Source of the DNA: Devosia ginsengisoli
GTDB taxonomy: Bacteria > Pseudomonadota > Alphaproteobacteria > Rhizobiales > Devosiaceae
Direction: 5' to 3'
DNA: 64,000 nt
NCBI RefSeq assembly: GCF_024707105.1
Contig: NZ_JANQAJ010000002.1
Coordinates: forward strand, 48,872-112,871
The position numbers and the translations under genes are program-made. The notes under the pieces are model-generated. The model saw only the letters and a list, made by a program, of their open reading frames with translations. It was not told where the DNA came from and ran no database searches. Below, one piece after another: positions 1 to 64,000 of the stretch (within the stretch, counting starts at the first letter, position 1; each line of letters starts with the position of its first letter).

Positions 1-645
1 GGCGGTGAGGCGGGCGGGGAGCCAGTTCACCAGATCGTCGAGCTTGGCGGCGGCCCAGCCGTAATCGCGGTAGCGGGTGTTCATGTGGCCGATCATGGAA
101 TCGGCGGTGTTGATGGCCTTGTAGAGCGCGATACCTGGCAGGCCGAAAATGACCAGCCAGAACCAGGGGGCGACGACGCCATCGGAGGTGCTTTCGGCCA
201 GGGTTTCGATGGCGGCGCGGGCGACGCCGGCTTCATCGAGCGCCTGAGGATCGCGGCCGACAATGTGGCTGACGGATTCGCGGCCGGCATCGAGCGAGGT
301 GCGGAGCGTGGTAGCGACGGCTTCGACGGCGCGGCCGAGTTCCTTTTGCGCGAGGAAGGGGGTGGCGACGAGGATTTCGAGCACCCAGCCGAAGGGAAGG
401 TTGCGCAGGGTCTGCTGCACCAGCAGGGTGATGACAAGGGTGACCAGCAGCAGCACGGCGAGGGTGAAAATGCCGGCATCGCGGCGCTGGCGCGGGGTGC
501 GCTGGCGCTTGTCGATGCCCTTTTCCATGAAGGTGATGAACCGGCCGATCCAGATGACGGGATGGCCGATGGCGTCGGTGAGGCGCTGCGGGTAGCCGAG
601 CCAGCGTTCCAGCAGCAGCGCGAGAGGGGCAATGAAGGCGTGCAT
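1..645 (-). CDS. cobD: Adenosylcobinamide-phosphate synthase CobD/CbiB (C-terminal end outside window)
   Basis: Joins the aminopropanol arm to adenosylcobyric acid late in cobalamin synthesis; an inner-membrane protein. The minus-strand frame opens at an ATG at 643-645 with MHAFIAPLALLLERWLGYP and stays open to the window edge (215 codons). Family-typical stretches are visible: HPVIWIGRFI near residue 25, a hydrophobic segment near residues 50-70, the conserved GRDPQ near residue 115 with an ETLAES..DGV..P stretch just downstream, and NTADSMIGH near residue 175. It is the fourth gene of the minus-strand series cobA-cobB-cobQ-cobD, separated from cobQ by about 220 bp of repeat-bearing spacer. 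The family is about 310-330 residues, so roughly a third lies beyond the edge. Confidence 0.9.
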   Translation of the reverse strand, partial: MHAFIAPLALLLERWLGYPQRLTDAIGHPVIWIGRFITFMEKGIDKRQRTPRQRRDAGIFTLAVLLLVTLVITLLVQQTLRNLPFGWVLEILVATPFLAQKELGRAVEAVATTLRTSLDAGRESVSHIVGRDPQALDEAGVARAAIETLAESTSDGVVAPWFWLVIFGLPGIALYKAINTADSMIGHMNTRYRDYGWAAAKLDDLVNWLPARLTA

Positions 646-682
646 GGTTCGAACCTGTTTTTGCTTTCCTAAACCACAGTGT

Positions 683-763
683 CATTCCCGCGAAAGCGGG
701 AACCTCATATCGAGGCCAAACCACCCCCACCCTCAATCCCTCCCCACAAGGGGGAGGGAAGCC
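683..763. repeat. Two intergenic repeat units between cobQ and cobD
   Basis: A short copy of the tcattcccgcgaaagcggga hairpin (683-711) is followed by one copy of the family with core ccctccccacaagggggagg (722-760). Both recur elsewhere in the window, for example at 7638 and 57111. They fill the gap between cobQ and cobD; nothing else is recognised in this spacer. Confidence 0.8.
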
Positions 764-864
764 TGTTCCGTGTCTGCGGAGACATTTGATATGACCCTTG
801 AAGATCGATCTGGCGCTTCCCTGGGTGCCGGCGCCTCCGCAAACCCAGCGCGTGGCGGGTTCGA

Positions 865-2316
865 CTACTCAGCCAGCGCCAGCAGGGCGTCGATATCGAG
901 GTGGTTTTCGAGGTGCGCGGCGAGATCGTCAAGGGTTTGTTCGATGCTGGCTTCGTAGGCGAGGTCGGGGCTGGCGGCGTTGCCGAGGACGGCTCGGCGG
1001 AAGGGATCGGCGGCGAAGAGGCCGTGCAGATAGGTGCCGGTGACGCGGCCATCGGGGCTGGTGGCGCCTTCGGGCGTGGCGTCGACTTGGGCGAAGGGGC
1101 GGGCTGTGTCGGGGCCCGATGTGGTGCCCATATGCATGTGATAGCCGGATATGGCCGTGCCTGAGGCGGCATGGGTGGCGTGTTCGACGCGGAGCTGTTT
1201 GGTCGGGGTGAGGACGGTTTCGACGTCGAGCAGGCCCAGACCGGGGCTGGTGCCGGGGGCGCCCTCTATGCCGTCGGGGTCGGCGATGGTGCGGCCGAGC
1301 ATCTGGTAGCCGCCGCAGATGCCGAGGATGCGGGTGCCGGCGCGGTGATGGGCGGATATGTCGATATCCCAGCCGTTGTGGCGGAGGGCGGCGAGGTCGC
1401 TGCGCGTGGCCTTGGATCCGGGCAGGATGATCAGGTCGGCATTGCGGGGGAGCGGCTGGCCGGGCTCGACCAGGACGAGGCTGACGCCTGGTTCGGCGCG
1501 TAGGGGATCGAGATCGTCGAAATTGGCGATGCGCGGCAGACGGGGCACGGCGATGGTGAAGGCCCCTGCCCTGTCAGCGGTGTATGATTCGAGGGCGAGG
1601 ACGTCTTCGGCGGGGAGCTTGGCCGCGTCGGCGAACCAGGGGACGGGGCCGAAACAGGGGGTGCCAGTGCGGGTTTCAAGGAAGCGGATGCCGTCGGCGA
1701 AGAGGGCCGGGTCGCCCTGGAACTTGTTGACCATTGTGGCGCGGATGCGGGCGGCGTCGGCGGGGTCGATGGTGGCGAAAGTGCCGACGAGAGAGGCGAT
1801 AACGCCGCCGCGATGGATGTCGCCGACCAGCACGACAGGGACATTGGCGGCCTGGGCGAAGCCGAAATTGGCGAGATCATTGGCGCGCAGATTGACCTCG
1901 GAGGCGCTGCCGGCGCCTTCGACAAGGACGATATCGGCGGTGGCGGCCAGTTCGTGAAAGGCGGCGAGGACTTCGGGCATGAGCTTGCCGCGTTCCTGCC
2001 AGTAGGTGCGGGCAGACATGGAGGCGCGGCGCTGGCCGCGGACCACGACCTGGGAGCCGGTTTCCTGCTCTGGCTTGAGGAGAACCGGGTTCATTGCGGT
2101 GATCAGCTCACGGCGGGCGGCGCGGGCCTGGAGGGCCTGGGCACGGCCGATTTCGCCGCCATCGGATGTGACGGCAGCATTGTTGCTCATGTTCTGCGGC
2201 TTGAAGGGCGCGACGCGGAGGCCACGATTGGCCAGGGCGCGGCAGAGGCCGGCGACGAGGAGGGATTTGCCGACATCGGAGCCGGTGCCCATGAACATCA
2301 GGGATTTAGCTGGCAA
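865..2316 (-). CDS. cobQ: Cobyric acid synthase CobQ/CbiP
   Basis: Amidates four side chains of adenosylcobyrinic acid a,c-diamide using glutamine and ATP; cytoplasmic. The protein has 483 residues, the usual family length. The N-terminal ATPase half has the P-loop-like GTGSDVGKS (about residues 10-18) followed by [11 protein letters not shown]. The C-terminal half is a class-I glutamine amidotransferase-like domain with [12 protein letters not shown] carrying the nucleophile Cys. The frame opens with a TTG at 2316 ([12 protein letters not shown]); an ATG at 2298 or 2292 is possible but would trim the beta-strand before the P-loop. It follows cobB after a gap holding one repeat. Confidence 0.94.
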
Positions 2317-2337
2317 AAGGCTAGCTCCGTGTTACCC

Positions 2338-2370
2338 GACCTCGTGGTTCGACAAGCTCACCATGAGGTC
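2338..2370. repeat. Intergenic repeat (ggttcgacaagctcaccatg family)
   Basis: One copy of a short repeat containing tggttcgacaagctcaccat, in the gap between cobB and cobQ. Related copies occur at 7770-7835, 29296-29335 and 33513-33602. Confidence 0.75.
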
Positions 2371-3672
2371 TCACTTTCTATGCCGCATCGACGACATGGG
2401 CGTAAGAGCCCATGACGCGGTTGATGGCGGCGCCCATGGGGGGAGCGGGGTGCCGGTGGCGTCGGTGGCGGCGAAGAGGGGTGGCAGGCGGGACTGTCTG
2501 GCCGAGGAATAGTGGAATTCGTGGCCGTTGAGCTGGCCGGGCCAGGGCAAGGCGCCGGACTGGGTGAGGCGGCGATAACCGAGGATGCGCTTGGGACGGT
2601 CGATGCGGGTGGTGACGGGGAGCAGGCCAGTCATGGGGTGGCCCTGCCCTGCCTTGTCGACAAGGACCTCGCCGAGGACCATGAAGCCACCGCATTCGCC
2701 GTAGAGCAGCGCGTTGCGGTCTCGGGCGGTGGTGAGGCCGGACTTGAAGTTCGTCGCATTCGCCAGGGTGGCGGCGTGGAGTTCGGGATAGCCGCCGGGG
2801 AGGTAGATGGCATCGGCGGTGGCTGATGGGGCTTCATCGGCGAGGGGCGAGAAGAAGCTGAGCTCGGCGCCCAGGCTGCGCCAGCCGTCGAGGATATGCG
2901 GGTAGAAGAAGGCGAAGGCGTCGTCGCGGGCGATGGCGATATGCTGGCCGAGGGGTGGCAGCGGCGTGGGGGCGGTATCCGGCGGCGCGACGGGGATGGC
3001 GAGGGCGGTGAGGCGGGGGAGATCGATATAGGAGGCGACGGCTTCGGCGGCGGCATCGAGGAAGGTATCGAAAGCGGCGACTTCGGCCGGCAGGACGAGG
3101 CCGAGATGGCGCTCGGGGATGGCGAGGGCGGCGTCGCGGGGGATGGCGCCGAGGCAGGGAATGCCTGTGGCAGTGAGGGCGTCGAGCAGCATGCGCTCAT
3201 GCTTCATGGAGGCGACGCGATTGAGAATGGTGCCGGCGACGCGGACGCCGGGGCGCCAGTGGGCGAAGCCGGCCACGAGGGGGGCGACGGACTGGCTCTG
3301 GCTGGTGGCATCGACGACGAGAATGACGGGGAGTTCAAGCAGTTCGGCCAGGTCGGCGGTGGAGCCGGTATGGTCGGCGGCGCCATCGAACAGGCCCATG
3401 ACGCCTTCGACCAGCAGGAGATCGGCGCCGGTGGACTGGGTGGCGGCGAGGGATTTGAGACGGGCTGCGGACATCGACCAGGGGTCGAGATTGACCGCCT
3501 CACGCAGGGCAGCGCGGGCGAGGAAGGCGGGGTCGATATAGTCGGGGCCGGTCTTGGCGGGGGCGACGGCGAGCCCCTGCCGGCGCAGGGCGGCGAGCAG
3601 ACCGAGGGTGATGGTGGTCTTGCCCGAGCCGGAGCGCGGAGCGGATATGACGAGGCCGCTAGCCAAAGACAT
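2371..3672 (-). CDS. cobB: Cobyrinic acid a,c-diamide synthase CobB/CbiA, C-terminus frameshifted
   Basis: Amidates the a and c carboxylates of the corrin ring (hydrogenobyrinate in the aerobic route). The N-terminal ATPase domain has SAPRSGSGKTT and KTGPDYIDP; the C-terminal glutamine amidotransferase-like domain has LLYGECGGFMVLGE. As written the frame ends in an unrelated tail after GTPLPP. The expected ending MGAAINRVMGSYAHVVDAA lies in the neighbouring frame and stops at 2378. One extra base in the six-G run at 2438-2443 would restore it. Start: ATG 3672 has AGGAGG only 1 nt upstream, whereas the in-frame TTG at 3666 has the same AGGAGG at 7 nt, so TTG may be the true start. The gene overlaps the end of cobA. 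Confidence 0.92.
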   Translation of the reverse strand: MSLASGLVISAPRSGSGKTTITLGLLAALRRQGLAVAPAKTGPDYIDPAFLARAALREAVNLDPWSMSAARLKSLAATQSTGADLLLVEGVMGLFDGAADHTGSTADLAELLELPVILVVDATSQSQSVAPLVAGFAHWRPGVRVAGTILNRVASMKHERMLLDALTATGIPCLGAIPRDAALAIPERHLGLVLPAEVAAFDTFLDAAAEAVASYIDLPRLTALAIPVAPPDTAPTPLPPLGQHIAIARDDAFAFFYPHILDGWRSLGAELSFFSPLADEAPSATADAIYLPGGYPELHAATLANATNFKSGLTTARDRNALLYGECGGFMVLGEVLVDKAGQGHPMTGLLPVTTRIDRPKRILGYRRLTQSGALPWPGQLNGHEFHYSSARQSRLPPLFAATDATGTPLPPWAPPSTASWALTPMSSMRHRK

Positions 3673-4468
3673 GCCTCCTGGCTTCATCGACATACCAGTC
3701 CAGCGACTGGCGATAGGCGCTGACGGGGCCGATGACGACGATGGCGGGGGTGGGTACTTCGGTGAGGGTGTGGGCCTGGACCAGGGTGGTTTCGATGACG
3801 GACTGGGCCGGAGTGGCGGCGTGGGAGACCACGGCGAGGCGGTCAGTGGCGGGGCGGCCGGCGGCGAGGAGCTTTTGGGCGATGGAACCGAGATGCTTGA
3901 CCGCCATGAACATGACGATGACGGGGGCGGCATTGGCGACGGCGGCCCAATCGACGCCCTGCGGCACGGCGCCGGTTTCGTCGTGGCCGGTGAGGAAAAT
4001 CACGGCGTGATTGGTATCGCGATGGGTGACCGGGATGCCGGCATAGGCCAGGCCCCCGAGGCCGGCGGAAATGCCGGGGACGATGCGGAAGGGCACGCCT
4101 GCCCGGGCCAGGGCGCCGGCTTCTTCGCCGCCGCGGCCGAACATGAAGGGATCGCCGCCCTTGAGGCGGAGGACGCGCTTGCCTGACCGGGCGAGGTCGA
4201 TCAGTTGCAGGGTGATGTCGGCCTGCTTGGGCGAGGGCTTGCCACCGCGCTTGCCGGCAAACACACGTTGTGTGTGTTTTGGCGCCATGGCGAGGAGATC
4301 GGGCGAGACCAGCGCGTCATGCACGATGACGTCGGCCTGGCCGAGGGCGTGATAGGCGAGCAGCGAGACGAGGCCAGGGCCGCCGGGGCCGGCGCCGACG
4401 AGCCAGACCGTGCCGGGTTCCAGCGGGGGGAAATCGGCGTGATCGAGGGCGGCGAAATGGCCGGACAT
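3659..4468 (-). CDS. cobA: Uroporphyrinogen-III C-methyltransferase CobA (SUMT)
   Basis: Methylates uroporphyrinogen III at C2 and C7 with SAM to give precorrin-2, the branch point to cobalamin and siroheme. The 269-residue single-domain protein shows the SUMT signatures VGAGPGGPGL near residue 25, DALVSPDLL, LRLKGGDPFMFGRGGEE near residue 115, PGISAG and IPVTHRD. It has no CysG-type oxidase domain. It is first in the minus-strand cobA-cobB-cobQ-cobD series and overlaps cobB by 8-14 nt, which suggests translational coupling. A GGAG motif lies about 9 nt before the ATG. It diverges from cobK across a repeat-filled gap. Confidence 0.95.
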   Translation of the reverse strand: MSGHFAALDHADFPPLEPGTVWLVGAGPGGPGLVSLLAYHALGQADVIVHDALVSPDLLAMAPKHTQRVFAGKRGGKPSPKQADITLQLIDLARSGKRVLRLKGGDPFMFGRGGEEAGALARAGVPFRIVPGISAGLGGLAYAGIPVTHRDTNHAVIFLTGHDETGAVPQGVDWAAVANAAPVIVMFMAVKHLGSIAQKLLAAGRPATDRLAVVSHAATPAQSVIETTLVQAHTLTEVPTPAIVVIGPVSAYRQSLDWYVDEARRHVFG

Positions 4469-4517
4469 CAGCGATAACTCCGGCGGACTGGACCGCCTTC
4501 AACGCACCACAGGATTA

Positions 4518-4669
4518 CCCCCTCCCCAGCTCTGCTAAGGCCCTTCGGGCCTAGCGACGCTACCCCTCCCCTCAAGGGGGAGGGTGGGCAGGAGCTGGTA
4601 GTTGAACGTTTGCTGGAGCCACGACACCCCCACCCCAACCCCTCCCCTCAAGGGGGAAGGGTTTTTCGG
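4518..4669. repeat. Two tandem repeat copies between cobA and cobK
   Basis: Two direct copies of the cctcccctcaagggggaggg core (about 4560-4587 and 4623-4661) occupy most of the 261-bp divergent gap. The second is followed by ggctcagcgtgt, the same 12-mer that follows the repeat copy at 11508-11548 inside cobN. No promoter or riboswitch is recognised here. Confidence 0.8.
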
Positions 4670-4729
4670 CTCAGCGTGTGCTTGAGACTTCGGGCTCGAA
4701 TGGGCACATTGAGCGGCAGGAGGATACAC

Positions 4730-5458
4730 ATGAAAATCCTGATCCTGGGCGGTACGGGCGAGGCGCGGGAGCTGGCCAATCGGCTGGTGGCAATGGGGCA
4801 TGACGTGACGACCTCGCTGGCGGGGCGCACGCAGGACCCCAAGCTTCCCCTGGGCAGGATGCGGATGGGCAAGTTCGGCGGGATTCCGGGGCTGGCGGCC
4901 TATCTCAAGATCGCGGGCATCGAGCGGCTGGTGGATGCGACGCACCCCTATGCGGGGCTGATTTCCATCAATGCGGTGGCGGCGGCGCAGCAGGCCGGCG
5001 TGAAGCTGGTGCGCTATATGCGGCCGGAATGGGAGCAGCAGATCGGCGCCGACTGGGTGACGGTGGAGACCGTGGCCGAGGCGGCGGCGGCTTTGCCTCC
5101 CAATGCCGATGTGTTGCTGACCACGGGCCATGCGGGGCTCAGCCATTTTCTCGAGCGGGACGATTGCCAGTTCGTGGTGCGGACCATCGAGGTGCCGGAC
5201 ATGGACCTGCCGCGCCATGCCAGCCTGCTGCAGACGCGGCCGCCCTATTCGCTGAGCGACGAAATGGCGCTGATGCAGCGTGAAGGCATTACTCATCTGG
5301 TCACCAAGAATTCGGGCGGCGGACAGACCGCGGCCAAGCTGGAAGCGGCGCAGAAACTGGGGGTCAAGGTGATCATGATCGCGCGGCCGGTCTATGGCCC
5401 GGCCAATGAAGTGTCGAGCCTGGACGAGGCCATCGCGGCGCTGGATATCGGCGGCTGA
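4730..5458 (+). CDS. cobK: Precorrin-6A reductase CobK
   Basis: NADPH-dependent reduction of precorrin-6A to dihydro-precorrin-6 in the aerobic corrin pathway. The 242-residue protein starts MKILILGGTGEAREL, a Rossmann glycine motif at residues 7-11. Family blocks VDATHPYA, LLTTGHAGL and HLVTKNSGG are present. The ATG at 4730 has AGGAGG 6 nt upstream, which rejects the longer upstream-open frame that would translate a repeat. It is transcribed alone on the plus strand, and its last 67 nt overlap the end of the convergent cobE. Confidence 0.95.
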   Translation: MKILILGGTGEARELANRLVAMGHDVTTSLAGRTQDPKLPLGRMRMGKFGGIPGLAAYLKIAGIERLVDATHPYAGLISINAVAAAQQAGVKLVRYMRPEWEQQIGADWVTVETVAEAAAALPPNADVLLTTGHAGLSHFLERDDCQFVVRTIEVPDMDLPRHASLLQTRPPYSLSDEMALMQREGITHLVTKNSGGGQTAAKLEAAQKLGVKVIMIARPVYGPANEVSSLDEAIAALDIGG

Positions 5459-5811
5459 CCGAAGGCGGCAACGGAAAAGCCGGGGCCGCAATCGGCCAGG
5501 GCGCAGGTGGCATAGCGCGATTTGCGCTTGCGCAGACGCAGCGGGCCGGCGGCGGCGGCGGCCCCTTCGGCAAGACCGAGCATCGCCAGGTCCCCATCAT
5601 CGAGCAGGCGCAGGGGCACGCCGAAATGGGCGGCGACATGCAGCGGGATTGCGGTGCCCAGCTTGCGCTTGTGGGTGGCTATAGCGGCTAGATGGGTGGC
5701 GGCAAGGCCGGCTTCAGCCAGGCTGGCCTCGATCAGGTCGATCAGTTCCTGCGCCGTGGCGGCGCTGGCAAAGCCGATTCCGGCGACGATGCGTCCCGAT
5801 ATTTGCGTCAT
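5392..5811 (-). CDS. cobE: CobE/CbiG C-terminal-type cobalamin biosynthesis protein
   Basis: Small protein of the CobE/CbiG-C family, required for aerobic cobalamin synthesis in some bacteria; its exact reaction is not settled. Visible features are VAGIGFASAATAQEL at the N-terminus, ATHKRKLGTAIPLHVAAHFG in the middle, and KSRYATCALADCGPGFSVAAFG near the end, matching the family order of a GIG motif then a T.d.K motif. Starts at 5811 (MTQISGRIV; AGG 6 nt upstream) or 5823 (MRREMTQIS). The tail runs antisense into the end of cobK. The leader looks like part of a cobalamin riboswitch. Confidence 0.8.
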   Translation of the reverse strand: MTQISGRIVAGIGFASAATAQELIDLIEASLAEAGLAATHLAAIATHKRKLGTAIPLHVAAHFGVPLRLLDDGDLAMLGLAEGAAAAAGPLRLRKRKSRYATCALADCGPGFSVAAFGQPPISSAAMASSRLDTSLAGP

Positions 5812-5823
5812 CTCTCGCCTCAT

Positions 5824-5895
5824 GCAGTTCGGAATTGGTCCCCTGATGGGTAGACCGCACCGAATTCTGTTTCAGTTCCATCGCGGGAACTCTGC
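5824..5895 (-). promoter_or_regulatory. Incomplete cobalamin-riboswitch-like leader of cobE
   Basis: The cobE leader contains GGTGCG, then TACCCATCAGGG, in the same order and spacing as the complete riboswitch at 15117-15303 (plus-strand ccctgatgggta followed by cgcaccg at both places). A perfect 6-bp hairpin (arms 5874-5879 and 5886-5891) sits where P2 belongs, and a GAATT/AATTC stem (5832-5836 with 5862-5866) closes the P3 position. The conserved GCCCCCGCAACTG and the B12 box AGCCAGGAGACC are missing; the coding region starts where they should be. It may be a relic or a compact variant. Confidence 0.5.
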
Positions 5896-6023
5896 GCGGA
5901 CTGGTTCTAGGCGGGGGGAAGCGCGTGGTCAATCAATGGCTTGCGGCAAAGCATGGCCAGATCAGAATGCTTCTGAAAATGATTTGCAAATTCAAGGACT
6001 TGCCGCGTTGCGGGCTTGGGTCT

Positions 6024-6956
6024 ATGGGCTGGGAACAGCCAAACCGGAACACCACCTTGAGCATTACCGCAAACAGAACGCTGGCCATTGCCGGAGCGAG
6101 CCTTTTGGTCGGGCTGATCGTGCTCGGGCTGAAATTCCTCGCCTGGTACATTACCGGGTCGATCGCGCTTTATTCCGATGCGCTGGAATCGATCGTCAAT
6201 GTGGTGACGGCCATCGTGGCGCTGATCGCGGTGCGGCTGGCGCAGAAGCCGGCCGATGCCGCCCTGCCCTATGGCTATCACAAGGCGGAATATTTCTCGG
6301 CGGTGATCGTGGGCGTGATGATCATCGTGGCGGCCATCCTGATCTTCCGCGAGGCGGTGCTGGGCTTCCTGACGCCGGAACTGCCGGAGGCGCCGGTTCA
6401 GGGGCTGATGGTCAGCGGCGTGGCAACCGTCATCAACGTGATCTGGGCCTTCGTGCTGATCCGGCATGGCCGGGCGGTGCGTTCGCCGGCGCTGGAGGCC
6501 GATGGCAAGCACCTGCTGACCGACGTGGTTTCGACCATCGGCGTGCTGGTGGGGCTGGGGCTGGTGTTCCTGACCGGCTGGGCCGCGCTCGACGCCGTGC
6601 TGGCGGGGCTGGTGGCGCTCAATATATTGTGGTCGGGCTGGGGCGTGATCTGGCAGAGCGTGGGCGGACTGATGGATGTGGCCGTGCCGGTCGATACGCA
6701 GAAAACCATCCGCGAGGTGATCGCCACCAATGCCGATGGCGCCATCGAGGCGCATGATATCCGCACACGGCAGGCGGGGAAGATGACCTTCATCGATTTT
6801 CACCTCGTGGTGCCGGGGGCGATGAGCGTGGATGCGGCGCATGCGATCTGCGACGCCATCGAGGCCAAGCTGCGCGAGGCGGTGGAGGATGTGCAGGTCA
6901 CCATCCATGTGGAGCCGGAGGAGAAGGCCAAACATGCGGGAATCGTGGTGGTCTAG
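6024..6956 (+). CDS. Cation diffusion facilitator (CDF) metal exporter
   Basis: Inner-membrane metal/proton antiporter exporting divalent cations such as Zn, Co, Fe or Mn. About 310 residues with six predicted membrane segments. The first stretch LLVGLIVLGLKFLAWYITG is followed by SDALES in TM2, where FieF-type proteins have D-x-x-x-D, and HLLTD (H-x-x-x-D) in TM5. The C-terminal cytoplasmic domain has IRTRQAGKMTFIDFHLVV and VTIHVEPE. The ATG at 6024 (MGWEQPNRN) is chosen because the upstream extension is not hydrophobic and has no family match. Its neighbours are cobalamin and cobalt-uptake genes, so cobalt is a possible substrate, but this is inference. Confidence 0.88.
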   Translation: MGWEQPNRNTTLSITANRTLAIAGASLLVGLIVLGLKFLAWYITGSIALYSDALESIVNVVTAIVALIAVRLAQKPADAALPYGYHKAEYFSAVIVGVMIIVAAILIFREAVLGFLTPELPEAPVQGLMVSGVATVINVIWAFVLIRHGRAVRSPALEADGKHLLTDVVSTIGVLVGLGLVFLTGWAALDAVLAGLVALNILWSGWGVIWQSVGGLMDVAVPVDTQKTIREVIATNADGAIEAHDIRTRQAGKMTFIDFHLVVPGAMSVDAAHAICDAIEAKLREAVEDVQVTIHVEPEEKAKHAGIVVV

Positions 6957-6974
6957 GATTATCCCGAGATCGGA

Positions 6975-7093
6975 GTACCCCCCTCCTAGCCTCCCCCTGA
7001 TAGGGGGAGGAACAGATTGGGGTTTGTTGCACGATATTGCCCAAGCACCAGCCGGATTCCTCCCCCTATCAGGGGGATGCCAGGAGGGGGTAT
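6975..7093. repeat. Inverted pair of the tagcctccccctgatagggg family
   Basis: A forward copy (about 6975-7017, core cctccccctgatagggggag) and a reverse copy (about 7051-7092) face each other across about 35 bp between the CDF gene and the next gene. The same family occurs at 12239, 16750, 20039 and 20119. Paired inverted copies could fold into one long hairpin in a transcript. Confidence 0.85.
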
Positions 7094-7140
7094 GGTCAAT
7101 GTGACTTGCACCTAGTCCGCGACGCAGGCAGGCTTGGGGC

Positions 7141-7608
7141 ATGCGTATTTTGCTCATTGCCCTGTTCGCCCTGATCGCCGCCCCCGCTTTCGCGCAAGGC
7201 TGGGACCGCTATGAAAATGGCCGGTTCGGCTATGGCGTGGATATTCCGCCCGGCTTCGGCAACCAGAATTTCAGTGACAATGGCGACGGCGCGAGTTTCG
7301 CGGCCGGGGGCAATCCGACCTTTCTGACGGTGTGGGGCGGCAACCTGACGGACAGCTTCGAAGAAGAAGTGAGTCAGCGCATGGCATGGAGCGAGTCGGA
7401 GGCGTGGAACACCACCTATCAGGCCACGACGCCGCGCTGGGCGAGCTGGTCGGCGATCAAGGGATTTCGGATTCTCTACCAGCGCATGGTGCTGCTATGC
7501 GACGGGACGAGTTATGCGGCCTTCCGCATGGAATATTCGGTGACGGATGCGTCGAAGATGGACCCGGTGGTGGAGCGGCTGGTGCAGTCGCTGCGGGGGA
7601 ATTGCTGA
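7141..7608 (+). CDS. Small secreted protein of unknown function
   Basis: A 155-residue protein with a clear Sec signal peptide (MRILLIALFALIAAPAFA, cleavage after AFA). The mature part begins QGWDRYENGRFGYGVDIPPG, a pattern seen in exported alphaproteobacterial proteins of unknown role. It has two Cys residues (in LLCDG and at the C-terminus) that could form a disulfide in the periplasm. No enzyme motif is recognised. It is flanked by repeat blocks and appears monocistronic. Confidence 0.75.
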   Translation: MRILLIALFALIAAPAFAQGWDRYENGRFGYGVDIPPGFGNQNFSDNGDGASFAAGGNPTFLTVWGGNLTDSFEEEVSQRMAWSESEAWNTTYQATTPRWASWSAIKGFRILYQRMVLLCDGTSYAAFRMEYSVTDASKMDPVVERLVQSLRGNC

Positions 7609-7635
7609 GGGCGGCGCTGAGCGATTCCGCAAACT

Positions 7636-7840
7636 CGGTGTCATCCCCGCGAAGGCGGGGATCCATCCTGAGATAGTTCTGCCATCGCAGAGCGTTGAAA
7701 AATCTCAGGATGGGCCCCGGCTCAAGGCCGGGGTGACATCGTGGGTGGGGTAGCATCGATGCCACGCCCTCCTTCGACAAGCTCAGGATGAGGGTGGTTC
7801 GAGGCTCGCAAGGGCTCGCGCCTCACCATGAGGGCTACTG
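7636..7840. repeat. Composite repeat block between the secreted-protein gene and cobO
   Basis: Contains tcatccccgcgaaggcgggg at 7638-7672, an inverted relative at about 7700-7742, and two pieces of the ttcgacaagctca family at 7770-7835. This fills most of the 248-bp convergent gap; no terminator with a clear T-run was found. Confidence 0.75.
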
Positions 7841-7856
7841 GGGCATGGTGGCTGAT

Positions 7857-8498
7857 TTAGAACTCGATGCCCTTCTGGGCTTTCACGCCGGCACGGAAGT
7901 GGTGCTTGATTTCGGTCATTTCGGTGACGAGGTCGGCGATGTCGATGATTTCGTCCTTGGCGTTGCGGCCGGTGACGATGACATGCTTGTCGGCGGGCTT
8001 GGCCTTGAGGAACTCGACCACCTCCTCGAGCGGGAGATAGTCGTAGCGCAGGACGATGTTGAGCTCGTCGAGCAGGACCAGCTTGTAGCTGGGGTCCGAG
8101 ATCAGCGCCTTGGCCTGGTCCCAGGCCTTGCGGGCGGCGGCGAGGTCGCGCTGGCGGTCGGCCACGTCCCAGGTGAAGCCTTCGCCCATGGCGTTGATGG
8201 TGACCAGCTCGGGGAATTTGTCGAGCACGTCGCGCTCGCCGGTTTCCCAGACGCCCTTGACGAATTGCACCACGCCGACTTTGAAGCCATGGCCGAGCGC
8301 CCGGAACACCATGCCGAAGGCGGCGGTGGATTTGCCCTTGCCCTTGCCGGTATGGACGATCAGCAGGCCCTTTTCCTGGGTCTTGGTGGCGAGAATCTTG
8401 TTCCGCGCCTCGCGCTTCTTCCGCATCTTTTCGGCGTGATAGGCGTCGCGCTCCGCCTCGGTCATCAGGTCGGTCTTCTTGGCGGGCTTGTCGGTCAT
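7857..8498 (-). CDS. cobO: Cob(I)yrinic acid a,c-diamide adenosyltransferase CobO/BtuR
   Basis: Transfers the 5'-deoxyadenosyl group of ATP to the reduced cobalt of the corrinoid. 213 residues. The P-loop GKGKGKST is at residues 51-58, preceded by a basic helix (KMRKKREARNK). RALGHGFKVGVVQFVKG, LLDELNIVLRYDYL and HVIVTGRNA are CobA/CobO/BtuR hallmarks. Its ATG overlaps the cobN stop by 4 nt (ATGA), so it is the last gene of cbtB-cbtA-cobW-cobN-cobO and is translationally coupled to cobN. Confidence 0.96.
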   Translation of the reverse strand: MTDKPAKKTDLMTEAERDAYHAEKMRKKREARNKILATKTQEKGLLIVHTGKGKGKSTAAFGMVFRALGHGFKVGVVQFVKGVWETGERDVLDKFPELVTINAMGEGFTWDVADRQRDLAAARKAWDQAKALISDPSYKLVLLDELNIVLRYDYLPLEEVVEFLKAKPADKHVIVTGRNAKDEIIDIADLVTEMTEIKHHFRAGVKAQKGIEF

Positions 8499-9911
8499 GG
8501 CGTGTCCTCAAGATAGGCGAAGGCGGAATTGGAGCGCGGCACCCAGAGACCCCGCCTGATAGCATCGTTGAATTTGGCGATCAGTTCGGCATAGCCGTGG
8601 GCATTGGCGGATTTGAGCCAGTCGCGGACGGCATCGTCCTCGACGAAGGCTTCGAAGGCCAGGTCGAAATGATGGGTCTTCACAGCGCCTGTCGTGGCGG
8701 CGAAGGCGAACATGAAATCGACGGTGGCGATGATCTCGAAGGCGCCGCGATAGCCGTGGCGCTGCATGCCGGCGATCCATTTCGGATTGACCACGCGGGA
8801 GCGCATGACATGGGAGATTTCCTCGTCCAGCGTGCGGATCAGCGGGCGTTCGGGGCGGGAATGGTCGTTGTGATAGGCGGCGAGCTTGTGGCCGGTGAGG
8901 CTCTCGGCGGCGGCGGCGAGGCCGCCTTCGAACTGGTAGTAATTGTCGCTGTCGAGCAGGTCGTGCTCGCGATTGTCCTGATTGTGGATGACAGCGTCGA
9001 TATCGCTGAGGCGCGCAGCGAAGCGGTCGCGCTCGGGGGTGCCGGCGTGCTTTGCGCCATAGGCATATTGGCCCCAATCGAGGGCGCGATTGGCGAGGTC
9101 GGCCTTGGTGGACCAGGCGCCGGAATCCAGCATGACATTGAGGCCGGCGCCATAGGTGCCGGGCTTGGAGCCGAAGATGCGGTGGCCAGCGGCGGCTTCG
9201 TCCTGGCCTGACGCGATGAGGCCAAGGGCGTCTGCGCGCATGGCGGCGGCGATGGGGTTGTCCTCGGTGGGCTCATCGAGGGCGCCGATGGCGCGGATGG
9301 CACGGTCGAACAGGGCGATCTGGGCCGGGAAGGCGTCGCGGAAGAAACCGGATATGCGCAGGGTGACGTCGACGCGGGGGCGGCCGAGTTTTGCCAGCGG
9401 AATGATCTCATAGCCGGAGACGCGGAGGGAGCCCGGGTCCCAGGTGGGGCGGGCGCCGATCAGGGCCAGGGCCTGGGCGATGTCGTCGCCGCCGGTGCGC
9501 ATATTGGCCGTGCCCCAGACGGAGAGGGCGACCGAACGAAGATGATGGCCATGATCCTGCAGGTGGCGGAGGACGAGGCTTTCGGCGGACTTCTTGCCGA
9601 GCTCCCAGGCCGATGGCGTGGGCACGGCGCGGTTGTCGATGGAGTAGAAATTGCGGCCGGTGGGGAGCACGTCGAGGCGTCCGCGCGAGGGGGCGCCGGA
9701 GGGGCCGGGAGCGATGAACCTGCCATCGAGGCCGGCGAGGAGGGCCGAGATTTCGGCGGGTCCGGAGGCGGCGAGGCGGGGGCGGATGATGGACTGCACC
9801 GTTTCCAGCACAGCCGCGGTGGCGGTCCAGTCGGGGGGAGTTCGAGGGTGCCGTCGACGAGGGCGGCGGCGAGATTTTCCAAGTACTCAACCACGTCGCC
9901 CAGAGTGCGTG

Positions 9912-9955
9912 GCCCCACCCCACCCTTGATCCCTCCCCATCGAGGGGAGGGAGAC
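9912..9955. repeat. Repeat copy inside cobN, read in frame
   Basis: A copy of the ccctccccacaagggg-type family (here atccctccccatcgagggga) lies inside cobN and is translated as SSPSPRWGGIKGGVG between LGTPWSGP and TLGDVVEYLENLAAALV, both CobN-like. It keeps the reading frame. Confidence 0.8.
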
Positions 9956-11069
9956 GACTGATGGTTCGGCGGGACTGTGGGGGTTGGGCCGCTCCACGGC
10001 GTCCCGAGCTTTGCGGTCAGCGGATCGAAGACCAGCTTGAGGTCATCGGCCAGGGCGCGGATGAGGGAATTGTCCCCTGCCCCGTCGCCGCGCGGGACGC
10101 GGGCCAGGGCGACGGTGAGGTCGCGTTCGAGGGTGCCTGTTGGCGATTGGCCGAAGATGTGGAGGCCGCCGCGGATCTGGGCTTCCTTGAGGTCGCAGAG
10201 GAAGTTGTCGATCTTGATCAGGGCCTGGGTTTCGTCCTCGGGCAGACCGATATCGCGGTCCAGCCTGGTGTCGCTGACGAAATCGAGGATGCGGCGCTTG
10301 AGGTCGGTGAGGCGGCGGCGGTCCATGCCGGAGGCGGCATAGTATTCGTCGAGCAGGGCTTCGAGTTCCCTGAGGGGGCCATAGGTTTCGGCGCGGGTGA
10401 GCGGCGGCACGAGATGGTCGATGATGACCGCGCCCGTACGGCGCTTGGCCTGTGTGCCCTCACCGGGGTCGTTGACGATGAAGGGATAGAGATGCGGGAG
10501 TTGGCCCCAGAGGGCGTCGGGATAGCTGGCCTCGTCCAGCGCCGTGGCCTTGCCGGGGAGCCATTCGAGCGTGCCATGCTTGCCGTTGTGCATCAGGGCA
10601 TGAGCACCAAAATCGTGGCGCAACCAGAGATAGGCGGCGAGATAGGCGTGGGGCGGGACGAGGGCCGGATCGTGATAGGACGCGGTCTCGTCGAGCTGAT
10701 AGCCGCGGGCGGGCTGGAGCAGGATGGCGATATTGCCGAAGACGAGCGCGGGGAGGTGGAACACCTGATTTGTAATCAGGGGGTCTGGGCCTGCCTCTGT
10801 ACGCACGAATGGATCGGTGGCTGGATCGCCCCAGCGGGCGGTGACTTCGGTGCGGATTTTTTCGGGCAGGGTGGCGAAGAGTTCGCGATAACGGGCGAGC
10901 GGAAGCGTGGCGGGGGATGAGCCGCGCTGGGGATTGGCGTTGGTGGGGCCGGATTGGAGGGCGTGGATCAGTTCGACCGAGGTCATTGGGAATGCGGCTC
11001 GCTCGACACCCCTACCCTCAATTCCTCCCCTCAAGGGGGAGGGAGGCGAAGGGAGCGCGATCGCCGGTT

Positions 11070-11110
11070 CCCCTCCCCCTTGAGGGGAGGGGTTAGGGGT
11101 GGGGGTGTCG
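11070..11110. repeat. 41-bp inverted repeat flanking the DUF559 domain, copy 1
   Basis: Reverse complement identical over 41 bases to 11508-11548. Core sequence ccctcccccttgaggggagg. It lies between the DUF559 domain and a further related copy at about 11008-11048. Confidence 0.92.
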
Positions 11111-11507
11111 GAGCCATTCAAGTGCGCTGAGATTACGGTCCATACGCCATCAGGATTGTGCATGGCTTCGTGATTGCCAATGCGCAAAACACGATAACCT
11201 GCTGACATGAGAAACCGATCGCGCGCAGCGTCATGCCGCTGAGCCGCAGGCGTTCCATGTGTATCGCCGTCCAGTTCGATGACCAGCTTAGCGCTATGGG
11301 AGGCAAAATCCGCGAAATACCGGTCGATCGGCACCTGACGGCGAAAGTGGTGCTGGGCAAACGATTCCCGCAGCATCGCCCAAAGCACGCGCTCTGGTTG
11401 GGGAGGATTCGAACGAAACGTTCGTGCTCGCTCAATATTTTTCGCGGGACGTGAGAAGCGGGTGTTGTCGTGGCCGATGCCCCAGTTTTTCTGGGCACCG
11501 GAGAGTT

Positions 11508-11548
11508 CGACACCCCCACCCCTAACCCCTCCCCTCAAGGGGGAGGGG
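11508..11548. repeat. 41-bp inverted repeat flanking the DUF559 domain, copy 2
   Basis: Perfect inverted match of 11070-11110, enclosing 397 bp with the DUF559 domain. It begins cgacacccccacccctaacc and belongs to the family found between genes at 4623 and 57111. The 12-mer ggctcagcgtgt follows it, as also at 4671. Confidence 0.92.
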
Positions 11549-12238
11549 GATTGGCTCAGCGTGTAGCCCGCCTTTTCCAGTTCCTGCAGCATCCGTATCG
11601 TGGATTCCGGGGCGTCGTAGCCGACGCCGTTGGCGAGGCGGCCGTCGCGGATGGGGTAGTTGGCCAGGACGATGGCGAGTTTGCGGTCGGCGCGGGAGGT
11701 GGTGCGGAGGCGGGACCAGTTTCTGGCCAACGCCACGGCGCGGGTTATGCCCGAATGGTCGGGGGTGTAGGCGGTGAGGGGGACCTGGCAGGCTTCGTGC
11801 CAGACGGCGTCGGCCTTGTGGCCGACGATGAGGCCGCCGAGGCGCCCGTCGACTTCGGGCATGACGAGGAACATCGCCATGTCCTTGGGGGACAGGCCCT
11901 GGCTGTCGGCCAGCCATTGGGTTTCGGAGCGGCCGGACTGGATGAGCTGGATGACGGGAGCGTCACTGGTCGCGAAGGGATTGGCCTTAGCGTCGATTCT
12001 GTCGAGGCCGAGGGCGAAGCCGGTGAGGTTGAAGATGGCTGATGGCGGAAAGGCAGCGAGCGCGTTCTGCACGAAGCGGGCGCAGGGGGCTTCCTTGAGG
12101 GAGGAGACGAGGAGCGGGACCGGGGGCGAGACCCTGCGCTTCGAGTTCGGTTATGAGGGCGGCGATGGTGGCGGTGCCGGCGCCTTCGAGGGCGGCGCGG
12201 TAGAAGAGGATGGGGATGTAGGGCGGAGTCTTTGTGGG

Positions 12239-12290
12239 GTACCCCCCTCCTAGCCTCCCCCTGACAGGCGGAGGAATCCGGCTGGTGCGT
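12239..12290. repeat. Repeat copy inside cobN that coincides with a frame break
   Basis: A forward copy of the tcctagcctccccctgacag family inside cobN. CobN-like sequence is in one frame before it (HAAMPPTH) and another after it (KTPPYIPILFYRAALEG). Removing one base of its C-run at 12243-12248 would join the frames. Confidence 0.8.
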
Positions 12291-12399
12291 GGGCGGCATC
12301 GCGGCGTGGAGCGCGCGCAGGCCGGGTTCGTCGGTCATCCCGGTGGCTGGGTGCCAGAGGCCGAAGCGGGCGAAGGGGGTTGGCACAGGCGAAGACAAG

Positions 12400-12540
12400 A
12401 CCCCCTCATCCGCCCTTCGGGCACCTTCTCCCACGAGGGGAGAAGGGGAGCCGGTGGGTGGGCTGGATTCCGCCAAAGATACCGGATCACCCTTCTCCCC
12501 TCGTGGGAGAAGGTGGCCCGAAGGGCCGGATGAGGGGGTT
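12400..12540. repeat. Inverted pair of RIME-like repeats inside cobN, in frame
   Basis: A forward copy (12400-12449, cccctcatccgcccttcggg) and a reverse copy (12491-12538) lie head to head and are translated as part of CobN, with [12 protein letters not shown] and [16 protein letters not shown] as the repeat-encoded residues. They resemble the Rhizobium intergenic mosaic element palindromes known from Hyphomicrobiales. Confidence 0.82.
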
Positions 12541-13019
12541 GCGAGCGCGTGAAACGCCTCCAGGATCGTGTCGGCGTTGTCGGGGCCGCCTGCGGTGAAG
12601 AGGCTGTGGAGTCTCGTCCAGTCATCGGGGTGGATGGTGGAGCGGGATTGCAGGATCGGGTCGGGATTGGCGTCGCCGGGGAGCAGGACGAGCGGGATTT
12701 TGCGGTTGGCGCAGAGGGCGGTGAGTTCGTCGACGCCGTATTGGAAATAGGCGGCGCCGCCGATGAGGCGCAGGGTGACGAGGCGTGCATGCGCCACCGT
12801 CTTTTCCAGCCAGAGATCGACCGAGAGATTGTTGGAGAGGCGCAGTGTATTGGCGAGGCGGAGTTCATCCTCCCCTGCCCGGTCGGCGGCGCCGGCCAGC
12901 ATGGCCAGTTCGCTATCGGCCGAACTGGCAAAGACCAGCGCCCCGGGGCGCTGGTTGAGATCGATGGCTTCGCCTTCCTGCTGGATGGCGCCGGCCTGGG
13001 CGGAGAGGAGGTGCATGTG

Positions 13020-14075
13020 TCAGGCGGCGAGCGCCGCTGCCTTCTGCAGGCTCCGGGTGATCGCCGCACGGTCGAGCGGTTGTTCGCCGATGACGACCAA
13101 CGCCGTGTCGCGGATTTCTCCATCCTTCCAGGGACGGTCGAAATAGGCGGTGACGCGCGGGCCGACGGCCTGGATGGCCAGGCGGGCGGCGGCGCCGGGC
13201 ACGGCGGCGAAGCCCTTGAGGCGGAGGACGTCGTGGTCGCGGATGGTCTGTTCGATCACGGCGAGGAGGTCGTCCTTGCTGTTCACCGAGGGGATGCGGA
13301 TCGAGAAGCTGTCGAAATCGTCGTGCTCATGGGTCTGGTCGCCATGCTCAAGCTCGTGGTGGCTGGGGCGGTTGGCGATATCGTCTTCGCTGCCCATGCC
13401 CATGCCGAGCAGGGCCGCGATATCGACATGGCCGTTACGGGCGCGGATGAGGCCGACGCCGGGGCGCATTTCGGCGCGGAGATTGGCTTCGACCTTGTCG
13501 AGGGTCGCTTCATCGACGAGGTCGGCCTTGTTGACGACGACGAGATCGGCCACCGAAAGCTGGTCCTCGAAGAGTTCGCCCAAGGGCGTTTCGTGGTCGA
13601 GCATTTCGTCCTGGCGGCGCTGGGCATCGACGGCGGCTTCGTCGGACGCGAACCGGCCCTCGGCCAGGGCCGAGGCGTCGGCGACGGTGACGACGCCGTC
13701 AATGGTGACCTGGGCCTTGATCTCGGGCCAATTGAAGGCCCGGATCAGCGGTTGGGGCAGAGCGAGACCCGAGGTTTCGATGACGATGTGATCGAACTTT
13801 TCCGGGCGCGCGAGGAGAGCCTGCATGGTGGGGATGAACTCGTCGGCCACGGTGCAGCAGATGCAGCCGTTGGAGAGTTCGACCATGTCCTCTTCGCGGC
13901 AGGTCTCGTCGCCGCAGCCGGCGAGAATGTCCTTGTCGACGCCGAGATCACCGAATTCGTTGATGATCAGGGCGATGCGCTTGCCCTTGGGGGCGTGCGC
14001 CAGCAGATGGCGCACGAGGGTGGTCTTGCCGGCGCCGAGGAAGCCGGTGATGACGGTGGTCGGGATCTTGCTCAT
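13020..14075 (-). CDS. cobW: CobW-family GTPase metallochaperone
   Basis: G3E-family GTPase thought to deliver or sense cobalt for the chelatase. 351 residues. Walker A GFLGAGKTT at residues 11-19, the metal-binding CICC at residues 71-74 (SNGCICCTV), ETSGLALP as switch-like element, and VNKADL as the NKxD guanine motif near residue 195. A His-rich linker (HHELEHGDQTHEHDD) precedes the C-terminal CobW_C domain. It overlaps cbtA by 4 nt and lies 3 nt before cobN. Confidence 0.95.
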   Translation of the reverse strand: MSKIPTTVITGFLGAGKTTLVRHLLAHAPKGKRIALIINEFGDLGVDKDILAGCGDETCREEDMVELSNGCICCTVADEFIPTMQALLARPEKFDHIVIETSGLALPQPLIRAFNWPEIKAQVTIDGVVTVADASALAEGRFASDEAAVDAQRRQDEMLDHETPLGELFEDQLSVADLVVVNKADLVDEATLDKVEANLRAEMRPGVGLIRARNGHVDIAALLGMGMGSEDDIANRPSHHELEHGDQTHEHDDFDSFSIRIPSVNSKDDLLAVIEQTIRDHDVLRLKGFAAVPGAAARLAIQAVGPRVTAYFDRPWKDGEIRDTALVVIGEQPLDRAAITRSLQKAAALAA

Positions 14076-14839
14076 GCGGTGGCTCCTGCAGGAATGGTGG
14101 CGCTTCTGCCGGCAAAGACATCGTTGAGCTTGCCGAAGATGGTGCCGAGGATGAGCCAGAAGACCAGCGAGGTGCCCAAGGTGATCGCCGCGAATTCGGT
14201 GGCGAGGTGAGCGGGGACGGCGCTCGGCTTATCGGGGGCGGCGGGCGCGCCGATGATGTGGGGGATGGCGACCAAAGCGATGGCAACGGCAAAGGCCCAG
14301 CCGGCGCGGGTCCTGGCCAGCAGCAGGCAGGCGGCGCCGGTGGCCAGCGCCGTGCCGACCCACCAGACCTGGCGGGCGAAGAGATCGGCGGCGGGCATGC
14401 CGGGCAGTTCGGGGGCGAGGCCATAGGCCGGGGCCAGCGAGAAGGTGACGAAGCCGGCAATGCCCCAGAGGAAACCATTGGCGAAGGTGATGGGCAGGCC
14501 AGCAAACATCGAGACGGCGCCGATGACCAGCGCGAAGCCGGCAGCGGCGAGGACGGTGGCGAGGGTTGTATAGGCGGTGCGCTCGAAGCCATCTGCCGGA
14601 GCCCATTCTTCGGGCTCGGCTTCGGTGGCGGCGACGGCATCATGCTCATGCTCGGGCGTGCCGGCGGCGTGGTCGTGATCGGCAGCGACGGCTTCGGCGC
14701 CGTGGCTGTGGCCGCCCTCACCCTCGAAGGTTTCGGCATGGAGAATCAGCGGGGTGACGCGGAAATGCTGGATGGCGGCCGTGATGAGGCCAGCACAAAG
14801 GGCTGCGAGAAGCGCAGCGGCAAACAGATTGCGGATCAT
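14072..14839 (-). CDS. cbtA: CbtA cobalt transporter subunit
   Basis: Inner-membrane protein of the B12-regulated CbtAB cobalt uptake system. 255 residues. It begins with one membrane segment (LFAAALLAALCAGLITAAI), followed by a His/Glu-rich periplasmic stretch with GGHSHGAE, DHDHAAGTPEHEHD likely to bind metal, then about four more hydrophobic segments. FANGFLWGIAGFVTFSLAPAYGLAPELPG is the conserved CbtA core. It lies between cbtB and cobW, overlapping cobW by 4 nt. Confidence 0.92.
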   Translation of the reverse strand: MIRNLFAAALLAALCAGLITAAIQHFRVTPLILHAETFEGEGGHSHGAEAVAADHDHAAGTPEHEHDAVAATEAEPEEWAPADGFERTAYTTLATVLAAAGFALVIGAVSMFAGLPITFANGFLWGIAGFVTFSLAPAYGLAPELPGMPAADLFARQVWWVGTALATGAACLLLARTRAGWAFAVAIALVAIPHIIGAPAAPDKPSAVPAHLATEFAAITLGTSLVFWLILGTIFGKLNDVFAGRSATIPAGATA

Positions 14840-14863
14840 TTTTTGTCTTTCTCGAAACCTGCC

Positions 14864-15046
14864 TCAGTGGCAGGGGAAGCCCATGGCGTGGCGGGTGTCG
14901 TGGGCGCCGTTATGCAGGCGGAAATCGCCGGCAAAGCCGGTGCCGACCAGAAGGGTCAGACCAAGCAGAAGCGCCAGCGAACCGGCAATGATGCGCTGGG
15001 AAATCGAGAGAGACTGGAGACCAGTCGAGGCGGTCGTCGTATTCAT
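14864..15046 (-). CDS. cbtB: CbtB cobalt transporter subunit
   Basis: Small partner of CbtA, 60 residues. One membrane segment (IIAGSLALLLGLTLLVGTGFA) is followed by a His-rich C-terminus (LHNGAHDTRHAMGFPCH), the expected CbtB metal-binding end. The ATG at 15046 has GGAGG 8 nt upstream. It is the first gene behind the cobalamin riboswitch, and cbtA follows after 24 nt. Confidence 0.92.
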   Translation of the reverse strand: MNTTTASTGLQSLSISQRIIAGSLALLLGLTLLVGTGFAGDFRLHNGAHDTRHAMGFPCH

Positions 15047-15116
15047 GTGGCACCCTCCGTGCACGGAATAGAATGGGCTCTTCACCCGGCTGTTCAGTGG
15101 GACTGATCCCAAGGGT

Positions 15117-15303
15117 GTCGGCAGGTCTCCTGGCTCGCGGTGAAGACAGAGCCCTCGCCTTCCCGGCTTGCGCCAGTGGCATGAGAGGGTTCGCACCGCT
15201 TACAGTTGCGGGGGCAGCCACGGTTTTGCGCCCTGATGGGTACGTCGCACCGTGTTCCCTTTTGATCCTTCCGGCACAGCGGCCTTCGGGAACCAACACG
15301 GGT
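15117..15303 (-). promoter_or_regulatory. Cobalamin (AdoCbl) riboswitch
   Basis: On the minus strand the core elements appear in order: GGTTCCC near 15290, AAAAGGGAACACGGTGCG, GGCTGCCCCCGCAACTGTAA, GCCACTG, CGGGAAGG and the B12 box AGCCAGGAGACCTGCC at about 15120-15135. cbtB starts about 70 nt downstream. Known riboswitches of this class shut off downstream genes when adenosylcobalamin is abundant, so the switch should control cbtB-cbtA-cobW-cobN-cobO. No T-rich terminator hairpin is obvious before cbtB, so control may act at translation start or through Rho. Confidence 0.95.
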
Positions 15304-15332
15304 CCAGAGTTACCCCTGTGGAGGGGTCGGGG

Positions 15333-15932
15333 TCAATCGCGGAAATCGGGGTGGGGATAGCCGATGGACATGGCGTAGACCGCTACCGGCATCTGCGCCA
15401 GAAGCGGATCGTCGGAGGACAGTTCCTTGTCGCCCATGACGGGCATGGTATCGACGCCGGCGGGGGGCGGGCCGGGGTCGAAGAGCAGGTTGAGACGGCA
15501 GCCGCCCGGCAGGTCGGACAGTGCGCCGGTTTCAAAGCCGGCGGAGCCGCCATAGTCCCAGCCGAAGCCGAGCAGCGTGAACGCCTCGCCGTTGAGGGCC
15601 TCGACCTCGGCCAGCGACAGGCCGATGCGGACGCCGCCGGGAGCGGTCCTGGTGGCGGGCAGCTCGATATAACTGGGACCGGTCAGGCTATCCTCGTCCC
15701 ACCAGGTGAATTGCAGCGTGGCTTCCGGATCGTCCGGGAAGACGGATGTGGCCAGCATTTCGGTGCCTTCCGGCCCCGGCACGATGCCGGTGACGACATT
15801 TTCGGCGCCGTAAAGCGCGATGAGGCGGGCTTCGGAACTGTCGATGCCAAAGGCGCCTTCGCAGGCGATCTCCTCGGCCAAAGCGGGCGCGGCAAGGGCG
15901 ATTGCTACGAGAAATGATGCAGGGGCAAGCAT
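15333..15932 (-). CDS. Secreted protein of unknown function
   Basis: 199 residues with a signal peptide (MLAPASFLVAIALAAPALA, cleavage after ALA). The mature protein starts EEIACEGAFGIDSSEARLIA; two Cys residues (EIACEG and GGCRLN) could form a disulfide. SLAEVEALNGEAFTLLGFGWD resembles a repeated scaffold in exported alphaproteobacterial proteins, but no family name can be given. It is transcribed toward the riboswitch and ends about 30 nt upstream of it. Confidence 0.75.
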   Translation of the reverse strand: MLAPASFLVAIALAAPALAEEIACEGAFGIDSSEARLIALYGAENVVTGIVPGPEGTEMLATSVFPDDPEATLQFTWWDEDSLTGPSYIELPATRTAPGGVRIGLSLAEVEALNGEAFTLLGFGWDYGGSAGFETGALSDLPGGCRLNLLFDPGPPPAGVDTMPVMGDKELSSDDPLLAQMPVAVYAMSIGYPHPDFRD

Positions 15933-16024
15933 GATTTTCTCCTCGATGGCTCAGTTTGCCCTGACGGGCTGCCACCCGCAATCAGCGACTCGCGCTATGA
16001 ACGGGACCTGAAGGAGACGCCGCC

Positions 16025-16279
16025 ATGAAGCCGATCAAGTTCGACAAGGAAGAAACCAAGGCCATTGTCGGGGAAATCCAGGACTATTTCCGTGAGGAAC
16101 TGGACCAGCAGATCGGCGCGATTCCGGCGGAAATGCTGATGATGTTCTTCGTCGACAAGATGGGCGCCTATTTCTACAACCGCGGCATCTATGACGCGCA
16201 AGCTCTGATCCGCGAGCGGATGGACAGCCTGACAGACGACATTTTCGGGCTGGAGCAGCCAACCAAGCACCTGCGCTGA
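16025..16279 (+). CDS. DUF2164 family protein
   Basis: 84-residue cytoplasmic protein that matches the DUF2164 pattern throughout: IKFDKEETKAIVGEIQDYF, then a Glu-rich helix and LMMFFVDKMGAYFYNRGIYDA. The family has no assigned function. A GGAG motif lies 8-10 nt before the ATG. It precedes the DUF486 gene on the same strand by about 100 nt. Confidence 0.88.
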   Translation: MKPIKFDKEETKAIVGEIQDYFREELDQQIGAIPAEMLMMFFVDKMGAYFYNRGIYDAQALIRERMDSLTDDIFGLEQPTKHLR

Positions 16280-16381
16280 GCAGGATGGCGGGCGGGCGCA
16301 GAATCCTGCTTTCGCAGAAGCGCGGGGACCGGTAAAAGGCGCGGCCGGGATGGACCCGGTTTTCCGTTTTCGGAGGAAGCC

Positions 16382-16738
16382 TTGGGCTTCAATGTCGCCA
16401 CGCTGGCGCCCATCGGGCTGCTGATCGCGTCCAATCTCTTCATGACCTTCGCCTGGTATGGGCACCTGAAATTTCCCGGCGTGGCCCTGTGGGTGGTGGT
16501 GCTGGCGAGTTGGGGCATCGCCTTTTTCGAATACTGGCTGGCCGTGCCGGCCAACCGGATCGGCTATGGCACCTATTCCGGGGCCGAGCTCAAGACCATC
16601 CAGGAAGTGATTTCGCTCTCGGTCTTCGTGCTGTTCGCGGTGTTCTATCTGGGCGAGAAGTTCACCTGGAACCACGGCATCGGCTTCGCCATGATCGCGC
16701 TGGGGGCGTTCTTCATTTTCAAGGGGCCGCTGAAGTAG
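16382..16738 (+). CDS. DMT-type small membrane protein (DUF486)
   Basis: 118 residues with four membrane helices, the size of the DUF486 family within the drug/metabolite transporter superfamily. SNLFMTFAWYGHLKF near residue 20 and the C-terminal FKGPLK are family-typical; the substrate is unknown. The start is a TTG at 16382 preceded by GGAGG at 5 nt, with no in-frame ATG that would keep the first helix. A repeat block follows the stop directly. Confidence 0.88.
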   Translation: MGFNVATLAPIGLLIASNLFMTFAWYGHLKFPGVALWVVVLASWGIAFFEYWLAVPANRIGYGTYSGAELKTIQEVISLSVFVLFAVFYLGEKFTWNHGIGFAMIALGAFFIFKGPLK

Positions 16739-16747
16739 CGGCCTGGT

Positions 16748-16858
16748 GGATACCCCCTCCTAGCCTCCCCCTGATAGGGGGAGGAACAGATCGGGGATGG
16801 GCAACATGTTGCTTGCACCCGGATCGTCACGCTCGGCTTGAGCCGAGGGTGACTGGCG
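16748..16858. repeat. Repeat block downstream of the DUF486 gene
   Basis: A copy of the tagcctccccctgatagggg family (16750-16788), then a hairpin cacgctcggcttgagccgag (about 16829-16853) related to the units at 60613. They lie between convergent ends of the DUF486 gene and znuA. Confidence 0.75.
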
Positions 16859-16880
16859 GTGGGTGGGGGCGCTGTGAGAG

Positions 16881-17855
16881 CTAGTCCAAGCAATCCACCA
16901 GGTTGGTGGCGAGGCCGCGCAGGAGGTTGGGATAGAGGTCGACGCCTTCGGTGAGGGCGCCGCCTTCGGGGTCCAGGGTGCCGGACTTGGCGGGGCTGCC
17001 TTCGGTGATGGCGGCGATGATGGTGGGTTCGAAATTGGGTTCGGCGAAGACGCAGGTGGCGCCGAGTTCGGCGACCTTGGCCTTGAGCTCGTCAATGCGG
17101 GCGGCGCCGGGCATGACATCGGGCGTGACGGTGACCGAGCCGGCCAGGGTCAGGCCGAAACGAGCTTCGAAATATTGATAGGCATCGTGGAAGACGATGA
17201 AGGGCTTGTCGGCGACGGGGGCCAGGACGGTAGCGAGTTCGGCTTCGAGCTCGTCGAGCTTGACCAGCTCGGCTTCGGCATTGGCCTGGTAGATGGTGGC
17301 GTTGTCGGGGTCGGCCTCGGCCAGGGTGGTGGCGATCTGGGTGACCATCAGCTTGGCATTTTCCGGATCGAGCCAGAAATGCATGTCGCCTTCGCCATGC
17401 TCGTCATGGGCGTGATCGTGGTCTTCTTCGTGGTCATGATCATGGTCATGGCCCTCGTGATCGTGATCCTCGCCTGCATGGGAATGGGCCTCGAAGGCAC
17501 CGCCTTCGCGAACGGGAAGCAGGGTGAGGCCGGGGGAATCGGCGAGTTCGACCACGGTGGCGCCGGTGGCGAGGGTACCGAGGGCGTCGCCGAGGAAGAG
17601 TTCCATGCCGTGGCCGGTCCAGAACACGATATTGGCGGCTTCGAGGGCGCCGGCATCGGAGGGCCTGAGGGCGTAGGTATGCGGCGAGGCGGAGCCCTTG
17701 ACGATGAGGGTGGGTTCGCCCACGCCGGCCATGACTGAGGCGACGAGCGAATGGACCGGCTTGATGGAGGCCACGACGCTGGGCGCGGCCATGGACGTGG
17801 TGGTGAGGAGCGCGGTGGTCAGCAGGGCGAAGGGGGCGAGCAGTTTCATCGGCAA
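16881..17855 (-). CDS. znuA: Zinc ABC transporter substrate-binding protein ZnuA
   Basis: Periplasmic zinc-binding protein feeding ZnuBC. 324 residues with a signal peptide (FALLTTALLTTTSMA). Metal ligands fit the cluster A-I family: KPVHSLV (His near residue 38), GSASPHTYALRPSD, the His of DMHFWLDPENAK, and the FHDAYQYFEARF region. A long His/Asp/Glu loop (residues about 124-158, HSHAGEDHDHEGHDHDHDHE and on) is typical of ZnuA and buffers zinc. It diverges from znuC, and two Zur-box-like palindromes lie in the shared control region. Confidence 0.96.
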   Translation of the reverse strand: MPMKLLAPFALLTTALLTTTSMAAPSVVASIKPVHSLVASVMAGVGEPTLIVKGSASPHTYALRPSDAGALEAANIVFWTGHGMELFLGDALGTLATGATVVELADSPGLTLLPVREGGAFEAHSHAGEDHDHEGHDHDHDHEEDHDHAHDEHGEGDMHFWLDPENAKLMVTQIATTLAEADPDNATIYQANAEAELVKLDELEAELATVLAPVADKPFIVFHDAYQYFEARFGLTLAGSVTVTPDVMPGAARIDELKAKVAELGATCVFAEPNFEPTIIAAITEGSPAKSGTLDPEGGALTEGVDLYPNLLRGLATNLVDCLD

Positions 17856-17866
17856 CCTCGTGATAT

Positions 17867-17879
17867 GTTATGTTATTAC
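17867..17879. promoter_or_regulatory. Zur-box-like operator 1 (znuA side)
   Basis: GTTATGTTATTAC, a near-perfect inverted repeat 12 nt upstream of the znuA start, in a region that is AT-rich against the high-GC background. It matches the alphaproteobacterial Zur pattern. zur itself is the last gene of the znuCB-zur operon. Confidence 0.7.
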
Positions 17880-17891
17880 GCTTGCCGCGAT

Positions 17892-17904
17892 GTTATGCTA
17901 TAAC
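17892..17904. promoter_or_regulatory. Zur-box-like operator 2
   Basis: GTTATGCTATAAC is a perfect 5+3+5 palindrome whose centre is 25 bp from that of the first box. Together the two sites would let zinc-loaded Zur repress both divergent transcripts. Confidence 0.8.
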
Positions 17905-17947
17905 GTATTGGAGTGGGTCAAGGGGTGGCGACGAGTTTTTCACCGGG

Positions 17948-17997
17948 CTCGCAACCCCCACCCTTGATCCCTCCCCACAAGGGGAGGGAGACGATGG
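17948..17997. repeat. Repeat copy in the znuC leader
   Basis: A copy of the gatccctccccacaagggga family sits between the Zur boxes and the znuC start codon at 18011, so it should be part of the znuC 5' untranslated region. Confidence 0.8.
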
Positions 17998-18010
17998 AGC
18001 CGATGGTTTT

Positions 18011-18820
18011 ATGAATGCGGTAGTTCCGAGAGACATTCTCATCACCCTCGCCAATGCCGGCGTTACGCGTGGCGGGCGGACATTGGTCAGCGGGGTGGAT
18101 CTGACGATTGCGCGTGGCGAGATCGTGACGCTGATCGGGCCGAACGGGTCGGGCAAGTCGACCACGGCCAAGCTGGCGACGGGCGTGTTGAAGCCGACCA
18201 CGGGGACGGTGACGCGACAGCCGGGGCTCAAGATCGGCTATGTGCCGCAGAAGCTGAGCATCGACTGGACGCTGCCGCTGACGGTGGAGCGGCTGATGAC
18301 GCTGACCGGACGGCATGCGCCTGCCGATATCGACGCGGCGCTGGAAGCGGTGGGGGCAAGGCGGCTGCTCAAGGCGGCAGTGCAGGAACTGTCGGGCGGG
18401 GAATTCCAGCGCGTGCTGTTTGCCCGGGCGATGATCCGCAAGCCCGACCTGCTGGTGCTGGACGAGCCGGTGCAGGGCGTCGATTTTTCCGGAGAAGTGG
18501 CGCTGTATGAGCTGGTGCGGCAGATCCGGGATACGACGCGGAGCGGCATTCTCATGATCAGCCACGACCTGCATGTGGTGATGGCCGAGACCGATACGGT
18601 GATCTGCCTCAACGGGCATGTCTGCTGCCGGGGCACGCCGAGCGCGGTGAAACGGAGCCCGGAGTACCTGAAACTGTTCGGCGAGCGGGCGGCGCATACG
18701 CTGGCGATCTATGAACACCATCACGACCACGAGCATCATGACGATGGCTGCGTGGTGCCCGAGGGGCATGAGCACGGGCATGATGGACACGACCATGAGG
18801 GGCATAGCCATGTTCGGTGA
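18011..18820 (+). CDS. znuC: Zinc ABC transporter ATP-binding protein ZnuC
   Basis: Energises zinc import. 269 residues. Walker A GPNGSGKST at residues 43-51, Q-loop YVPQKLSIDW, signature LSGGEFQRVL, Walker B LLVLDEP and H-loop ISHDLHVV are all present. The C-terminus is an unusual His/Asp/Glu-rich tail (HHHDHEHHDDG, then HEHGHDGHDHEGHSH) of about 35 residues. The ATG at 18011 is chosen because the longer frame would translate the upstream repeat. The stop overlaps znuB by 11 nt. Confidence 0.95.
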   Translation: MNAVVPRDILITLANAGVTRGGRTLVSGVDLTIARGEIVTLIGPNGSGKSTTAKLATGVLKPTTGTVTRQPGLKIGYVPQKLSIDWTLPLTVERLMTLTGRHAPADIDAALEAVGARRLLKAAVQELSGGEFQRVLFARAMIRKPDLLVLDEPVQGVDFSGEVALYELVRQIRDTTRSGILMISHDLHVVMAETDTVICLNGHVCCRGTPSAVKRSPEYLKLFGERAAHTLAIYEHHHDHEHHDDGCVVPEGHEHGHDGHDHEGHSHVR

Positions 18821-19628
18821 TTATTTCTCCCGGGCGCTGATCGCCGGCATCGGGCTGGCGCTGGTGGCGGGGCCGCTGGGCTGTTTCGTCGTGTGGCGGC
18901 GGATGGCCTATTTCGGGGATACGATGGCGCATTCGGCGCTGCTCGGGGTGGCGCTCAGCATCATCCTCTCGATGAACATGACGCTGGGCGTGTTCGCGGT
19001 GGCCGCCCTGGTGGCCGGGGCGCTGATCGTGCTGCAACGGCAGGCGACGCTGTCGACCGATGCCCTGCTGGGCATATTGAGCCATTCGACGCTAGCGGTG
19101 GGGCTGGTGCTGGTGGGTTTTTTGACCACTGTCCGCATCGACCTGATGGGGTTCCTGTTCGGGGATATCCTGGCCGTTTCGGTGGAGGATATCGTGATCA
19201 TCTATGGCGGCGGGGTGGCTATTCTCGCCATCCTGATCCTCGCGTGGCGGCCGCTGCTGGCATCGACGGTAAGCCCGGAACTGGCGGAGGCCGAGGGGTT
19301 GCGGCCGGAGGCGAGCCGGCTGGTGCTGATGATCCTGATGGCATCGGTCATCGCCATCGCCATGAAGCTGGTGGGCGTGCTGCTCATCACTTCGCTGCTG
19401 ATCATACCCGCGGCGACGGCGCGGCGGCTGAGCGCGACGCCGGAAATGATGGCCGTTGTGGCGGCGGTGCTCGGCGCGATCGCGGTGGTTGGCGGGCTGT
19501 TCGGATCACGAACGTGGGATACGGCGTCCGGTCCCTCGATTGTGGTCATGGCCCTGGTCATATTCCTATTATCGCTGACGGTTCCCGTCACGCGGCTGTT
19601 CGGCAGGAGAGAAACCCATGGCGCATAG
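18810..19628 (+). CDS. znuB: Zinc ABC transporter permease ZnuB
   Basis: Inner-membrane channel subunit, 272 residues with about eight helices. RMAYFGDTMAHSALLGVAL is the conserved ABC-3 family motif, and KLVGVLLITSLLIIPAATA matches the C-terminal conserved block. The start at 18810 (MFGDYFSRAL) has GAGGGG at 7 nt; upstream in-frame codons only read through the His tail of znuC. It overlaps both znuC and zur, consistent with one operon. Confidence 0.94.
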   Translation: MFGDYFSRALIAGIGLALVAGPLGCFVVWRRMAYFGDTMAHSALLGVALSIILSMNMTLGVFAVAALVAGALIVLQRQATLSTDALLGILSHSTLAVGLVLVGFLTTVRIDLMGFLFGDILAVSVEDIVIIYGGGVAILAILILAWRPLLASTVSPELAEAEGLRPEASRLVLMILMASVIAIAMKLVGVLLITSLLIIPAATARRLSATPEMMAVVAAVLGAIAVVGGLFGSRTWDTASGPSIVVMALVIFLLSLTVPVTRLFGRRETHGA

Positions 19629-20034
19629 TCACGATGTTCCCGGCGACCTGACCCGCAATCAGGGGCTGGTGCTTGGGGCGCTCAACCATTCCACAGGGCC
19701 GCTGAGCGCCTATGACATTCTCGACAAGCTGCGAGCCGATGGCCTGCGGGCGCCGCTGCAGGTCTATCGGGCGCTGGACAAGCTGGTGGAGCGCGGCTTG
19801 GCACACCGGCTGGAGAGCCTCAATGCGTTTGTGGCCTGCGCGGACGAGCATTGCCACCGCAAGGGGCTGATCGCGTTCGCCATCTGCGAGGGCTGCGGCA
19901 AGGTGGATGAATTCGCCGATGCCGTCATCGAGGAGCGGCTGGGGGATTGGGCCGGGGCCAAGGGCTTCAAGGTGGAGCGGACGACAATGGAGATTCGCGG
20001 GAAGTGCGCAGTGTGTTTGAAGGCGGCCGCGTGA
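19618..20034 (+). CDS. zur: Zinc uptake regulator Zur (Fur family)
   Basis: Zinc-responsive repressor, 138 residues. The N-terminal winged helix (LGALNHSTGPLSAYDILDKL, then APLQVYRALDKLVERGLAHR) is followed by a dimerisation domain with structural-zinc cysteines in C-E-G-C and C-A-V-C pairs, plus ACADEHCHRKG regulatory-site ligands. Its start lies inside the znuB end. The two boxes between znuA and znuC are the probable targets, giving autoregulation through the znuCB-zur transcript. Confidence 0.95.
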   Translation: MAHSHDVPGDLTRNQGLVLGALNHSTGPLSAYDILDKLRADGLRAPLQVYRALDKLVERGLAHRLESLNAFVACADEHCHRKGLIAFAICEGCGKVDEFADAVIEERLGDWAGAKGFKVERTTMEIRGKCAVCLKAAA

Positions 20035-20036
20035 AG

Positions 20037-20150
20037 AGTACCCCCCTCCTAACCTCCCCCTGAAAAGGGGAGGAATCCGGCCGGTGGCTGTCGTAGGTCG
20101 CGCTTCAAACTCGATCTGTTCCTCCCCCTATCAGGGGAGGCTAGAAGGAT
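20037..20150. repeat. Inverted pair of repeats between zur and rsmD
   Basis: Forward copy at about 20039-20078 (cctaacctccccctgaaaag) and reverse copy at about 20119-20148, between convergent genes. The hairpin could stop transcription from both sides, though there is no T-run. Confidence 0.8.
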
Positions 20151-20153
20151 CCG

Positions 20154-20717
20154 CTAGGACTCTTCTCCGAATGTCAGGAAATGCACTGCCGCAGCGCCGT
20201 ATTCGCGGCGGTCGCCCAAGGTGAAGCCGGCAGGGATTTCCACCGCCGCATCGACGCTTTCCTCGAAGACGATAGTGGCGCCGGGCGCCAGCCAGCCATT
20301 AGCGGCGATACTCGCTAGCGCCTGTTCGCCCAGGCCCTTGCCATAGGGCGGATCGAGGAAGACCAGGTTGAACTGACCGAAGGTTCCCGGCTTGCCCAGG
20401 TCGGTGGCGTCGCGGCGCAGGAGCTTGGTGATGCCCCCTGCCCCGAAGGCTTCGATATGATCGCGGATGAGGCCGCGGGCCTCGGCGCCGGTATCGACGA
20501 AGGTGACGTGGGCCGCGCCGCGCGACAGGGCTTCGAGGCCTAGCGCGCCGGTGCCGGCGAACAGATCGAGCACGCGAATGCCGGAAAAGACCGGGCCGAG
20601 GCGACTGGCGAGGATGTTGAACATCGATTCGCGCACGCGGTCGGCCGTCGGCCGGATGGATTCGTCCGACGGCGAGGTCAGTTGCTTGCCGCGGAATTTG
20701 CCGGCGACGATACGCAT
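20154..20717 (-). CDS. rsmD: 16S rRNA (guanine(966)-N2)-methyltransferase RsmD
   Basis: Methylates G966 of 16S rRNA with SAM. 187 residues, the usual length. MRIVAGKFRGKQL is the family start, RPTADRVRESMFNIL the substrate-binding helix, VLDLFAGTGALGLEALSRGA the SAM loop, and FLDPPYGK the catalytic (D/N)PPY motif. It follows the pseudouridine synthase gene at 3 nt, which suggests a co-transcribed rRNA-modification pair. Confidence 0.95.
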   Translation of the reverse strand: MRIVAGKFRGKQLTSPSDESIRPTADRVRESMFNILASRLGPVFSGIRVLDLFAGTGALGLEALSRGAAHVTFVDTGAEARGLIRDHIEAFGAGGITKLLRRDATDLGKPGTFGQFNLVFLDPPYGKGLGEQALASIAANGWLAPGATIVFEESVDAAVEIPAGFTLGDRREYGAAAVHFLTFGEES

Positions 20718-20720
20718 CGC

Positions 20721-22454
20721 CTATGCCTTGGGGCGACGCGGGCCGGTGGGGCGCCCTGCCCCGGCGGTGGGACGGCCACCGGGCTTGGGCGCGCGCTGAG
20801 GGGCGGCACCGTTGCGCTTGGGCATGGGCTTGCCATCGGCGCGCATGCGAGGCTTGCCATAGGTCTTGGCTTCGGAGCCGAGTTCGTCGCGGCCGGGACG
20901 GGGCGGGCGCGCGCCGGCGGGACGGGCGGGCTTGCCGTCGGGACGGAAGCTTTTGGGCTTGTCGGAGAAATTGCGGCCGGGGCGCTTGGCCTCGCCCTTG
21001 AAGGCGGCGGCTTCGCCGCGTTCGCTGTCGGGACGGAGACGCGGCGCGTAGGCTGGACGTTCGGCGGCAGCTTCGCCCCGACGCGGGCCGCGCGGCGTGC
21101 CGGTGAATTCGCGATCACGCGGGGGACGGCCACCTTCGGCCCGACCGCTACGCGGGCGCTCGGCACCAGCGCCGGCGGGGCGGCGATCATCGTCGCGGCG
21201 CGGACCACGGGGCTTGTCGCCAAAGGGCCGTTTCTCGAACGGCTTCTTGTCGCCGAAGCTCTTCTTTTCACCAAAAGGCTTCTTGTCGCCGAATGACTTG
21301 CCGCCGCCGGCCAGGCGCGGCGCGCGCTTGCCAAAGGTGCTGGCGGGCTGGTCGTCGGGGTCGCGGCGGGCGAAGGATTTGGGGCCGCGCTTGGCGACGA
21401 ATTCCTCGGGCGCGCGGCCTTCCTCGTCGAAATGGATGCGGCGGGGCGGCGGAGCATATTCGTCGTCGCGGGCTTCGTCGCGCCTGGGCGCGGGCTTGCG
21501 GCTGTCGAAGCGGCCCGGCCGATCCTGGCGGGGGCGCTCGGCGCGCAGTTCTTCCTCGGTCTTTTCGGCGCCGTCGGTGAAGCGGAAACGCTGGCGGGCG
21601 ATCTCGACCGTATTGGTGCCGCGGCCGGTGAGGCGGTCGCGCGTGGGCTTGCCTTCCAGCGCGTTGGCCTCGGGCATTTCGCTGTCGAAATCGACATCGG
21701 CGGCATCGGCGAGTTTCTTGCCGAGCTGGTCGCGCAGCATCTTGGCCTTGATGGTTTCGACGCCGCCCACGGGAATATCGCCGAGCTGGAACGGGCCGTA
21801 GCTGACGCGGATCAGCCGGTTCACCTCGAGGCCGAGGGCGCCCAGGACATTCTTGACCTCGCGGTTCTTGCCTTCGCGCAAAGCGAGGACAAGCCAGACA
21901 TTGGCGCCCTGTTCGCGCTCCAGCGTGGCTTCGATCGAACCGTATTTGATGCCGTCGATCTCGATGCCGTCCTTGAGCTTGTCGAGCGCCGCCTGGGTGA
22001 CGGTGCCGTGGGCGCGCACACGATAGCGGCGCAGCCAGCCGGTGGCGGGCAGTTCGAGGACGCGCTTGAGGCCGCCATCATTGGTCAGCAGCAGCAGGCC
22101 TTCGGTATTGATATCGAGGCGGCCGACGGTGACGACACGCGGCAGGCCGTGGGTTTCGAGATGCTCGAAAATGGTCTCGCGGCCTTCGGGGTCCTTCTCG
22201 GTGACAACAAGGCCCGCGGGCTTGTGATAGAGCCAGACGCGGGTGCCCTGGCGGGCGGCGAGCGGGGCGCCGTCGACCATGATCTTGTCGCGGTCGGTGA
22301 CGTTGAAGGCGGGGGTCAGCACCTTCTTGCCGTTGACGATGACACGGCCCTCGGTGATCCACACTTCGGCGTCGCGGCGGGAGCAAAGCCCGGAGCGGGC
22401 GATGACCTTGGCGAGCCGGTCACCGGTCGAGGGTTTGGCTGGGGTGTCGCTCAT
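20721..22454 (-). CDS. RluB-type 23S rRNA pseudouridine synthase with long basic C-terminal tail
   Basis: Pseudouridine synthase of the RsuA/RluB/RluE/RluF family. The first ~235 residues hold an S4 domain (RLAKVIARSGLCSRRDAE) and the catalytic domain with VGRLDINTEGLLLLTNDG (catalytic Asp in GRLD) and REGKNREVKNVL. The remaining ~340 residues are low-complexity, rich in Arg, Pro, Gly, Lys and Asp, with repeats of the type KKPFGEKKSFGDKKPF and RGPRRG. Such tails occur in alphaproteobacterial RluB but this one is longer than the catalytic core. ATG 22454 is chosen; an in-frame ATG at 22469 is an alternative. Confidence 0.9.
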   Translation of the reverse strand: MSDTPAKPSTGDRLAKVIARSGLCSRRDAEVWITEGRVIVNGKKVLTPAFNVTDRDKIMVDGAPLAARQGTRVWLYHKPAGLVVTEKDPEGRETIFEHLETHGLPRVVTVGRLDINTEGLLLLTNDGGLKRVLELPATGWLRRYRVRAHGTVTQAALDKLKDGIEIDGIKYGSIEATLEREQGANVWLVLALREGKNREVKNVLGALGLEVNRLIRVSYGPFQLGDIPVGGVETIKAKMLRDQLGKKLADAADVDFDSEMPEANALEGKPTRDRLTGRGTNTVEIARQRFRFTDGAEKTEEELRAERPRQDRPGRFDSRKPAPRRDEARDDEYAPPPRRIHFDEEGRAPEEFVAKRGPKSFARRDPDDQPASTFGKRAPRLAGGGKSFGDKKPFGEKKSFGDKKPFEKRPFGDKPRGPRRDDDRRPAGAGAERPRSGRAEGGRPPRDREFTGTPRGPRRGEAAAERPAYAPRLRPDSERGEAAAFKGEAKRPGRNFSDKPKSFRPDGKPARPAGARPPRPGRDELGSEAKTYGKPRMRADGKPMPKRNGAAPQRAPKPGGRPTAGAGRPTGPRRPKA

Positions 22455-22554
22455 AGGGCGTACTTTCATGTCATGCGGGACCGAAAACGGCGGCGCGGAA
22501 AAGGCGAAGCGGCCGGATGATCCGGCCGCTTGCAAGAGCAGAAACGAGAAACCT

Positions 22555-23271
22555 TCAGTCGAGCGTGGTTTCTTTCTCGGACAGGCCGACACCCGGAGCG
22601 GAGATGCCGGTGGCCGTGGAGCTGTTAGGCCCATTGAGGGTGGAGCGGATGGCCTTGCGCACCGATTCGGGGCATTTCGGATCGTTGAGCGAAACCAGTT
22701 CGCCTGATGGCGTGGCGCAGACCAGATCGGCATTGCCGACGCGGATGAAATATTCCTCGGGCGGCAGGTAAAGCGGACGCTTGCCATTGACCGTGGTGAC
22801 ATCGGCATTGGCGGCCTGCATGCGGGCAACCAGAGTGCGGGTTTCCTGCTCGGTCAGCGGGCGGCCCGAAACCGAGGTCAAATCCACGACCTTGGCATTG
22901 CGCAGGCGCTGGATATCGGCCTGGGTGAGGTTGGTGGTATCGATCTGGACGCTGTCGCTATTTGTGGGCAGTTGGGCAACCGAAGCCTCAGGTGCCGGCG
23001 GCGGCAACGCCTGGCCGGAAGCCGGCAGCACCAGCGGTGCACGCGCGCTGGTAATATCTTCCTTGGGCGTTTCGCCGGGGAGCAGGCCGACACCGCGCGC
23101 GGTGGTCGTCATGACCTCACGCTCGAACGTGCCGAAATCGGTCAGGGCGTTGGTGCCTTCCACGGTGGTGCAGGCACCCAGCGCAAGCGCCAGCACCAGA
23201 CCCAGCGACGCCAATCCAGTCCGGGTGACTGCCTGAAGAGCAGAATGCTGCCCGGTCAATCCAATACGCAT
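22555..23271 (-). CDS. Lipoprotein of unknown function
   Basis: 238 residues. The N-terminus is basic then hydrophobic (LASLGLVLALALGAC) with an LGAC lipobox, so it should be lipidated; lspA, which would process it, lies just upstream. The mature part has VDLTSVSGRPLTEQETRTLV and KRPLYLPPEEYFIRVGN. No enzyme motif is recognised. Chosen start MRIGLTGQ at 23271; an upstream in-frame extension lacks coding character. Confidence 0.8.
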   Translation of the reverse strand: MRIGLTGQHSALQAVTRTGLASLGLVLALALGACTTVEGTNALTDFGTFEREVMTTTARGVGLLPGETPKEDITSARAPLVLPASGQALPPPAPEASVAQLPTNSDSVQIDTTNLTQADIQRLRNAKVVDLTSVSGRPLTEQETRTLVARMQAANADVTTVNGKRPLYLPPEEYFIRVGNADLVCATPSGELVSLNDPKCPESVRKAIRSTLNGPNSSTATGISAPGVGLSEKETTLD

Positions 23272-23353
23272 GAAACGTCCTTCGAGATGTCGGCGGCGCT
23301 TATAACTCATTCCGGCCTCTAAGACCAGATTCTGGCTGTAAAGTGTTCGCACC

Positions 23354-23914
23354 CTAGTCCGCAGGCTTGCGCGGACGCCCCAGGCCGATGAGATCGGCGA
23401 TGAGCAGGATGACGCCGATGGTTATGGCGACGTCGGCCAGGTTGAAGATGTAGAAGGACCACGTGCCCCAATGGAAGTGGAAGAAATCGGCCACCGCACC
23501 GTAGATCAGGCGGTCGATGGCGTTGGACAGCGCCCCGCCAATGCAGAAGGCGAGGCCGAGCCGGATCAGGCCTGAATCGGCGCGCAGCCACCAGATGGAG
23601 AGGGCCACGATGGCGATCAGCATGACGAGGCCGAGCGCCCAGACCGGCAAGCCATCGAGCATGCCGTAGGAAATGCCGGTGTTCCAGACGAGGACGTAGT
23701 CGAAGAAATCGGTGATGCGGAGAATTTCGCCACCGCGCCAGTCGGTCATCGCGAAGGGCACGTAGCTGGTGAAGATTTCGACGCAGGGCGCCGCGCCGAT
23801 GGCGATGCAGTCGGACGAGACCTGGAACGCCTTGTGGGCGCGGTCGATGCCGAAGGCGAGGACGGCCATGGTGAGGGAGGTGTAGATGGAGGGGTTGGCC
23901 CAGCGCGGGTTCAT
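23354..23914 (-). CDS. lspA: Lipoprotein signal peptidase LspA
   Basis: Cleaves prolipoprotein signal peptides after lipidation; inner membrane. 186 residues with four membrane helices. Catalytic aspartates are visible in GALSNAIDRL and FNLADVAITIG; VWNTGISYGML is also conserved. The start at 23914 (MNPRWANPSIY) excludes the upstream open frame, which translates repeats. It lies downstream of ileS, the usual order, but a repeat block separates them. Confidence 0.93.
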   Translation of the reverse strand: MNPRWANPSIYTSLTMAVLAFGIDRAHKAFQVSSDCIAIGAAPCVEIFTSYVPFAMTDWRGGEILRITDFFDYVLVWNTGISYGMLDGLPVWALGLVMLIAIVALSIWWLRADSGLIRLGLAFCIGGALSNAIDRLIYGAVADFFHFHWGTWSFYIFNLADVAITIGVILLIADLIGLGRPRKPAD

Positions 23915-23927
23915 GACGCAGCACCCC

Positions 23928-24085
23928 TTCCCTTCTCCCCTTGTGGGAGAAGGTGCCCGAAGGGCGGATGAGGGGGTACCCCCACCGGCATTGAAGCATG
24001 GGATGACGCAGCACCCCTCACCCTCGAAAATCTGCTGAACGCAGATTTTCTGTCCCTCTCCCACAAGGGGAGAGGGGGAGTGCCC
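23928..24085. repeat. RIME-like repeat block between ileS and lspA
   Basis: A reverse RIME-like copy (23931-23978) and a second module (about 24015-24080) with an inner hairpin aaaatctgctgaacgcagat. The second module has the same outer frame as 27253-27315 but a different inner hairpin, which shows modular assembly. Confidence 0.82.
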
Positions 24086-24095
24086 TGCTCTGCCA

Positions 24096-27080
24096 TCACA
24101 GCCCCGCCGCGGCGCGTTCGCGCAGGGCTTGTGCGTCGCGCGGGGAGACGTCGGGGTAGTCCGCGTCGCTGCCGACTTCGGGAAGGATTTTCCACGAACG
24201 GGCGCAACGGGTGCCCTGGGCCAGAGCCGGAACGACCGCGACACCGGGAACGTCGTCGAGGGTGAAGCCCTCGCCGGTGCCGGGGAGCAGGTCGATAGCC
24301 GAAGTAATGGCGATTTCGGCGAGGTCCTGCCCCTCAAGGGCGGTCAGGTAGCGCTCGTCTGATATGAACACCTTTGGCGCGGCTTCCAGGGACGAACCGA
24401 TCCGCTTTTCGCGGCGCTCGATTTCCAGCGCCCCGGTGACGACGCGGCGCACGGCGCGGATCAGCACCCATTTGGCGGCCAGATCGTCGTTGAGCCAGTC
24501 GCGCGGCACTTCGGGGAAGAGGCGCAGGTGGACGGACGAACCGGCTTCGGGGTGACGCTCCAGCCAGACCTCTTCCATGGTGAAGACCAAGATTGGGGCG
24601 AGCCAGGCGGTGAGGCAATCGAAGAGGTGATTGAGCACCGTGAGCGAAGCCTTGCGCTTTACCGAGGAGATCGGGTCGCAATAGAGCGCGTCCTTGCGGA
24701 TGTCGAAATAGAAGGCCGAGAGCTCGATATTCATGAAGTTGGTCAGCAGGGTGACGATCTTGCGATAGTCATATTCCTTGTAGGCCGTGCGGACCTGCTC
24801 ATCGAGCTGGGCGAGGCGATGCAGGATGAGCTGCTCGAGCTCGGGCATATCGCGGAAGTCGACGACATCGGACGGCTGATAATGGGCGAGGTTGCCCAGC
24901 AGCCAGCGCAGGGTGTTGCGCAGCTTGCGGTAGCTATCGACCGTGGTCTGGATGATCTCCTTGCCCAGGCGCAGGTCTTCCGAATAATCGGACGAAGCGA
25001 CCCAGAGGCGCAGGATATCGGCGCCATACTGCTTGATGACATCCTGCGGGGCCACGGTATTGCCCAGCGACTTGCTCATCTTGCGGCCTTCGCCATCCAT
25101 GGTGAAGCCGTGCGTCAGCACGCTGTCATAGGGGGCGAAGCCGTTGGTGGCGCAGGATTCGAGCAGGCTGGAATGGAACCAGCCGCGATGCTGGTCGGAG
25201 CCTTCGAGATACATCGAGGCCGGGAATTTGAGATTGGGCCACTTCTGCTTGTTGCGCAAAACCCAGGAATGGGTGGTGCCGCTGTCGAACCAGACATCGA
25301 GCACGTCGGTGACCATCTCGTAGTCATCGGGATTGCGGCCTTCGCCGAGATAGCGGGCGGCGGCGCCGGGCTTGTACCAGGCGTCAGCGCCTTCTTCCTC
25401 GAAGGACTGGGCGATGCGGTGATTGACCGCGTCATCCTTCAGGATTTCGTTGGTCTTTTTATCCACGAAGACAGTGATCGGCACACCCCAGGCGCGCTGG
25501 CGGCTGAGGACCCAATCGGGGCGGTCAGCGATCATGGCGCGCAGGCGGTTCTGGCCGGCGGGGGGATAGAATTTGGTGGCGTCGATAGCGCGCAAGGCAC
25601 GGTTTCTCAGCGTATCCGGCAAGACCCCCTCATCCGCCCTTCGGGCACCTTCTCCCACGAGGGGAGAAGGGGAAGAACCGATGGGCCGGTCCATGTAGAC
25701 GAACCATTGCGGCGTGTTGCGGAAGATGACCGGCTTCTTGGAGCGCCAGGAATGGGGATATTGATGCTTGACGCGGCCGCGCGCGACCATGGCACCGGCC
25801 TCGGCCAGGGCGGTGATGACGCGCTGGTTGGCATCGCCTTTCTTGCCATTGTCGTCGATGACGCGAGCGCCGTCGAAGCCGGGGGCTTCGGACGTGTAGA
25901 AGCCGTCGTCGCCGACGACATAGGGGATGGCAGTGTCGATCTTGCGGTCGTTCAGCAGACGGGCTGAATCCATCCAGATGCCGAAGTCGTCGAGACCGTG
26001 GCCGGGCGCGGTGTGGACGAAGCCGGTGCCGGCATCGTCGGTGACGTGTTCGCCATCTAGCAGGGGAACCGAGAAGTTATAGCCGCCACCGAAACCGTGC
26101 AGCGGATGGGCGCAGGTGATCGCGGCCAGCTCCTCGGCCGTCACGGTTGCGCGCTTCTCGAAACCCGTAACCTTGGCCTTGGCGAAGACTTCGGCAGCGA
26201 GGTTGTCAGCAAGGATCAGCTTGTCGCCGACCTTGGCCCAATTCTCGGCTGGCGCCTCGGTGACTTCGTAGAGGCCGTATCCGATACGGCTGGAGAAGGA
26301 GATGGCGCGGTTGGCAGGGATCGTCCAGGGCGTGGTGGTCCAGATGACAACCGAGGCGCCGACCATCTTATGCATATGATCTTGCAGACCGGCCCTGACC
26401 GGAAACTTCACCCAGATCGTGTCGCTCTCGTAATCGGCATATTCGATCTCGGCTTCGGCCAGAGCGGTGCGCTCGACGACCGACCACATCACCGGCTTAC
26501 TGCCGCGATAGAGCTGGCCGGTGCTGGCGACTTTCATCAGTTCGCGGGCGATCTGGGCTTCGGCGTCGAAGCTCATGGTGAGGTAGGGATTGTCCCATTC
26601 TCCGAGCACGCCGAGGCGCTTGAATTCCTCGCGCTGGATATCGACCCATTGCTCGGCGAAGGTGCGGCATTCCTGGCGGAATTCGACCACCGGGACGTCG
26701 TTCTTGTCCTTGCCGCGGGCGCGGTACTGTTCCTCGATCTTCCATTCGATGGGCAGGCCGTGGCAGTCCCAGCCCGGCACATAGGCCGAATTGTAGCCCA
26801 GCATCTGCATGGAGCGGGACACGAGGTCCTTCAGCGTCTTGTTGAGGGCGTGGCCGATATGGATGTTGCCATTGGCATAGGGCGGGCCGTCATGCAGGGT
26901 GAAGAGCGGGCGATCCTTGGCCTGCTCGCGCTGCAGGGCATAAATATCCATCTCTTCCCAGCGCTTGAGCCAGCCCGGCTCGCGCTCGGGCAGCCCGGCG
27001 CGCATGGGGAAATTGGTTTCCGGCAGGAAAAGCGTAGCCGAATAATCGGTTTCGGTGGCGCCCGTGGCGGTATCGGTCAT
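24096..27080 (-). CDS. ileS: Isoleucyl-tRNA synthetase IleRS with a 20-residue repeat-encoded insertion
   Basis: Charges tRNA-Ile. 994 residues. The HIGH motif is in [10 protein letters not shown] (residues 74-77) and the KMSKS loop in [24 protein letters not shown] marks the CP1 editing domain. Residues about 467-486, between MDRPI and [13 protein letters not shown], are encoded by a RIME-like repeat (25620-25679) and are not part of the normal family sequence. The gene is otherwise intact and essential, so this insertion must be tolerated if the sequence is right. Start at 27080 ([10 protein letters not shown]). ribF lies upstream on the same strand. Confidence 0.95.
25620..25679. repeat. 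RIME-like repeat inserted in frame in ileS
   Basis: Sixty bases, exactly 20 codons (translated [20 protein letters not shown]), containing cccctcatccgcccttcggg and ccacgaggggagaagg. The same peptide motif [16 protein letters not shown] is encoded by the copy in cobN at 12400-12540, since both copies share orientation and frame. Confidence 0.92.
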
Positions 27081-27159
27081 GAAAACGGCAATCGGTAAGG
27101 GAGGATTTGCGGCGCGTTGTAGCAAGGGGAGGCGCAGGGGGCAAAGGGTGATTTGGGCT

Positions 27160-27318
27160 CTTCCCTTCTCCCCTTGCGGGAGAAGGTGCCCGAAGGGCGG
27201 ATGAGGGGGCTACAGCGCTATCCACCGCATTGAAAGCATGGGAGGGCGCAGGACCCCTCACCCTGGCCTTCCGCTGAACGCGTCAGGCCGTCCCTCTCCC
27301 GCAAGGGGAGAGGGGAAG
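27160..27318. repeat. RIME-like repeat block between ribF and ileS
   Basis: A reverse RIME-like copy (27163-27209) and a module at about 27253-27315 (ccctctcccgcaaggggaga arm with a gccttccgctgaacgcgtca centre). It fills the 245-bp gap; no terminator is visible. Confidence 0.82.
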
Positions 27319-27325
27319 AGGTGCC

Positions 27326-28301
27326 CTACCCCAGAAAACCCAGTTTCTTATCCAGCGCGCTCAGCGGCTCGACCTTGGCCAGGGCTTCGCGGGCCTTGCG
27401 ACTGTCGCGGTCCATGGCGGATATCAGTTGCTCGAGGCCGGAAAAGACTTCCTGGCCGCGGATATGGGCGACGAGCGCTACCGTGATGGTCTGGCCGTAA
27501 ATATCTTCGTCGAAATCGAAGAGGTGGGTTTCGAAGGGCGGAAGCTGGTTATTGAACATGGGCTTGCCATAGGCGGCGACGCCGTCGAAGACGCGGCTGC
27601 CCAGCCGGGCGCGGACGGCGTAGACGCCCTGGGCGAGCTGGAAATTGGCATGGGTCATGGTGTTGGCGGTGGGGTAGCCGAGCTCCCTGCCCCGCTGGTC
27701 GCCCTTGACCACGCAGCCATCGAAAAACCAGTGATAGCCGAGCAGCCGGTTGGCGGCGGTGACGGCGCCTTCCGAAAGAGCGGCGCGAATGCGCGAGGAG
27801 GAAATGACCTCGTCGCTCTCGTCCATCAGGTCCAGGGTTTCGACGGCGAAGCCCTGCGCTTCGCCCGCGGCCTTGAGGAAGGTCGGTGTGCCGCGGCGCT
27901 GGCGGCCAAAATGGAAATCGGCGCCGACGATGACCCCGGTGACATCGAGAGCTTCGATCAGGAAGCGGGAGACGAAATCCTCGGCCTCGATCTGGGAGAA
28001 GGCGCGATCGAAATGGAGGATGGCGATGGCGTCGAGCCCGAGGGGCCTCGGCCAGGCGCGCCTTGGCATCGCCATCGGTGAGGCGGAACATAAAGGGCGT
28101 GGGCGCGAAAACATCGCGCGGATGGGGCTCGAAGGTGAGGACCATGGCCGGGACGCCGGCTTCGGCGGCGCGGGCCTTGAGCTTGGTCAGCACGGTCTGG
28201 TGGCCGCGATGCATGCCATCGAAATTGCCGATGGCGACATAGGCGCCGCGCAGGGCGGCAGGAACGGCGTCGAGAGAATCGAGGCGGATGAATGCGGTCA
28301 T
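27326..28301 (-). pseudogene. ribF: Riboflavin kinase/FAD synthetase RibF, one frameshift
   Basis: Bifunctional enzyme making FMN and FAD. The N-terminal FAD synthetase domain begins MTAFIRLDSLDAVP and has VAIGNFDGMHRGH and LTFEPHPRDVF. After ARLAE the frame shifts: LGLDAIAILHFDRAF, GADFHFGRQRRG, ISSSRIR, and the flavokinase domain (YPTANTM.H..., FETHLFDFDEDIYG) continue in another frame to 27326. Removing one base of the four-G run at 28042-28045 restores one frame of about 324 codons, the normal length. RibF is essential, so a sequencing error is likely. Confidence 0.9.
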
Positions 28302-28305
28302 CGGG

Positions 28306-29172
28306 CTACCAAGACAGGCGCGGCAGGAAGCCGGCCAGGTGGGCGCGGCTGGGTGCGACGAGATCGGCAATGGCTTGCGGATCGGGCTTGCCGAAGGCAT
28401 CGAGCTCGGCGGCGTGAATGGAGCCGGTGACGAAGAGCAGGTCGATGCCGAACTGAGCCGCGCCCGTGGCGTCGGTGCGCACGCTATCGCCAATGGCGAG
28501 GACGCGGGATTTGTCGAGTGGCTTGCCGGCGGCTTCTTCGGCGAGGCGGAAGGCCTCCTCGTAGATCGGCTGATAGGGTTTGCCGGCCATCAGCACCATG
28601 CCGCCCATGGCGGCGTAGAGGTCGCCCAGCGCGCCGCCGCAATAGATGATCTTGTCGCCATGCTCGACCACGCGGTCGGGATTGGCGCAGATCATGGGCA
28701 GCTTGCGGGCGAGCCAGAGTTTTGCGCGCTCGCGGTACATTTCGGGCGTGTCGTCATCGGTATCGAGATCGGTGACGATGATGGCTTCGGCCTCGTCGGG
28801 GCCGGCCCGGCGCACGCCCAGGCCTTCATAGAGCGAGTCATCGTCGGTGGCGGGGCCGACATGGTGGATGGCCTTGCCGCGATATTTGGCGATCATCGAG
28901 CGGGTGGCATCGCCCGAGGAGACGATGGCGTCATAGGCGCCGCGATGGACGCCGAGGCGATCGAGCATGGCGATGATGGGGCCTGAGGGGCGCGGGGCAT
29001 TGGTGATGAACACCACCTTGCCACCGGATTTGCGGAAATCGGCCAGCGCCTCGACCGCACTGGGGAAGGCCTCGACGCCGTTATGGACGACGCCCCACAC
29101 ATCGCTCAGCACGGCATCGTAGCGGCCGGCGAGGTCGGCTAGGCCGGAGATGGAAGGCAGCGGGCTGGTCAT
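28306..29172 (-). CDS. HAD-superfamily IIA hydrolase (TIGR01459-type)
   Basis: Phosphatase of the NagD-like class IIA HAD group. 288 residues. Motif I DVWGVVHNG near residue 23, motif II ITNAPRPSG, the Lys-containing AGKPYQPIYEEA and motif III IGDSVRTDATGA. The substrate is unknown. In Hyphomicrobiales this gene usually sits next to ribF, as here (the ribF start is 5 nt past its stop). Chosen start MTSPLPSIS at 29172. Confidence 0.92.
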   Translation of the reverse strand: MTSPLPSISGLADLAGRYDAVLSDVWGVVHNGVEAFPSAVEALADFRKSGGKVVFITNAPRPSGPIIAMLDRLGVHRGAYDAIVSSGDATRSMIAKYRGKAIHHVGPATDDDSLYEGLGVRRAGPDEAEAIIVTDLDTDDDTPEMYRERAKLWLARKLPMICANPDRVVEHGDKIIYCGGALGDLYAAMGGMVLMAGKPYQPIYEEAFRLAEEAAGKPLDKSRVLAIGDSVRTDATGAAQFGIDLLFVTGSIHAAELDAFGKPDPQAIADLVAPSRAHLAGFLPRLSW

Positions 29173-29295
29173 CGCGATATTCCGATGCAAACAGGATGGG
29201 CGTTCTATGTGGCAGCTTGGGGTGCGGATCAAGGGGAAACGGACATGTGCATTGGTATCATACGCACCTGGCGGAGGCGCTGGAAACGCCAGTGC

Positions 29296-29335
29296 CACGC
29301 CCTCGTGGTTCGACAGGCTCACCATGAGGGCTGCC
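29296..29335. repeat. Intergenic repeat upstream of the HAD gene
   Basis: A copy of the ctcgtggttcgacaggctca family between the HAD gene and the EAL-domain gene. Confidence 0.7.
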
Positions 29336-29348
29336 GGATGAGCAGCGA

Positions 29349-30575
29349 CTAAAGCTCGACCCGGCGCAGTTGGGGCGCCTGGCGGGCGGGTTCGGTCATC
29401 AGGTCGGGACGGACCGGGCCGGGGGCGGCGATGTAGGGGCCCTGGACCAGGGCGATGCCATCTTCGAGCAGTTCGACGATCTGGCTTTCGCTGGCAATGC
29501 CGGTGCCGAGCAGGCGGACATCGAAGCGGGCGATGTAATTGGCGATATCGGAAGCGTGGAAGTCGGTGAAGACTTCGGGCTCCTCGATGAAGCGGGCGGC
29601 ATCGATGCGCAGCGAACGCACACCCTGGGCCGCGAGTTCGGCAATATCGACGCGCAGCGACTTGACGTTGGCGATGGAGAAGCCGGCGCCCTTCCTGGCC
29701 ACGGCATCGGCAATGGCGCGTTCGCCGGTGGTGAGGGAGCGCCAGTCGGTCTCGCTGATGGTGAAGATCAGGCCGGCGGCGATAGCGCGGTTGGCTTCGA
29801 GCGAGACGATCAGTTGTTCGGAGGCCGTGGAATCGCCGAGCGTGGCGCGGGACAGGGGAATGTAGAGCGTGACGGGCTGGCCGCCGGTGCGCGAGCGGCG
29901 GGAGATGGTGATGGCTTCGACCAGTCCGGCGCCTTCGATATGGCGCAGCACATCCTCGCCGCCGCGACGGGGCAGGAAATCGGCGCGGTCGGCCAGATCG
30001 CCATCCTCCAGCATCAGGCGCGGCACGAGGTCATAACCCTGCGGGCGGCGCTGGGGCAGCGTGACGACGGGCTGGATGTGATAGATCAGCCGGTTTTCGG
30101 CGATGGCCTGACGCAGCATTTCGAGCGGGATGATCGGCTCGGGCTCGCGGGCCGCCGGCTGGGGTGCGGGGGCGGCGATCATGCGCTCGCGGCCGGCCGG
30201 CTTGGCAGCACGATCTTCCATTTCGGCCACCGCTTCGGCGACCTGGCGGATGACGGTGCCGAGCACGGAAATATCGGCTTCGACGCCTTCGAGCCGCGCG
30301 CCGGCATTGAGATCGGCCATGGCGTTGATGCGCTGGCCGAGCACGGCGCCGGCCTGGGCATCGGTGGCGAGCAGGCGGGACAGGTCCTCGATGGCCTTTT
30401 CGAGCCGGTTTTCGGCGCGCTGGCGCAGGGTGCGCTCGAGCAGCACGACGCAGACGCAACCGAAGACGACAGCCGCCAGGATGGCCTCGGCCGGCGTGAA
30501 GGTCAGGCCAAAATAGGCTGCGGCGCCAATAGCGGCAGCGGAAAGGGCGATGAACGTGTAGACCAATGCCTGCAC
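29349..30575 (-). CDS. Membrane-anchored degenerate EAL-domain protein
   Basis: 408 residues. Two N-terminal hydrophobic segments (VYTFIALSAAAIGAAAYFGL and ILAAVVFGCVCVVLL), then a helical coiled-coil-like region to about residue 125, then an EAL-type fold from about residue 150. The signature EAL is replaced (GYDLVPRLML), the metal-binding NxN/DDFG-type residues are not evident, and the ETxEQ region reads GIASESQIVELLEDG. It is therefore probably not an active c-di-GMP phosphodiesterase, but may bind the nucleotide or a protein partner. Confidence 0.82.
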   Translation of the reverse strand: MQALVYTFIALSAAAIGAAAYFGLTFTPAEAILAAVVFGCVCVVLLERTLRQRAENRLEKAIEDLSRLLATDAQAGAVLGQRINAMADLNAGARLEGVEADISVLGTVIRQVAEAVAEMEDRAAKPAGRERMIAAPAPQPAAREPEPIIPLEMLRQAIAENRLIYHIQPVVTLPQRRPQGYDLVPRLMLEDGDLADRADFLPRRGGEDVLRHIEGAGLVEAITISRRSRTGGQPVTLYIPLSRATLGDSTASEQLIVSLEANRAIAAGLIFTISETDWRSLTTGERAIADAVARKGAGFSIANVKSLRVDIAELAAQGVRSLRIDAARFIEEPEVFTDFHASDIANYIARFDVRLLGTGIASESQIVELLEDGIALVQGPYIAAPGPVRPDLMTEPARQAPQLRRVEL

Positions 30576-30676
30576 GGGCGAACCTTCTGGAAGCCGGGAT
30601 TCGGCCCTACCCTCTTAGCATCGCACAAGAGGGTGCAAAAGCGCCGAGCCGCGGCTCTCCCAAGCCTATTTGGGGG

Positions 30677-31885
30677 TCAGGTGGCGAAAATGTTCCAGGC
30701 GCGCGAAAAGAAGCGGTGGAACAGCAGCAGTTGAGCGGCGCCGGCCGCCGCCGCACCGCCCCCGAGATGGCCCATGACCACTGCAGGCCGGTCGGTGCGG
30801 AAATGGGGCATGGCGGCTAGATGATGTTGGACCCGTTCGAACAGACGCCGCACGACGGGGCGCGGCATGACGCCATCGATGATGGCAAGATCGAGCTCCA
30901 TCACCGCGCGCGTATTGAGGACGGCGCCGGCAAGCGCCCTGCCCGCATCGTCCAGCCAGGCGCCCGCCACCGGCTCGAGCGAAGCCCAGTCCCAGTTCAT
31001 CGGATCGCCCGGCGGCAGCCTGGTACCGGCGGCCTCGAGCCGCTGCTGCAGCGCCAGTATGGAGGCGATCGTATGCACGTAATTGGGCTGTCCCTTGATA
31101 TCGGGCACCAGGATGGCGCCCAGATTGGCGGCATTACCGGTGCGACCCTGCCAGAGCTGGCCGTCAATGGCGACGCCCGCCCCCACCATGGTTCCGACCT
31201 GGAAATAGGCCAGGCCCGATGGGCGCGGTTCCGGCCGGGAGAGAAACTCGGCCCAGCAACCGGCATTGCCATCGTTGAACCATTCGACCGGCTGGTCGAT
31301 GGCCTGAGCCAGTTCCGCGGCCGGGTCGGCGGTGCGCCACAGCTCCACCTGTTCGGCGGGTGCGCCGACGCGGCCCAGATGGCGCGCGATATTGGAGGGG
31401 GTGGCCAGGCCGATGCCGGTGAGCCGACCCGCCTGCTGCTCGGTCATGCCGGCGCGGATCGTGGCGATTTCGGCCGCGACATCTACGAAGATGGTGTGGA
31501 AGTCTGGCCAGGCATAGCTGCGGCGGATGCTGGCCAGGGTCTGGCCGGCCATTCTGAACAGCAGGACTTCGAAATGCCGCCAGCCGATCTCGACGCCGAT
31601 GGCAAAGGCGCCATCGGGATTGAGAAAGAGCGGGGTCGCCGGTTGGCCGCGCCGGCCGCGCAATACTTCGCCGCGCAGCACCAGCGCGCGGGTTTCAAGA
31701 TCGACGACGATGCGCGAAGTGGTCTGCGGGCCGAGGCCGGACAGGCGGGCGAGGTCGGCATTGGATGCGCCCGGGTTGAGGGCGATCAGCGTCATTATCG
31801 TGCGTTCATTGGCGATGCGCACGCCGGACTGGGCGAAGCCGCGTGCCATTGGCCCGATGCCATCGTCAACTGATACCCTCTGCAT
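30677..31885 (-). CDS. ROK-family transcriptional regulator
   Basis: NagC/XylR-type sugar-responsive regulator, 402 residues. The N-terminal winged helix-turn-helix is visible as LIALNPGASNADLARLSGLG followed by QTTSRIVVDLE. The C-terminal ROK sugar-kinase-like domain has GVEIGWRHFEVLLF, WFNDGNAGCWAEF and VGTMVGAGVAIDGQLWQGRTG. The zinc-site CxCGxxGC of many ROK proteins is not seen. No sugar genes are adjacent, so the target is unknown; the glycosidases lie 30 kb away. Confidence 0.9.
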   Translation of the reverse strand: MQRVSVDDGIGPMARGFAQSGVRIANERTIMTLIALNPGASNADLARLSGLGPQTTSRIVVDLETRALVLRGEVLRGRRGQPATPLFLNPDGAFAIGVEIGWRHFEVLLFRMAGQTLASIRRSYAWPDFHTIFVDVAAEIATIRAGMTEQQAGRLTGIGLATPSNIARHLGRVGAPAEQVELWRTADPAAELAQAIDQPVEWFNDGNAGCWAEFLSRPEPRPSGLAYFQVGTMVGAGVAIDGQLWQGRTGNAANLGAILVPDIKGQPNYVHTIASILALQQRLEAAGTRLPPGDPMNWDWASLEPVAGAWLDDAGRALAGAVLNTRAVMELDLAIIDGVMPRPVVRRLFERVQHHLAAMPHFRTDRPAVVMGHLGGGAAAAGAAQLLLFHRFFSRAWNIFAT

Positions 31886-32069
31886 GCGGCAGACTTAATA
31901 GGCAGAACGCGGCGCAAACAAGCCGCAAACTCCATCGCATTCGCGCAAAATGCAAATGTCCGGAACGGTTTATTTACCCTGTTGGGGAACAATCGACAGA
32001 ACACCGGGACAGAGCGGCAATGCCGGACAACCGGCACAAAGACTAATCGGAACGCGAGGGCCGAGCCGC

Positions 32070-33497
<1,428 letters not shown>

Positions 33498-33512
33498 GGG
33501 CGCCTTCCAAGA

Positions 33513-33602
33513 CCTCATGGTGAGCTTGTCGAACCATGGGATCGAGCGAGTGGAGCTACTGTGCCACGCCCTCGTGGTTCGACGAGCTCACCATGAGGGC
33601 TA
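33513..33602. repeat. Repeat pair (gtgagcttgtcgaaccatgg family)
   Basis: Two oppositely oriented units (about 33515-33540 and 33567-33602) between the convergent sigma-54 activator and EamA transporter genes. Confidence 0.75.
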
Positions 33603-33631
33603 CTTTTAGTGCCGTGGCCGCCCAGCCGACG

Positions 33632-34597
33632 CTAAGGCGTATTGGCTTCCCGTGCCTTTACCCGGTCCAGCCCCAGATAGTGTTCGCGCAGGATGACGGC
33701 GATGCCGGAGGCGACGATGATCACGGCGCCCATGACCATGGCCAGGGTGGGGATGTCGCCGAATACGGCGAAGCCGATGACCAGGGTCAGCAGCAGCGAC
33801 ACATATTCGAAGGGCGCGATGACCGACATGTCGGCATAGCGGTAGCACGCGGTCAGCAGCAACTGGCCGATGCCGCCGAAAAAGCCGGCGCCGATGAGCA
33901 AAGCGGCCTGGGCCGGCGTGGGCATGGCCCAGCCGAAGGGGATGGTGGCCAGCGACATGACGCTGGCGCTGATGAAGAAATAGACCACGATGGCTTCGGT
34001 GCGCTCGGTCCGCGTCAGCTTGCGCACCTGCATCATGGCGAAGGCCGAAAGGACGGCGCCGCCGAAGGCCGCCATGGCGCCGATAGCCTCGCTGTTGCCG
34101 AGCATCTGGCCACCGGAAAACAGCGTGAGCCGCGGCCAGAGAATGATGACGACGCCGACCAGTCCCAGAAGGACGGCCGTCCAGCGGAAGACGTGGACGC
34201 TTTCCTTGAGCAGCAATGCGCTGAACACCACGATCAGCAGCGGCGCGGCATAGCCGATGGCCGTGGCCTCGGGCAGCGGCAGGCGAGTGAGCGCGAAGAA
34301 ACCCAGCCCCATGGAGGAGGTGCCGATGATGGCCCGCACCACATGGCCGACGGGATTTGCGGTGTGCAGCGCCGCGCGCAACTGGCCGCGCCAGACGAGC
34401 CAGGCCAGGACCGGCAGGATGGCGAAAAAGCAGCGGAAGAAGACCAGTTCCCCTGAGGGAATGGATTCGGTGGCCTTGAGCAGGGTCGCCATGACGACGA
34501 AACAGCAGACCGAGGCCACCTTGAGCGTAACGCCGCGCAGCGGTCCGCCGCGATATTGCACAAAACCGACAACAGCTTCAGATGCGGGGGCGGTCAC
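33632..34597 (-). CDS. EamA-family DMT transporter
   Basis: 321 residues with ten predicted membrane helices in two EamA repeats. VFFRCFFAILPVLAWL, LTRLPLPEATAIGYAAPLLI and the second-repeat YRYADMSVIAPFEYVSLLL are typical of RhaT/YdcZ-like metabolite exporters. The substrate cannot be deduced from sequence. It is monocistronic; repeats follow its stop. Confidence 0.9.
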   Translation of the reverse strand: MTAPASEAVVGFVQYRGGPLRGVTLKVASVCCFVVMATLLKATESIPSGELVFFRCFFAILPVLAWLVWRGQLRAALHTANPVGHVVRAIIGTSSMGLGFFALTRLPLPEATAIGYAAPLLIVVFSALLLKESVHVFRWTAVLLGLVGVVIILWPRLTLFSGGQMLGNSEAIGAMAAFGGAVLSAFAMMQVRKLTRTERTEAIVVYFFISASVMSLATIPFGWAMPTPAQAALLIGAGFFGGIGQLLLTACYRYADMSVIAPFEYVSLLLTLVIGFAVFGDIPTLAMVMGAVIIVASGIAVILREHYLGLDRVKAREANTP

Positions 34598-34621
34598 TGA
34601 CGTCTCGCGGTGCAGCCGGGA

Positions 34622-34816
34622 TCAGCGGCCGGAGGATTGCTCCAGCTTTTCCTTGGCGATGCGCGCGGTGGCGAACGCCTTGTGCTCGGGGCCGACGGCC
34701 GAACCAGTCTTGACCACCTTGCCGGCGGCGTCGTGGATTTCCCAATGCCAGTTGGCATTCGGGCCGCTGCCGCCCTTGAGGCGCAGCTTGATCTGAAGCG
34801 AGTTATCCTGGGTCAT
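34622..34816 (-). CDS. Small protein of unknown function
   Basis: 64 residues, MTQDNSLQIKLRLKGGSG at the N-terminus, WHWEIHDAAGKVVKTGSAVG in the middle and a charged C-terminal helix. It resembles short conserved hypotheticals of Hyphomicrobiales that lack a named domain. It lies 24 nt before the EamA gene on the same strand and could be co-transcribed with it. Confidence 0.65.
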   Translation of the reverse strand: MTQDNSLQIKLRLKGGSGPNANWHWEIHDAAGKVVKTGSAVGPEHKAFATARIAKEKLEQSSGR

Positions 34817-34907
34817 GCTGGCCTTATGCCGGAGGTTTGCGCGTGGGGGAAGGGGCTGGGCGAAAAAGATCGACCTTTGGGAAGGCGGCAATCCCGCCGC
34901 ATCCACA

Positions 34908-35036
34908 ATGTCATCCCGGCCTTGAGCCGGGATCCATCCTGAGATGGAGGGGCTTGTCCGGCGGACGAACGATCCACCTTGCGGCTGTGGCGCGATCTCG
35001 AGATGGGTCCCGGCTCAAGGCCGGGATGACACCGAG
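34908..35036. repeat. Inverted pair of cccggcttgagccgggatc-type repeats
   Basis: Forward copy at about 34909-34945 and reverse copy at about 34998-35032 (core tcccggctcaaggccgggat), related to units at 7638, 53693 and 60613. They fill the gap between the small-protein gene and the DUF427 gene. Confidence 0.8.
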
Positions 35037-35081
35037 TGAGAGGATCGCGCAACGCACAAGTCCCCCACTTTGTCACTGCCT

Positions 35082-35444
35082 CTACACCTCGGAATAGCGA
35101 TACTCGATCCTGTCGCCCCAGAAGGCGAGGTGGTCGCGGATGGGTTCGACCAGGGGGCACGGGTCGGGATAGTACCAGACCTGGTCGGGGCCATCGGCGG
35201 TGAGGGTCTTGAGCGTGTAGTAATGCACCTCGCCCTTATAGGGGCAGGTGGTGCGGGTTTCGGAGCGTTCCAGAACATCCTCGCGCACATCCTCGCGCGG
35301 CAGATAGATCCGCAAAGGCGCGCCGGGCTCGTCGAGTTCGAGCGCATTGAGCGAACTGCCGATCTCGGCATCGTCGAACAGCACATGGACCCGGCCCTTG
35401 GCCGGCCTGATCTTGATATCCTTGTCCAGACATTGACGCGTCAT
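35082..35444 (-). CDS. DUF427 family protein
   Basis: 120-residue cytoplasmic protein of the DUF427 family. Hallmarks are the RVHVLFDDAEIGSS beta-hairpin start, IYLPREDVREDVL, the TTCPYKGEVHYYTL core and the C-terminal HLAFWGDRIEYR. Function is unestablished. The ATG at 35444 (MTRQCLDKDI) is chosen over an upstream in-frame extension of 35 residues that reads spacer. It diverges from groESL across the CIRCE region. Confidence 0.88.
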   Translation of the reverse strand: MTRQCLDKDIKIRPAKGRVHVLFDDAEIGSSLNALELDEPGAPLRIYLPREDVREDVLERSETRTTCPYKGEVHYYTLKTLTADGPDQVWYYPDPCPLVEPIRDHLAFWGDRIEYRYSEV

Positions 35445-35511
35445 GATGTCCTGCCATGAGGGAAGTGAACGATCTCGATCAACGCGCGAAACGAAAGCCG
35501 GTTCACCGGAC

Positions 35512-35541
35512 CTTGACTCGCAAGGGGGCCAGCCATATATC
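35512..35541 (+). promoter_or_regulatory. Probable groESL promoter
   Basis: TTGACT (35513-35518), a 17-nt spacer, and TATATC (35536-35541) make a housekeeping-type promoter. The same bases also read as CTTGACT, 14 nt, CCATATAT, close to the heat-shock sigma (RpoH) pattern. CIRCE follows 12 nt downstream. Which sigma factor is used cannot be decided from sequence. Confidence 0.65.
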
Positions 35542-35553
35542 CCCATCACCTTG

Positions 35554-35580
35554 TTAGCACTCTATAATGGTGAGTGCTAA
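35554..35580 (+). promoter_or_regulatory. CIRCE operator (HrcA binding site)
   Basis: TTAGCACTC, 9-nt spacer, GAGTGCTAA: a perfect CIRCE element of 27 bp just downstream of the promoter, 45 nt before the groES start. HrcA should repress groESL from here under non-stress conditions. hrcA is not in the window. Confidence 0.98.
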
Positions 35581-35624
35581 CAGGCCAGAAATTGCATTAG
35601 AACATGCTGCCATAGGAGCAAAAC

Positions 35625-35915
35625 ATGGGCTTCCGTCCTCTGCACGACCGCGTGGTCGTCCGTCGCCTCGACAGCGAAGAAAAGACCAAAGGCGGGATCA
35701 TCATCCCCGACACCGCCAAGGAAAAGCCCTCCGAGGGCGTGATCGTCTCTGTGGGCCCCGGCGCCCGCGACGATAACGGCAAGATCACCGCGCCAGACGT
35801 CAAGGCCGGCGACCGCGTGCTGTTCGGCAAGTGGAGCGGCACCGAGGTCAAGGTCGACGGCGAAGACCTGCTGATCATGAAGGAATCCGACATCATGGGC
35901 GTGATCGAAGCCTAA
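35625..35915 (+). CDS. groS: Co-chaperonin GroES
   Basis: Ten-kilodalton lid of the GroEL folding chamber; cytoplasmic heptamer. 96 residues: [12 protein letters not shown] at the start, the mobile loop [17 protein letters not shown], and [14 protein letters not shown] at the end. C-ending codons prevail, unlike the neighbouring genes, as expected for a highly expressed gene. AGGAG lies 9 nt upstream of the ATG. groEL follows after 51 nt in the same CIRCE-controlled operon. Confidence 0.98.
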
Positions 35916-35954
35916 GGCTTCCTCCACCCTTCGTCGTTTCAACCCACTCTTTAA

Positions 35955-37735
<1,781 letters not shown>

Positions 37736-37786
37736 AAAAGAACAGGCTTCGAGGTTCGTTTCTTCCCAGTCACGAACTTCGTGGAA

Positions 37787-37817
37787 AGGCGCAGTGGAAA
37801 CACTGCGCCTTTTTCTT
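37787..37817 (+). terminator. Rho-independent terminator of groESL
   Basis: Stem AGGCGCAGTG / CACTGCGCCT with loop GAAA (10 bp), followed by TTTTTCTT. It is the only classic intrinsic terminator recognised in the window. Confidence 0.92.
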
Positions 37818-37870
37818 ATGCATGGCGGCCGGGCGGGCGTATTATTGCCGGGCAAACCAGCGAGGATTCG

Positions 37871-38104
37871 ATGCGGACACCCCGACGCGGCAGCGCGTTC
37901 GACCAGGCGGAGGCAGCTTTCAAGGCTGCGACCAGCAAGCCGGTGGAAACACCGGCGAAGAAGGTGACGCCGCCGGAAGGCAAGGAGATGGTGACGTTGC
38001 GGCTGGACCGGGCCGTGCTGGAGCATTTCCAGGAGGATGGTCCCGGCTGGCAGGAGCGGGTCAACGCCGCCTTGCGCGCCGCGGCAGGGCTCGACCCGGC
38101 CTGA
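37871..38104 (+). CDS. BrnA-like antitoxin family protein (no BrnT partner seen)
   Basis: 77 residues. The C-terminal part KEMVTLRLDRAVLEHFQEDG followed by GWQERVNAALRAA matches the ribbon-helix-helix-type BrnA antitoxin domain, where VTLRLD is the DNA-binding strand and GWQERVN the following helix. The N-terminus is basic (MRTPRRGSAFDQAEAAFKAA). Start at 37871 with GAGG about 5 nt upstream. BrnA normally follows a BrnT toxin gene; no BrnT-like frame is visible on either side, so this is an orphan, perhaps a stand-alone regulator. Confidence 0.8.
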   Translation: MRTPRRGSAFDQAEAAFKAATSKPVETPAKKVTPPEGKEMVTLRLDRAVLEHFQEDGPGWQERVNAALRAAAGLDPA

Positions 38105-38195
38105 CACCCCGCAACAGGGGGTGCCCCTCGCGGCATTTGACAGCAACATGCCGACGTTTCATTTTCCCCCGAGGAAAACGGATAGAGGGTCCGAA

Positions 38196-39068
38196 ATGTC
38201 GATGCGTATCGTTCTAGCTGCGGCTCTTTTGCTGGCGTTCAACCTGACCACTGCTGGCGACGCCTTTGCGCAAAAGACCAAGACCAAAGGCAACACGCCC
38301 GAGGTCACCCAGCCGCAGGGCAATACACTCGACCCTCATGATCCCGACGATCTCGAGGAAATCCTCGACGAAGGCGACGCCGCCTATTTCGTGGAAGACG
38401 GGCAGGACCCCGACTTCGAATATGCCTTCGAAATGTATTCGCTCGCGGCCGAGGCGGGCGATGGCTATGCGATGAACCGCGTGGCGCTGATGTATGACCG
38501 TGGTGAGTTCGTGGCGCAGGACTACAGCAAGGCCTTCGACTGGTATCTGAAGGCGGCCGAGGCCGGACTGCCCGCCGGGCAGAGCAATGTGGGCAGCATG
38601 TATCATTCCGGCGACGGGGTGCGGCAGAACTATGCCGAGGCCCTGCACTGGTATCGCCTGGCCGCCGGCAATGGCTATGGCTATGCCATGTATGCGCTGG
38701 GCGACATGTATCTGGCCGGCGATGGCGTGACCAAGGATGCCGAGGAGGCAACGGCCTGGTACCAGAAGGCCTCGGATGCCGGCGAAGCCAACGGGCATTG
38801 GTCGCTTTCGCTGCGCTATCTCTATGGCGACGGCGTGGGCAAGGATACGCAGCGGGCGGCGGAGCTGGCCTATCTGGCACTGACCAATGGATTGCAGGTG
38901 GCCTGGGACGAGTTCAAGGACATCCGCAATGCCGATACCTCGCCGAATTATCGCCGGGCCATCCAGGAAATGCTGAAGCGCGACGGCTTCTATAGCGGCA
39001 CGATCGACGGCAGCTTCGGGCCGGCGACGCAGCGGGCCATCGAATCGGCGTTCGGCTCGGCGCTGTAG
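38196..39068 (+). CDS. Exported Sel1-repeat protein with C-terminal peptidoglycan-binding-like domain
   Basis: 290 residues with a signal peptide (IVLAAALLLAFNLTTAGDAFA). After an acidic linker come about five Sel1 repeats, with units such as AFEMYSLAAEAGDGYAMNRV and DYSKAFDWYLKAAEAGLPAG. The C-terminus, EMLKRDGFYSGTIDGSFGPA followed by TQRAIESAFG, resembles a peptidoglycan_binding_1 motif. It is probably a periplasmic scaffold at the cell wall. A GAGGG motif lies about 7 nt before the ATG at 38196. Confidence 0.85.
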   Translation: MSMRIVLAAALLLAFNLTTAGDAFAQKTKTKGNTPEVTQPQGNTLDPHDPDDLEEILDEGDAAYFVEDGQDPDFEYAFEMYSLAAEAGDGYAMNRVALMYDRGEFVAQDYSKAFDWYLKAAEAGLPAGQSNVGSMYHSGDGVRQNYAEALHWYRLAAGNGYGYAMYALGDMYLAGDGVTKDAEEATAWYQKASDAGEANGHWSLSLRYLYGDGVGKDTQRAAELAYLALTNGLQVAWDEFKDIRNADTSPNYRRAIQEMLKRDGFYSGTIDGSFGPATQRAIESAFGSAL

Positions 39069-39069
39069 C

Positions 39070-39819
39070 TTAGCGGAAGAACAGCAGCCGCAAGGCCAGG
39101 GCGATCGACACCACGACCACCAACGGGCGGATGACCTTCGCGCCGTAACGGATGCCGGTGCGCGCACCGATATAGCCGCCGACAATCTGCCCGATGGCCA
39201 TGGCGATGGCGGCGGGCCACACCACGTCGCCGGCCGGAATGAAGATGGTCAGCGCCGCCAGGTTCGATACCAGGTTGAGGATCTTGGTATTGCCCGAGGC
39301 GCGGGTGAGCCCGAGGCCGAACAGCATGACGAAGCCGATGGTGAAGAACGAGCCGGTGCCTGGCCCGAAAATGCCGTCATAGAAGCCGATGAGCAGGCCC
39401 ATGACCGGGACGAAAAGCCCGAAGGGCAGCCGGGCGGCCTTGTCGGCGTCGGACAGGTTGGGCGCGAACAGGAAATAGAGCGCGATGCCGATCAGCGCCA
39501 CCGGCACGGCGACATCGAGCAGGGTGATATCAATCTGCCTGACGACCAGAGCCCCGACGAGGCTGCCGGCATAGGTCAGGATAAGGGCAGGAAGCAGCGC
39601 CTTGAGGGAGATGAAACCGCGGCGCCAATAGGTCGCGGCGGCCATGGCGGTGCCGACCACCGACTGCATCTTGTTGGTAGCAAGCGCGGCGACCGGCGGC
39701 AGGCCGGCCGAGAGCAGCGCGGGCACACCGATCATCCCGCCACCGCCGGCTATCGCATCGACGAAACCAGCCAGCATGCCGGCGCCGGCAAGTGCGAGGA
39801 GAGTAAGGGGATCGAGCAT
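39070..39819 (-). CDS. TSUP-family (TauE/SafE) membrane permease
   Basis: 249 residues with about eight membrane helices. LTLLALAGAGMLAGFVDAIAGGGGMIGVPAL is a TauE/SafE signature; the second-half GFYDGIFGPGTGSFFTIGFVMLFG matches the repeated motif. The family exports or imports sulfite, sulfoacetate and related anions; the substrate here is unknown. It is convergent with the Sel1 gene (one base between the stops) and lies 14 nt after the glycosyltransferase gene on the same strand. Confidence 0.92.
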   Translation of the reverse strand: MLDPLTLLALAGAGMLAGFVDAIAGGGGMIGVPALLSAGLPPVAALATNKMQSVVGTAMAAATYWRRGFISLKALLPALILTYAGSLVGALVVRQIDITLLDVAVPVALIGIALYFLFAPNLSDADKAARLPFGLFVPVMGLLIGFYDGIFGPGTGSFFTIGFVMLFGLGLTRASGNTKILNLVSNLAALTIFIPAGDVVWPAAIAMAIGQIVGGYIGARTGIRYGAKVIRPLVVVVSIALALRLLFFR

Positions 39820-39833
39820 GGGGTCCGGTGGGT

Positions 39834-41084
39834 TCAGGGCGCCGTATTGTCAGGCTGCGGGGGTTCGGCGAGCCGCCGCTCATAGATCGGAATATTGATC
39901 ATGGAGGACATGAAGCCGCTCATCATGAGCTGGAAGCCCGAGACCAGGGCCGTCATGGCGAGAATGACCGGGCGCAGGGTGCGGCTGGCATTGAGGGGGC
40001 CGAAATCGCGGGCGGCCCATTGCCCCACGCCCCAGACCAAAGCGGCAATGCCGATCAGCATCAGGAGAATGGCGATCAGCAGGATGCGTTCGAGCGTGAG
40101 GGCTTCGAGCAAGCGATCATAGGTGCCGGAACGCGGAATGAAGCCATAGCGCGAGGCAAAGCGGCGGCCGATAATGGCGAAGGCAACCGACTGCAGGCCG
40201 ACAATGATGCAGAGCGCGGCGACGAGGAAGGTGTGAACATCGAAGGACACCCGTCCGAAATGCGCCGGGCCGGGCAGCAGGACGGCGCCCACCACCAGCC
40301 CTACGGCCAGCAGCGCAATGCCGGGATAGAGAAACAGCCAGCGCGGCGAGAACAGCAGCAGGAAGCGCAAATGCCGCCAGCCATCGCGGATGGAGCGCAG
40401 ATGGGGTCGGCGGGAGCGGCCGTCCTTGGCGAGGGTGGTCGGCACTTCGCGCAGGTCGAGTTGCGCCAGGGTGGCCTTGACCACCATTTCGGAGGCGAAT
40501 TCCATGCCCGACGTGCGCAGGTTGAGCGCCAAGATCGCGGCGCGGGAAAAACCGCGCAACCCGCAATGGAAATCGCCGATCGGCGTGCGGAAGAACAGGC
40601 GCCCGACCGCGCTCAGCACCGGATTGCCGATATAACGATGGTGCCAGGGCATGGCGCCGGGGGCGATGCCGCCGGCGAAGCGATTGCCCATGACCAGATC
40701 GGCACCATTGCGCAGCTCGGCAATGAAGGCGTCGAGATTGGCGAAATCGTAGCTGTCGTCGGCATCACCCATGATGATGAAGCGACCGCGCGCTGCCTGG
40801 ATGCCACCGGCAAGGGCTGCGCCATAGCCACGCTCGGGAACCGCCACAACGCGAGCGCCGAGGCCTCTCGCTATGTCCTGCGAGCCATCGGTGGATCCGT
40901 TATCGGCAATGACGATCTCGCCGGCAATGCCGGTGCGATCAAGGAAGCCGCGCGCCTTGCCGATGCAGGCGGCGAGCGTTTCGGCTTCGTTGAGGCACGG
41001 CATCAGGATGGTGAGTTCGAGTTCGTCAGCCAAGTGTGGCCCTCCCCCCGAGCCTGCGGGCATTTGTGTCGTGAATCGGTGCAA
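39834..41084 (-). CDS. Membrane-anchored family 2 glycosyltransferase
   Basis: 416 residues. The N-terminal GT-A domain begins ELELTILMPCLNEAETL, with IADNGSTDGSQDIA, the DxD-type motif MGDADDSYDF and FHCGLRGFSRAAI. The C-terminal 180 residues carry four or five membrane helices. The layout is that of polyprenyl-phosphate glycosyltransferases (DPM1/GtrB-like). The sugar and acceptor are unknown. The ATG at 41084 (MHRFTTQM) is used; a start nearer LADELELTI is possible. Confidence 0.88.
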   Translation of the reverse strand: MHRFTTQMPAGSGGGPHLADELELTILMPCLNEAETLAACIGKARGFLDRTGIAGEIVIADNGSTDGSQDIARGLGARVVAVPERGYGAALAGGIQAARGRFIIMGDADDSYDFANLDAFIAELRNGADLVMGNRFAGGIAPGAMPWHHRYIGNPVLSAVGRLFFRTPIGDFHCGLRGFSRAAILALNLRTSGMEFASEMVVKATLAQLDLREVPTTLAKDGRSRRPHLRSIRDGWRHLRFLLLFSPRWLFLYPGIALLAVGLVVGAVLLPGPAHFGRVSFDVHTFLVAALCIIVGLQSVAFAIIGRRFASRYGFIPRSGTYDRLLEALTLERILLIAILLMLIGIAALVWGVGQWAARDFGPLNASRTLRPVILAMTALVSGFQLMMSGFMSSMINIPIYERRLAEPPQPDNTAP

Positions 41085-41098
41085 GTGGCAATGGCCGG

Positions 41099-41320
41099 TC
41101 AGTCGCCGCCGCCACCGTCGCCACCACCGCCATCCGAGCCACCATTCGAGCCGCCGTCGTCACCATCGGTATCGCGCGCATGGCCCCCGCTGGTGGTGCC
41201 GCCTCCGCCCTCGCCCCCGGCGACGGTCGTGCGGCTACGATGGCGGTTAGCGCTCCAGATGATGAAGACAATCGCGGCGACGGCGAGAATGATCAGGAGG
41301 CCTTCAACCAGTTCGCTCAT
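41099..41320 (-). CDS. Small single-pass membrane protein with Gly/Asp-rich tail
   Basis: 73 residues: MSELVEGLLIILAVAAIVFI forms a membrane helix, IWSANRHRSR is a basic stop-transfer stretch, and the rest is Gly/Asp/Ser-rich low complexity ending in GGGGDGGGGD. No family is recognised. It lies between hisG and the GT2 gene in the same direction; the N-terminal helix and start context make it likely to be real. Confidence 0.55.
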   Translation of the reverse strand: MSELVEGLLIILAVAAIVFIIWSANRHRSRTTVAGGEGGGGTTSGGHARDTDGDDGGSNGGSDGGGGDGGGGD

Positions 41321-41333
41321 GATCGCCCCTGCT

Positions 41334-42041
41334 TCAGAACCCTGCCGCACAACCCAGGCGCGCCAGCACCGCGTCGAGCCTGGCCTTGCGCCTGGATGAC
41401 CAGCCGGCGGTGCGCGAGACGATGAGGCAGGCTTCGCTGTGCAGCATCACGCCATCCTCCAGCACGCGCAGGCCGTTGGCGGCCAGGGTCGAGCCGGTGC
41501 TGGTGATGTCGACCACGATATCGGCGACCCCTGAGGCCGGAGCGGCCTCGGTGGCGCCGAGGCTTTCGACGGTGCGGTATTCGGCGATGCCGGCCCTGGC
41601 GAAATGCTGGCGGGTGATGGTGATGTATTTAGTGGCGATGCGCAGCCAGCGGCCATGGCGGCTGCGGAAATCGGAGGCAACATCGGCAAGGTCGTGCATG
41701 TGAGTGACGTCGATCCAGGCATCGGGCACGGCGACGACGACATCGGCATTGCCGAAGCCAAGGGGCTTGGCGATGGACACCGAGGCCGGGCCGGTTTCGC
41801 TGGTCTCGTGGATCAGGTCACGCCCGGTGACGCCGAAATCGATGGTGCCGCGGATGAGTTCGCGGGCAATTTCGGAGGCCGGGAAGAAGCGCACGGTGAC
41901 GTCGGGCAAGCCTTCGATGGCCCCGAGATAGGAGCGCGCGCCGCCGGGGCGGGTGATGACGAGGCCATTGGCGGCGAACCATTCGCGGGTGAGCTCTTCG
42001 AGGCGGCCCTTGGAGGGCACGGCGAGCGTAATGCCACTCAT
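41334..42041 (-). CDS. hisG: ATP phosphoribosyltransferase HisG (short form)
   Basis: First enzyme of histidine synthesis (ATP plus PRPP). 235 residues, the short HisG_S form without the regulatory domain, which requires HisZ, encoded upstream. ITLAVPSKGRLEE at the start, TGRDLIHE, and the PRPP-binding IVVDITSTGSTLAANGLRVL are present. Its ATG overlaps the hisZ stop by 4 nt. Confidence 0.96.
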   Translation of the reverse strand: MSGITLAVPSKGRLEELTREWFAANGLVITRPGGARSYLGAIEGLPDVTVRFFPASEIARELIRGTIDFGVTGRDLIHETSETGPASVSIAKPLGFGNADVVVAVPDAWIDVTHMHDLADVASDFRSRHGRWLRIATKYITITRQHFARAGIAEYRTVESLGATEAAPASGVADIVVDITSTGSTLAANGLRVLEDGVMLHSEACLIVSRTAGWSSRRKARLDAVLARLGCAAGF

Positions 42042-43102
42042 GGGGCCACCTCCGCTTCGAGGCGGTCGACCCAGACGGAGCAACCGGAGGCGGCGATGGG
42101 GGCAGTGGCGCCGAGGCGCTCCAGCAGGCGGTCATATTGGCCACCGGAGGCCAGCACTTCGCCATTAGGGCCGGTCATTTCGAAGACGATGCCGGTGTAA
42201 TAGTCGAGCCGCGGGGAGAAGCCGGCATCGAAGGTGACGCGGGCTTCGCCCAAGCCATTGAGATGACGCCTGATCGTGCGGATCGGCACGCCGAGCATCA
42301 GCTTGTGCCGGGCGGCCAGCGCCTCGATCCTGGTCAGCGCCTGGAGGACCGGGCCGGAAATGGCGAGATAGTCGCGCAGGAGCTTCAGCGTGGCCGATGG
42401 CACCTGGGCGGCGTCGAGCGCCTGCTGCTCGAGGTAGCGATCGGCGATTTCCTCGGGGGAGCGGCTTTCCGAGAGGCTGAGGCCTGATGCCACCATCTGC
42501 TCAGTGATATCTTCGACCAAAGCCTTGCGGCTGGGCTGCTTGTCGCGCGGCGCATCGGGGGCGGCTTCGAGGCGGGTCAGCAAGCGGTTCATCGCCTCGG
42601 TATGGCCGAAGCGATTGCGAATGCGGGGACGCCAGGCATCGGGCATGTCGGCCTGCACCAAGAGCGCCTCGAAGAGGCCGACGCCGCCGAGGCGGATGTC
42701 GGGAGCGACGCCGAAGATAGAAAGCGCGGCGCGGGCAAAGGTCAGCACCTGATCGAGTGCCACATCGCCATCGGGCTGGGCGAGAAGCTCGATGCCGGCC
42801 TGGTCGAATTCGGCGGGGCCGTTTTCACGCTGGCGGAAGATGGGGCCCATATAGGAGAAGGCCGCCGGCTCGCCCACGCCGTCCTCGATGTAAGAGGCAA
42901 CGATGGGCAGGGTGAAATCGGGACGCAGGCAGTATTCGGCGCCCGTCGTGTCCGTGGTCAGCAGCAGGCGGCGGCCGAACTCCTCGCCGGCGAGGTCGAA
43001 GTAGGGGTCGGCTGATAGCAGCAGCGGCGGCGTGGCCCGACAGGCACCCTGGGCTTCGACCAGGGATTCGAGATTGGCGCGGCGGAGGGCGGCGCCGGTC
43101 AT
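42038..43102 (-). CDS. hisZ: ATP phosphoribosyltransferase regulatory subunit HisZ
   Basis: HisS-like paralogue without aminoacylation function that assembles with short HisG and provides histidine feedback. 354 residues. The class-II synthetase-like core is visible in [18 protein letters not shown] and [20 protein letters not shown], with [19 protein letters not shown] near the C-terminus. Motif 2 is altered as expected for HisZ. It overlaps both hisS and hisG by 4 nt (ATGA), forming the operon hisS-hisZ-hisG. Confidence 0.95.
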
Positions 43103-44595
43103 TGCTCGCTCAGCAGTTTCGTGACGGCGGCGACCAGCTCGGAGCGCTTGATTTCGAACTGGCCGGGCCTGGCGGCTTTCCATTCGGCATTGTCCGAAAT
43201 GGCTGATGCGGCCTGCTTGCCGGCGATCAGGTCCTTGATCTGCAGGATCCCCTGCTCGCGCTCCTGGCTGCCTTCGATGACGACGATGGGCGAATTGCGC
43301 TTGTCGGCATAGGCGACCTGCTTGCCGAAATTCTTGGTGTTGCCGAGGAACATTTCGGCGCGGATGCCGGCATTGCGCAACTCGGCGACCATGGCCTGGT
43401 AGCCGGCCATCTGGTCCTTGTCCATGACGAGGACGACGACGGGACCTGATGGTTCGGTGGCGCCGAGATTGCCGGTGAGTTTCAGCGCATTGGCGAGGCG
43501 CGAGACGCCGATGGAAAAGCCGGTGGCGGGCACCGGCTCGCGGCGGAAGCGGGAGACGAGGCCATCGTAACGGCCACCGCCGCCGACCGAGCCGAACACC
43601 ACGTCCTGACCCTTCTCGTTCTGCACCTTGAAGGTCAGTTCGATCTCGAAGACCGGGCCGGTGTAATATTCGAGGCCGCGGACGACGGAGGGGTCGAGGA
43701 TGACGCGGCCACCGAAGCCGGCAGCGCTGACGAGGCCAAAGATGGACGCCAGTTCCTGTACGCCGGCAAGGCCGGTTTCGGAACCGCCGATGAGACCGGC
43801 AAGGGTGTTGATGGTCGAAACGACATGGGCATTGCTGCCGCGCTCCACGCCGGCGGCGGGCGTGCCGCTATCGACATAGGCCAGGATGGGTTCGATCTGG
43901 GCCGGGGTGAGGCCGGCGCCCTTGGTGAAATCGCCGCTTTCGTCCTTGCGACCGGCGCCGAGCAGGAGCTTGACGCCCTCGGTGCCGAACTTGTCGAGCT
44001 TGTCGATGGCGCGAAGCACGGTGAGCTTCTGCTCGTCACTGGTGACGCCGGCCGTAGCGAGAACACCATCCAGCACCTTGCGGTTGTTCACCCGGACAAC
44101 GTACTTCCCCGCCAAACCCAGTGCATCCATGACGTCGGCCATCATCATGCACATTTCGGCGTCGGCTTCCGGGCCCCCTGCCCCAACGGTATCGGCGTCG
44201 AACTGCATGAACTGGCGGAAGCGGCCAGGGCCGGGCTTTTCGTTGCGGAAGACGTAGCCCTGGCGATAGGAACGGTAGGGCTTGGGCAGGGTCTCGAAAT
44301 TCTCGGCGAAATAGCGGGCGAGTGGCGCAGTGAGATCGTAGCGCAGGCTCATCCACTGCTCGTCCTCATCCTGCAGGGAGAAAACGCCGGCATTGGGCCG
44401 GTCAGTATCGGGCAGGAATTTTCCCAGGGTCTCGGTATATTCGAAGAGCGGGGTTTCGACCGGATCGAAGCCATAGCGCTCATAGACCGCCTTGATCTTG
44501 TCGATCATGGCGCCCACCGCAGCGATTTCGCCGGGCGTGCGATCCTCGAAGCCGCGCGGCAGGCGCGGCGTGATCAGTCTGGTCTTTTCGGTCAT
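43099..44595 (-). CDS. hisS: Histidyl-tRNA synthetase (alphaproteobacterial, eukaryote-like type)
   Basis: Charges tRNA-His. 498 residues, longer than the E. coli type. The start [18 protein letters not shown] and [20 protein letters not shown] mark the divergent alphaproteobacterial class. Motif 2 lies in [20 protein letters not shown], the histidine-A loop is around [13 protein letters not shown], and an HGTP anticodon-binding domain follows with [10 protein letters not shown]. This class is known to recognise tRNA-His without G-1, matching the tRNA-His gene in this window. Start ATG at 44595. Confidence 0.96.
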
Positions 44596-44697
44596 CTGGC
44601 AGTCCTGAGAAGTCGCGCCGTTGTTAGCGGATCGGCGGGATTGAGACAACAGGCAGGGATAGATCGGGAGACCGGGATTTCCCCGGCCTCCCTGACG

Positions 44698-44958
44698 TCA
44701 TGGTCCGGGCTTCCACATGGGCACCGGAAGGGGCCAATAGTCGTCCGGCTCGGGCCAGAAGATCGATTTGGGTGCCGGTGGCAGGCCCATATCGGCCCGC
44801 AGACGGGGCGACAGGTCGGGCGGGATGCGGGGACGATTCCACCAGGCAGCGAGCACGACGCGCAGGACGGCGCCGAGACCGCGCTGGTGAACTGCCTTGG
44901 CGGCGTAAAATTCAAGGCGCAGCAACACGCTGCCATCTTCATGAACATTGATCGACAT
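44698..44958 (-). CDS. Small DUF1127/YjiS-like protein, paralogue A
   Basis: 86 residues. SVLLRLEFYAAKAVHQRGLG is followed by a Trp- and Arg-containing stretch AAWWNRPRIPPDLSPRLRAD and MGLPP, which looks like a degenerate DUF1127 motif (W..R....L....L.D.GL). The C-terminus is Pro/Trp-rich. It is about half identical, without gaps for the first 62 residues, to the next gene upstream, so the two arose by tandem duplication. It lies about 100 nt upstream of hisS on the same strand and may share its transcript. Confidence 0.7.
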   Translation of the reverse strand: MSINVHEDGSVLLRLEFYAAKAVHQRGLGAVLRVVLAAWWNRPRIPPDLSPRLRADMGLPPAPKSIFWPEPDDYWPLPVPMWKPGP

Positions 44959-45061
44959 GGAGGTATCCGGCGGTGATCGCACCAGCCGGCCTTCTGAAAT
45001 TGAAATGCCTCGAATGAGGCCCGGATGGGGAGACCGCGGCTTTCGCAGCCTCCCCTGGCGG

Positions 45062-45322
45062 TTACATGCTGGGCCTCCGCAGAGGCCCCGGGATGCCCTT
45101 GCTGGCCGAGATTTCGAGCCAATGGGCGGGTGTTGCTTCCGGCGGCAGGCCGAGATCGGCCCGCAGATAGGCGGGCAGGTTGGACGGCAACTGCGGACGG
45201 TTCCACCAGGCGCTGATCGCGGCCCCGATGACGGCGAGCAGGCCACGCTGATGCACGGCATCGGCGATGGAGAATTCAAGGCGCAGAACGATGCTGCCCT
45301 GGGGCAGGGAATTGTACGACAT
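45062..45322 (-). CDS. Small DUF1127/YjiS-like protein, paralogue B
   Basis: 86 residues, MSYNSLPQGSIVLRLEFSIA, then DAVHQRGLLAVIG and AWWNRPQLPSNLPAYLRADL followed by GLPP. It is a tandem paralogue of the gene at 44698-44958. The C-terminal 24 residues differ completely from those of its partner. The ATG at 45322 has GGAAA about 7 nt upstream; a TTG at 45343 in frame is less likely. Function unknown. Confidence 0.7.
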   Translation of the reverse strand: MSYNSLPQGSIVLRLEFSIADAVHQRGLLAVIGAAISAWWNRPQLPSNLPAYLRADLGLPPEATPAHWLEISASKGIPGPLRRPSM

Positions 45323-45481
45323 GACGGTTTCCGGACGCGCCAAGACGCAGACCGGCCTCTATTGGGTTTGGGGAGATGACGGAATCGGGGACGCAAAACG
45401 GCCCGGTTCAGAACATCAGGGTTGGGAAGTCAGGAGTGTCCGGAGGCACGAAGCGTGCCGGGGGCGACAAAAGACCGGGCG

Positions 45482-45541
45482 TCAGGCCTGGTGATGATGT
45501 CGCGGCATGGAACCCTGGCGGAGTTCAAATACGATGGTCAT
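45482..45541 (-). CDS. Possible 19-residue peptide (leader or relic)
   Basis: A short frame, MTIVFELRQGSMPRHHHQA, with GGGAGG 7 nt before its ATG, lies in the 342-bp gap between tag and paralogue B. It reads in the direction of the hisS-hisZ-hisG genes and ends in three His codons. A small hairpin GGCACG/CGTGCC follows at about 45450, but no T-run. It may be a histidine leader peptide, or the decayed start of a third paralogue (compare QGSIVLRLEF). No other coding feature was found in the gap. Confidence 0.35.
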   Translation of the reverse strand: MTIVFELRQGSMPRHHHQA

Positions 45542-45664
45542 GTATTGCCTCCCTCGGGTTGGCGTTGATGGACGATTGGCTTCTAGCTCGCGATTCCGTG
45601 ATCCGCAAGCGATGATGTGGCGGGTTGTCGCACACGGGTCGAATTGTTGCGCGAAAGCAACAGG

Positions 45665-46291
45665 CTAGCGCGTCGGGCGCACCAGCGCGTTACGTTCGGC
45701 CTCGACCTCGCCGCGGCAGAAGCAACCTTCGATATGGTCGTTGACCAGGCCCATGGCCTGCATAAAGGCGTAGCAGGTGGTGGGGCCGACGAAGTTGAAG
45801 CCGCGCTTGCGCAAATCCTTGCTGAGGCGGACGGAAGCCTCGGTCTGGGCCAGGCGGCGCAGGTTTTCCCAGCTCAGGTCATCGGGGCGATGTTCGGGGC
45901 GGGTTTCGAAGCGCCAGATATAGGCGGCGAGCGAGCCGAATTCCTGCTGGATGGCGAGCGTACGGCGGGCATTGTTGATGGTAGCGGCGATCTTGCCGCG
46001 ATGGCGGATGATGCCGGGATCGAGCAACAGGCGCTCGATATCGGTTTCGTCCATGGCGGCAACCTTGGGGATATCGAAACCGTGGAAGACTTCGCGGAAG
46101 CGCTCGCGCTTGCGCAGGATGGTGATCCAGGAGAGGCCCGACTGGAAACCTTCGAGGCAGATCTTTTCGAACAGGCGCGTATCCGAAGTGACCGGGCGGC
46201 CCCATTCGCGGTCGTGATAGTGGCGATAGAGTGCGTCATCACCGGCCCAGGGGCAGCGCAGCAGGGTATCGGCAGCCGACTCAATTGACAT
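45665..46291 (-). CDS. tag: DNA-3-methyladenine glycosylase I (Tag)
   Basis: Removes 3-methyladenine from alkylated DNA. 208 residues. RCPWAGDDALYRHYHDREWG is the conserved N-terminal block with the first zinc Cys; LFEKICLEGFQSGLSWITIL follows, then FNFVGPTTCYAFMQAMGLVN. The C-terminal HIEGCFC supplies further zinc ligands. Start MSIESAAD at 46291. It is monocistronic and diverges from the receiver-domain gene. Confidence 0.95.
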   Translation of the reverse strand: MSIESAADTLLRCPWAGDDALYRHYHDREWGRPVTSDTRLFEKICLEGFQSGLSWITILRKRERFREVFHGFDIPKVAAMDETDIERLLLDPGIIRHRGKIAATINNARRTLAIQQEFGSLAAYIWRFETRPEHRPDDLSWENLRRLAQTEASVRLSKDLRKRGFNFVGPTTCYAFMQAMGLVNDHIEGCFCRGEVEAERNALVRPTR

Positions 46292-46436
46292 CAGCGATGC
46301 TCCTTCACTATCGAGAACGTGGGAATGCTTAGACTGAAGCTCACTTATTTGGAATCGCCACCGGCGATATTTGACACAAGACTTTGAGACGATAGCCGCC
46401 GTGGCTTGAAGCGGTGCAGTTTTCGAGGGCCAAGCT

Positions 46437-46883
46437 GTGATCATTCCGGGACGCCTGCGAGCGCTGGTGGCAGACGACAACGCCTATGCGCGCGCCATTT
46501 CGTCGGCCAGCCTGACCAAGCTGGGCGTGGGCGAAGTGGTGGAGGCCGATGGCGGAGCGGCCGCCCTGCTCCACCTGATGAGCGCACCGTTCGACCTTGT
46601 GCTGATGGACTGGTACATGCCCGATGTGAGCGGCGCGGGCGTGATGACGGTGCTGCGCGACCCACGATTCGGGGCGGCGGCGGCCACCCCTGTCATCCTG
46701 ATGACGGCCTATGCCAGCCGGGACAATGTCCTGCGGGCGCGCCAGCTCGGTGTCAACGAAGTGCTGGTGAAGCCCTTCCCACCGACCAGTTGGGAACGGC
46801 GCTTGGCCGCGTGCTGGGCGAGGCCAGCCGGGCGGCGGGCGATGACTCGGTGTATCTGTAGCACGCGATCTCCCGACCTTTAG
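46437..46883 (+). CDS. Stand-alone response-regulator receiver protein, end frameshifted
   Basis: CheY-like single receiver domain: LRALVADDNAYARAISSASL (acidic pair), DLVLMDWYMPDVSG (phospho-Asp), VILMTAYASRDNV and the conserved Lys in VLVKPFP. After KPFP the frame as written ends in an Arg-rich tail; the expected TDQLGTALGRVLGEA is in the next frame, ending at 46861. One extra C at 46779-46781 restores it. The start is GTG 46437 with GAGGG about 8 nt upstream. The output partner is unknown. Confidence 0.82.
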   Translation: MIIPGRLRALVADDNAYARAISSASLTKLGVGEVVEADGGAAALLHLMSAPFDLVLMDWYMPDVSGAGVMTVLRDPRFGAAAATPVILMTAYASRDNVLRARQLGVNEVLVKPFPPTSWERRLAACWARPAGRRAMTRCICSTRSPDL

Positions 46884-46914
46884 AATTCCGCTAACCAACA
46901 CTGAGATCAGTGGC

Positions 46915-46922
46915 TTAACCAT
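46915..46922. promoter_or_regulatory. CtrA half-site-like sequence
   Basis: TTAACCAT, the known alphaproteobacterial CtrA half-site sequence, 83 nt upstream of the transpeptidase start codon at 47005. A single 8-mer can occur by chance; the same 8-mer also precedes the pseudokinase gene. Confidence 0.3.
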
Positions 46923-47004
46923 GCCGCTTCACGGCGTGTTGGCCCTTTTGCGGCAGTCTTGCAGCCAAAGCCGGTGAGGGCCGGCGCAGAATGTGGGGAT
47001 TGCC

Positions 47005-47629
47005 ATGAACGGAATGAAAGCAGCCGGCAAGGGTGTGCTGGCGCTGGTGGTTTCGCTGTCGGCGCTGCTGCCGGCATAGGGCGCGGGATTGCAGCCGGGC
47101 TGGCGCTTCCGCGCCGCCGCCCGGCGTCATCATCACCCAGGGCACGCCGCGCCATGCGCTGGCGCTGCAGGCCAATATGCAGGTCAACCCGATCTATCTG
47201 CGCCAGATCGTGCCCTACGAGACCCGTGAGCGCAGTGGCACTGTGGTCATCGATACGGGGGCGCATTTCCTCTATTTCGTGCTCGGCGGCGGACGGGCGC
47301 TGCGCTATGGCATCGGGGTAGCGCGATCGGGATTTGAATGGCGCGGCACGCACCAGATCACCCGCAAGGCCGAATGGCCGGGCTGGACTCCGCCGGCCGA
47401 AATGCTGAAGCGCCAGCCGGACCTGCCGCGCCACATGGAAGGCGGGCCGAACAATCCGCTGGGCGCGCGGGCGCTCTATATCGGCTCGACCCTCTATCGC
47501 ATCCACGGCACGACCGAGCCATGGACCATCGGGCAGAATGTGTCGTCGGGCTGCATAAGGCTGACTAACGCCGATGTGATCGACCTTTACGAACGCGTCC
47601 AACTTTATACGAAGGTGGTGGTCCTTTAA
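47005..47629 (+). pseudogene. L,D-transpeptidase (ErfK/YbiS type), N-terminus disrupted
   Basis: Makes 3-3 peptidoglycan cross-links or tethers envelope proteins. The catalytic domain is intact in one frame from about 47124: VVIDTGAHFLYFVLGGGRAL, the HG motif in LYRIHGTTEPWTIG, and the active-site NVSSGCIRL with Cys. The likely signal peptide (MNGMKAAGKGVLALVVSLSA) is in a different frame and ends at a TAG at 47077. At least two small indels between 47070 and 47120 separate it from the domain. Sequencing error is possible. Confidence 0.85.
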
Positions 47630-47683
47630 TAAGGATTTTCCAGCAGAGTCAGCCCGCCTCGCCAAGGGGCAGAGAATTCATGG

Positions 47684-49485
47684 GTGCTCCGCGTCATGTA
47701 CCGATTCCTCGCACTGGCCAGCCGCTTCACGCGGGATGAGCGCGGCGCTTTCGCCGTGGTTTTCGGGCTCATGGCCATCGTGCTCATCGCGCTGGGTGGC
47801 GCGGTGGTGGATTATGTGGCGCTGCAGCAGGCCAAGAGCCGGGCCCAGGTCGCTCTCGACGCGGCAGCGCTGGCGTTGCAACCGCTGATTTTTAACGAAC
47901 CTGTCAATGAAGCGGATATCATGTCCAAGGCGCAGGACCTGTTGCGGGACCGGATCGGCACCGACTTCGACGTCGCATCCGAAGTGACCGACGTGCAGGT
48001 CAATGTCGATGCCGGGGCGCTGGCCATCGATGCCGAAATCAGCATGCCGACCATGTTCGTGACGCTGGTCGGAGTAGATCAATTGAACGCCCATTTGCGG
48101 TCGCAGGCCACCCGCAGGATGCTGGATGTTGAGGTGGTCATGGTGCTCGACAATTCGGGCTCCATGAGCGGCACGCCGATGAACAACCTCAAGACCGCTG
48201 CGTGCAATGCGGTCAATATCCTGTTCTTCGACCGCGATGGGTTGGGCTGTTATGTGCCGGCAGGGGCGACAGCAAATCCCAACGTGCGCATCGGCATCGT
48301 GCCGTTTACGTCGCTGGTCAATATTGGCACCCAGTTTTCCAATGCGCTCTGGCTGGACTGGAAGAGCGAGTCGCATCTGGCCGCCATGGGCTATATCCCG
48401 AATTTCGACGATGACGACGACGACACGACGCCCTTTACCGGCCCCGTGGATCGCCGGACGCTGTTTTCGGAAACGAACACGTCATGGCAAGGCTGCGTGG
48501 AAGCCCGCATTTCACCCTACGACACCACGGACGATCCGCCGGACATGGTATCGCGTCACTTCGTACCGCTCTTCTCACCGGATACGTACAACACCAACAA
48601 CAACTATATCTCGAACGACAGCGGCTCAGCCTGTTTTGCCAAAACCTGCACCCAGGTCGTGCAACGCAGTTGCAGCGGCAACAAGACCAACTGCAACGGC
48701 CCGCAATCCTACAGCTACACGAAGTCGGTAGCCGGCGTCAGCACGGCGGTCGCCACGAGCTGTATCCCCTCGGGCGCCTCGGCAGCTTCGACCACGACGA
48801 CCTACCCCAACAACAGCACGCAGGTCATCACGCGCGTCTACAATATCCCGCTGACCAACCGCGAGCGCCAGGATCGCCTCTGCAAGTACGAGGGGAAAAC
48901 CTGAGCGGTTCCAACACGAATTATGGCTGCCCCAGCGCGGCATTGTTGCCGCTGACCGACAATGCAGGCGCAATCCTGGCGCGCATCAACGCAATGGTAG
49001 CCAGTGGCAATACCAACATACAGCAGGGTACGGTCTGGGGCATGCATGCCCTTACCCCCGGAGAGCCACTGACCGAGGCCCTGCCCCAGGCTCCCGGGCG
49101 CGTTGCCAAAATTCTGATCGTGATGACCGACGGCAAGAACGAACCGCAATTGATATCATCGTCATCCGACATGAATGGCAGCGCCTATTATTCGTGGGGC
49201 TTCCGCTATGATGGACGGCTCGGACCGAAAAGCAGCGTGGATACGAGCGGCGAGGTGACCACCATCATGGATGAGCGCACCAAAGCGGCCTGCCAATATG
49301 CCAAGGAACATCGCGGGATCGAGGTCTATTCAATCGGGCTGGGTGCCAGCACGGCGACCAAGGTGATGCTGACCGCATGCGCCTCCAGTACCAGCCACGC
49401 CTATTTTCCCAACAATGCCAGCCAGCTCAACGAGGTGTTCCGCTCCATCGCGGCAAAGCTGTCGGCTCTGCGCCTGTCGCAGTAA
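47684..49485 (+). pseudogene. TadG-like von Willebrand factor A protein, one frameshift
   Basis: N-terminal TadE/G-type membrane segment (GAFAVVFGLMAIVLIALGGA) followed by a vWA domain with MIDAS motif DNSGSMSGTP. An Asn/Thr/Asp-rich middle with several Cys leads to a C-terminal half with ILIVMTDGKNEPQ and IEVYSIGLGAS. At 48892-48895 the G-run is one short, so the first frame stops at 48904; adding one G joins CKYEGE to NLSGSNTNYG. Total would be about 600 residues, usual for pilus-assembly TadG-related proteins. No other tad genes are nearby. Start GTG 47684 or ATG 47696. Confidence 0.87.
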
Positions 49486-49505
49486 CAATGCAATGCTGTG
49501 GGGAA

Positions 49506-49582
49506 TGGTACCGCCTCCCCGGATTGAACGGGGGACCTCTAGATCCACAATCTAGCGCTCTAACCAACTGAGCTAAGGCGGC
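49506..49582 (-). tRNA. tRNA-His (GTG anticodon)
   Basis: Folds as a complete cloverleaf: 7-bp acceptor (GCCGCCT with AGGCGGT, G1-U72 wobble), D-arm GCTCAGTTGGTTAGAGC, anticodon stem CTAGA/TCTAG with loop TTGTGGA (anticodon GTG), T-arm CCCCG TTCAATC CGGGG, then A73 and an encoded CCA. The base 5' of position 1 is T, so no G-1 is encoded, and the discriminator is A rather than C. Confidence 0.97.
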
Positions 49583-49703
49583 AAAGGCTCTGCGAGGGAT
49601 GGCGATAGGCCCGTCCCGAAAGCGGGCGGAACATAGGTCGAGAATCCCGGGATGACAAGCACCGATTTTGCCCATGGATGACTGGCCACATCCCGGCCAC
49701 GGT

Positions 49704-49711
49704 TTAACCAT
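49704..49711. promoter_or_regulatory. CtrA half-site-like sequence
   Basis: TTAACCAT, about 150 nt upstream of the pseudo-histidine-kinase gene. Chance occurrence cannot be excluded. Confidence 0.3.
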
Positions 49712-49794
49712 CCCATTGGAAGGAGCGGCCCTGGCGCAGTGCCGCACTGGACCCTGGGGGATGCACCCTATATTGAAGAAACCCTGAGGTTCCG

Positions 49795-49809
49795 GGCACA
49801 AATTGTGCC
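49795..49809. promoter_or_regulatory. Palindrome upstream of the pseudokinase gene
   Basis: GGCACAAATTGTGCC, perfect 7-bp arms with a 1-nt centre, about 50 nt before the start codon at 49862. The regulator is unknown. Confidence 0.4.
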
Positions 49810-49861
49810 GGAATGGCACGGAAAAGCCGGCCGCATCCCGAACGGAGAGACTTGAGCCTAT

Positions 49862-52423
49862 ATGGATGCTGACTGGATCACATCGCCAAGCGCCCGCCGC
49901 GTGCTGCAGCACGCCGAGGATTCGCGACCGGCCTGGCTGTGGTCGCAGGACGGGCAGCTCTTGCTCTGGCAGAATGCGGCGGCGCCGCTGTTCCTGGCCA
50001 AGCTGAAGAAGCATGGGCTGAAGCTGGCGCCACCGGCCGTACCGATCAAGGGGCAGGTTGCCCGCAATATAAGGCTCGGTTCGACCGGCCGCACCAGCCT
50101 GGCGCGCATCCAGTTCATCGCGGGCGACAAGCCGGCCTCGAGCACCTGCGCCACCACGCCATTGACCTGGCAGGACGGGCAGGCGGTGCTGCTGATCGTG
50201 GGCGTGGACCCTATCGCACCGGAAATCCTGGACGCAGCGCGTGGGCAGGAATCCGAGGACAGGCCGGATCAAGCCGACGAGCTCATGCCCCCTGCCCCGC
50301 ATGATGACCTTGCGGCGGCGCAGGATGCGTTGAGCGAGCCATCCGTAGAGCTGCCCGAACCGCGTGAGGTGGCGGCCGAACCGGCCGTTCCCGACGAGAA
50401 TGCCTTCGTGCGCGAGCTGGAAAACTGGCGCGATCCTGAACACGATGGCGAGCCAGCCCCTGAGGTTGCGGAAACCGCGGAACCGACGCCTGATGCTTCT
50501 GTTGCGCCCGAGAGCGCGGCACCGACGCTGAGCCGGCTGAGCCAACTGGTTGACCGGCTGGCATCTGACGATGCGCTATTCGCGCCGCTGACCGCGGCTG
50601 ACGATGCGCCACCTGCCCCGTCGGAAGAGCCGGAGACCGACATCGCGCCGGAAGCCGGGACCATATTCAAGGTCACCGGACGCGGCTTTGCGGCCACGGA
50701 GACCGGACCTGAACTGGACGAGGCGGAAGCCGATCTCCCCGATCTGGCAAGGCTCGATGGTGAAGCCGAGCCGGACATACCGGCCACCGAGCCTGCCGAG
50801 GAAACCGAGGCGGTGGAACGGCTGGCGCGCGAAATGGCGGAGCTGGCGCCTCAACCTGCTGCCGATGCGGAAGCCGTCGAGCGGGTGTCGCGCTACAATT
50901 TCGACGAGCTGTCGCGCATCCTCAACGATCGGGTCGGCGAACCGGCGCAGGCGCCCAAGCCACCGGCGGAAGCGCCCCGCAGCGGTGCGCTGATCAACCT
51001 GGGCGGGGAAACGCTGGTGCTCAACCGGCTGCCGCTGGGCATATTGGTGTTCCGCGACCAGCAGGTGCTGTTCGCCAATCGCGCCATTACCGAAATGGTG
51101 GGTTATGACTCGGTGGAAAGCCTGCGCGCGGCTGGGTTGGCAGCCGTATTTCCCGCCGCCGGGCCGGGCGAGCAGGATGCCGGGCCGGTCAACCATCTGG
51201 TGCAGCGTGACGGCACGCTGGTGCCGGTGACGGCGCGGTTGCAGTCCATTTCCTGGCAGGGCAAGCCGGCCCTGATGCTGTCGGCGAGCACGACCGAGGT
51301 CCGCACCGGACATGAAGCGGCGGTCAGCGCCTTTGCCCAGACCTTTGCCGAAATGCGCGGCGACGGCTTTTTCGAGGCGACGCGCGCCGGGATCATCAGC
51401 GCCATAACCCCGCGCAGCGCCAATCTGCTGCGGATCGATGGCATGCTGGAAGGCAAGGCGCTATCGGCGCTGGTGACGGGCGACGAAGTGGAGGCGCTGC
51501 GCGCCTTCCTCGAGCGGCCGGCCCGCTTCGCCGAAACCGCCCGCCCCTGCCTGACATTGCGTTCGGCCTCGGGCGCGGCCGAGATCACGCTGTTCGCCCA
51601 GGGCCAGGCCGGGGTGATTGCCGGCTATTTCGGCTTCATCCGAGCGCGCGAGACGGCGCCGGCGCGACTGACCGGCCCGGCCGAAGCCGACCCGGCGCTG
51701 CTGGCGCGCATCAGCCGTGGCGTGCGCCGGCCGCTCAATACCATTATAGGCTTTTCGGACCTGATCCGCTCGGAAGCCTTCGGTGCGCTGAAGAACGAGC
51801 GCTATGAAAGCTATGCGCAGGACATCACCACTGCCGGGCACGAGATTGCCGCGCTGGTGGACGAGCTGGACGATTATGCGCGGCTGCGCGACGGGCGCTA
51901 CCTGCCGCAGCGCGCCAGCATCGAATTGACCAGCCTGCTGGAAAGCTGCGTGCTCCGTATCCGCCAGCAGGCGAGCGGCGCCCGCGTCATCGTGCGCAAT
52001 GCCATTTCCGAAAACCTACCACGCATCACCGCCGATCGCGCATCGCTGGCGCAGGCGGTGCTGAACCTGCTGGCCAGCGCCATCGACCAGACGCCGACCG
52101 GCGGCGCGGTGGTGATTTCAGCGCAGCGCGAGGACGATGGCGGCATTGCCGTGCATGTGCGCGACAGTTCGACCAATGCGGTGGATATGGCCGAGCGGTT
52201 CGTGGTGTTCCGCGACGGCATCGGCCGCGACGGGCAGATGATGACCCCGGTCCGATCCAGCGTCGGGCTGGCGCTGACGCGGTCCTTGCTGGCGGTCAAC
52301 GCCTTCTCGCTTTCGGTCGACCCCGCGGGGGAACAGGGCATGCTGTTCACGCTGATCATCCCCGCCGACCTGGTGGAACGGCCAGCCCTGCCACCGGCAT
52401 CGACGGATAATCCCCAAGTCTGA
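49862..52423 (+). CDS. PdhS/PleC-like PAS sensor pseudo-histidine kinase
   Basis: 853 residues. An N-terminal domain (about 1-125) is followed by a Glu/Pro/Ala-rich acidic linker (about 130-370), a PAS domain (LPLGILVFRDQQVLFANRAI), and a HisKA-HATPase-like half. The dimerisation helix FGALKNERYESYAQDI is typical of the PleC/DivJ/PdhS cell-cycle kinases. The phospho-acceptor His of SHEIRTPLN is replaced: ISRGVRRPLN near residue 618. The N-box reads LLASAIDQTPTGG (Asn lost), and the G1 and G2 boxes are degraded (VRDSSTNAV, RSSVGLALT). It should not autophosphorylate and may act as an allosteric partner, as DivL does. Confidence 0.85.
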   Translation: MDADWITSPSARRVLQHAEDSRPAWLWSQDGQLLLWQNAAAPLFLAKLKKHGLKLAPPAVPIKGQVARNIRLGSTGRTSLARIQFIAGDKPASSTCATTPLTWQDGQAVLLIVGVDPIAPEILDAARGQESEDRPDQADELMPPAPHDDLAAAQDALSEPSVELPEPREVAAEPAVPDENAFVRELENWRDPEHDGEPAPEVAETAEPTPDASVAPESAAPTLSRLSQLVDRLASDDALFAPLTAADDAPPAPSEEPETDIAPEAGTIFKVTGRGFAATETGPELDEAEADLPDLARLDGEAEPDIPATEPAEETEAVERLAREMAELAPQPAADAEAVERVSRYNFDELSRILNDRVGEPAQAPKPPAEAPRSGALINLGGETLVLNRLPLGILVFRDQQVLFANRAITEMVGYDSVESLRAAGLAAVFPAAGPGEQDAGPVNHLVQRDGTLVPVTARLQSISWQGKPALMLSASTTEVRTGHEAAVSAFAQTFAEMRGDGFFEATRAGIISAITPRSANLLRIDGMLEGKALSALVTGDEVEALRAFLERPARFAETARPCLTLRSASGAAEITLFAQGQAGVIAGYFGFIRARETAPARLTGPAEADPALLARISRGVRRPLNTIIGFSDLIRSEAFGALKNERYESYAQDITTAGHEIAALVDELDDYARLRDGRYLPQRASIELTSLLESCVLRIRQQASGARVIVRNAISENLPRITADRASLAQAVLNLLASAIDQTPTGGAVVISAQREDDGGIAVHVRDSSTNAVDMAERFVVFRDGIGRDGQMMTPVRSSVGLALTRSLLAVNAFSLSVDPAGEQGMLFTLIIPADLVERPALPPASTDNPQV

Positions 52424-52429
52424 CGCTGC

Positions 52430-52448
52430 TTTTTGCCGCAGGCAAAAA
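52430..52448. other. TTTTTGCC/GGCAAAAA inverted repeat after the pseudokinase gene
   Basis: Perfect 8-bp arms around GCA, 7 nt past the stop codon. Not a classic terminator, because the T-run is on the upstream arm and A's follow on the plus strand. Confidence 0.5.
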
Positions 52449-52622
52449 ACTGGATCGGGGCGATCAGCTAATCACCTGATTTTGCTGGGATAAGCACTTC
52501 CTCATTTGAACGGTTCTAGACTTCAAGTCTTTGATATCGTTGAGCAATATTGACTCCGACAGGCTTTGAGTGGCAATGCCCGATGGCCGCGGGACCTTGA
52601 CCCCGCTTTTGGAGAAACGAAC

Positions 52623-53669
52623 ATGACCAAGACCACGCGCCTTGCCGTCGCCCTGCTCAGCTCTGTTGTCCTGACCGGGGTCGCCGCCCCGGCCTTTGCC
52701 CAGAGCGGGGAAGTGAACATCTACAGCTATCGCGAACAAAGCCTGCTGCAGCCGCTGCTGGACCGGTTCAGTGCCGAAACCGGGACCAAGGTCAATGTGC
52801 TCTATGCCGGCGACGGATTGCTGGAACGCGTCGCGGCCGAGGGCGAGCTGTCGCCCGCCGACGTGGTGCTGACTGTCGATATCGGCAACCTGGTCGGCGC
52901 CGAGGAACAGGGCCTGACCCAGCCGATCACCACGCCTGTGCTCGATGAGCGCGTGCCGGAAGCCTTCCGCGACGATGACGATAACTGGACCGCGCTGTCG
53001 CTGCGCGCCCGCGTGTTCTACGTGTCCAAGGATCGCGTCGACGCCACGGCGCTGAGCTATGACGACATCACCAAGCCGGAATGGAAGGGCCGCATCTGCA
53101 CCCGTGCCGGCGACCATGCCTACAATATCGGGCTTATTGCGCAACGGATTGCTGAACACGGACTGGACGAGACCCGCACCTGGCTGACCGCCGTGCGTGA
53201 CAACCTGGCCTATCCGCCGACCGGCGGCGACCGCGAAGGCGTCAAGAACATCCTGGCCGGCACCTGCGATCTCTCCATCACCAACACCTATTACATGGGT
53301 GCGATGCTCAACAACGAAGCCGAGCCGGAACAGAAGGAATGGGCTGCCTCGGCACGCATCATCTATCCCGACTTCGACGGTGACGGCACACAGGTCAACG
53401 TGGCGGGCGGCTTCATCGCCAAATATGCGCCCAACCCGGCGAATGCCAATGCGCTGATCGCCTTCCTGCTGTCGGACGAGGCCCAGGGCATCTATGCCGA
53501 CACCAATTACGAATTCCCGGTGGTGCCGTCGGTGTCGCCGTCCGAACTGACGCTGAGCTGGGGCGAGTTGAAGCCGGTGAGCACGCCGCTGGTGGACGTC
53601 GCCGCCCACCGCGCCGAAGCCGCCGCGCTTGTCGATGAACTCAAGTTCAACGAAGGTGCGCAGAACTAG
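52623..53669 (+). CDS. Ferric iron ABC transporter substrate-binding protein (FbpA-type)
   Basis: Periplasmic Fe(3+)-binding protein of the AfuA/FbpA family. 348 residues with a signal peptide ending AAPAFA. The mature protein starts QSGEVNIYSYREQSLLQPLL, typical of the family; SITNTYYMGAM carries the adjacent-tyrosine iron site and VNVAGGFIAKYAPN follows. The ATG at 52623 has GGAG about 8 nt upstream. The permease gene follows after a repeat block; no ATPase gene is adjacent. Confidence 0.92.
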   Translation: MTKTTRLAVALLSSVVLTGVAAPAFAQSGEVNIYSYREQSLLQPLLDRFSAETGTKVNVLYAGDGLLERVAAEGELSPADVVLTVDIGNLVGAEEQGLTQPITTPVLDERVPEAFRDDDDNWTALSLRARVFYVSKDRVDATALSYDDITKPEWKGRICTRAGDHAYNIGLIAQRIAEHGLDETRTWLTAVRDNLAYPPTGGDREGVKNILAGTCDLSITNTYYMGAMLNNEAEPEQKEWAASARIIYPDFDGDGTQVNVAGGFIAKYAPNPANANALIAFLLSDEAQGIYADTNYEFPVVPSVSPSELTLSWGELKPVSTPLVDVAAHRAEAAALVDELKFNEGAQN

Positions 53670-53692
53670 GACTTGCAATTTCCAACACTCTC

Positions 53693-53785
53693 GGTGTCAC
53701 CCCGGCGAAGGCCGGGGTCCATCCTGAGATCTATTCGTTGGACAACATCTCAGGATGGATTCCGGCCTGCGCCGGAATGACATGG
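53693..53785. repeat. Inverted repeat pair between fbpA-type and permease genes
   Basis: A forward unit (about 53693-53732, gtcaccccggcgaaggccgg) and an inverted relative (about 53745-53782) occupy the 123-bp gap. They could form a hairpin that reduces read-through from the binding protein to the permease, as other processed intercistronic repeats do. Confidence 0.8.
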
Positions 53786-53792
53786 TGGTTGT

Positions 53793-55448
53793 TTGACGGT
53801 TCGGAAAACAGCAAGAGGTAAAAAAACCGGCGGGGCAGTTGCCCTGCCGGTCGTTGCGTTTCTGCTGGCCGGCCTGATGGGCCTGCCGATCATCTGGCTC
53901 GGCTGGTCGGCGCTGGCTTCCGTGGGCGGCAGCAATGGGCTGGCGGCCAATATGCTGCCGACGGCCCTGCGCGAGACCGGCTTGCTGATGGTGTCGGTCG
54001 GGGTGGTGACCGGCTGCGTCGGGCTGGTCGCGGCCTGGCTCGTGACGCATTACGATTTTCCCCTGCGGCGGCTGTTCGACTGGGCGCTGGTGCTGCCGCT
54101 GGCGGTGCCGACCTATCTCGCGGCTTATAGCTATGTGGAATTCCTCGGCTTTCCGGGGCCGATCCAGACGCTGTTGCGCACCTTCAATGGCGCCAAAACC
54201 CTGCAGGATTACTGGTTTCCCGACATCAGGAGCGACTGGGGGGCGGTGATCGTGCTGTCCAGCGTGCTCTACCCCTATGTCTATGTGGCCTGCCGGGCGT
54301 TTTTCCTGATGCAGTCGGCCAGCCTCAATATCGCCGCCCGCACGCTGGGGGCCGGCGGCATGCGCACCTTTTTCGCCGTAACGCTGCCGCTGTCGCGGCC
54401 GGCGCTGGTGGTGGGGGTGACGCTGGCGATGATGGAGGTGGTCAACGATCTGGGCGCGGTGCAGTATTTCGGCATCAACGCCATCACGGCCATCATCTAT
54501 TCGACATGGATCAACCGTTCGGATTTCGGCGGGGCGGCACAACTGGCGGTGACGGTCGTGCTGGTCATCGGCCTGCTGATCGCGGCCGAGCAGCGGGCGC
54601 GGCGGGACCGGGTCTATCTGGCGCATCGCGACAGCCGCGTGCCGCCGGCGCGCGAGCCGTTGCAGGGCGGACGGCGCTGGGCGGCCTTCGGCTTCTGCCT
54701 GCTGCTGCTGGCGCTGGGCTTCGGCATTCCAGTGGGACAACTGACCTATCTGGCCTTCCGGATCGTGCTGCCCGAAACCGTCGCCATGACCGTGGCGGCT
54801 CTGGTGCCCACGGTGATCCTGGCCGGGCTGGGTGCGCTGATTACCGTGATCGCGGGGCTGATTGCGGCCAAGCTCGCGCATCGTTCGGGCACAGGCGCCA
54901 GGGGCGCCATACGGCTGGCGACGCTGGGCTATGCCATTCCCGGCACGGTGCTGGCGCTGGGGCTGCTGCAACCGCTGGGCCAGGCGGACCTGTGGTTCAA
55001 CCGCCTGACCATGGCGCTATGGGACTGGCGGCCGGGGCTGATCCTGTCGGGCTCGATGGCGGCCCTGCTCTATGTCTATGCCATCAGGTTCCTCGCCGTG
55101 AGCCACTCGACCATCGACGCGGCGATGAAGAAGCGCGGCGATTCCATGCTGCATGCCGGGCGGGTGCTGGGCGTGCGTGGGCCGGGACTGCTGTTCAGGA
55201 TCGACCTGCCGACGCTGATGCCGGCTTTGCTGAGCGCGGCGACGCTGGTTTTCGTCGAAATCGTCAAGGAATTGCCGGCCACGCTGCTGCTGCGGCCGCT
55301 CGGCGTCGATACGCTGGCGACACTGGTCTATATGCGGGCAAATGTGGGGCTTTTTGCCCAGGCAGCGCTGCCGGCGCTGTTTATCGTGCTGGCGGGGCTG
55401 ATCCCGGTCATTCTTGCTACGCGGCTGGGTGATCGTAGGAAAGTATAA
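53793..55448 (+). CDS. Ferric iron ABC transporter permease (FbpB-type, fused two-domain)
   Basis: 551 residues with 12 membrane helices: two BPD_transp_1 units in one chain, as in FbpB/SfuB. The EAA-type loop of the first half is NIAARTLGAGGMRTFFAVTL, and of the second DSMLHAGRVLGVRGPGLLF. Iron-transport-type FVEIVKELPATLLLRPLG is conserved. The start is TTG 53793 (TTGACGGTTCGG); no in-frame ATG exists before the first helix. The ATPase (FbpC) gene is not in the window. Confidence 0.92.
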   Translation: MTVRKTARGKKTGGAVALPVVAFLLAGLMGLPIIWLGWSALASVGGSNGLAANMLPTALRETGLLMVSVGVVTGCVGLVAAWLVTHYDFPLRRLFDWALVLPLAVPTYLAAYSYVEFLGFPGPIQTLLRTFNGAKTLQDYWFPDIRSDWGAVIVLSSVLYPYVYVACRAFFLMQSASLNIAARTLGAGGMRTFFAVTLPLSRPALVVGVTLAMMEVVNDLGAVQYFGINAITAIIYSTWINRSDFGGAAQLAVTVVLVIGLLIAAEQRARRDRVYLAHRDSRVPPAREPLQGGRRWAAFGFCLLLLALGFGIPVGQLTYLAFRIVLPETVAMTVAALVPTVILAGLGALITVIAGLIAAKLAHRSGTGARGAIRLATLGYAIPGTVLALGLLQPLGQADLWFNRLTMALWDWRPGLILSGSMAALLYVYAIRFLAVSHSTIDAAMKKRGDSMLHAGRVLGVRGPGLLFRIDLPTLMPALLSAATLVFVEIVKELPATLLLRPLGVDTLATLVYMRANVGLFAQAALPALFIVLAGLIPVILATRLGDRRKV

Positions 55449-55604
55449 CAACGCGACCTGCTGCCATGTTAGTGGCGATCCCCTATATCTCGCGCCATGG
55501 GAGCCGGAGCCTCATGCGCCGGCGGGTTCGACGTCTATCGGATGCGCAGAAATCCGGGCGACGAACTGACTGGCGGCGCGGCCGCCAAAATCGGGAGTTA
55601 TCCT

Positions 55605-57086
55605 ATGGACAAGACGTTGAAGGCATTCGGACTGGCGCTGGCGCTGACGACGGCAATAGCCGGCGCAGCCATGGCGCAGCCGACCGAAGTGCGGATCGGC
55701 GTGGCGCTGGAGCCCCCTGCGCTCGACCCCACGGCCGGAGCTGCCGAGGCCATCGACATCGTGGTCTACCAGAACGTGTTCGAGGGCCTCGTCCGCATCG
55801 ACCAGAACGGCGCGGTGCAGCCGGGCCTGGCCGAGAGCTGGACCATTTCCGAGGACGGGCTGACCTATACGTTCAAGCTGCATGACGGGGTGACCTTCCA
55901 TGACGGCACCACGTTCGATGCCGAAGACGTCAAGTTCACCTTCGACCGCATCCTCTCCGAAGACAGCGTCAACGCCCACCGCGAATTCTACGAGCCGATC
56001 ACCAGCATATCAGTCATCGACCCGCTGACCATCGAGCTCAAGCTCGACCGGCAGATCGGCCGCTTCCTGTTCGATCTCGGCCGCGGCGACGCTGTCATCG
56101 TGGCGCCGGAAAGCGCCGACAACAATGCCAATGAGCCGATCGGCACCGGTCCCTTCGCCTTCGTGCAGTGGGACAAGGGCAGTCGGGTCGTGCTGGAAGC
56201 CTATGGCCCCTATTGGGGCGAGCCGGTGCACCTGACCAAGGCGAGCTATGTGTTCATCGGCGATACCGCGACGATGACCAATGCGCTGCTGGCCGGCGAT
56301 ATCGACGGCACCAACAATTTCTCCACCGAGGCGCTGGCCGTGTTCGAGGGCAATCCGCAGTTCAACGTGCTTGTTGGCACGACCGAGGGTGAGACCATCC
56401 TTTCGACCAACAACAAGCGCGAGCCCTTCGACAATCTCAAGGTGCGCCAGGCCATGGCCCATGCGCTGGATCGCCAGGCGATCATCGACGGCACCACCAA
56501 CGGCTATGGCGTACCGATCGGGGCGCCCTTTGCGCCGCACAATCCCTATTATGTCGACCTGACCGGCACCTATCCCTACGACCCGGACGCGGCCAGGGCA
56601 CTGCTGGCGGAAGCCGGCTATCCCGACGGGTTCAGCGCAACGTTGAAGCTGCCGCCGGTGGGCTATGCCCGCACGTCGGGGCAGATCATCGCCAGCCAGT
56701 TCGCCGCCGTCGGCATCAAGCTGCAACTGATCAATGTGGAATGGGCGCAGTGGCTGGAAGACGTCTATGCCAACAAGGACTTCGACCTCACCATCATCAG
56801 CCATGTCGAGCCGTTCGACATTGGCAACTACGCCAACCCCGATTACTACTTCGGCTATGACAACCCCGATTTCCAGGCGCTTATCACGACCCTCAACGGC
56901 ACGACCGATGAAGCCAAGCGCAAGGAGCTGGCCATCGAGGCGCAGACCATTCTCGCCAATGATGCGGTCAACGGTTACCTGTTCGAACTGGCACAGACCG
57001 GGGTGTGGAATGCCAAGCTCACTGGCATGTGGCAGAATTCGCCCATCGAAGGCCTGGTGCTGCGGGATATCCACTGGACTGAGTAG
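55605..57086 (+). CDS. Dipeptide/oligopeptide-type ABC substrate-binding protein
   Basis: Periplasmic family-5 solute-binding protein of 493 residues with a signal peptide (AFGLALALTTAIAGAAMA). VEIRIGV-like strand VRIGVALEPPALDPT, then YQNVFEGLVRID, WTISEDGLTYTFKLHDGVTF and FDAEDVKFTFDR are family 5 blocks; DPDAARALLAEAGYPDG is also conserved. GGGAG lies 7 nt before the ATG at 55605. It heads the operon with two permeases and a fused ATPase. The ligand (peptide, sugar or other) is not determined by sequence. Confidence 0.93.
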   Translation: MDKTLKAFGLALALTTAIAGAAMAQPTEVRIGVALEPPALDPTAGAAEAIDIVVYQNVFEGLVRIDQNGAVQPGLAESWTISEDGLTYTFKLHDGVTFHDGTTFDAEDVKFTFDRILSEDSVNAHREFYEPITSISVIDPLTIELKLDRQIGRFLFDLGRGDAVIVAPESADNNANEPIGTGPFAFVQWDKGSRVVLEAYGPYWGEPVHLTKASYVFIGDTATMTNALLAGDIDGTNNFSTEALAVFEGNPQFNVLVGTTEGETILSTNNKREPFDNLKVRQAMAHALDRQAIIDGTTNGYGVPIGAPFAPHNPYYVDLTGTYPYDPDAARALLAEAGYPDGFSATLKLPPVGYARTSGQIIASQFAAVGIKLQLINVEWAQWLEDVYANKDFDLTIISHVEPFDIGNYANPDYYFGYDNPDFQALITTLNGTTDEAKRKELAIEAQTILANDAVNGYLFELAQTGVWNAKLTGMWQNSPIEGLVLRDIHWTE

Positions 57087-57110
57087 CCACCTCAACATCC
57101 ACCGTGTGAG

Positions 57111-57242
57111 TACCCCCACCTTCATTCCCTCCCCACAAGGGGGAGGGAGGCGATGGGGGCTCGTTCGGTGGCATAATCTCAACCGCGCACCGACCAGACT
57201 TCCCTCCCCTTGTGGGGAGGGAATGAGGGTGGGGGTGTTCGG
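57111..57242. repeat. Inverted repeat pair between SBP and permease genes
   Basis: Forward copy (57111-57158, ccctccccacaagggggagg) and reverse copy (57201-57240), again an intercistronic BIME-like pair directly after a binding-protein gene. Confidence 0.85.
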
Positions 57243-57256
57243 CCCCGATCCTTCGC

Positions 57257-58210
57257 ATGATCCTCTTCGCCCTCCGCCGCTTGCTTGGCTTTGCCGCGAC
57301 ACTGCTGGTCGCTGCGCTGGTCATTTTCTGGTTGCTCGACCTGCTGCCGGGGGATCCGGCGCAGTTCATTCTCGGCATCAATGCCACGCCGGAATCGGTG
57401 GCGCGGCTGCGCATGCAGATGGGGCTCGATGCGCCGGCGCATGAGCGGTTCCTCGGCTGGATCTGGGGCATGCTGCAGGGCGATTTCGGGGTGAGTTATA
57501 CCCAGCGCGCGCCGGTGGCAGAGCTGATCTGGGGACGGCTGGGCGTAACGCTGCCGCTCTCGGTGCTGGCCATGGTCATTTCCATCGTGGTCGGGCTCCC
57601 GTTGGGCATTCTGGCGGCGCGGCGGCGGGGCAAGCTGCTGGACACGGCCATCATGGTCACGGCGCAGACCGGCGTGGCCATTCCCAATTTCTGGTTCGGC
57701 ATGCTGCTGACGCTGGTCTTCGCCGTCGGCCTGCGCTGGTTGCCGCCGGGCGGCTTCACGCCGTGGAACGAGGATGGCTGGGCATCGCTACGCGGGCTGA
57801 TCCTGCCCAGCCTGGCGCTGGCGCTGCCACAGGCGTCGATCCTGGCGCGGGTGATGCGCACGGCCTTGGTGGATGTGACGGGGCAGGACTATATCCGCAC
57901 CGCGCGGGCCAAGGGCCTGACAATGGGCGAGGCCGTGTGGCGGCATGGCGTGCGCAATGCACTGCTGCCTGTGCTGACCATCCTCGGGCTGCAATTCGCC
58001 TATCTCGTCGCCGGCACGATCATCGTCGAGAACGTGTTCTACCTGCCGGGGCTGGGACGGCTGATCTTCACCGCCATTTCCGAGCGCGACCTGATCCTGG
58101 TGCGGGGCGCGACCATCATCCTCATCGTGGCGGTCACGGCGACGATGCTGCTGACCGACATTACCTATGCACTGGTCGATCCGCGCCTGCGGGAAAGGAG
58201 CACGCCGTGA
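57257..58210 (+). CDS. Peptide-type ABC transporter permease (DppB-like)
   Basis: 317 residues with about six helices. LRRLLGFAATLLVAALVIFW is the N-terminal helix, LLPGDPAQFILG and the coupling loop GQDYIRTARAKGLTMGEAVW are DppB/OppB hallmarks, and VENVFYLPGLGRL is conserved. Its stop overlaps the next gene by GTGA, giving translational coupling. Confidence 0.95.
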   Translation: MILFALRRLLGFAATLLVAALVIFWLLDLLPGDPAQFILGINATPESVARLRMQMGLDAPAHERFLGWIWGMLQGDFGVSYTQRAPVAELIWGRLGVTLPLSVLAMVISIVVGLPLGILAARRRGKLLDTAIMVTAQTGVAIPNFWFGMLLTLVFAVGLRWLPPGGFTPWNEDGWASLRGLILPSLALALPQASILARVMRTALVDVTGQDYIRTARAKGLTMGEAVWRHGVRNALLPVLTILGLQFAYLVAGTIIVENVFYLPGLGRLIFTAISERDLILVRGATIILIVAVTATMLLTDITYALVDPRLRERSTP

Positions 58211-59046
58211 AGCGCCTGCTCAGCCATCCCAGCCTGGTCATCGGGCTCAGCGCTACGCTGGTCTTCCTCGTGGTCGGCATCGTATCGCTGATCTGGACGC
58301 CCTACCCCATCGAACAGATCGACATACCGCGCCGGTTCCTGGCACCGAGCGCGGCCCACTGGCTAGGCACCGACAATCTGGGGCGGGACATGATGAGCCT
58401 CGTCATGGCCGGCACCTGGACGAGTTTCCTCGTGGCGGCGGTTGCGGTGGCCATCGGTGTCGGCGTCGGCGTGCCGCTGGGGCTGGCCGCGGCGGCGTGG
58501 GGCGGGCCGGTGGAGTGGCTGGTGCTGCGGCTCACCGATTTCGTCTTCGCCTTCCCGGCTGTCATCGTCGCCATTCTCATCACGACCTTGCTCGGTCCAA
58601 GCGCAATCAACGCGATCGTGGCCATCGGCGTCTTCAACATTCCGGTATTTGCCCGGGTGGCGCGGGGCGGGGCACTCGGCGTCGCGACGCTCGATTTCGT
58701 GGCGGCGGGGCGGCTGGCTGGGCTGGGCAATGCGCTGATCGCCTGGCGGCACCTGCTGCCCAATATCATGAGCCTCATCATCGTGCAGGGCACCATCCAG
58801 ATGTCGCTGGGCATCCTGGCCGAAGCGGGCCTGTCCTATATCGGACTGGGCACGCAGCCGCCGGAAACCAGCCTGGGGCTGATGCTGCGCGACGCACAGG
58901 GCGTGTTCCTGATCCATCCCTGGCTGACGCTGGTGCCGGGAATTTCCATCGTGCTCATCGTCATTGCGCTCAACATTGCCGGCGACGGGCTGCGCGACGC
59001 CATCGATCCACGGCTGCGGCAGGGAAATCCCAATGTCCTTGCTTGA
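58207..59046 (+). CDS. Peptide-type ABC transporter permease (DppC-like)
   Basis: 279 residues starting at a GTG (58207) that overlaps the preceding stop by 4 nt. HWLGTDNLGRDMMSLVMAGT is the DppC signature, the EAA loop is FVAAGRLAGLGNALIAWRHL, and the C-terminus GDGLRDAIDPRLR is typical. Six helices. It overlaps the ATPase gene by 14 nt. Confidence 0.95.
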   Translation: MKRLLSHPSLVIGLSATLVFLVVGIVSLIWTPYPIEQIDIPRRFLAPSAAHWLGTDNLGRDMMSLVMAGTWTSFLVAAVAVAIGVGVGVPLGLAAAAWGGPVEWLVLRLTDFVFAFPAVIVAILITTLLGPSAINAIVAIGVFNIPVFARVARGGALGVATLDFVAAGRLAGLGNALIAWRHLLPNIMSLIIVQGTIQMSLGILAEAGLSYIGLGTQPPETSLGLMLRDAQGVFLIHPWLTLVPGISIVLIVIALNIAGDGLRDAIDPRLRQGNPNVLA

Positions 59047-60631
59047 GGTTTCCGGCCTTTCCGTGCGCTTCGGAGACACCGAAGTGGTCAGTGATGTGAG
59101 CTTCTCGCTGCAGCGCGGCGAGCGCTTCGGTATTATCGGGGAAAGCGGCTCGGGCAAGACGCTGACCGCGCTGGCCGTCACCGGGCTGCTGCCGGAAGGC
59201 GCTGTCATGACAGGCAGCATCAGCCTCGATGGCGCGCCCCTGCCCCAGCAGGAACGCGCCATGGCGCGGCTGCGCGGCAAGCGGGTCGGCATGGTGTTCC
59301 AGGAGCCGATGACAGCACTCAATCCCTTGATGCGGGTCAACGACCAGATCGAAGAGAGCATCCGCCTCAACGAAACGCATGGCGCGACGCAGATCGAGGT
59401 GCCCTACCTGCTCAAGGAAGTGGGGCTGGAACTCAAGCATGGCGACCGCTTTCCGCACCAGCTTTCGGGTGGGCAGCGCCAGCGCGTGATGATCGCCATG
59501 GCGCTGGCCAGCCGGCCGGACATCTTGATCGCGGACGAGCCGACCTCGGCGCTCGACCTCATCACCCAGCGCAAGGTGCTCGACCTGATCGCCGATATCT
59601 GCGCGCGGCGGCAGATGGCTTTGCTGTTCATCAGCCACGACCTCAAGGCGGTGGGGGCTTTGTGCAACCGGGTCGCCGTGATGCATCGCGGCCGGCTGGT
59701 GGAAACCGGCAGGGCGGCGACCACGTTCTCGGCGCCCCAGCAGGCCTATACGCAGAAACTGGTGGCCGCCTCGCGCTTCGATGTGCGGCCGCTGTCGCGT
59801 CCACCGATCGGCAATACGCTGCTGGAGGTGAATGGCGTGACGCGGGACTACCGGCAGGGCGGAATGCTGTTCTGGGCCGACAAGCCGCTGCGGGCAGTGA
59901 ACGAGGTCAGCTTTTCCATCGCCAGCGCCGAATGCCTGGCGCTGGTCGGCCCGTCGGGCTGCGGCAAGACCACCCTGGCCAAGATCATCGTCGGGCTGGA
60001 CAAGGCCACTTCCGGTACTGTGCGACTGGCGGGCACGGAATATCGCGGCTCCGACCTGCCCAAGGCGCTGCGGCGCGATGTCTCGCTAGTGTTCCAGGAC
60101 CCGTTCGGCAGCTTCAATCCGCGGCTGAGCATCGCCGATTCCGTGGCGGAACCGCTGCGGCTGGAGCCAGGCCTGAGCCAGGAGACGATACAGGCGCGGC
60201 TGGTGGAGGCGGTTGAGGCCGTGGGGCTCGATGCCGGCATGCTGACGCGCTACCCGCATGAATTTTCCGGCGGGCAGCGGCAGCGGCTGGCCATTGCCCG
60301 GGCGCTGGTGACGCGGCCCAAGCTGGTAGTGCTGGACGAGCCGGTTTCGGCGCTGGACGTTTCGGTGCGCGGCGAGGTGCTGGCCTTGCTGGCGCGGCTG
60401 CAGGCCGATTTCGGGCTGACCTACCTGATCATCAGCCACGATCTCGACATGGTGCGGGCCATGGCCGACCGCGTGCTGGTGATGGATGCCGGCCGGATTG
60501 TCGAAGAGGGCAAGCCGGAGCAGATCTTTGCCGAACCGCAGCACCGGCTGACGCGAGATCTGATGGCGGCAAGACTGCCGGATGTGGGCATCGTTGCTTC
60601 AACCACCCCGGATCGTCACCCTCGGGCTTGA
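59033..60631 (+). CDS. Fused dual ATP-binding protein of a peptide-type ABC transporter (DppD-DppF)
   Basis: Two complete ABC cassettes in 532 residues. First: Walker A GESGSGKT, signature LSGGQRQRVMIAMAL, Walker B ILIADEPTSALD. Second: GPSGCGKTT, FSGGQRQRLAIARAL, LVVLDEPVSALD. Such fusions are common in alphaproteobacterial peptide/opine importers. The last nine or so residues (TTPDRHPRA) come from a repeat copy starting near 60607, so the original C-terminus has been replaced or extended. Start ATG 59033. Confidence 0.95.
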   Translation: MSLLEVSGLSVRFGDTEVVSDVSFSLQRGERFGIIGESGSGKTLTALAVTGLLPEGAVMTGSISLDGAPLPQQERAMARLRGKRVGMVFQEPMTALNPLMRVNDQIEESIRLNETHGATQIEVPYLLKEVGLELKHGDRFPHQLSGGQRQRVMIAMALASRPDILIADEPTSALDLITQRKVLDLIADICARRQMALLFISHDLKAVGALCNRVAVMHRGRLVETGRAATTFSAPQQAYTQKLVAASRFDVRPLSRPPIGNTLLEVNGVTRDYRQGGMLFWADKPLRAVNEVSFSIASAECLALVGPSGCGKTTLAKIIVGLDKATSGTVRLAGTEYRGSDLPKALRRDVSLVFQDPFGSFNPRLSIADSVAEPLRLEPGLSQETIQARLVEAVEAVGLDAGMLTRYPHEFSGGQRQRLAIARALVTRPKLVVLDEPVSALDVSVRGEVLALLARLQADFGLTYLIISHDLDMVRAMADRVLVMDAGRIVEEGKPEQIFAEPQHRLTRDLMAARLPDVGIVASTTPDRHPRA

Positions 60632-60705
60632 CCCGAGGGCCCTAAACTTACCAACGCTCCGCAAGTACAGAGCCCTCGGGTCAAGCCCGAGGGTGACGCG
60701 CGGTG
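60607..60705. repeat. Inverted repeat pair overlapping the end of the ABC ATPase gene
   Basis: Forward unit cgtcaccctcgggcttgacc (about 60613-60640) and reverse unit (about 60672-60702). The first supplies the stop region of the ATPase gene. They separate convergent transcripts. Confidence 0.85.
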
Positions 60706-60738
60706 GGTGGGGACCAATCGAGACCCCATACCGACGTG

Positions 60739-62408
60739 CTAAAGCAGGCCTACATAGCTCCCAAACGGCTCCAGATCGAGCTCGCCATCGATGGGGGCAG
60801 CGGTGACGCCGGGACAGCCGGCATCGTGGGGGAGCAGCTCAGCCGGCAGCTTATATTCGGCGGCGCTTTCGCCCATATTGAAGACGCAGAGCAGGCGCTG
60901 GGTGCCGTCGTCGCGGATGAAGGCGAGGATATTGGCCGGCGTATCGAGCAGGCGGATACTCCCCTTGGCCAGAGCCGGGTGGGCGCGGCGGAAAGCCAGC
61001 ATGGAACGGTAGAATTCGAGCACCGAACCATCGACATTGTCCTGGGTGTCGACGGCATGGGTCAGGTGTTCGGCCGGCACCGGCAGCCAGGTGCGGTTGG
61101 CGGTGGAGAAGGCGCCGTTGGTAGCGTGGGATTGCCAGACCATGGGCGTGCGGCAGCCGTCGCGACCCTTGAATTCGGGCCAGAATTCGATGCCGTAGGG
61201 ATCGACCAGGTCGGAGAAGGACAATTCGGCTTCCTTGAGGCCGAGTTCCTCGCCCTGATAGAGGCAGACCGAGCCGCGCATGCAGAGGATCAGCGTGGCG
61301 GCCAGGCGCGTGAAGGCCGCTTCCTGCCCGTGGACCGCCCAGCGGCTGACATGGCGCACCACGTCGTGGTTGGAAAAGCCAGGCAAATCCAGCCGTCGGG
61401 CGCCTCGGATTCGGTGGCGGCGATGGATTTGCGGAAATGCTCGGCCGAAAATTCGCCGCCGAGATAATCGAACGTATAGGCCATGTGCAGGTGGTCGTCG
61501 CCCGACGTGTATTGGGCCATGATTTCGAGCTGGTGCTGGCTGTCACCGATCTCGCCGACCGTGGTGCGGCCGGGATATTCGTCCATCAGGGCGCGCAGGC
61601 GCTTGAGGAAGGCGAGGTTTTCCGGGCGCGACTTGTCGTAGATATGCTCCTGGAAATTATAGGGGTTCACGGCCGGGGCGGTCGACGCATTGAAGTCGTC
61701 GGGGCGTACCACCGGGTTGTTCTCGAAGCCCAGCGAGCAGAAGTAGAAGTTGACGGTATCGAGCCGGAAGCCATCGACGCCGCGCTCCAGCCAGAAGCGC
61801 ATTTCGGCCAGCAGCGCATCCTGCACTTCGGTGCTGTGGAAGTTGAGGTCGGGCTGGGAGACCAGGAAATTGTGCTGGTAATATTGCATGCGCCTGGAGT
61901 CCCACTGCCAGGCGGAGCCGCCGAAGATGGAGAGCCAGTTATTGGGCGGGGTGCCGTCGGGCTTGGGGTCGGCCCAGACATACCAGTCGGATTTGGGATT
62001 GGTGCGCGACTGCCGGCTTTCCGAGAACCAGGCATGCTTGTCGGATGAATGGGAAATCACCTGGTCGATGATGACCTTGAGGCCCAGCGAATGGGCCTTG
62101 CGCACCAGATTGTCGAAATCCTCCAGCGTGCCGAAGCTGGGATCGATGTCGCGATAATTGGAGACGTCGTAGCCGAAATCCTTCATCGGCGAGGTGAAGA
62201 CCGGCGACAGCCAGATGGCGTCCACACCCAGATCGGCGACGTAGTCCAGCCGGCTGGTGATGCCGACCAGATCGCCGACGCCATCGCCGTTCTGGTCCTG
62301 GAAGGAGCGCGGATAGATCTGGTAGATCACCGCGCCGCGCCACCAGTCCTTGTCCACCGTGGTTTCGTCCGGCGTCTTGGCTTCGGTCATCAGCGACGTG
62401 GCGGTCAT
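60739..62408 (-). pseudogene. GH13 alpha-glucosidase, one frameshift
   Basis: Exo-acting alpha-glucosidase of the oligo-1,6-glucosidase/AglA type, about 556 residues when joined. WWRGAVIYQIYPRSFQDQNG, DLGVDAIWLSPVFTSPMKDF (region I upstream), nucleophile in GFRLDTVNFY, acid/base in VGEIGD, and the third Asp in FSNHDVVRH. The break is in the four-A run at 61374-61377, just before SNHDVV; one more A joins the frames. The second part continues from NHDVVRHVSRW to 60739. Downstream of bglA on the same strand. Confidence 0.9.
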
Positions 62409-62469
62409 GGTTGGCTCCCGTGAAGTGGGAGCCAGTTAACCCGGCGGTCGGGAGCGAGGCAAGGCGGCT

Positions 62470-63783
62470 TCAACGCGTGTTGTGCAGCATGCCCTGGAAG
62501 GCGCGATAGCTGGATTTGGGCGTGCGCTGCTGGGTCTCGTAATCGACATGCACGATGCCGAAGCGCTTGTTGTAACCCTCGGCCCATTCGTAATTGTCGA
62601 GCAGCGACCAGGCGAAATAGCCGCGCACATCGGCGCCCTGCTGCCGGGCAGTCAGCACGGCCTTGAGGTGATCCTCGTAATATTTGACGCGGCGCGGATC
62701 GTCGTCGCCCTCGACCTCGGCCATGCCGTTCTCGGTCACGTAGAGGGGGAGCTTGGTATAGTCGTTGGAGACGCGGACCAGCAGGTCGCTGAGCCCCTTG
62801 GGGTATATTTCCCAGCCGATATCGGTGCGTTCCAGATCGCCCTTGACCTGCTCGATCGGGTTGCCGCCCGGCTCGCCCGCCTTGTAGAGGCCGCGCGTAT
62901 AGTAGTTGATGCCCAGCCAGTCGATGGGGCGCGAGACGACGGCCATGTCGTTCTGGTAACCCCTGGGCAGGTTGTCGCCGAGCCAGGCCGTGACCTCCTC
63001 GGGATATTGCCCCTTGAGCACGCCGTCGAGATACCAGCGGTTGAACAGGGCGTCGCCCATATTCATGGCGGCGATATCTTCCGGCTTGTCGCTGGCGGCT
63101 TCGGATTTTTCGAGGTTCAGCACAATGCCGAGATTCTTCGCGCCGTTGGCGCGCAGCGCATCGATGGCCGCGCCATGGGCGAAGAGCACGTGATGCATGG
63201 CGCGGGCGGCGGCGCGGATATCGCGATAACCGGGGGCGTGAATGCCGAGGAAATGGCTGAGGAAGGCAACGCACCAGGGCTCGTTGATGGTCGCCGTGGC
63301 TTCGAGGCGATCACCGAATTTCTGCGCGACCAAAGCCGCGTAGTCGGCGAACCAGCCTGCGATGTCGCGGTTCATCCAGCCGCCCTTGTCCTGCAGGGGC
63401 GAAGGCAGGTCCCAGTGATAGAGGGTGGCGTAAGGCTTGATGCCACGCTGCAGCATGCCGTCGATCAGGCGATCGTAGAAATCGATGCCGGCCTGATTGA
63501 TCGCGCCCGTGCCCTCGGGGATGAGGCGCGGCCAGGCGAAGGAAAAGCGATAGCCGTCAAAGCCGCCATCGCGGATCAGGTCGAGGTCATCAGGCCAGAG
63601 TTCGTAGTGATTGCAGGCCTCGCGGCCGGTATCGCCGTTATGCACATTGCCCGGCGTGGCCGAGAACGTGTCCCAGATGGAGGAGCCGCGACCATCCTGC
63701 TGGCCGCCTTCGATCTGGTAGGCCGCCGTGGCGACGCCAAACGTGAAACCCGGACCGAAGTCCTTGCGGTCGATTGAGAACAT
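62470..63783 (-). CDS. GH1 beta-glucosidase
   Basis: 437 residues, the usual GH1 length. FTFGVATAAYQIEGG at the start, acid/base Glu in TINEPWCVAFLSH, nucleophile Glu in LYVTENGMAEVEG, and the C-terminal YFAWSLLDNYEWAEGYNKRFG. Cytoplasmic; hydrolyses beta-glucosides such as cellobiose. It precedes the alpha-glucosidase by 61 nt and would be the first gene of a two-gene glycosidase operon. A LacI-type operator lies 67-80 nt upstream. Confidence 0.95.
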   Translation of the reverse strand: MFSIDRKDFGPGFTFGVATAAYQIEGGQQDGRGSSIWDTFSATPGNVHNGDTGREACNHYELWPDDLDLIRDGGFDGYRFSFAWPRLIPEGTGAINQAGIDFYDRLIDGMLQRGIKPYATLYHWDLPSPLQDKGGWMNRDIAGWFADYAALVAQKFGDRLEATATINEPWCVAFLSHFLGIHAPGYRDIRAAARAMHHVLFAHGAAIDALRANGAKNLGIVLNLEKSEAASDKPEDIAAMNMGDALFNRWYLDGVLKGQYPEEVTAWLGDNLPRGYQNDMAVVSRPIDWLGINYYTRGLYKAGEPGGNPIEQVKGDLERTDIGWEIYPKGLSDLLVRVSNDYTKLPLYVTENGMAEVEGDDDPRRVKYYEDHLKAVLTARQQGADVRGYFAWSLLDNYEWAEGYNKRFGIVHVDYETQQRTPKSSYRAFQGMLHNTR

Positions 63784-63849
63784 GAAGGCTCCTCTGGCCG
63801 GCCATTCGCCGTGATTGGGTTCAGCCGAATAGCCGATGCAGAGGATTTA

Positions 63850-63863
63850 TGCAATCGATTGCA
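63850..63863. promoter_or_regulatory. LacI-type operator upstream of the glycosidase genes
   Basis: TGCAATCGATTGCA, a perfect 14-bp palindrome with a central CG, the general form bound by LacI-family regulators. It is 67 nt upstream of the beta-glucosidase start. No LacI-family gene is in the window; the regulator is inferred. Confidence 0.7.
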
Positions 63864-63875
63864 GGGGGGGGGTGC

Positions 63876-64000
63876 CTAGGATCGCAGTCGAGGTGTGGTT
63901 TCGAGAATTCGCCGGGCAATTGCCCGGTAGGCTGCCGCCTCTGCTCCATCGGGCGTGGCGGCGACCGGAGGCTGGCCGGCGTCGGAGCCTTCGCGGATGG
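63876..64000 (-). CDS. C-terminal end of an Mrp/ApbC-type iron-sulfur carrier ATPase (partial)
   Basis: The last 41 codons of a gene entering from the right edge. IREGSDAGQPPVAATPDGAE followed by AAAYRAIARRIL matches the C-terminus of Mrp/ApbC ATPases (IRE..D.G.P.V...P.s..a..fr.iA..i). The P-loop is outside the window, so the call rests on this tail only. Confidence 0.55.
   Translation of the reverse strand, partial: IREGSDAGQPPVAATPDGAEAAAYRAIARRILETTPRLRS

Follow-up and report, generated by a model that had tools for sequence, protein, structure and literature searches.

A DUF559 nuclease domain between inverted REP-like palindromes, in frame within CobN of Devosia, as part of a candidate selfish element

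The insert in cobN and its site across Devosia

In the window, by which we mean the whole 64,000-nucleotide stretch of Devosia ginsengisoli DNA that was analysed, the only cobN detected in this genome lies on the minus strand and holds a DUF559 domain between two inverted REP-like arms. The features of the locus are as follows (window coordinates):

8498..9811, minus strand: C-terminal piece of cobN, in a different frame (PF02514, E 6.2e-176)
9463..12072, minus strand: middle piece of cobN, the insert-bearing open frame of 870 aa (PF02514, E 7.7e-148, in two stretches)
9916..9971, no strand: REP-like repeat within cobN (family D1)
11004..11043, no strand: third REP-like repeat, facing 11071-11110 (88% complementary, 27 nt apart), making a REP doublet on that side
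11070..11110, no strand: inverted REP-like arm, downstream of the domain in the nuclease sense, pairing perfectly with 11508-11548
11119..11436, minus strand: DUF559 (Vsr/EDxHD-fold nuclease) domain, PF04480, in frame with CobN
11508..11548, no strand: inverted REP-like arm, upstream of the domain in the nuclease sense
12060..13016, minus strand: N-terminal part of cobN, spread over two more frames (DNA alignment with relatives)
12239..12287, no strand: REP-like repeat of a separate subfamily within cobN (family D4), present in relative G010 and absent in relative G008
12396..12536, no strand: palindromic repeat pair within cobN (families D6 and D7), one of the two missing in G010/G008

The 870-aa frame matches PF04480 with an E value of 1.7e-27 (95.9 bits, compared with a curated cut-off of 20.6; the domain itself, at contig 59990-60307, gives 1.7e-28), and CobN matches lie on both sides of it (contig 58853-59860 and 60416-60994), in agreement with a sequence-only reading of this DNA that had placed such a domain in frame within CobN. 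The domain, whose structure is predicted with a pLDDT of 89.8, retains the conserved acidic and histidine residues; D43, E54, D56, H60 and D69 are invariant in an 18-sequence DUF559 alignment. The perfect 41-bp inverted repeats that the same reading had described were recovered at 11070-11110 and 11508-11548 (local score 41.0). Each arm consists of a GC-rich palindrome and a G-rich tail, and the pairing extends to 48 nt at 94% over 11063-11110/11508-11555. Likewise, the approximately 186 extra codons match the distance between the CobN anchors, which is 642 nt in the window compared with 81-105 nt in 14 relatives.

The claim of a continuous frame held only across the insert, where the frame is unbroken, whereas cobN overall changes frame three times (near 12240, 12060 and 9815). 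Each time, the length differs by one base from that of the closest relatives, G010 and G008, at or next to a G/C run. The N-terminal part has no match of its own in the Pfam scan. Decay and read error look alike here, and the host gene may be dead. Beyond the DUF559 unit, the window's cobN bears extra palindromic repeat insertions, some of them missing in one or both of the nearest relatives, and a second repeat family (..CTCGTGGTTCGACAAGCTCACCATGAGG..) occurs at window positions 2331-2371, 29292-29332 and 33561-33601.

We compared 36 CobN loci (31 of the same genus, four named loci and the window, with G002, which also occurs as L200, entered once), 35 of which have both anchors. The site of the insert has three kinds of allele: empty or nearly so at 14 loci (81-105 nt), a lone repeat at 14 (129-177 nt) and DUF559 at seven (537-786 nt), the frame being kept across the site in 34 of the 35 loci (the exception is G010). 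The lone repeats belong to several REP subfamilies, with a different repeat in G012 and G028; by eye, the repeat in these two genomes resembles family D9, the second family (..CTCGTGGTTCGACAAGCTCACCATGAGG..) mentioned above, replacing the GC-rich REP. CobN seems to have a tolerant loop at GYTLS/TSVELI that is home to several repeat kinds.

Six further Devosia loci carry DUF559 at this site, five of them in single frames of 1477-1607 aa measured from stop to stop (G024, 1607 aa; D. elaeis, 1526; Devosia sp. FKR38, 1503; D. limi, 1492; D. ureilytica, 1477) and the sixth, a Devosia MAG, in a frame of at least 1294 aa that runs to the contig end. This recurrence at the same site in independent records rules out an assembly artefact of the insert. 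When 5.8 billion proteins were searched for DUF559-containing proteins of 0.55 to 1.75 times the length of an insert-bearing CobN, 26 of the 29 retrieved were CobN; the domain follows the GYDA..AGY stretch in 21 of these 26 by pattern and in three more by eye, and the remaining two start inside the domain. All organism-named CobN carriers are Devosia, and we saw no CobN of a distant genus bearing the domain without repeats, a finding that would have spoken against the sequence-only reading.

The seven CobN inserts form one clade (support 98/92) in a tree of 103 DUF559 domains, and a second tree that included 13 of the 26 CobN domains again placed all of them in a single clade, leaving independent insertions at the CobN site unsupported. 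On the CobN tree (34 rows), presence of the insert needs six changes and is unclustered (173 of 500 shuffles were as low), and insert distances correlate weakly with CobN distances (r 0.36, p 0.08). This correlation, set against the six presence changes, does not decide for or against strict vertical descent with CobN, and the patchiness could arise either from homing of the unit into CobN alleles or from frequent loss with lone repeats left behind. The DUF559 domain in CobN is under purifying selection, because pN (0.20-0.34) lies below pS (0.63-0.87) in all 21 pairs, many of which are saturated in dS. The pS of the insert exceeds that of CobN itself in most species pairs.

Inverted palindromes around DUF559 in other genomes

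DUF559 is present in 41 of 61 genomes, comprising the window's genome and others of the same genus and order. We scored a copy with sufficient flank as bracketed when its two 150-nt flanks gave an inverted match of at least 20, taking DUF559 flanks from the domain edges and control flanks from the gene edges of the same stretches. By this measure, repeat-flanked DUF559 genes are frequent in genus and order: 64 of 101 copies had inverted flanks, compared with 7 of 489 other genes and 1 of 196 short genes (Fisher p 9e-51), and swapped DUF559 flanks gave an inverted match in 8.4%. The 489 control genes and the swapped flanks rule out chance or ordinary flanks. Direct flank matches are also common (36/101 DUF559 copies compared with 7/489 other genes), because several REPs often adjoin. 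With syntenic copies grouped, a REP-flanked majority was found in 23 of 34 groups and no flanked copy in seven. In one DUF559 clade, whose ten copies include nine syntenic ones, inverted flanks occur in 0/10 compared with 63/84 elsewhere, which makes it an internal negative control; outside this clade inverted flanks were undetected in 21 of the 84 copies.

Inverted flanks were found at 16 of 30 loci across the class and at 61 of 78 named loci picked for likeness to the CobN-lodged group (Devosia, Sphingomonas, Sphingobium, Sphingopyxis, Rhodopseudomonas, Methylocystis and others), while a draw from the phylum gave 6/16 loci of other classes, 3/3 of the class and 2/9 of the order. Flanked copies in genus, order, class and phylum rule out a restriction to this genome. 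The palindrome tails point inward in 50 of 61 flanked copies, outward in none and ambiguously in 11, and a nuclease between two palindromes, each with its tail inward, is the commonest DUF559 setting examined in the genus. A neighbouring gene is common to another copy in 72 of 95 DUF559 copies, indicating that jumps are infrequent. Several species of the genus have two distinct DUF559 units approximately 1.8-1.9 kb apart at one locus (L110, L112, L113, L114), and one synteny group holds 26 copies of different clades.

Palindrome subfamilies track nuclease lineages: among the 61 flanked copies, nuclease distance correlates with upstream-palindrome distance (rho 0.43, or 0.39 for non-syntenic pairs only), and none of 2000 permutations reached either value. 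The dispersal that the sequence-only reading had noted for the repeat family was borne out with a related subfamily, S1, whose pattern derives from a different DUF559 locus in the window's genome; there it has 88 copies at up to three mismatches and the reversed pattern has none, and G010 has 127. Nine carriers of the matching nuclease clade hold 12-127 S1 copies (median 37), compared with 0-40 (median 7) in 28 non-carriers (p 4e-4), and S1 shows no association with an unrelated nuclease clade (p 0.86). On phylogenetically independent pairs from the CobN tree the outcome is about 3:0 with two ties, which is not significant with so few pairs. S1 and S5 copies taken together are fewer in the eight DUF559-free genomes (p 0.0035), yet the DUF559-free G027 has 39 S1 copies. 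S5 copy number does not single out its own nuclease clade (p 0.08, compared with 0.06 for the other clade), and S3, scarce with 23 matches spread over 10 of 61 genomes, fails to track its own clade once the flanks themselves are set aside. As proof of mobilisation, REP copy number is therefore mixed, positive for S1 and negative for S5 and S3. In G010, the one genome counted, the 51 S5 copies include 10 inverted doublets with a spacing of 81-83 nt, where 0.09 would be expected, and these dispersed doublets have their tails outward, whereas the nuclease units have theirs inward.

These copy numbers bear on the alternative that another activity spread the palindromes and that DUF559 is passive cargo, caught between two REPs by recombination or composite movement. 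The existence of REPs without DUF559, as in G027, fits such a history, as do the differing lone repeats that occupy the same CobN site and the failure of S3 and S5 to single out their nuclease clades. We nevertheless regard it as unlikely, since so few other genes (7/489) are bracketed in this way, since nuclease and palindrome sequences diverge together even between non-syntenic loci and since the genus yielded no Y1 (RAYT-type) transposase (PF01797, E 0.001; 0/37 Devosia-genus genomes, one of them 62% complete, with 5 of 14 control genomes positive).

Other host proteins and the proposed explanation

DUF559 lies inside at least nine kinds of bacterial protein other than CobN. In Pfam scans it was found amid host domains, flanked on either side by host sequence, in RecG (two copies), the Microbaculum error-prone DNA polymerase (DnaE2), PriA of Micavibrio, YgiQ, UvrB, RecJ and HsdR, and it was also found within an IleRS-like protein that has a GNAT domain and within the amidotransferase domain of asparagine synthase AsnB on a 2.56-Mb contig. 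LeuRS, Mfd, HrpA and MnmG are further hosts according to precomputed domain lists. In 94 of 99 host-labelled proteins, over 100 residues separate the domain from either end, and a repeat-coded peptide pattern (SPLxGEGxGEG, PSPQGGG and the like; a loose pattern, run with no control) occurs in the left flank of 66 and the right flank of 65 of the 99, being weakest to the right of IleRS (5/24). Domains cluster by host (19 changes compared with a shuffled mean of 52; 85 rows), and IleRS and PriA, in which the positions differ, seem to need several DUF559 entries.

Metagenomic hosts are known at the protein level only, and palindromes at the DNA level around host-lodged DUF559 were seen for CobN and for asparagine synthase (inverted score 30.5, with a direct score of 37.0 in the same stretch), the HsdR-lodged copy giving a weak inverted score of 13.0, below the threshold of 20. 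The long stop-to-stop frames at L108, L172, L176, L177, L184, L317, L321 and L327 have no recognised host domain and were not counted as hosts. Three further observations concern particular proteins. DUF559 lies in frame ahead of the phenylalanyl-tRNA synthetase beta chain at L107:5697-8750 (G045), where inverted REPs were undetected. The IleRS-like proteins P0029, P0162 and P0176 list a GNAT acetyltransferase besides DUF559, and other cargo may travel alike. Type I restriction hosts carry the domain at the HsdM C-terminus (L326) or inside HsdR (L315).

The last of these settings is in keeping with a second alternative, in which DUF559 serves the cell as a nuclease in repair or defence and the palindromes merely act as terminators, mRNA stabilisers or expression signals. 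In Caulobacter, VsrA has a functional link with a solitary cytosine methyltransferase (PMC12907096), the CobN-lodged domain is under purifying selection, and one DUF559 clade, with nine of its ten copies syntenic, is REP-free, all of which suit a resident function. Terminators, however, are unexpected on both sides of a domain within the frames of CobN, PriA, RecG and UvrB, the insert is patchy at CobN (six changes on the CobN tree), and three proteins scanned with PADLOC gave no convincing defence-family match, the best (E 1.9e-5) covering a short part of DpdF. We consider this alternative improbable and reject a defence system on the PADLOC result for those three proteins. Least probable by our estimate is that the insert here is a relic or artefact, with cobN a pseudogene or its frame breaks read errors in G/C runs: three single-base frame changes do lie in or beside homopolymer runs of the sole cobN, but the insert is contiguous, in frame and in possession of its conserved acidic and histidine residues, and independent assemblies show it at this site too.

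We favour, as the most probable account though by no means a certain one, that DUF559 and its inverted REP palindromes are one selfish element, which would spread by cutting or nicking its own palindromes and is predicted to stay unspliced in CobN. The nuclease, presumed active and made either alone or as part of a host protein, would recognise the hairpin or tail of its own REP and cut or nick there, and repair of the cut would copy the whole unit or a bare REP into new REP-like sites. Insertions would survive where the repeat-coded peptide and the compact domain fit a tolerant surface loop; REPs of this type are open in some frames, where they are read as Pro/Gly-rich linkers, which would make insertion into such a loop survivable. 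At CobN, the unit would either be restored by homing-type conversion or have disappeared repeatedly, with lone repeats left in its place. The insert probably leaves the host protein working.

The sequence-only reading had proposed that nuclease and repeats are one mobile unit that inserts without killing the host gene. Support for this comes from flanks far above controls, the match of a copy's flanks to one another and not to those of other loci (8.4% when swapped), the co-divergence of nuclease and palindrome, the empty, lone-repeat and nuclease-bearing states, the single long CobN frames elsewhere and the other hosts, with the copy-number tests mixed; we infer movement and cutting from sequence. 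More tentatively, and rather short of an even chance, DUF559 proteins may be the missing mobilisers of a large REP class, a self-spreading element unrelated to RAYTs and inteins that sits between genes and unspliced in CobN, IleRS, PriA, RecG, UvrB and AsnB, and that may explain the palindromes left by Rickettsia-type in-frame elements. In the literature it is still open how alphaproteobacterial REPs spread (PMC3733652), and DUF559 is a concrete candidate for the GC-rich REPs studied here. If the proposed account is true, a selfish gene can live in a protein without splicing, at sites that tolerate a repeat-coded linker, and proteins have a route by which to acquire new domains.

Comparison with known systems

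Rickettsia palindromic elements are palindromic repeats found in frame within unrelated genes. DUF559 units share this in-frame insertion into unrelated genes, but here the palindromes bracket a whole nuclease domain and are GC-rich (CCTCCCC...GGGGAGG), apparently not of the CGTC class. A rough CGTC motif had 4 matches among the loci scanned, and the flanks read as CCTCCCC- or CTCTCCC-type. CGTC REPs, including some Rickettsia palindromic elements, are prevalent in Alphaproteobacteria, apparently without a dedicated transposase, and some REPs are located within genes (both according to PMC3733652). Among the papers listed by a search of largely open-access titles, none dealt with DUF559 together with REPs, and a report elsewhere is possible.

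Inteins with homing endonucleases likewise place a nuclease in frame at a fixed site of housekeeping proteins, and a DUF559/EDxHD gene is named in a section on inteins in PMC9403480. Here, in contrast, the DUF559 insert is expected to remain unspliced within its host. When three CobN inserts and three other hosts were scanned with Pfam (E up to 0.001), no Hint/intein domain appeared, and in these six proteins only DUF559/MTES_1575 was found besides host domains, plus GNAT in the IleRS-like case. Pfam scans of the DUF559 unit likewise gave no transposase domain of the IS or MITE kind. DUF559 has the Vsr fold (Vsr structure 1cw0), with further fold matches to mitochondrial ribosome proteins, and it differs from Vsr/VsrA mismatch endonucleases in its REP flanks and its location inside other proteins.

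The EDxHD homing endonuclease I-Bth0305I (3r3p) is alike in fold and has a weak sequence relation to DUF559 (PMC3943268). Its class shares with the CobN inserts a fixed site in a conserved protein, a patchy distribution across species and, at the CobN site, a single clade; it differs in that no intron or intein was found here, the domain is REP-flanked and homing-type cutting is only predicted. REP/RAYT systems (REPtrons; PMC3116915, PMC3733652) are alike in that a nuclease gene lies between short palindromes whose subfamily is dispersed in the same genome, that a genome has several distinct pairs and that REP doublets keep a fixed spacing, here S5 in one genome, REPINs being marked by fixed-length doublets (PMC3116915). 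They differ in using an HUH tyrosine transposase, whereas DUF559 is a nuclease of the PD-(D/E)XK/Vsr fold whose unit lies in frame inside proteins; judged by the Y1 transposase in 37 genomes of the genus, the units are not RAYT members, and no GTAG tag of the REP/RAYT type is visible in the S1, S3 and S5 patterns. By analogy, the unit would resemble a homing endonuclease in its logic and a REP/RAYT pair in its anatomy, and we read it as a REP-nuclease unit that is REP/RAYT-like but built on a Vsr/homing-type nuclease and settling inside proteins.
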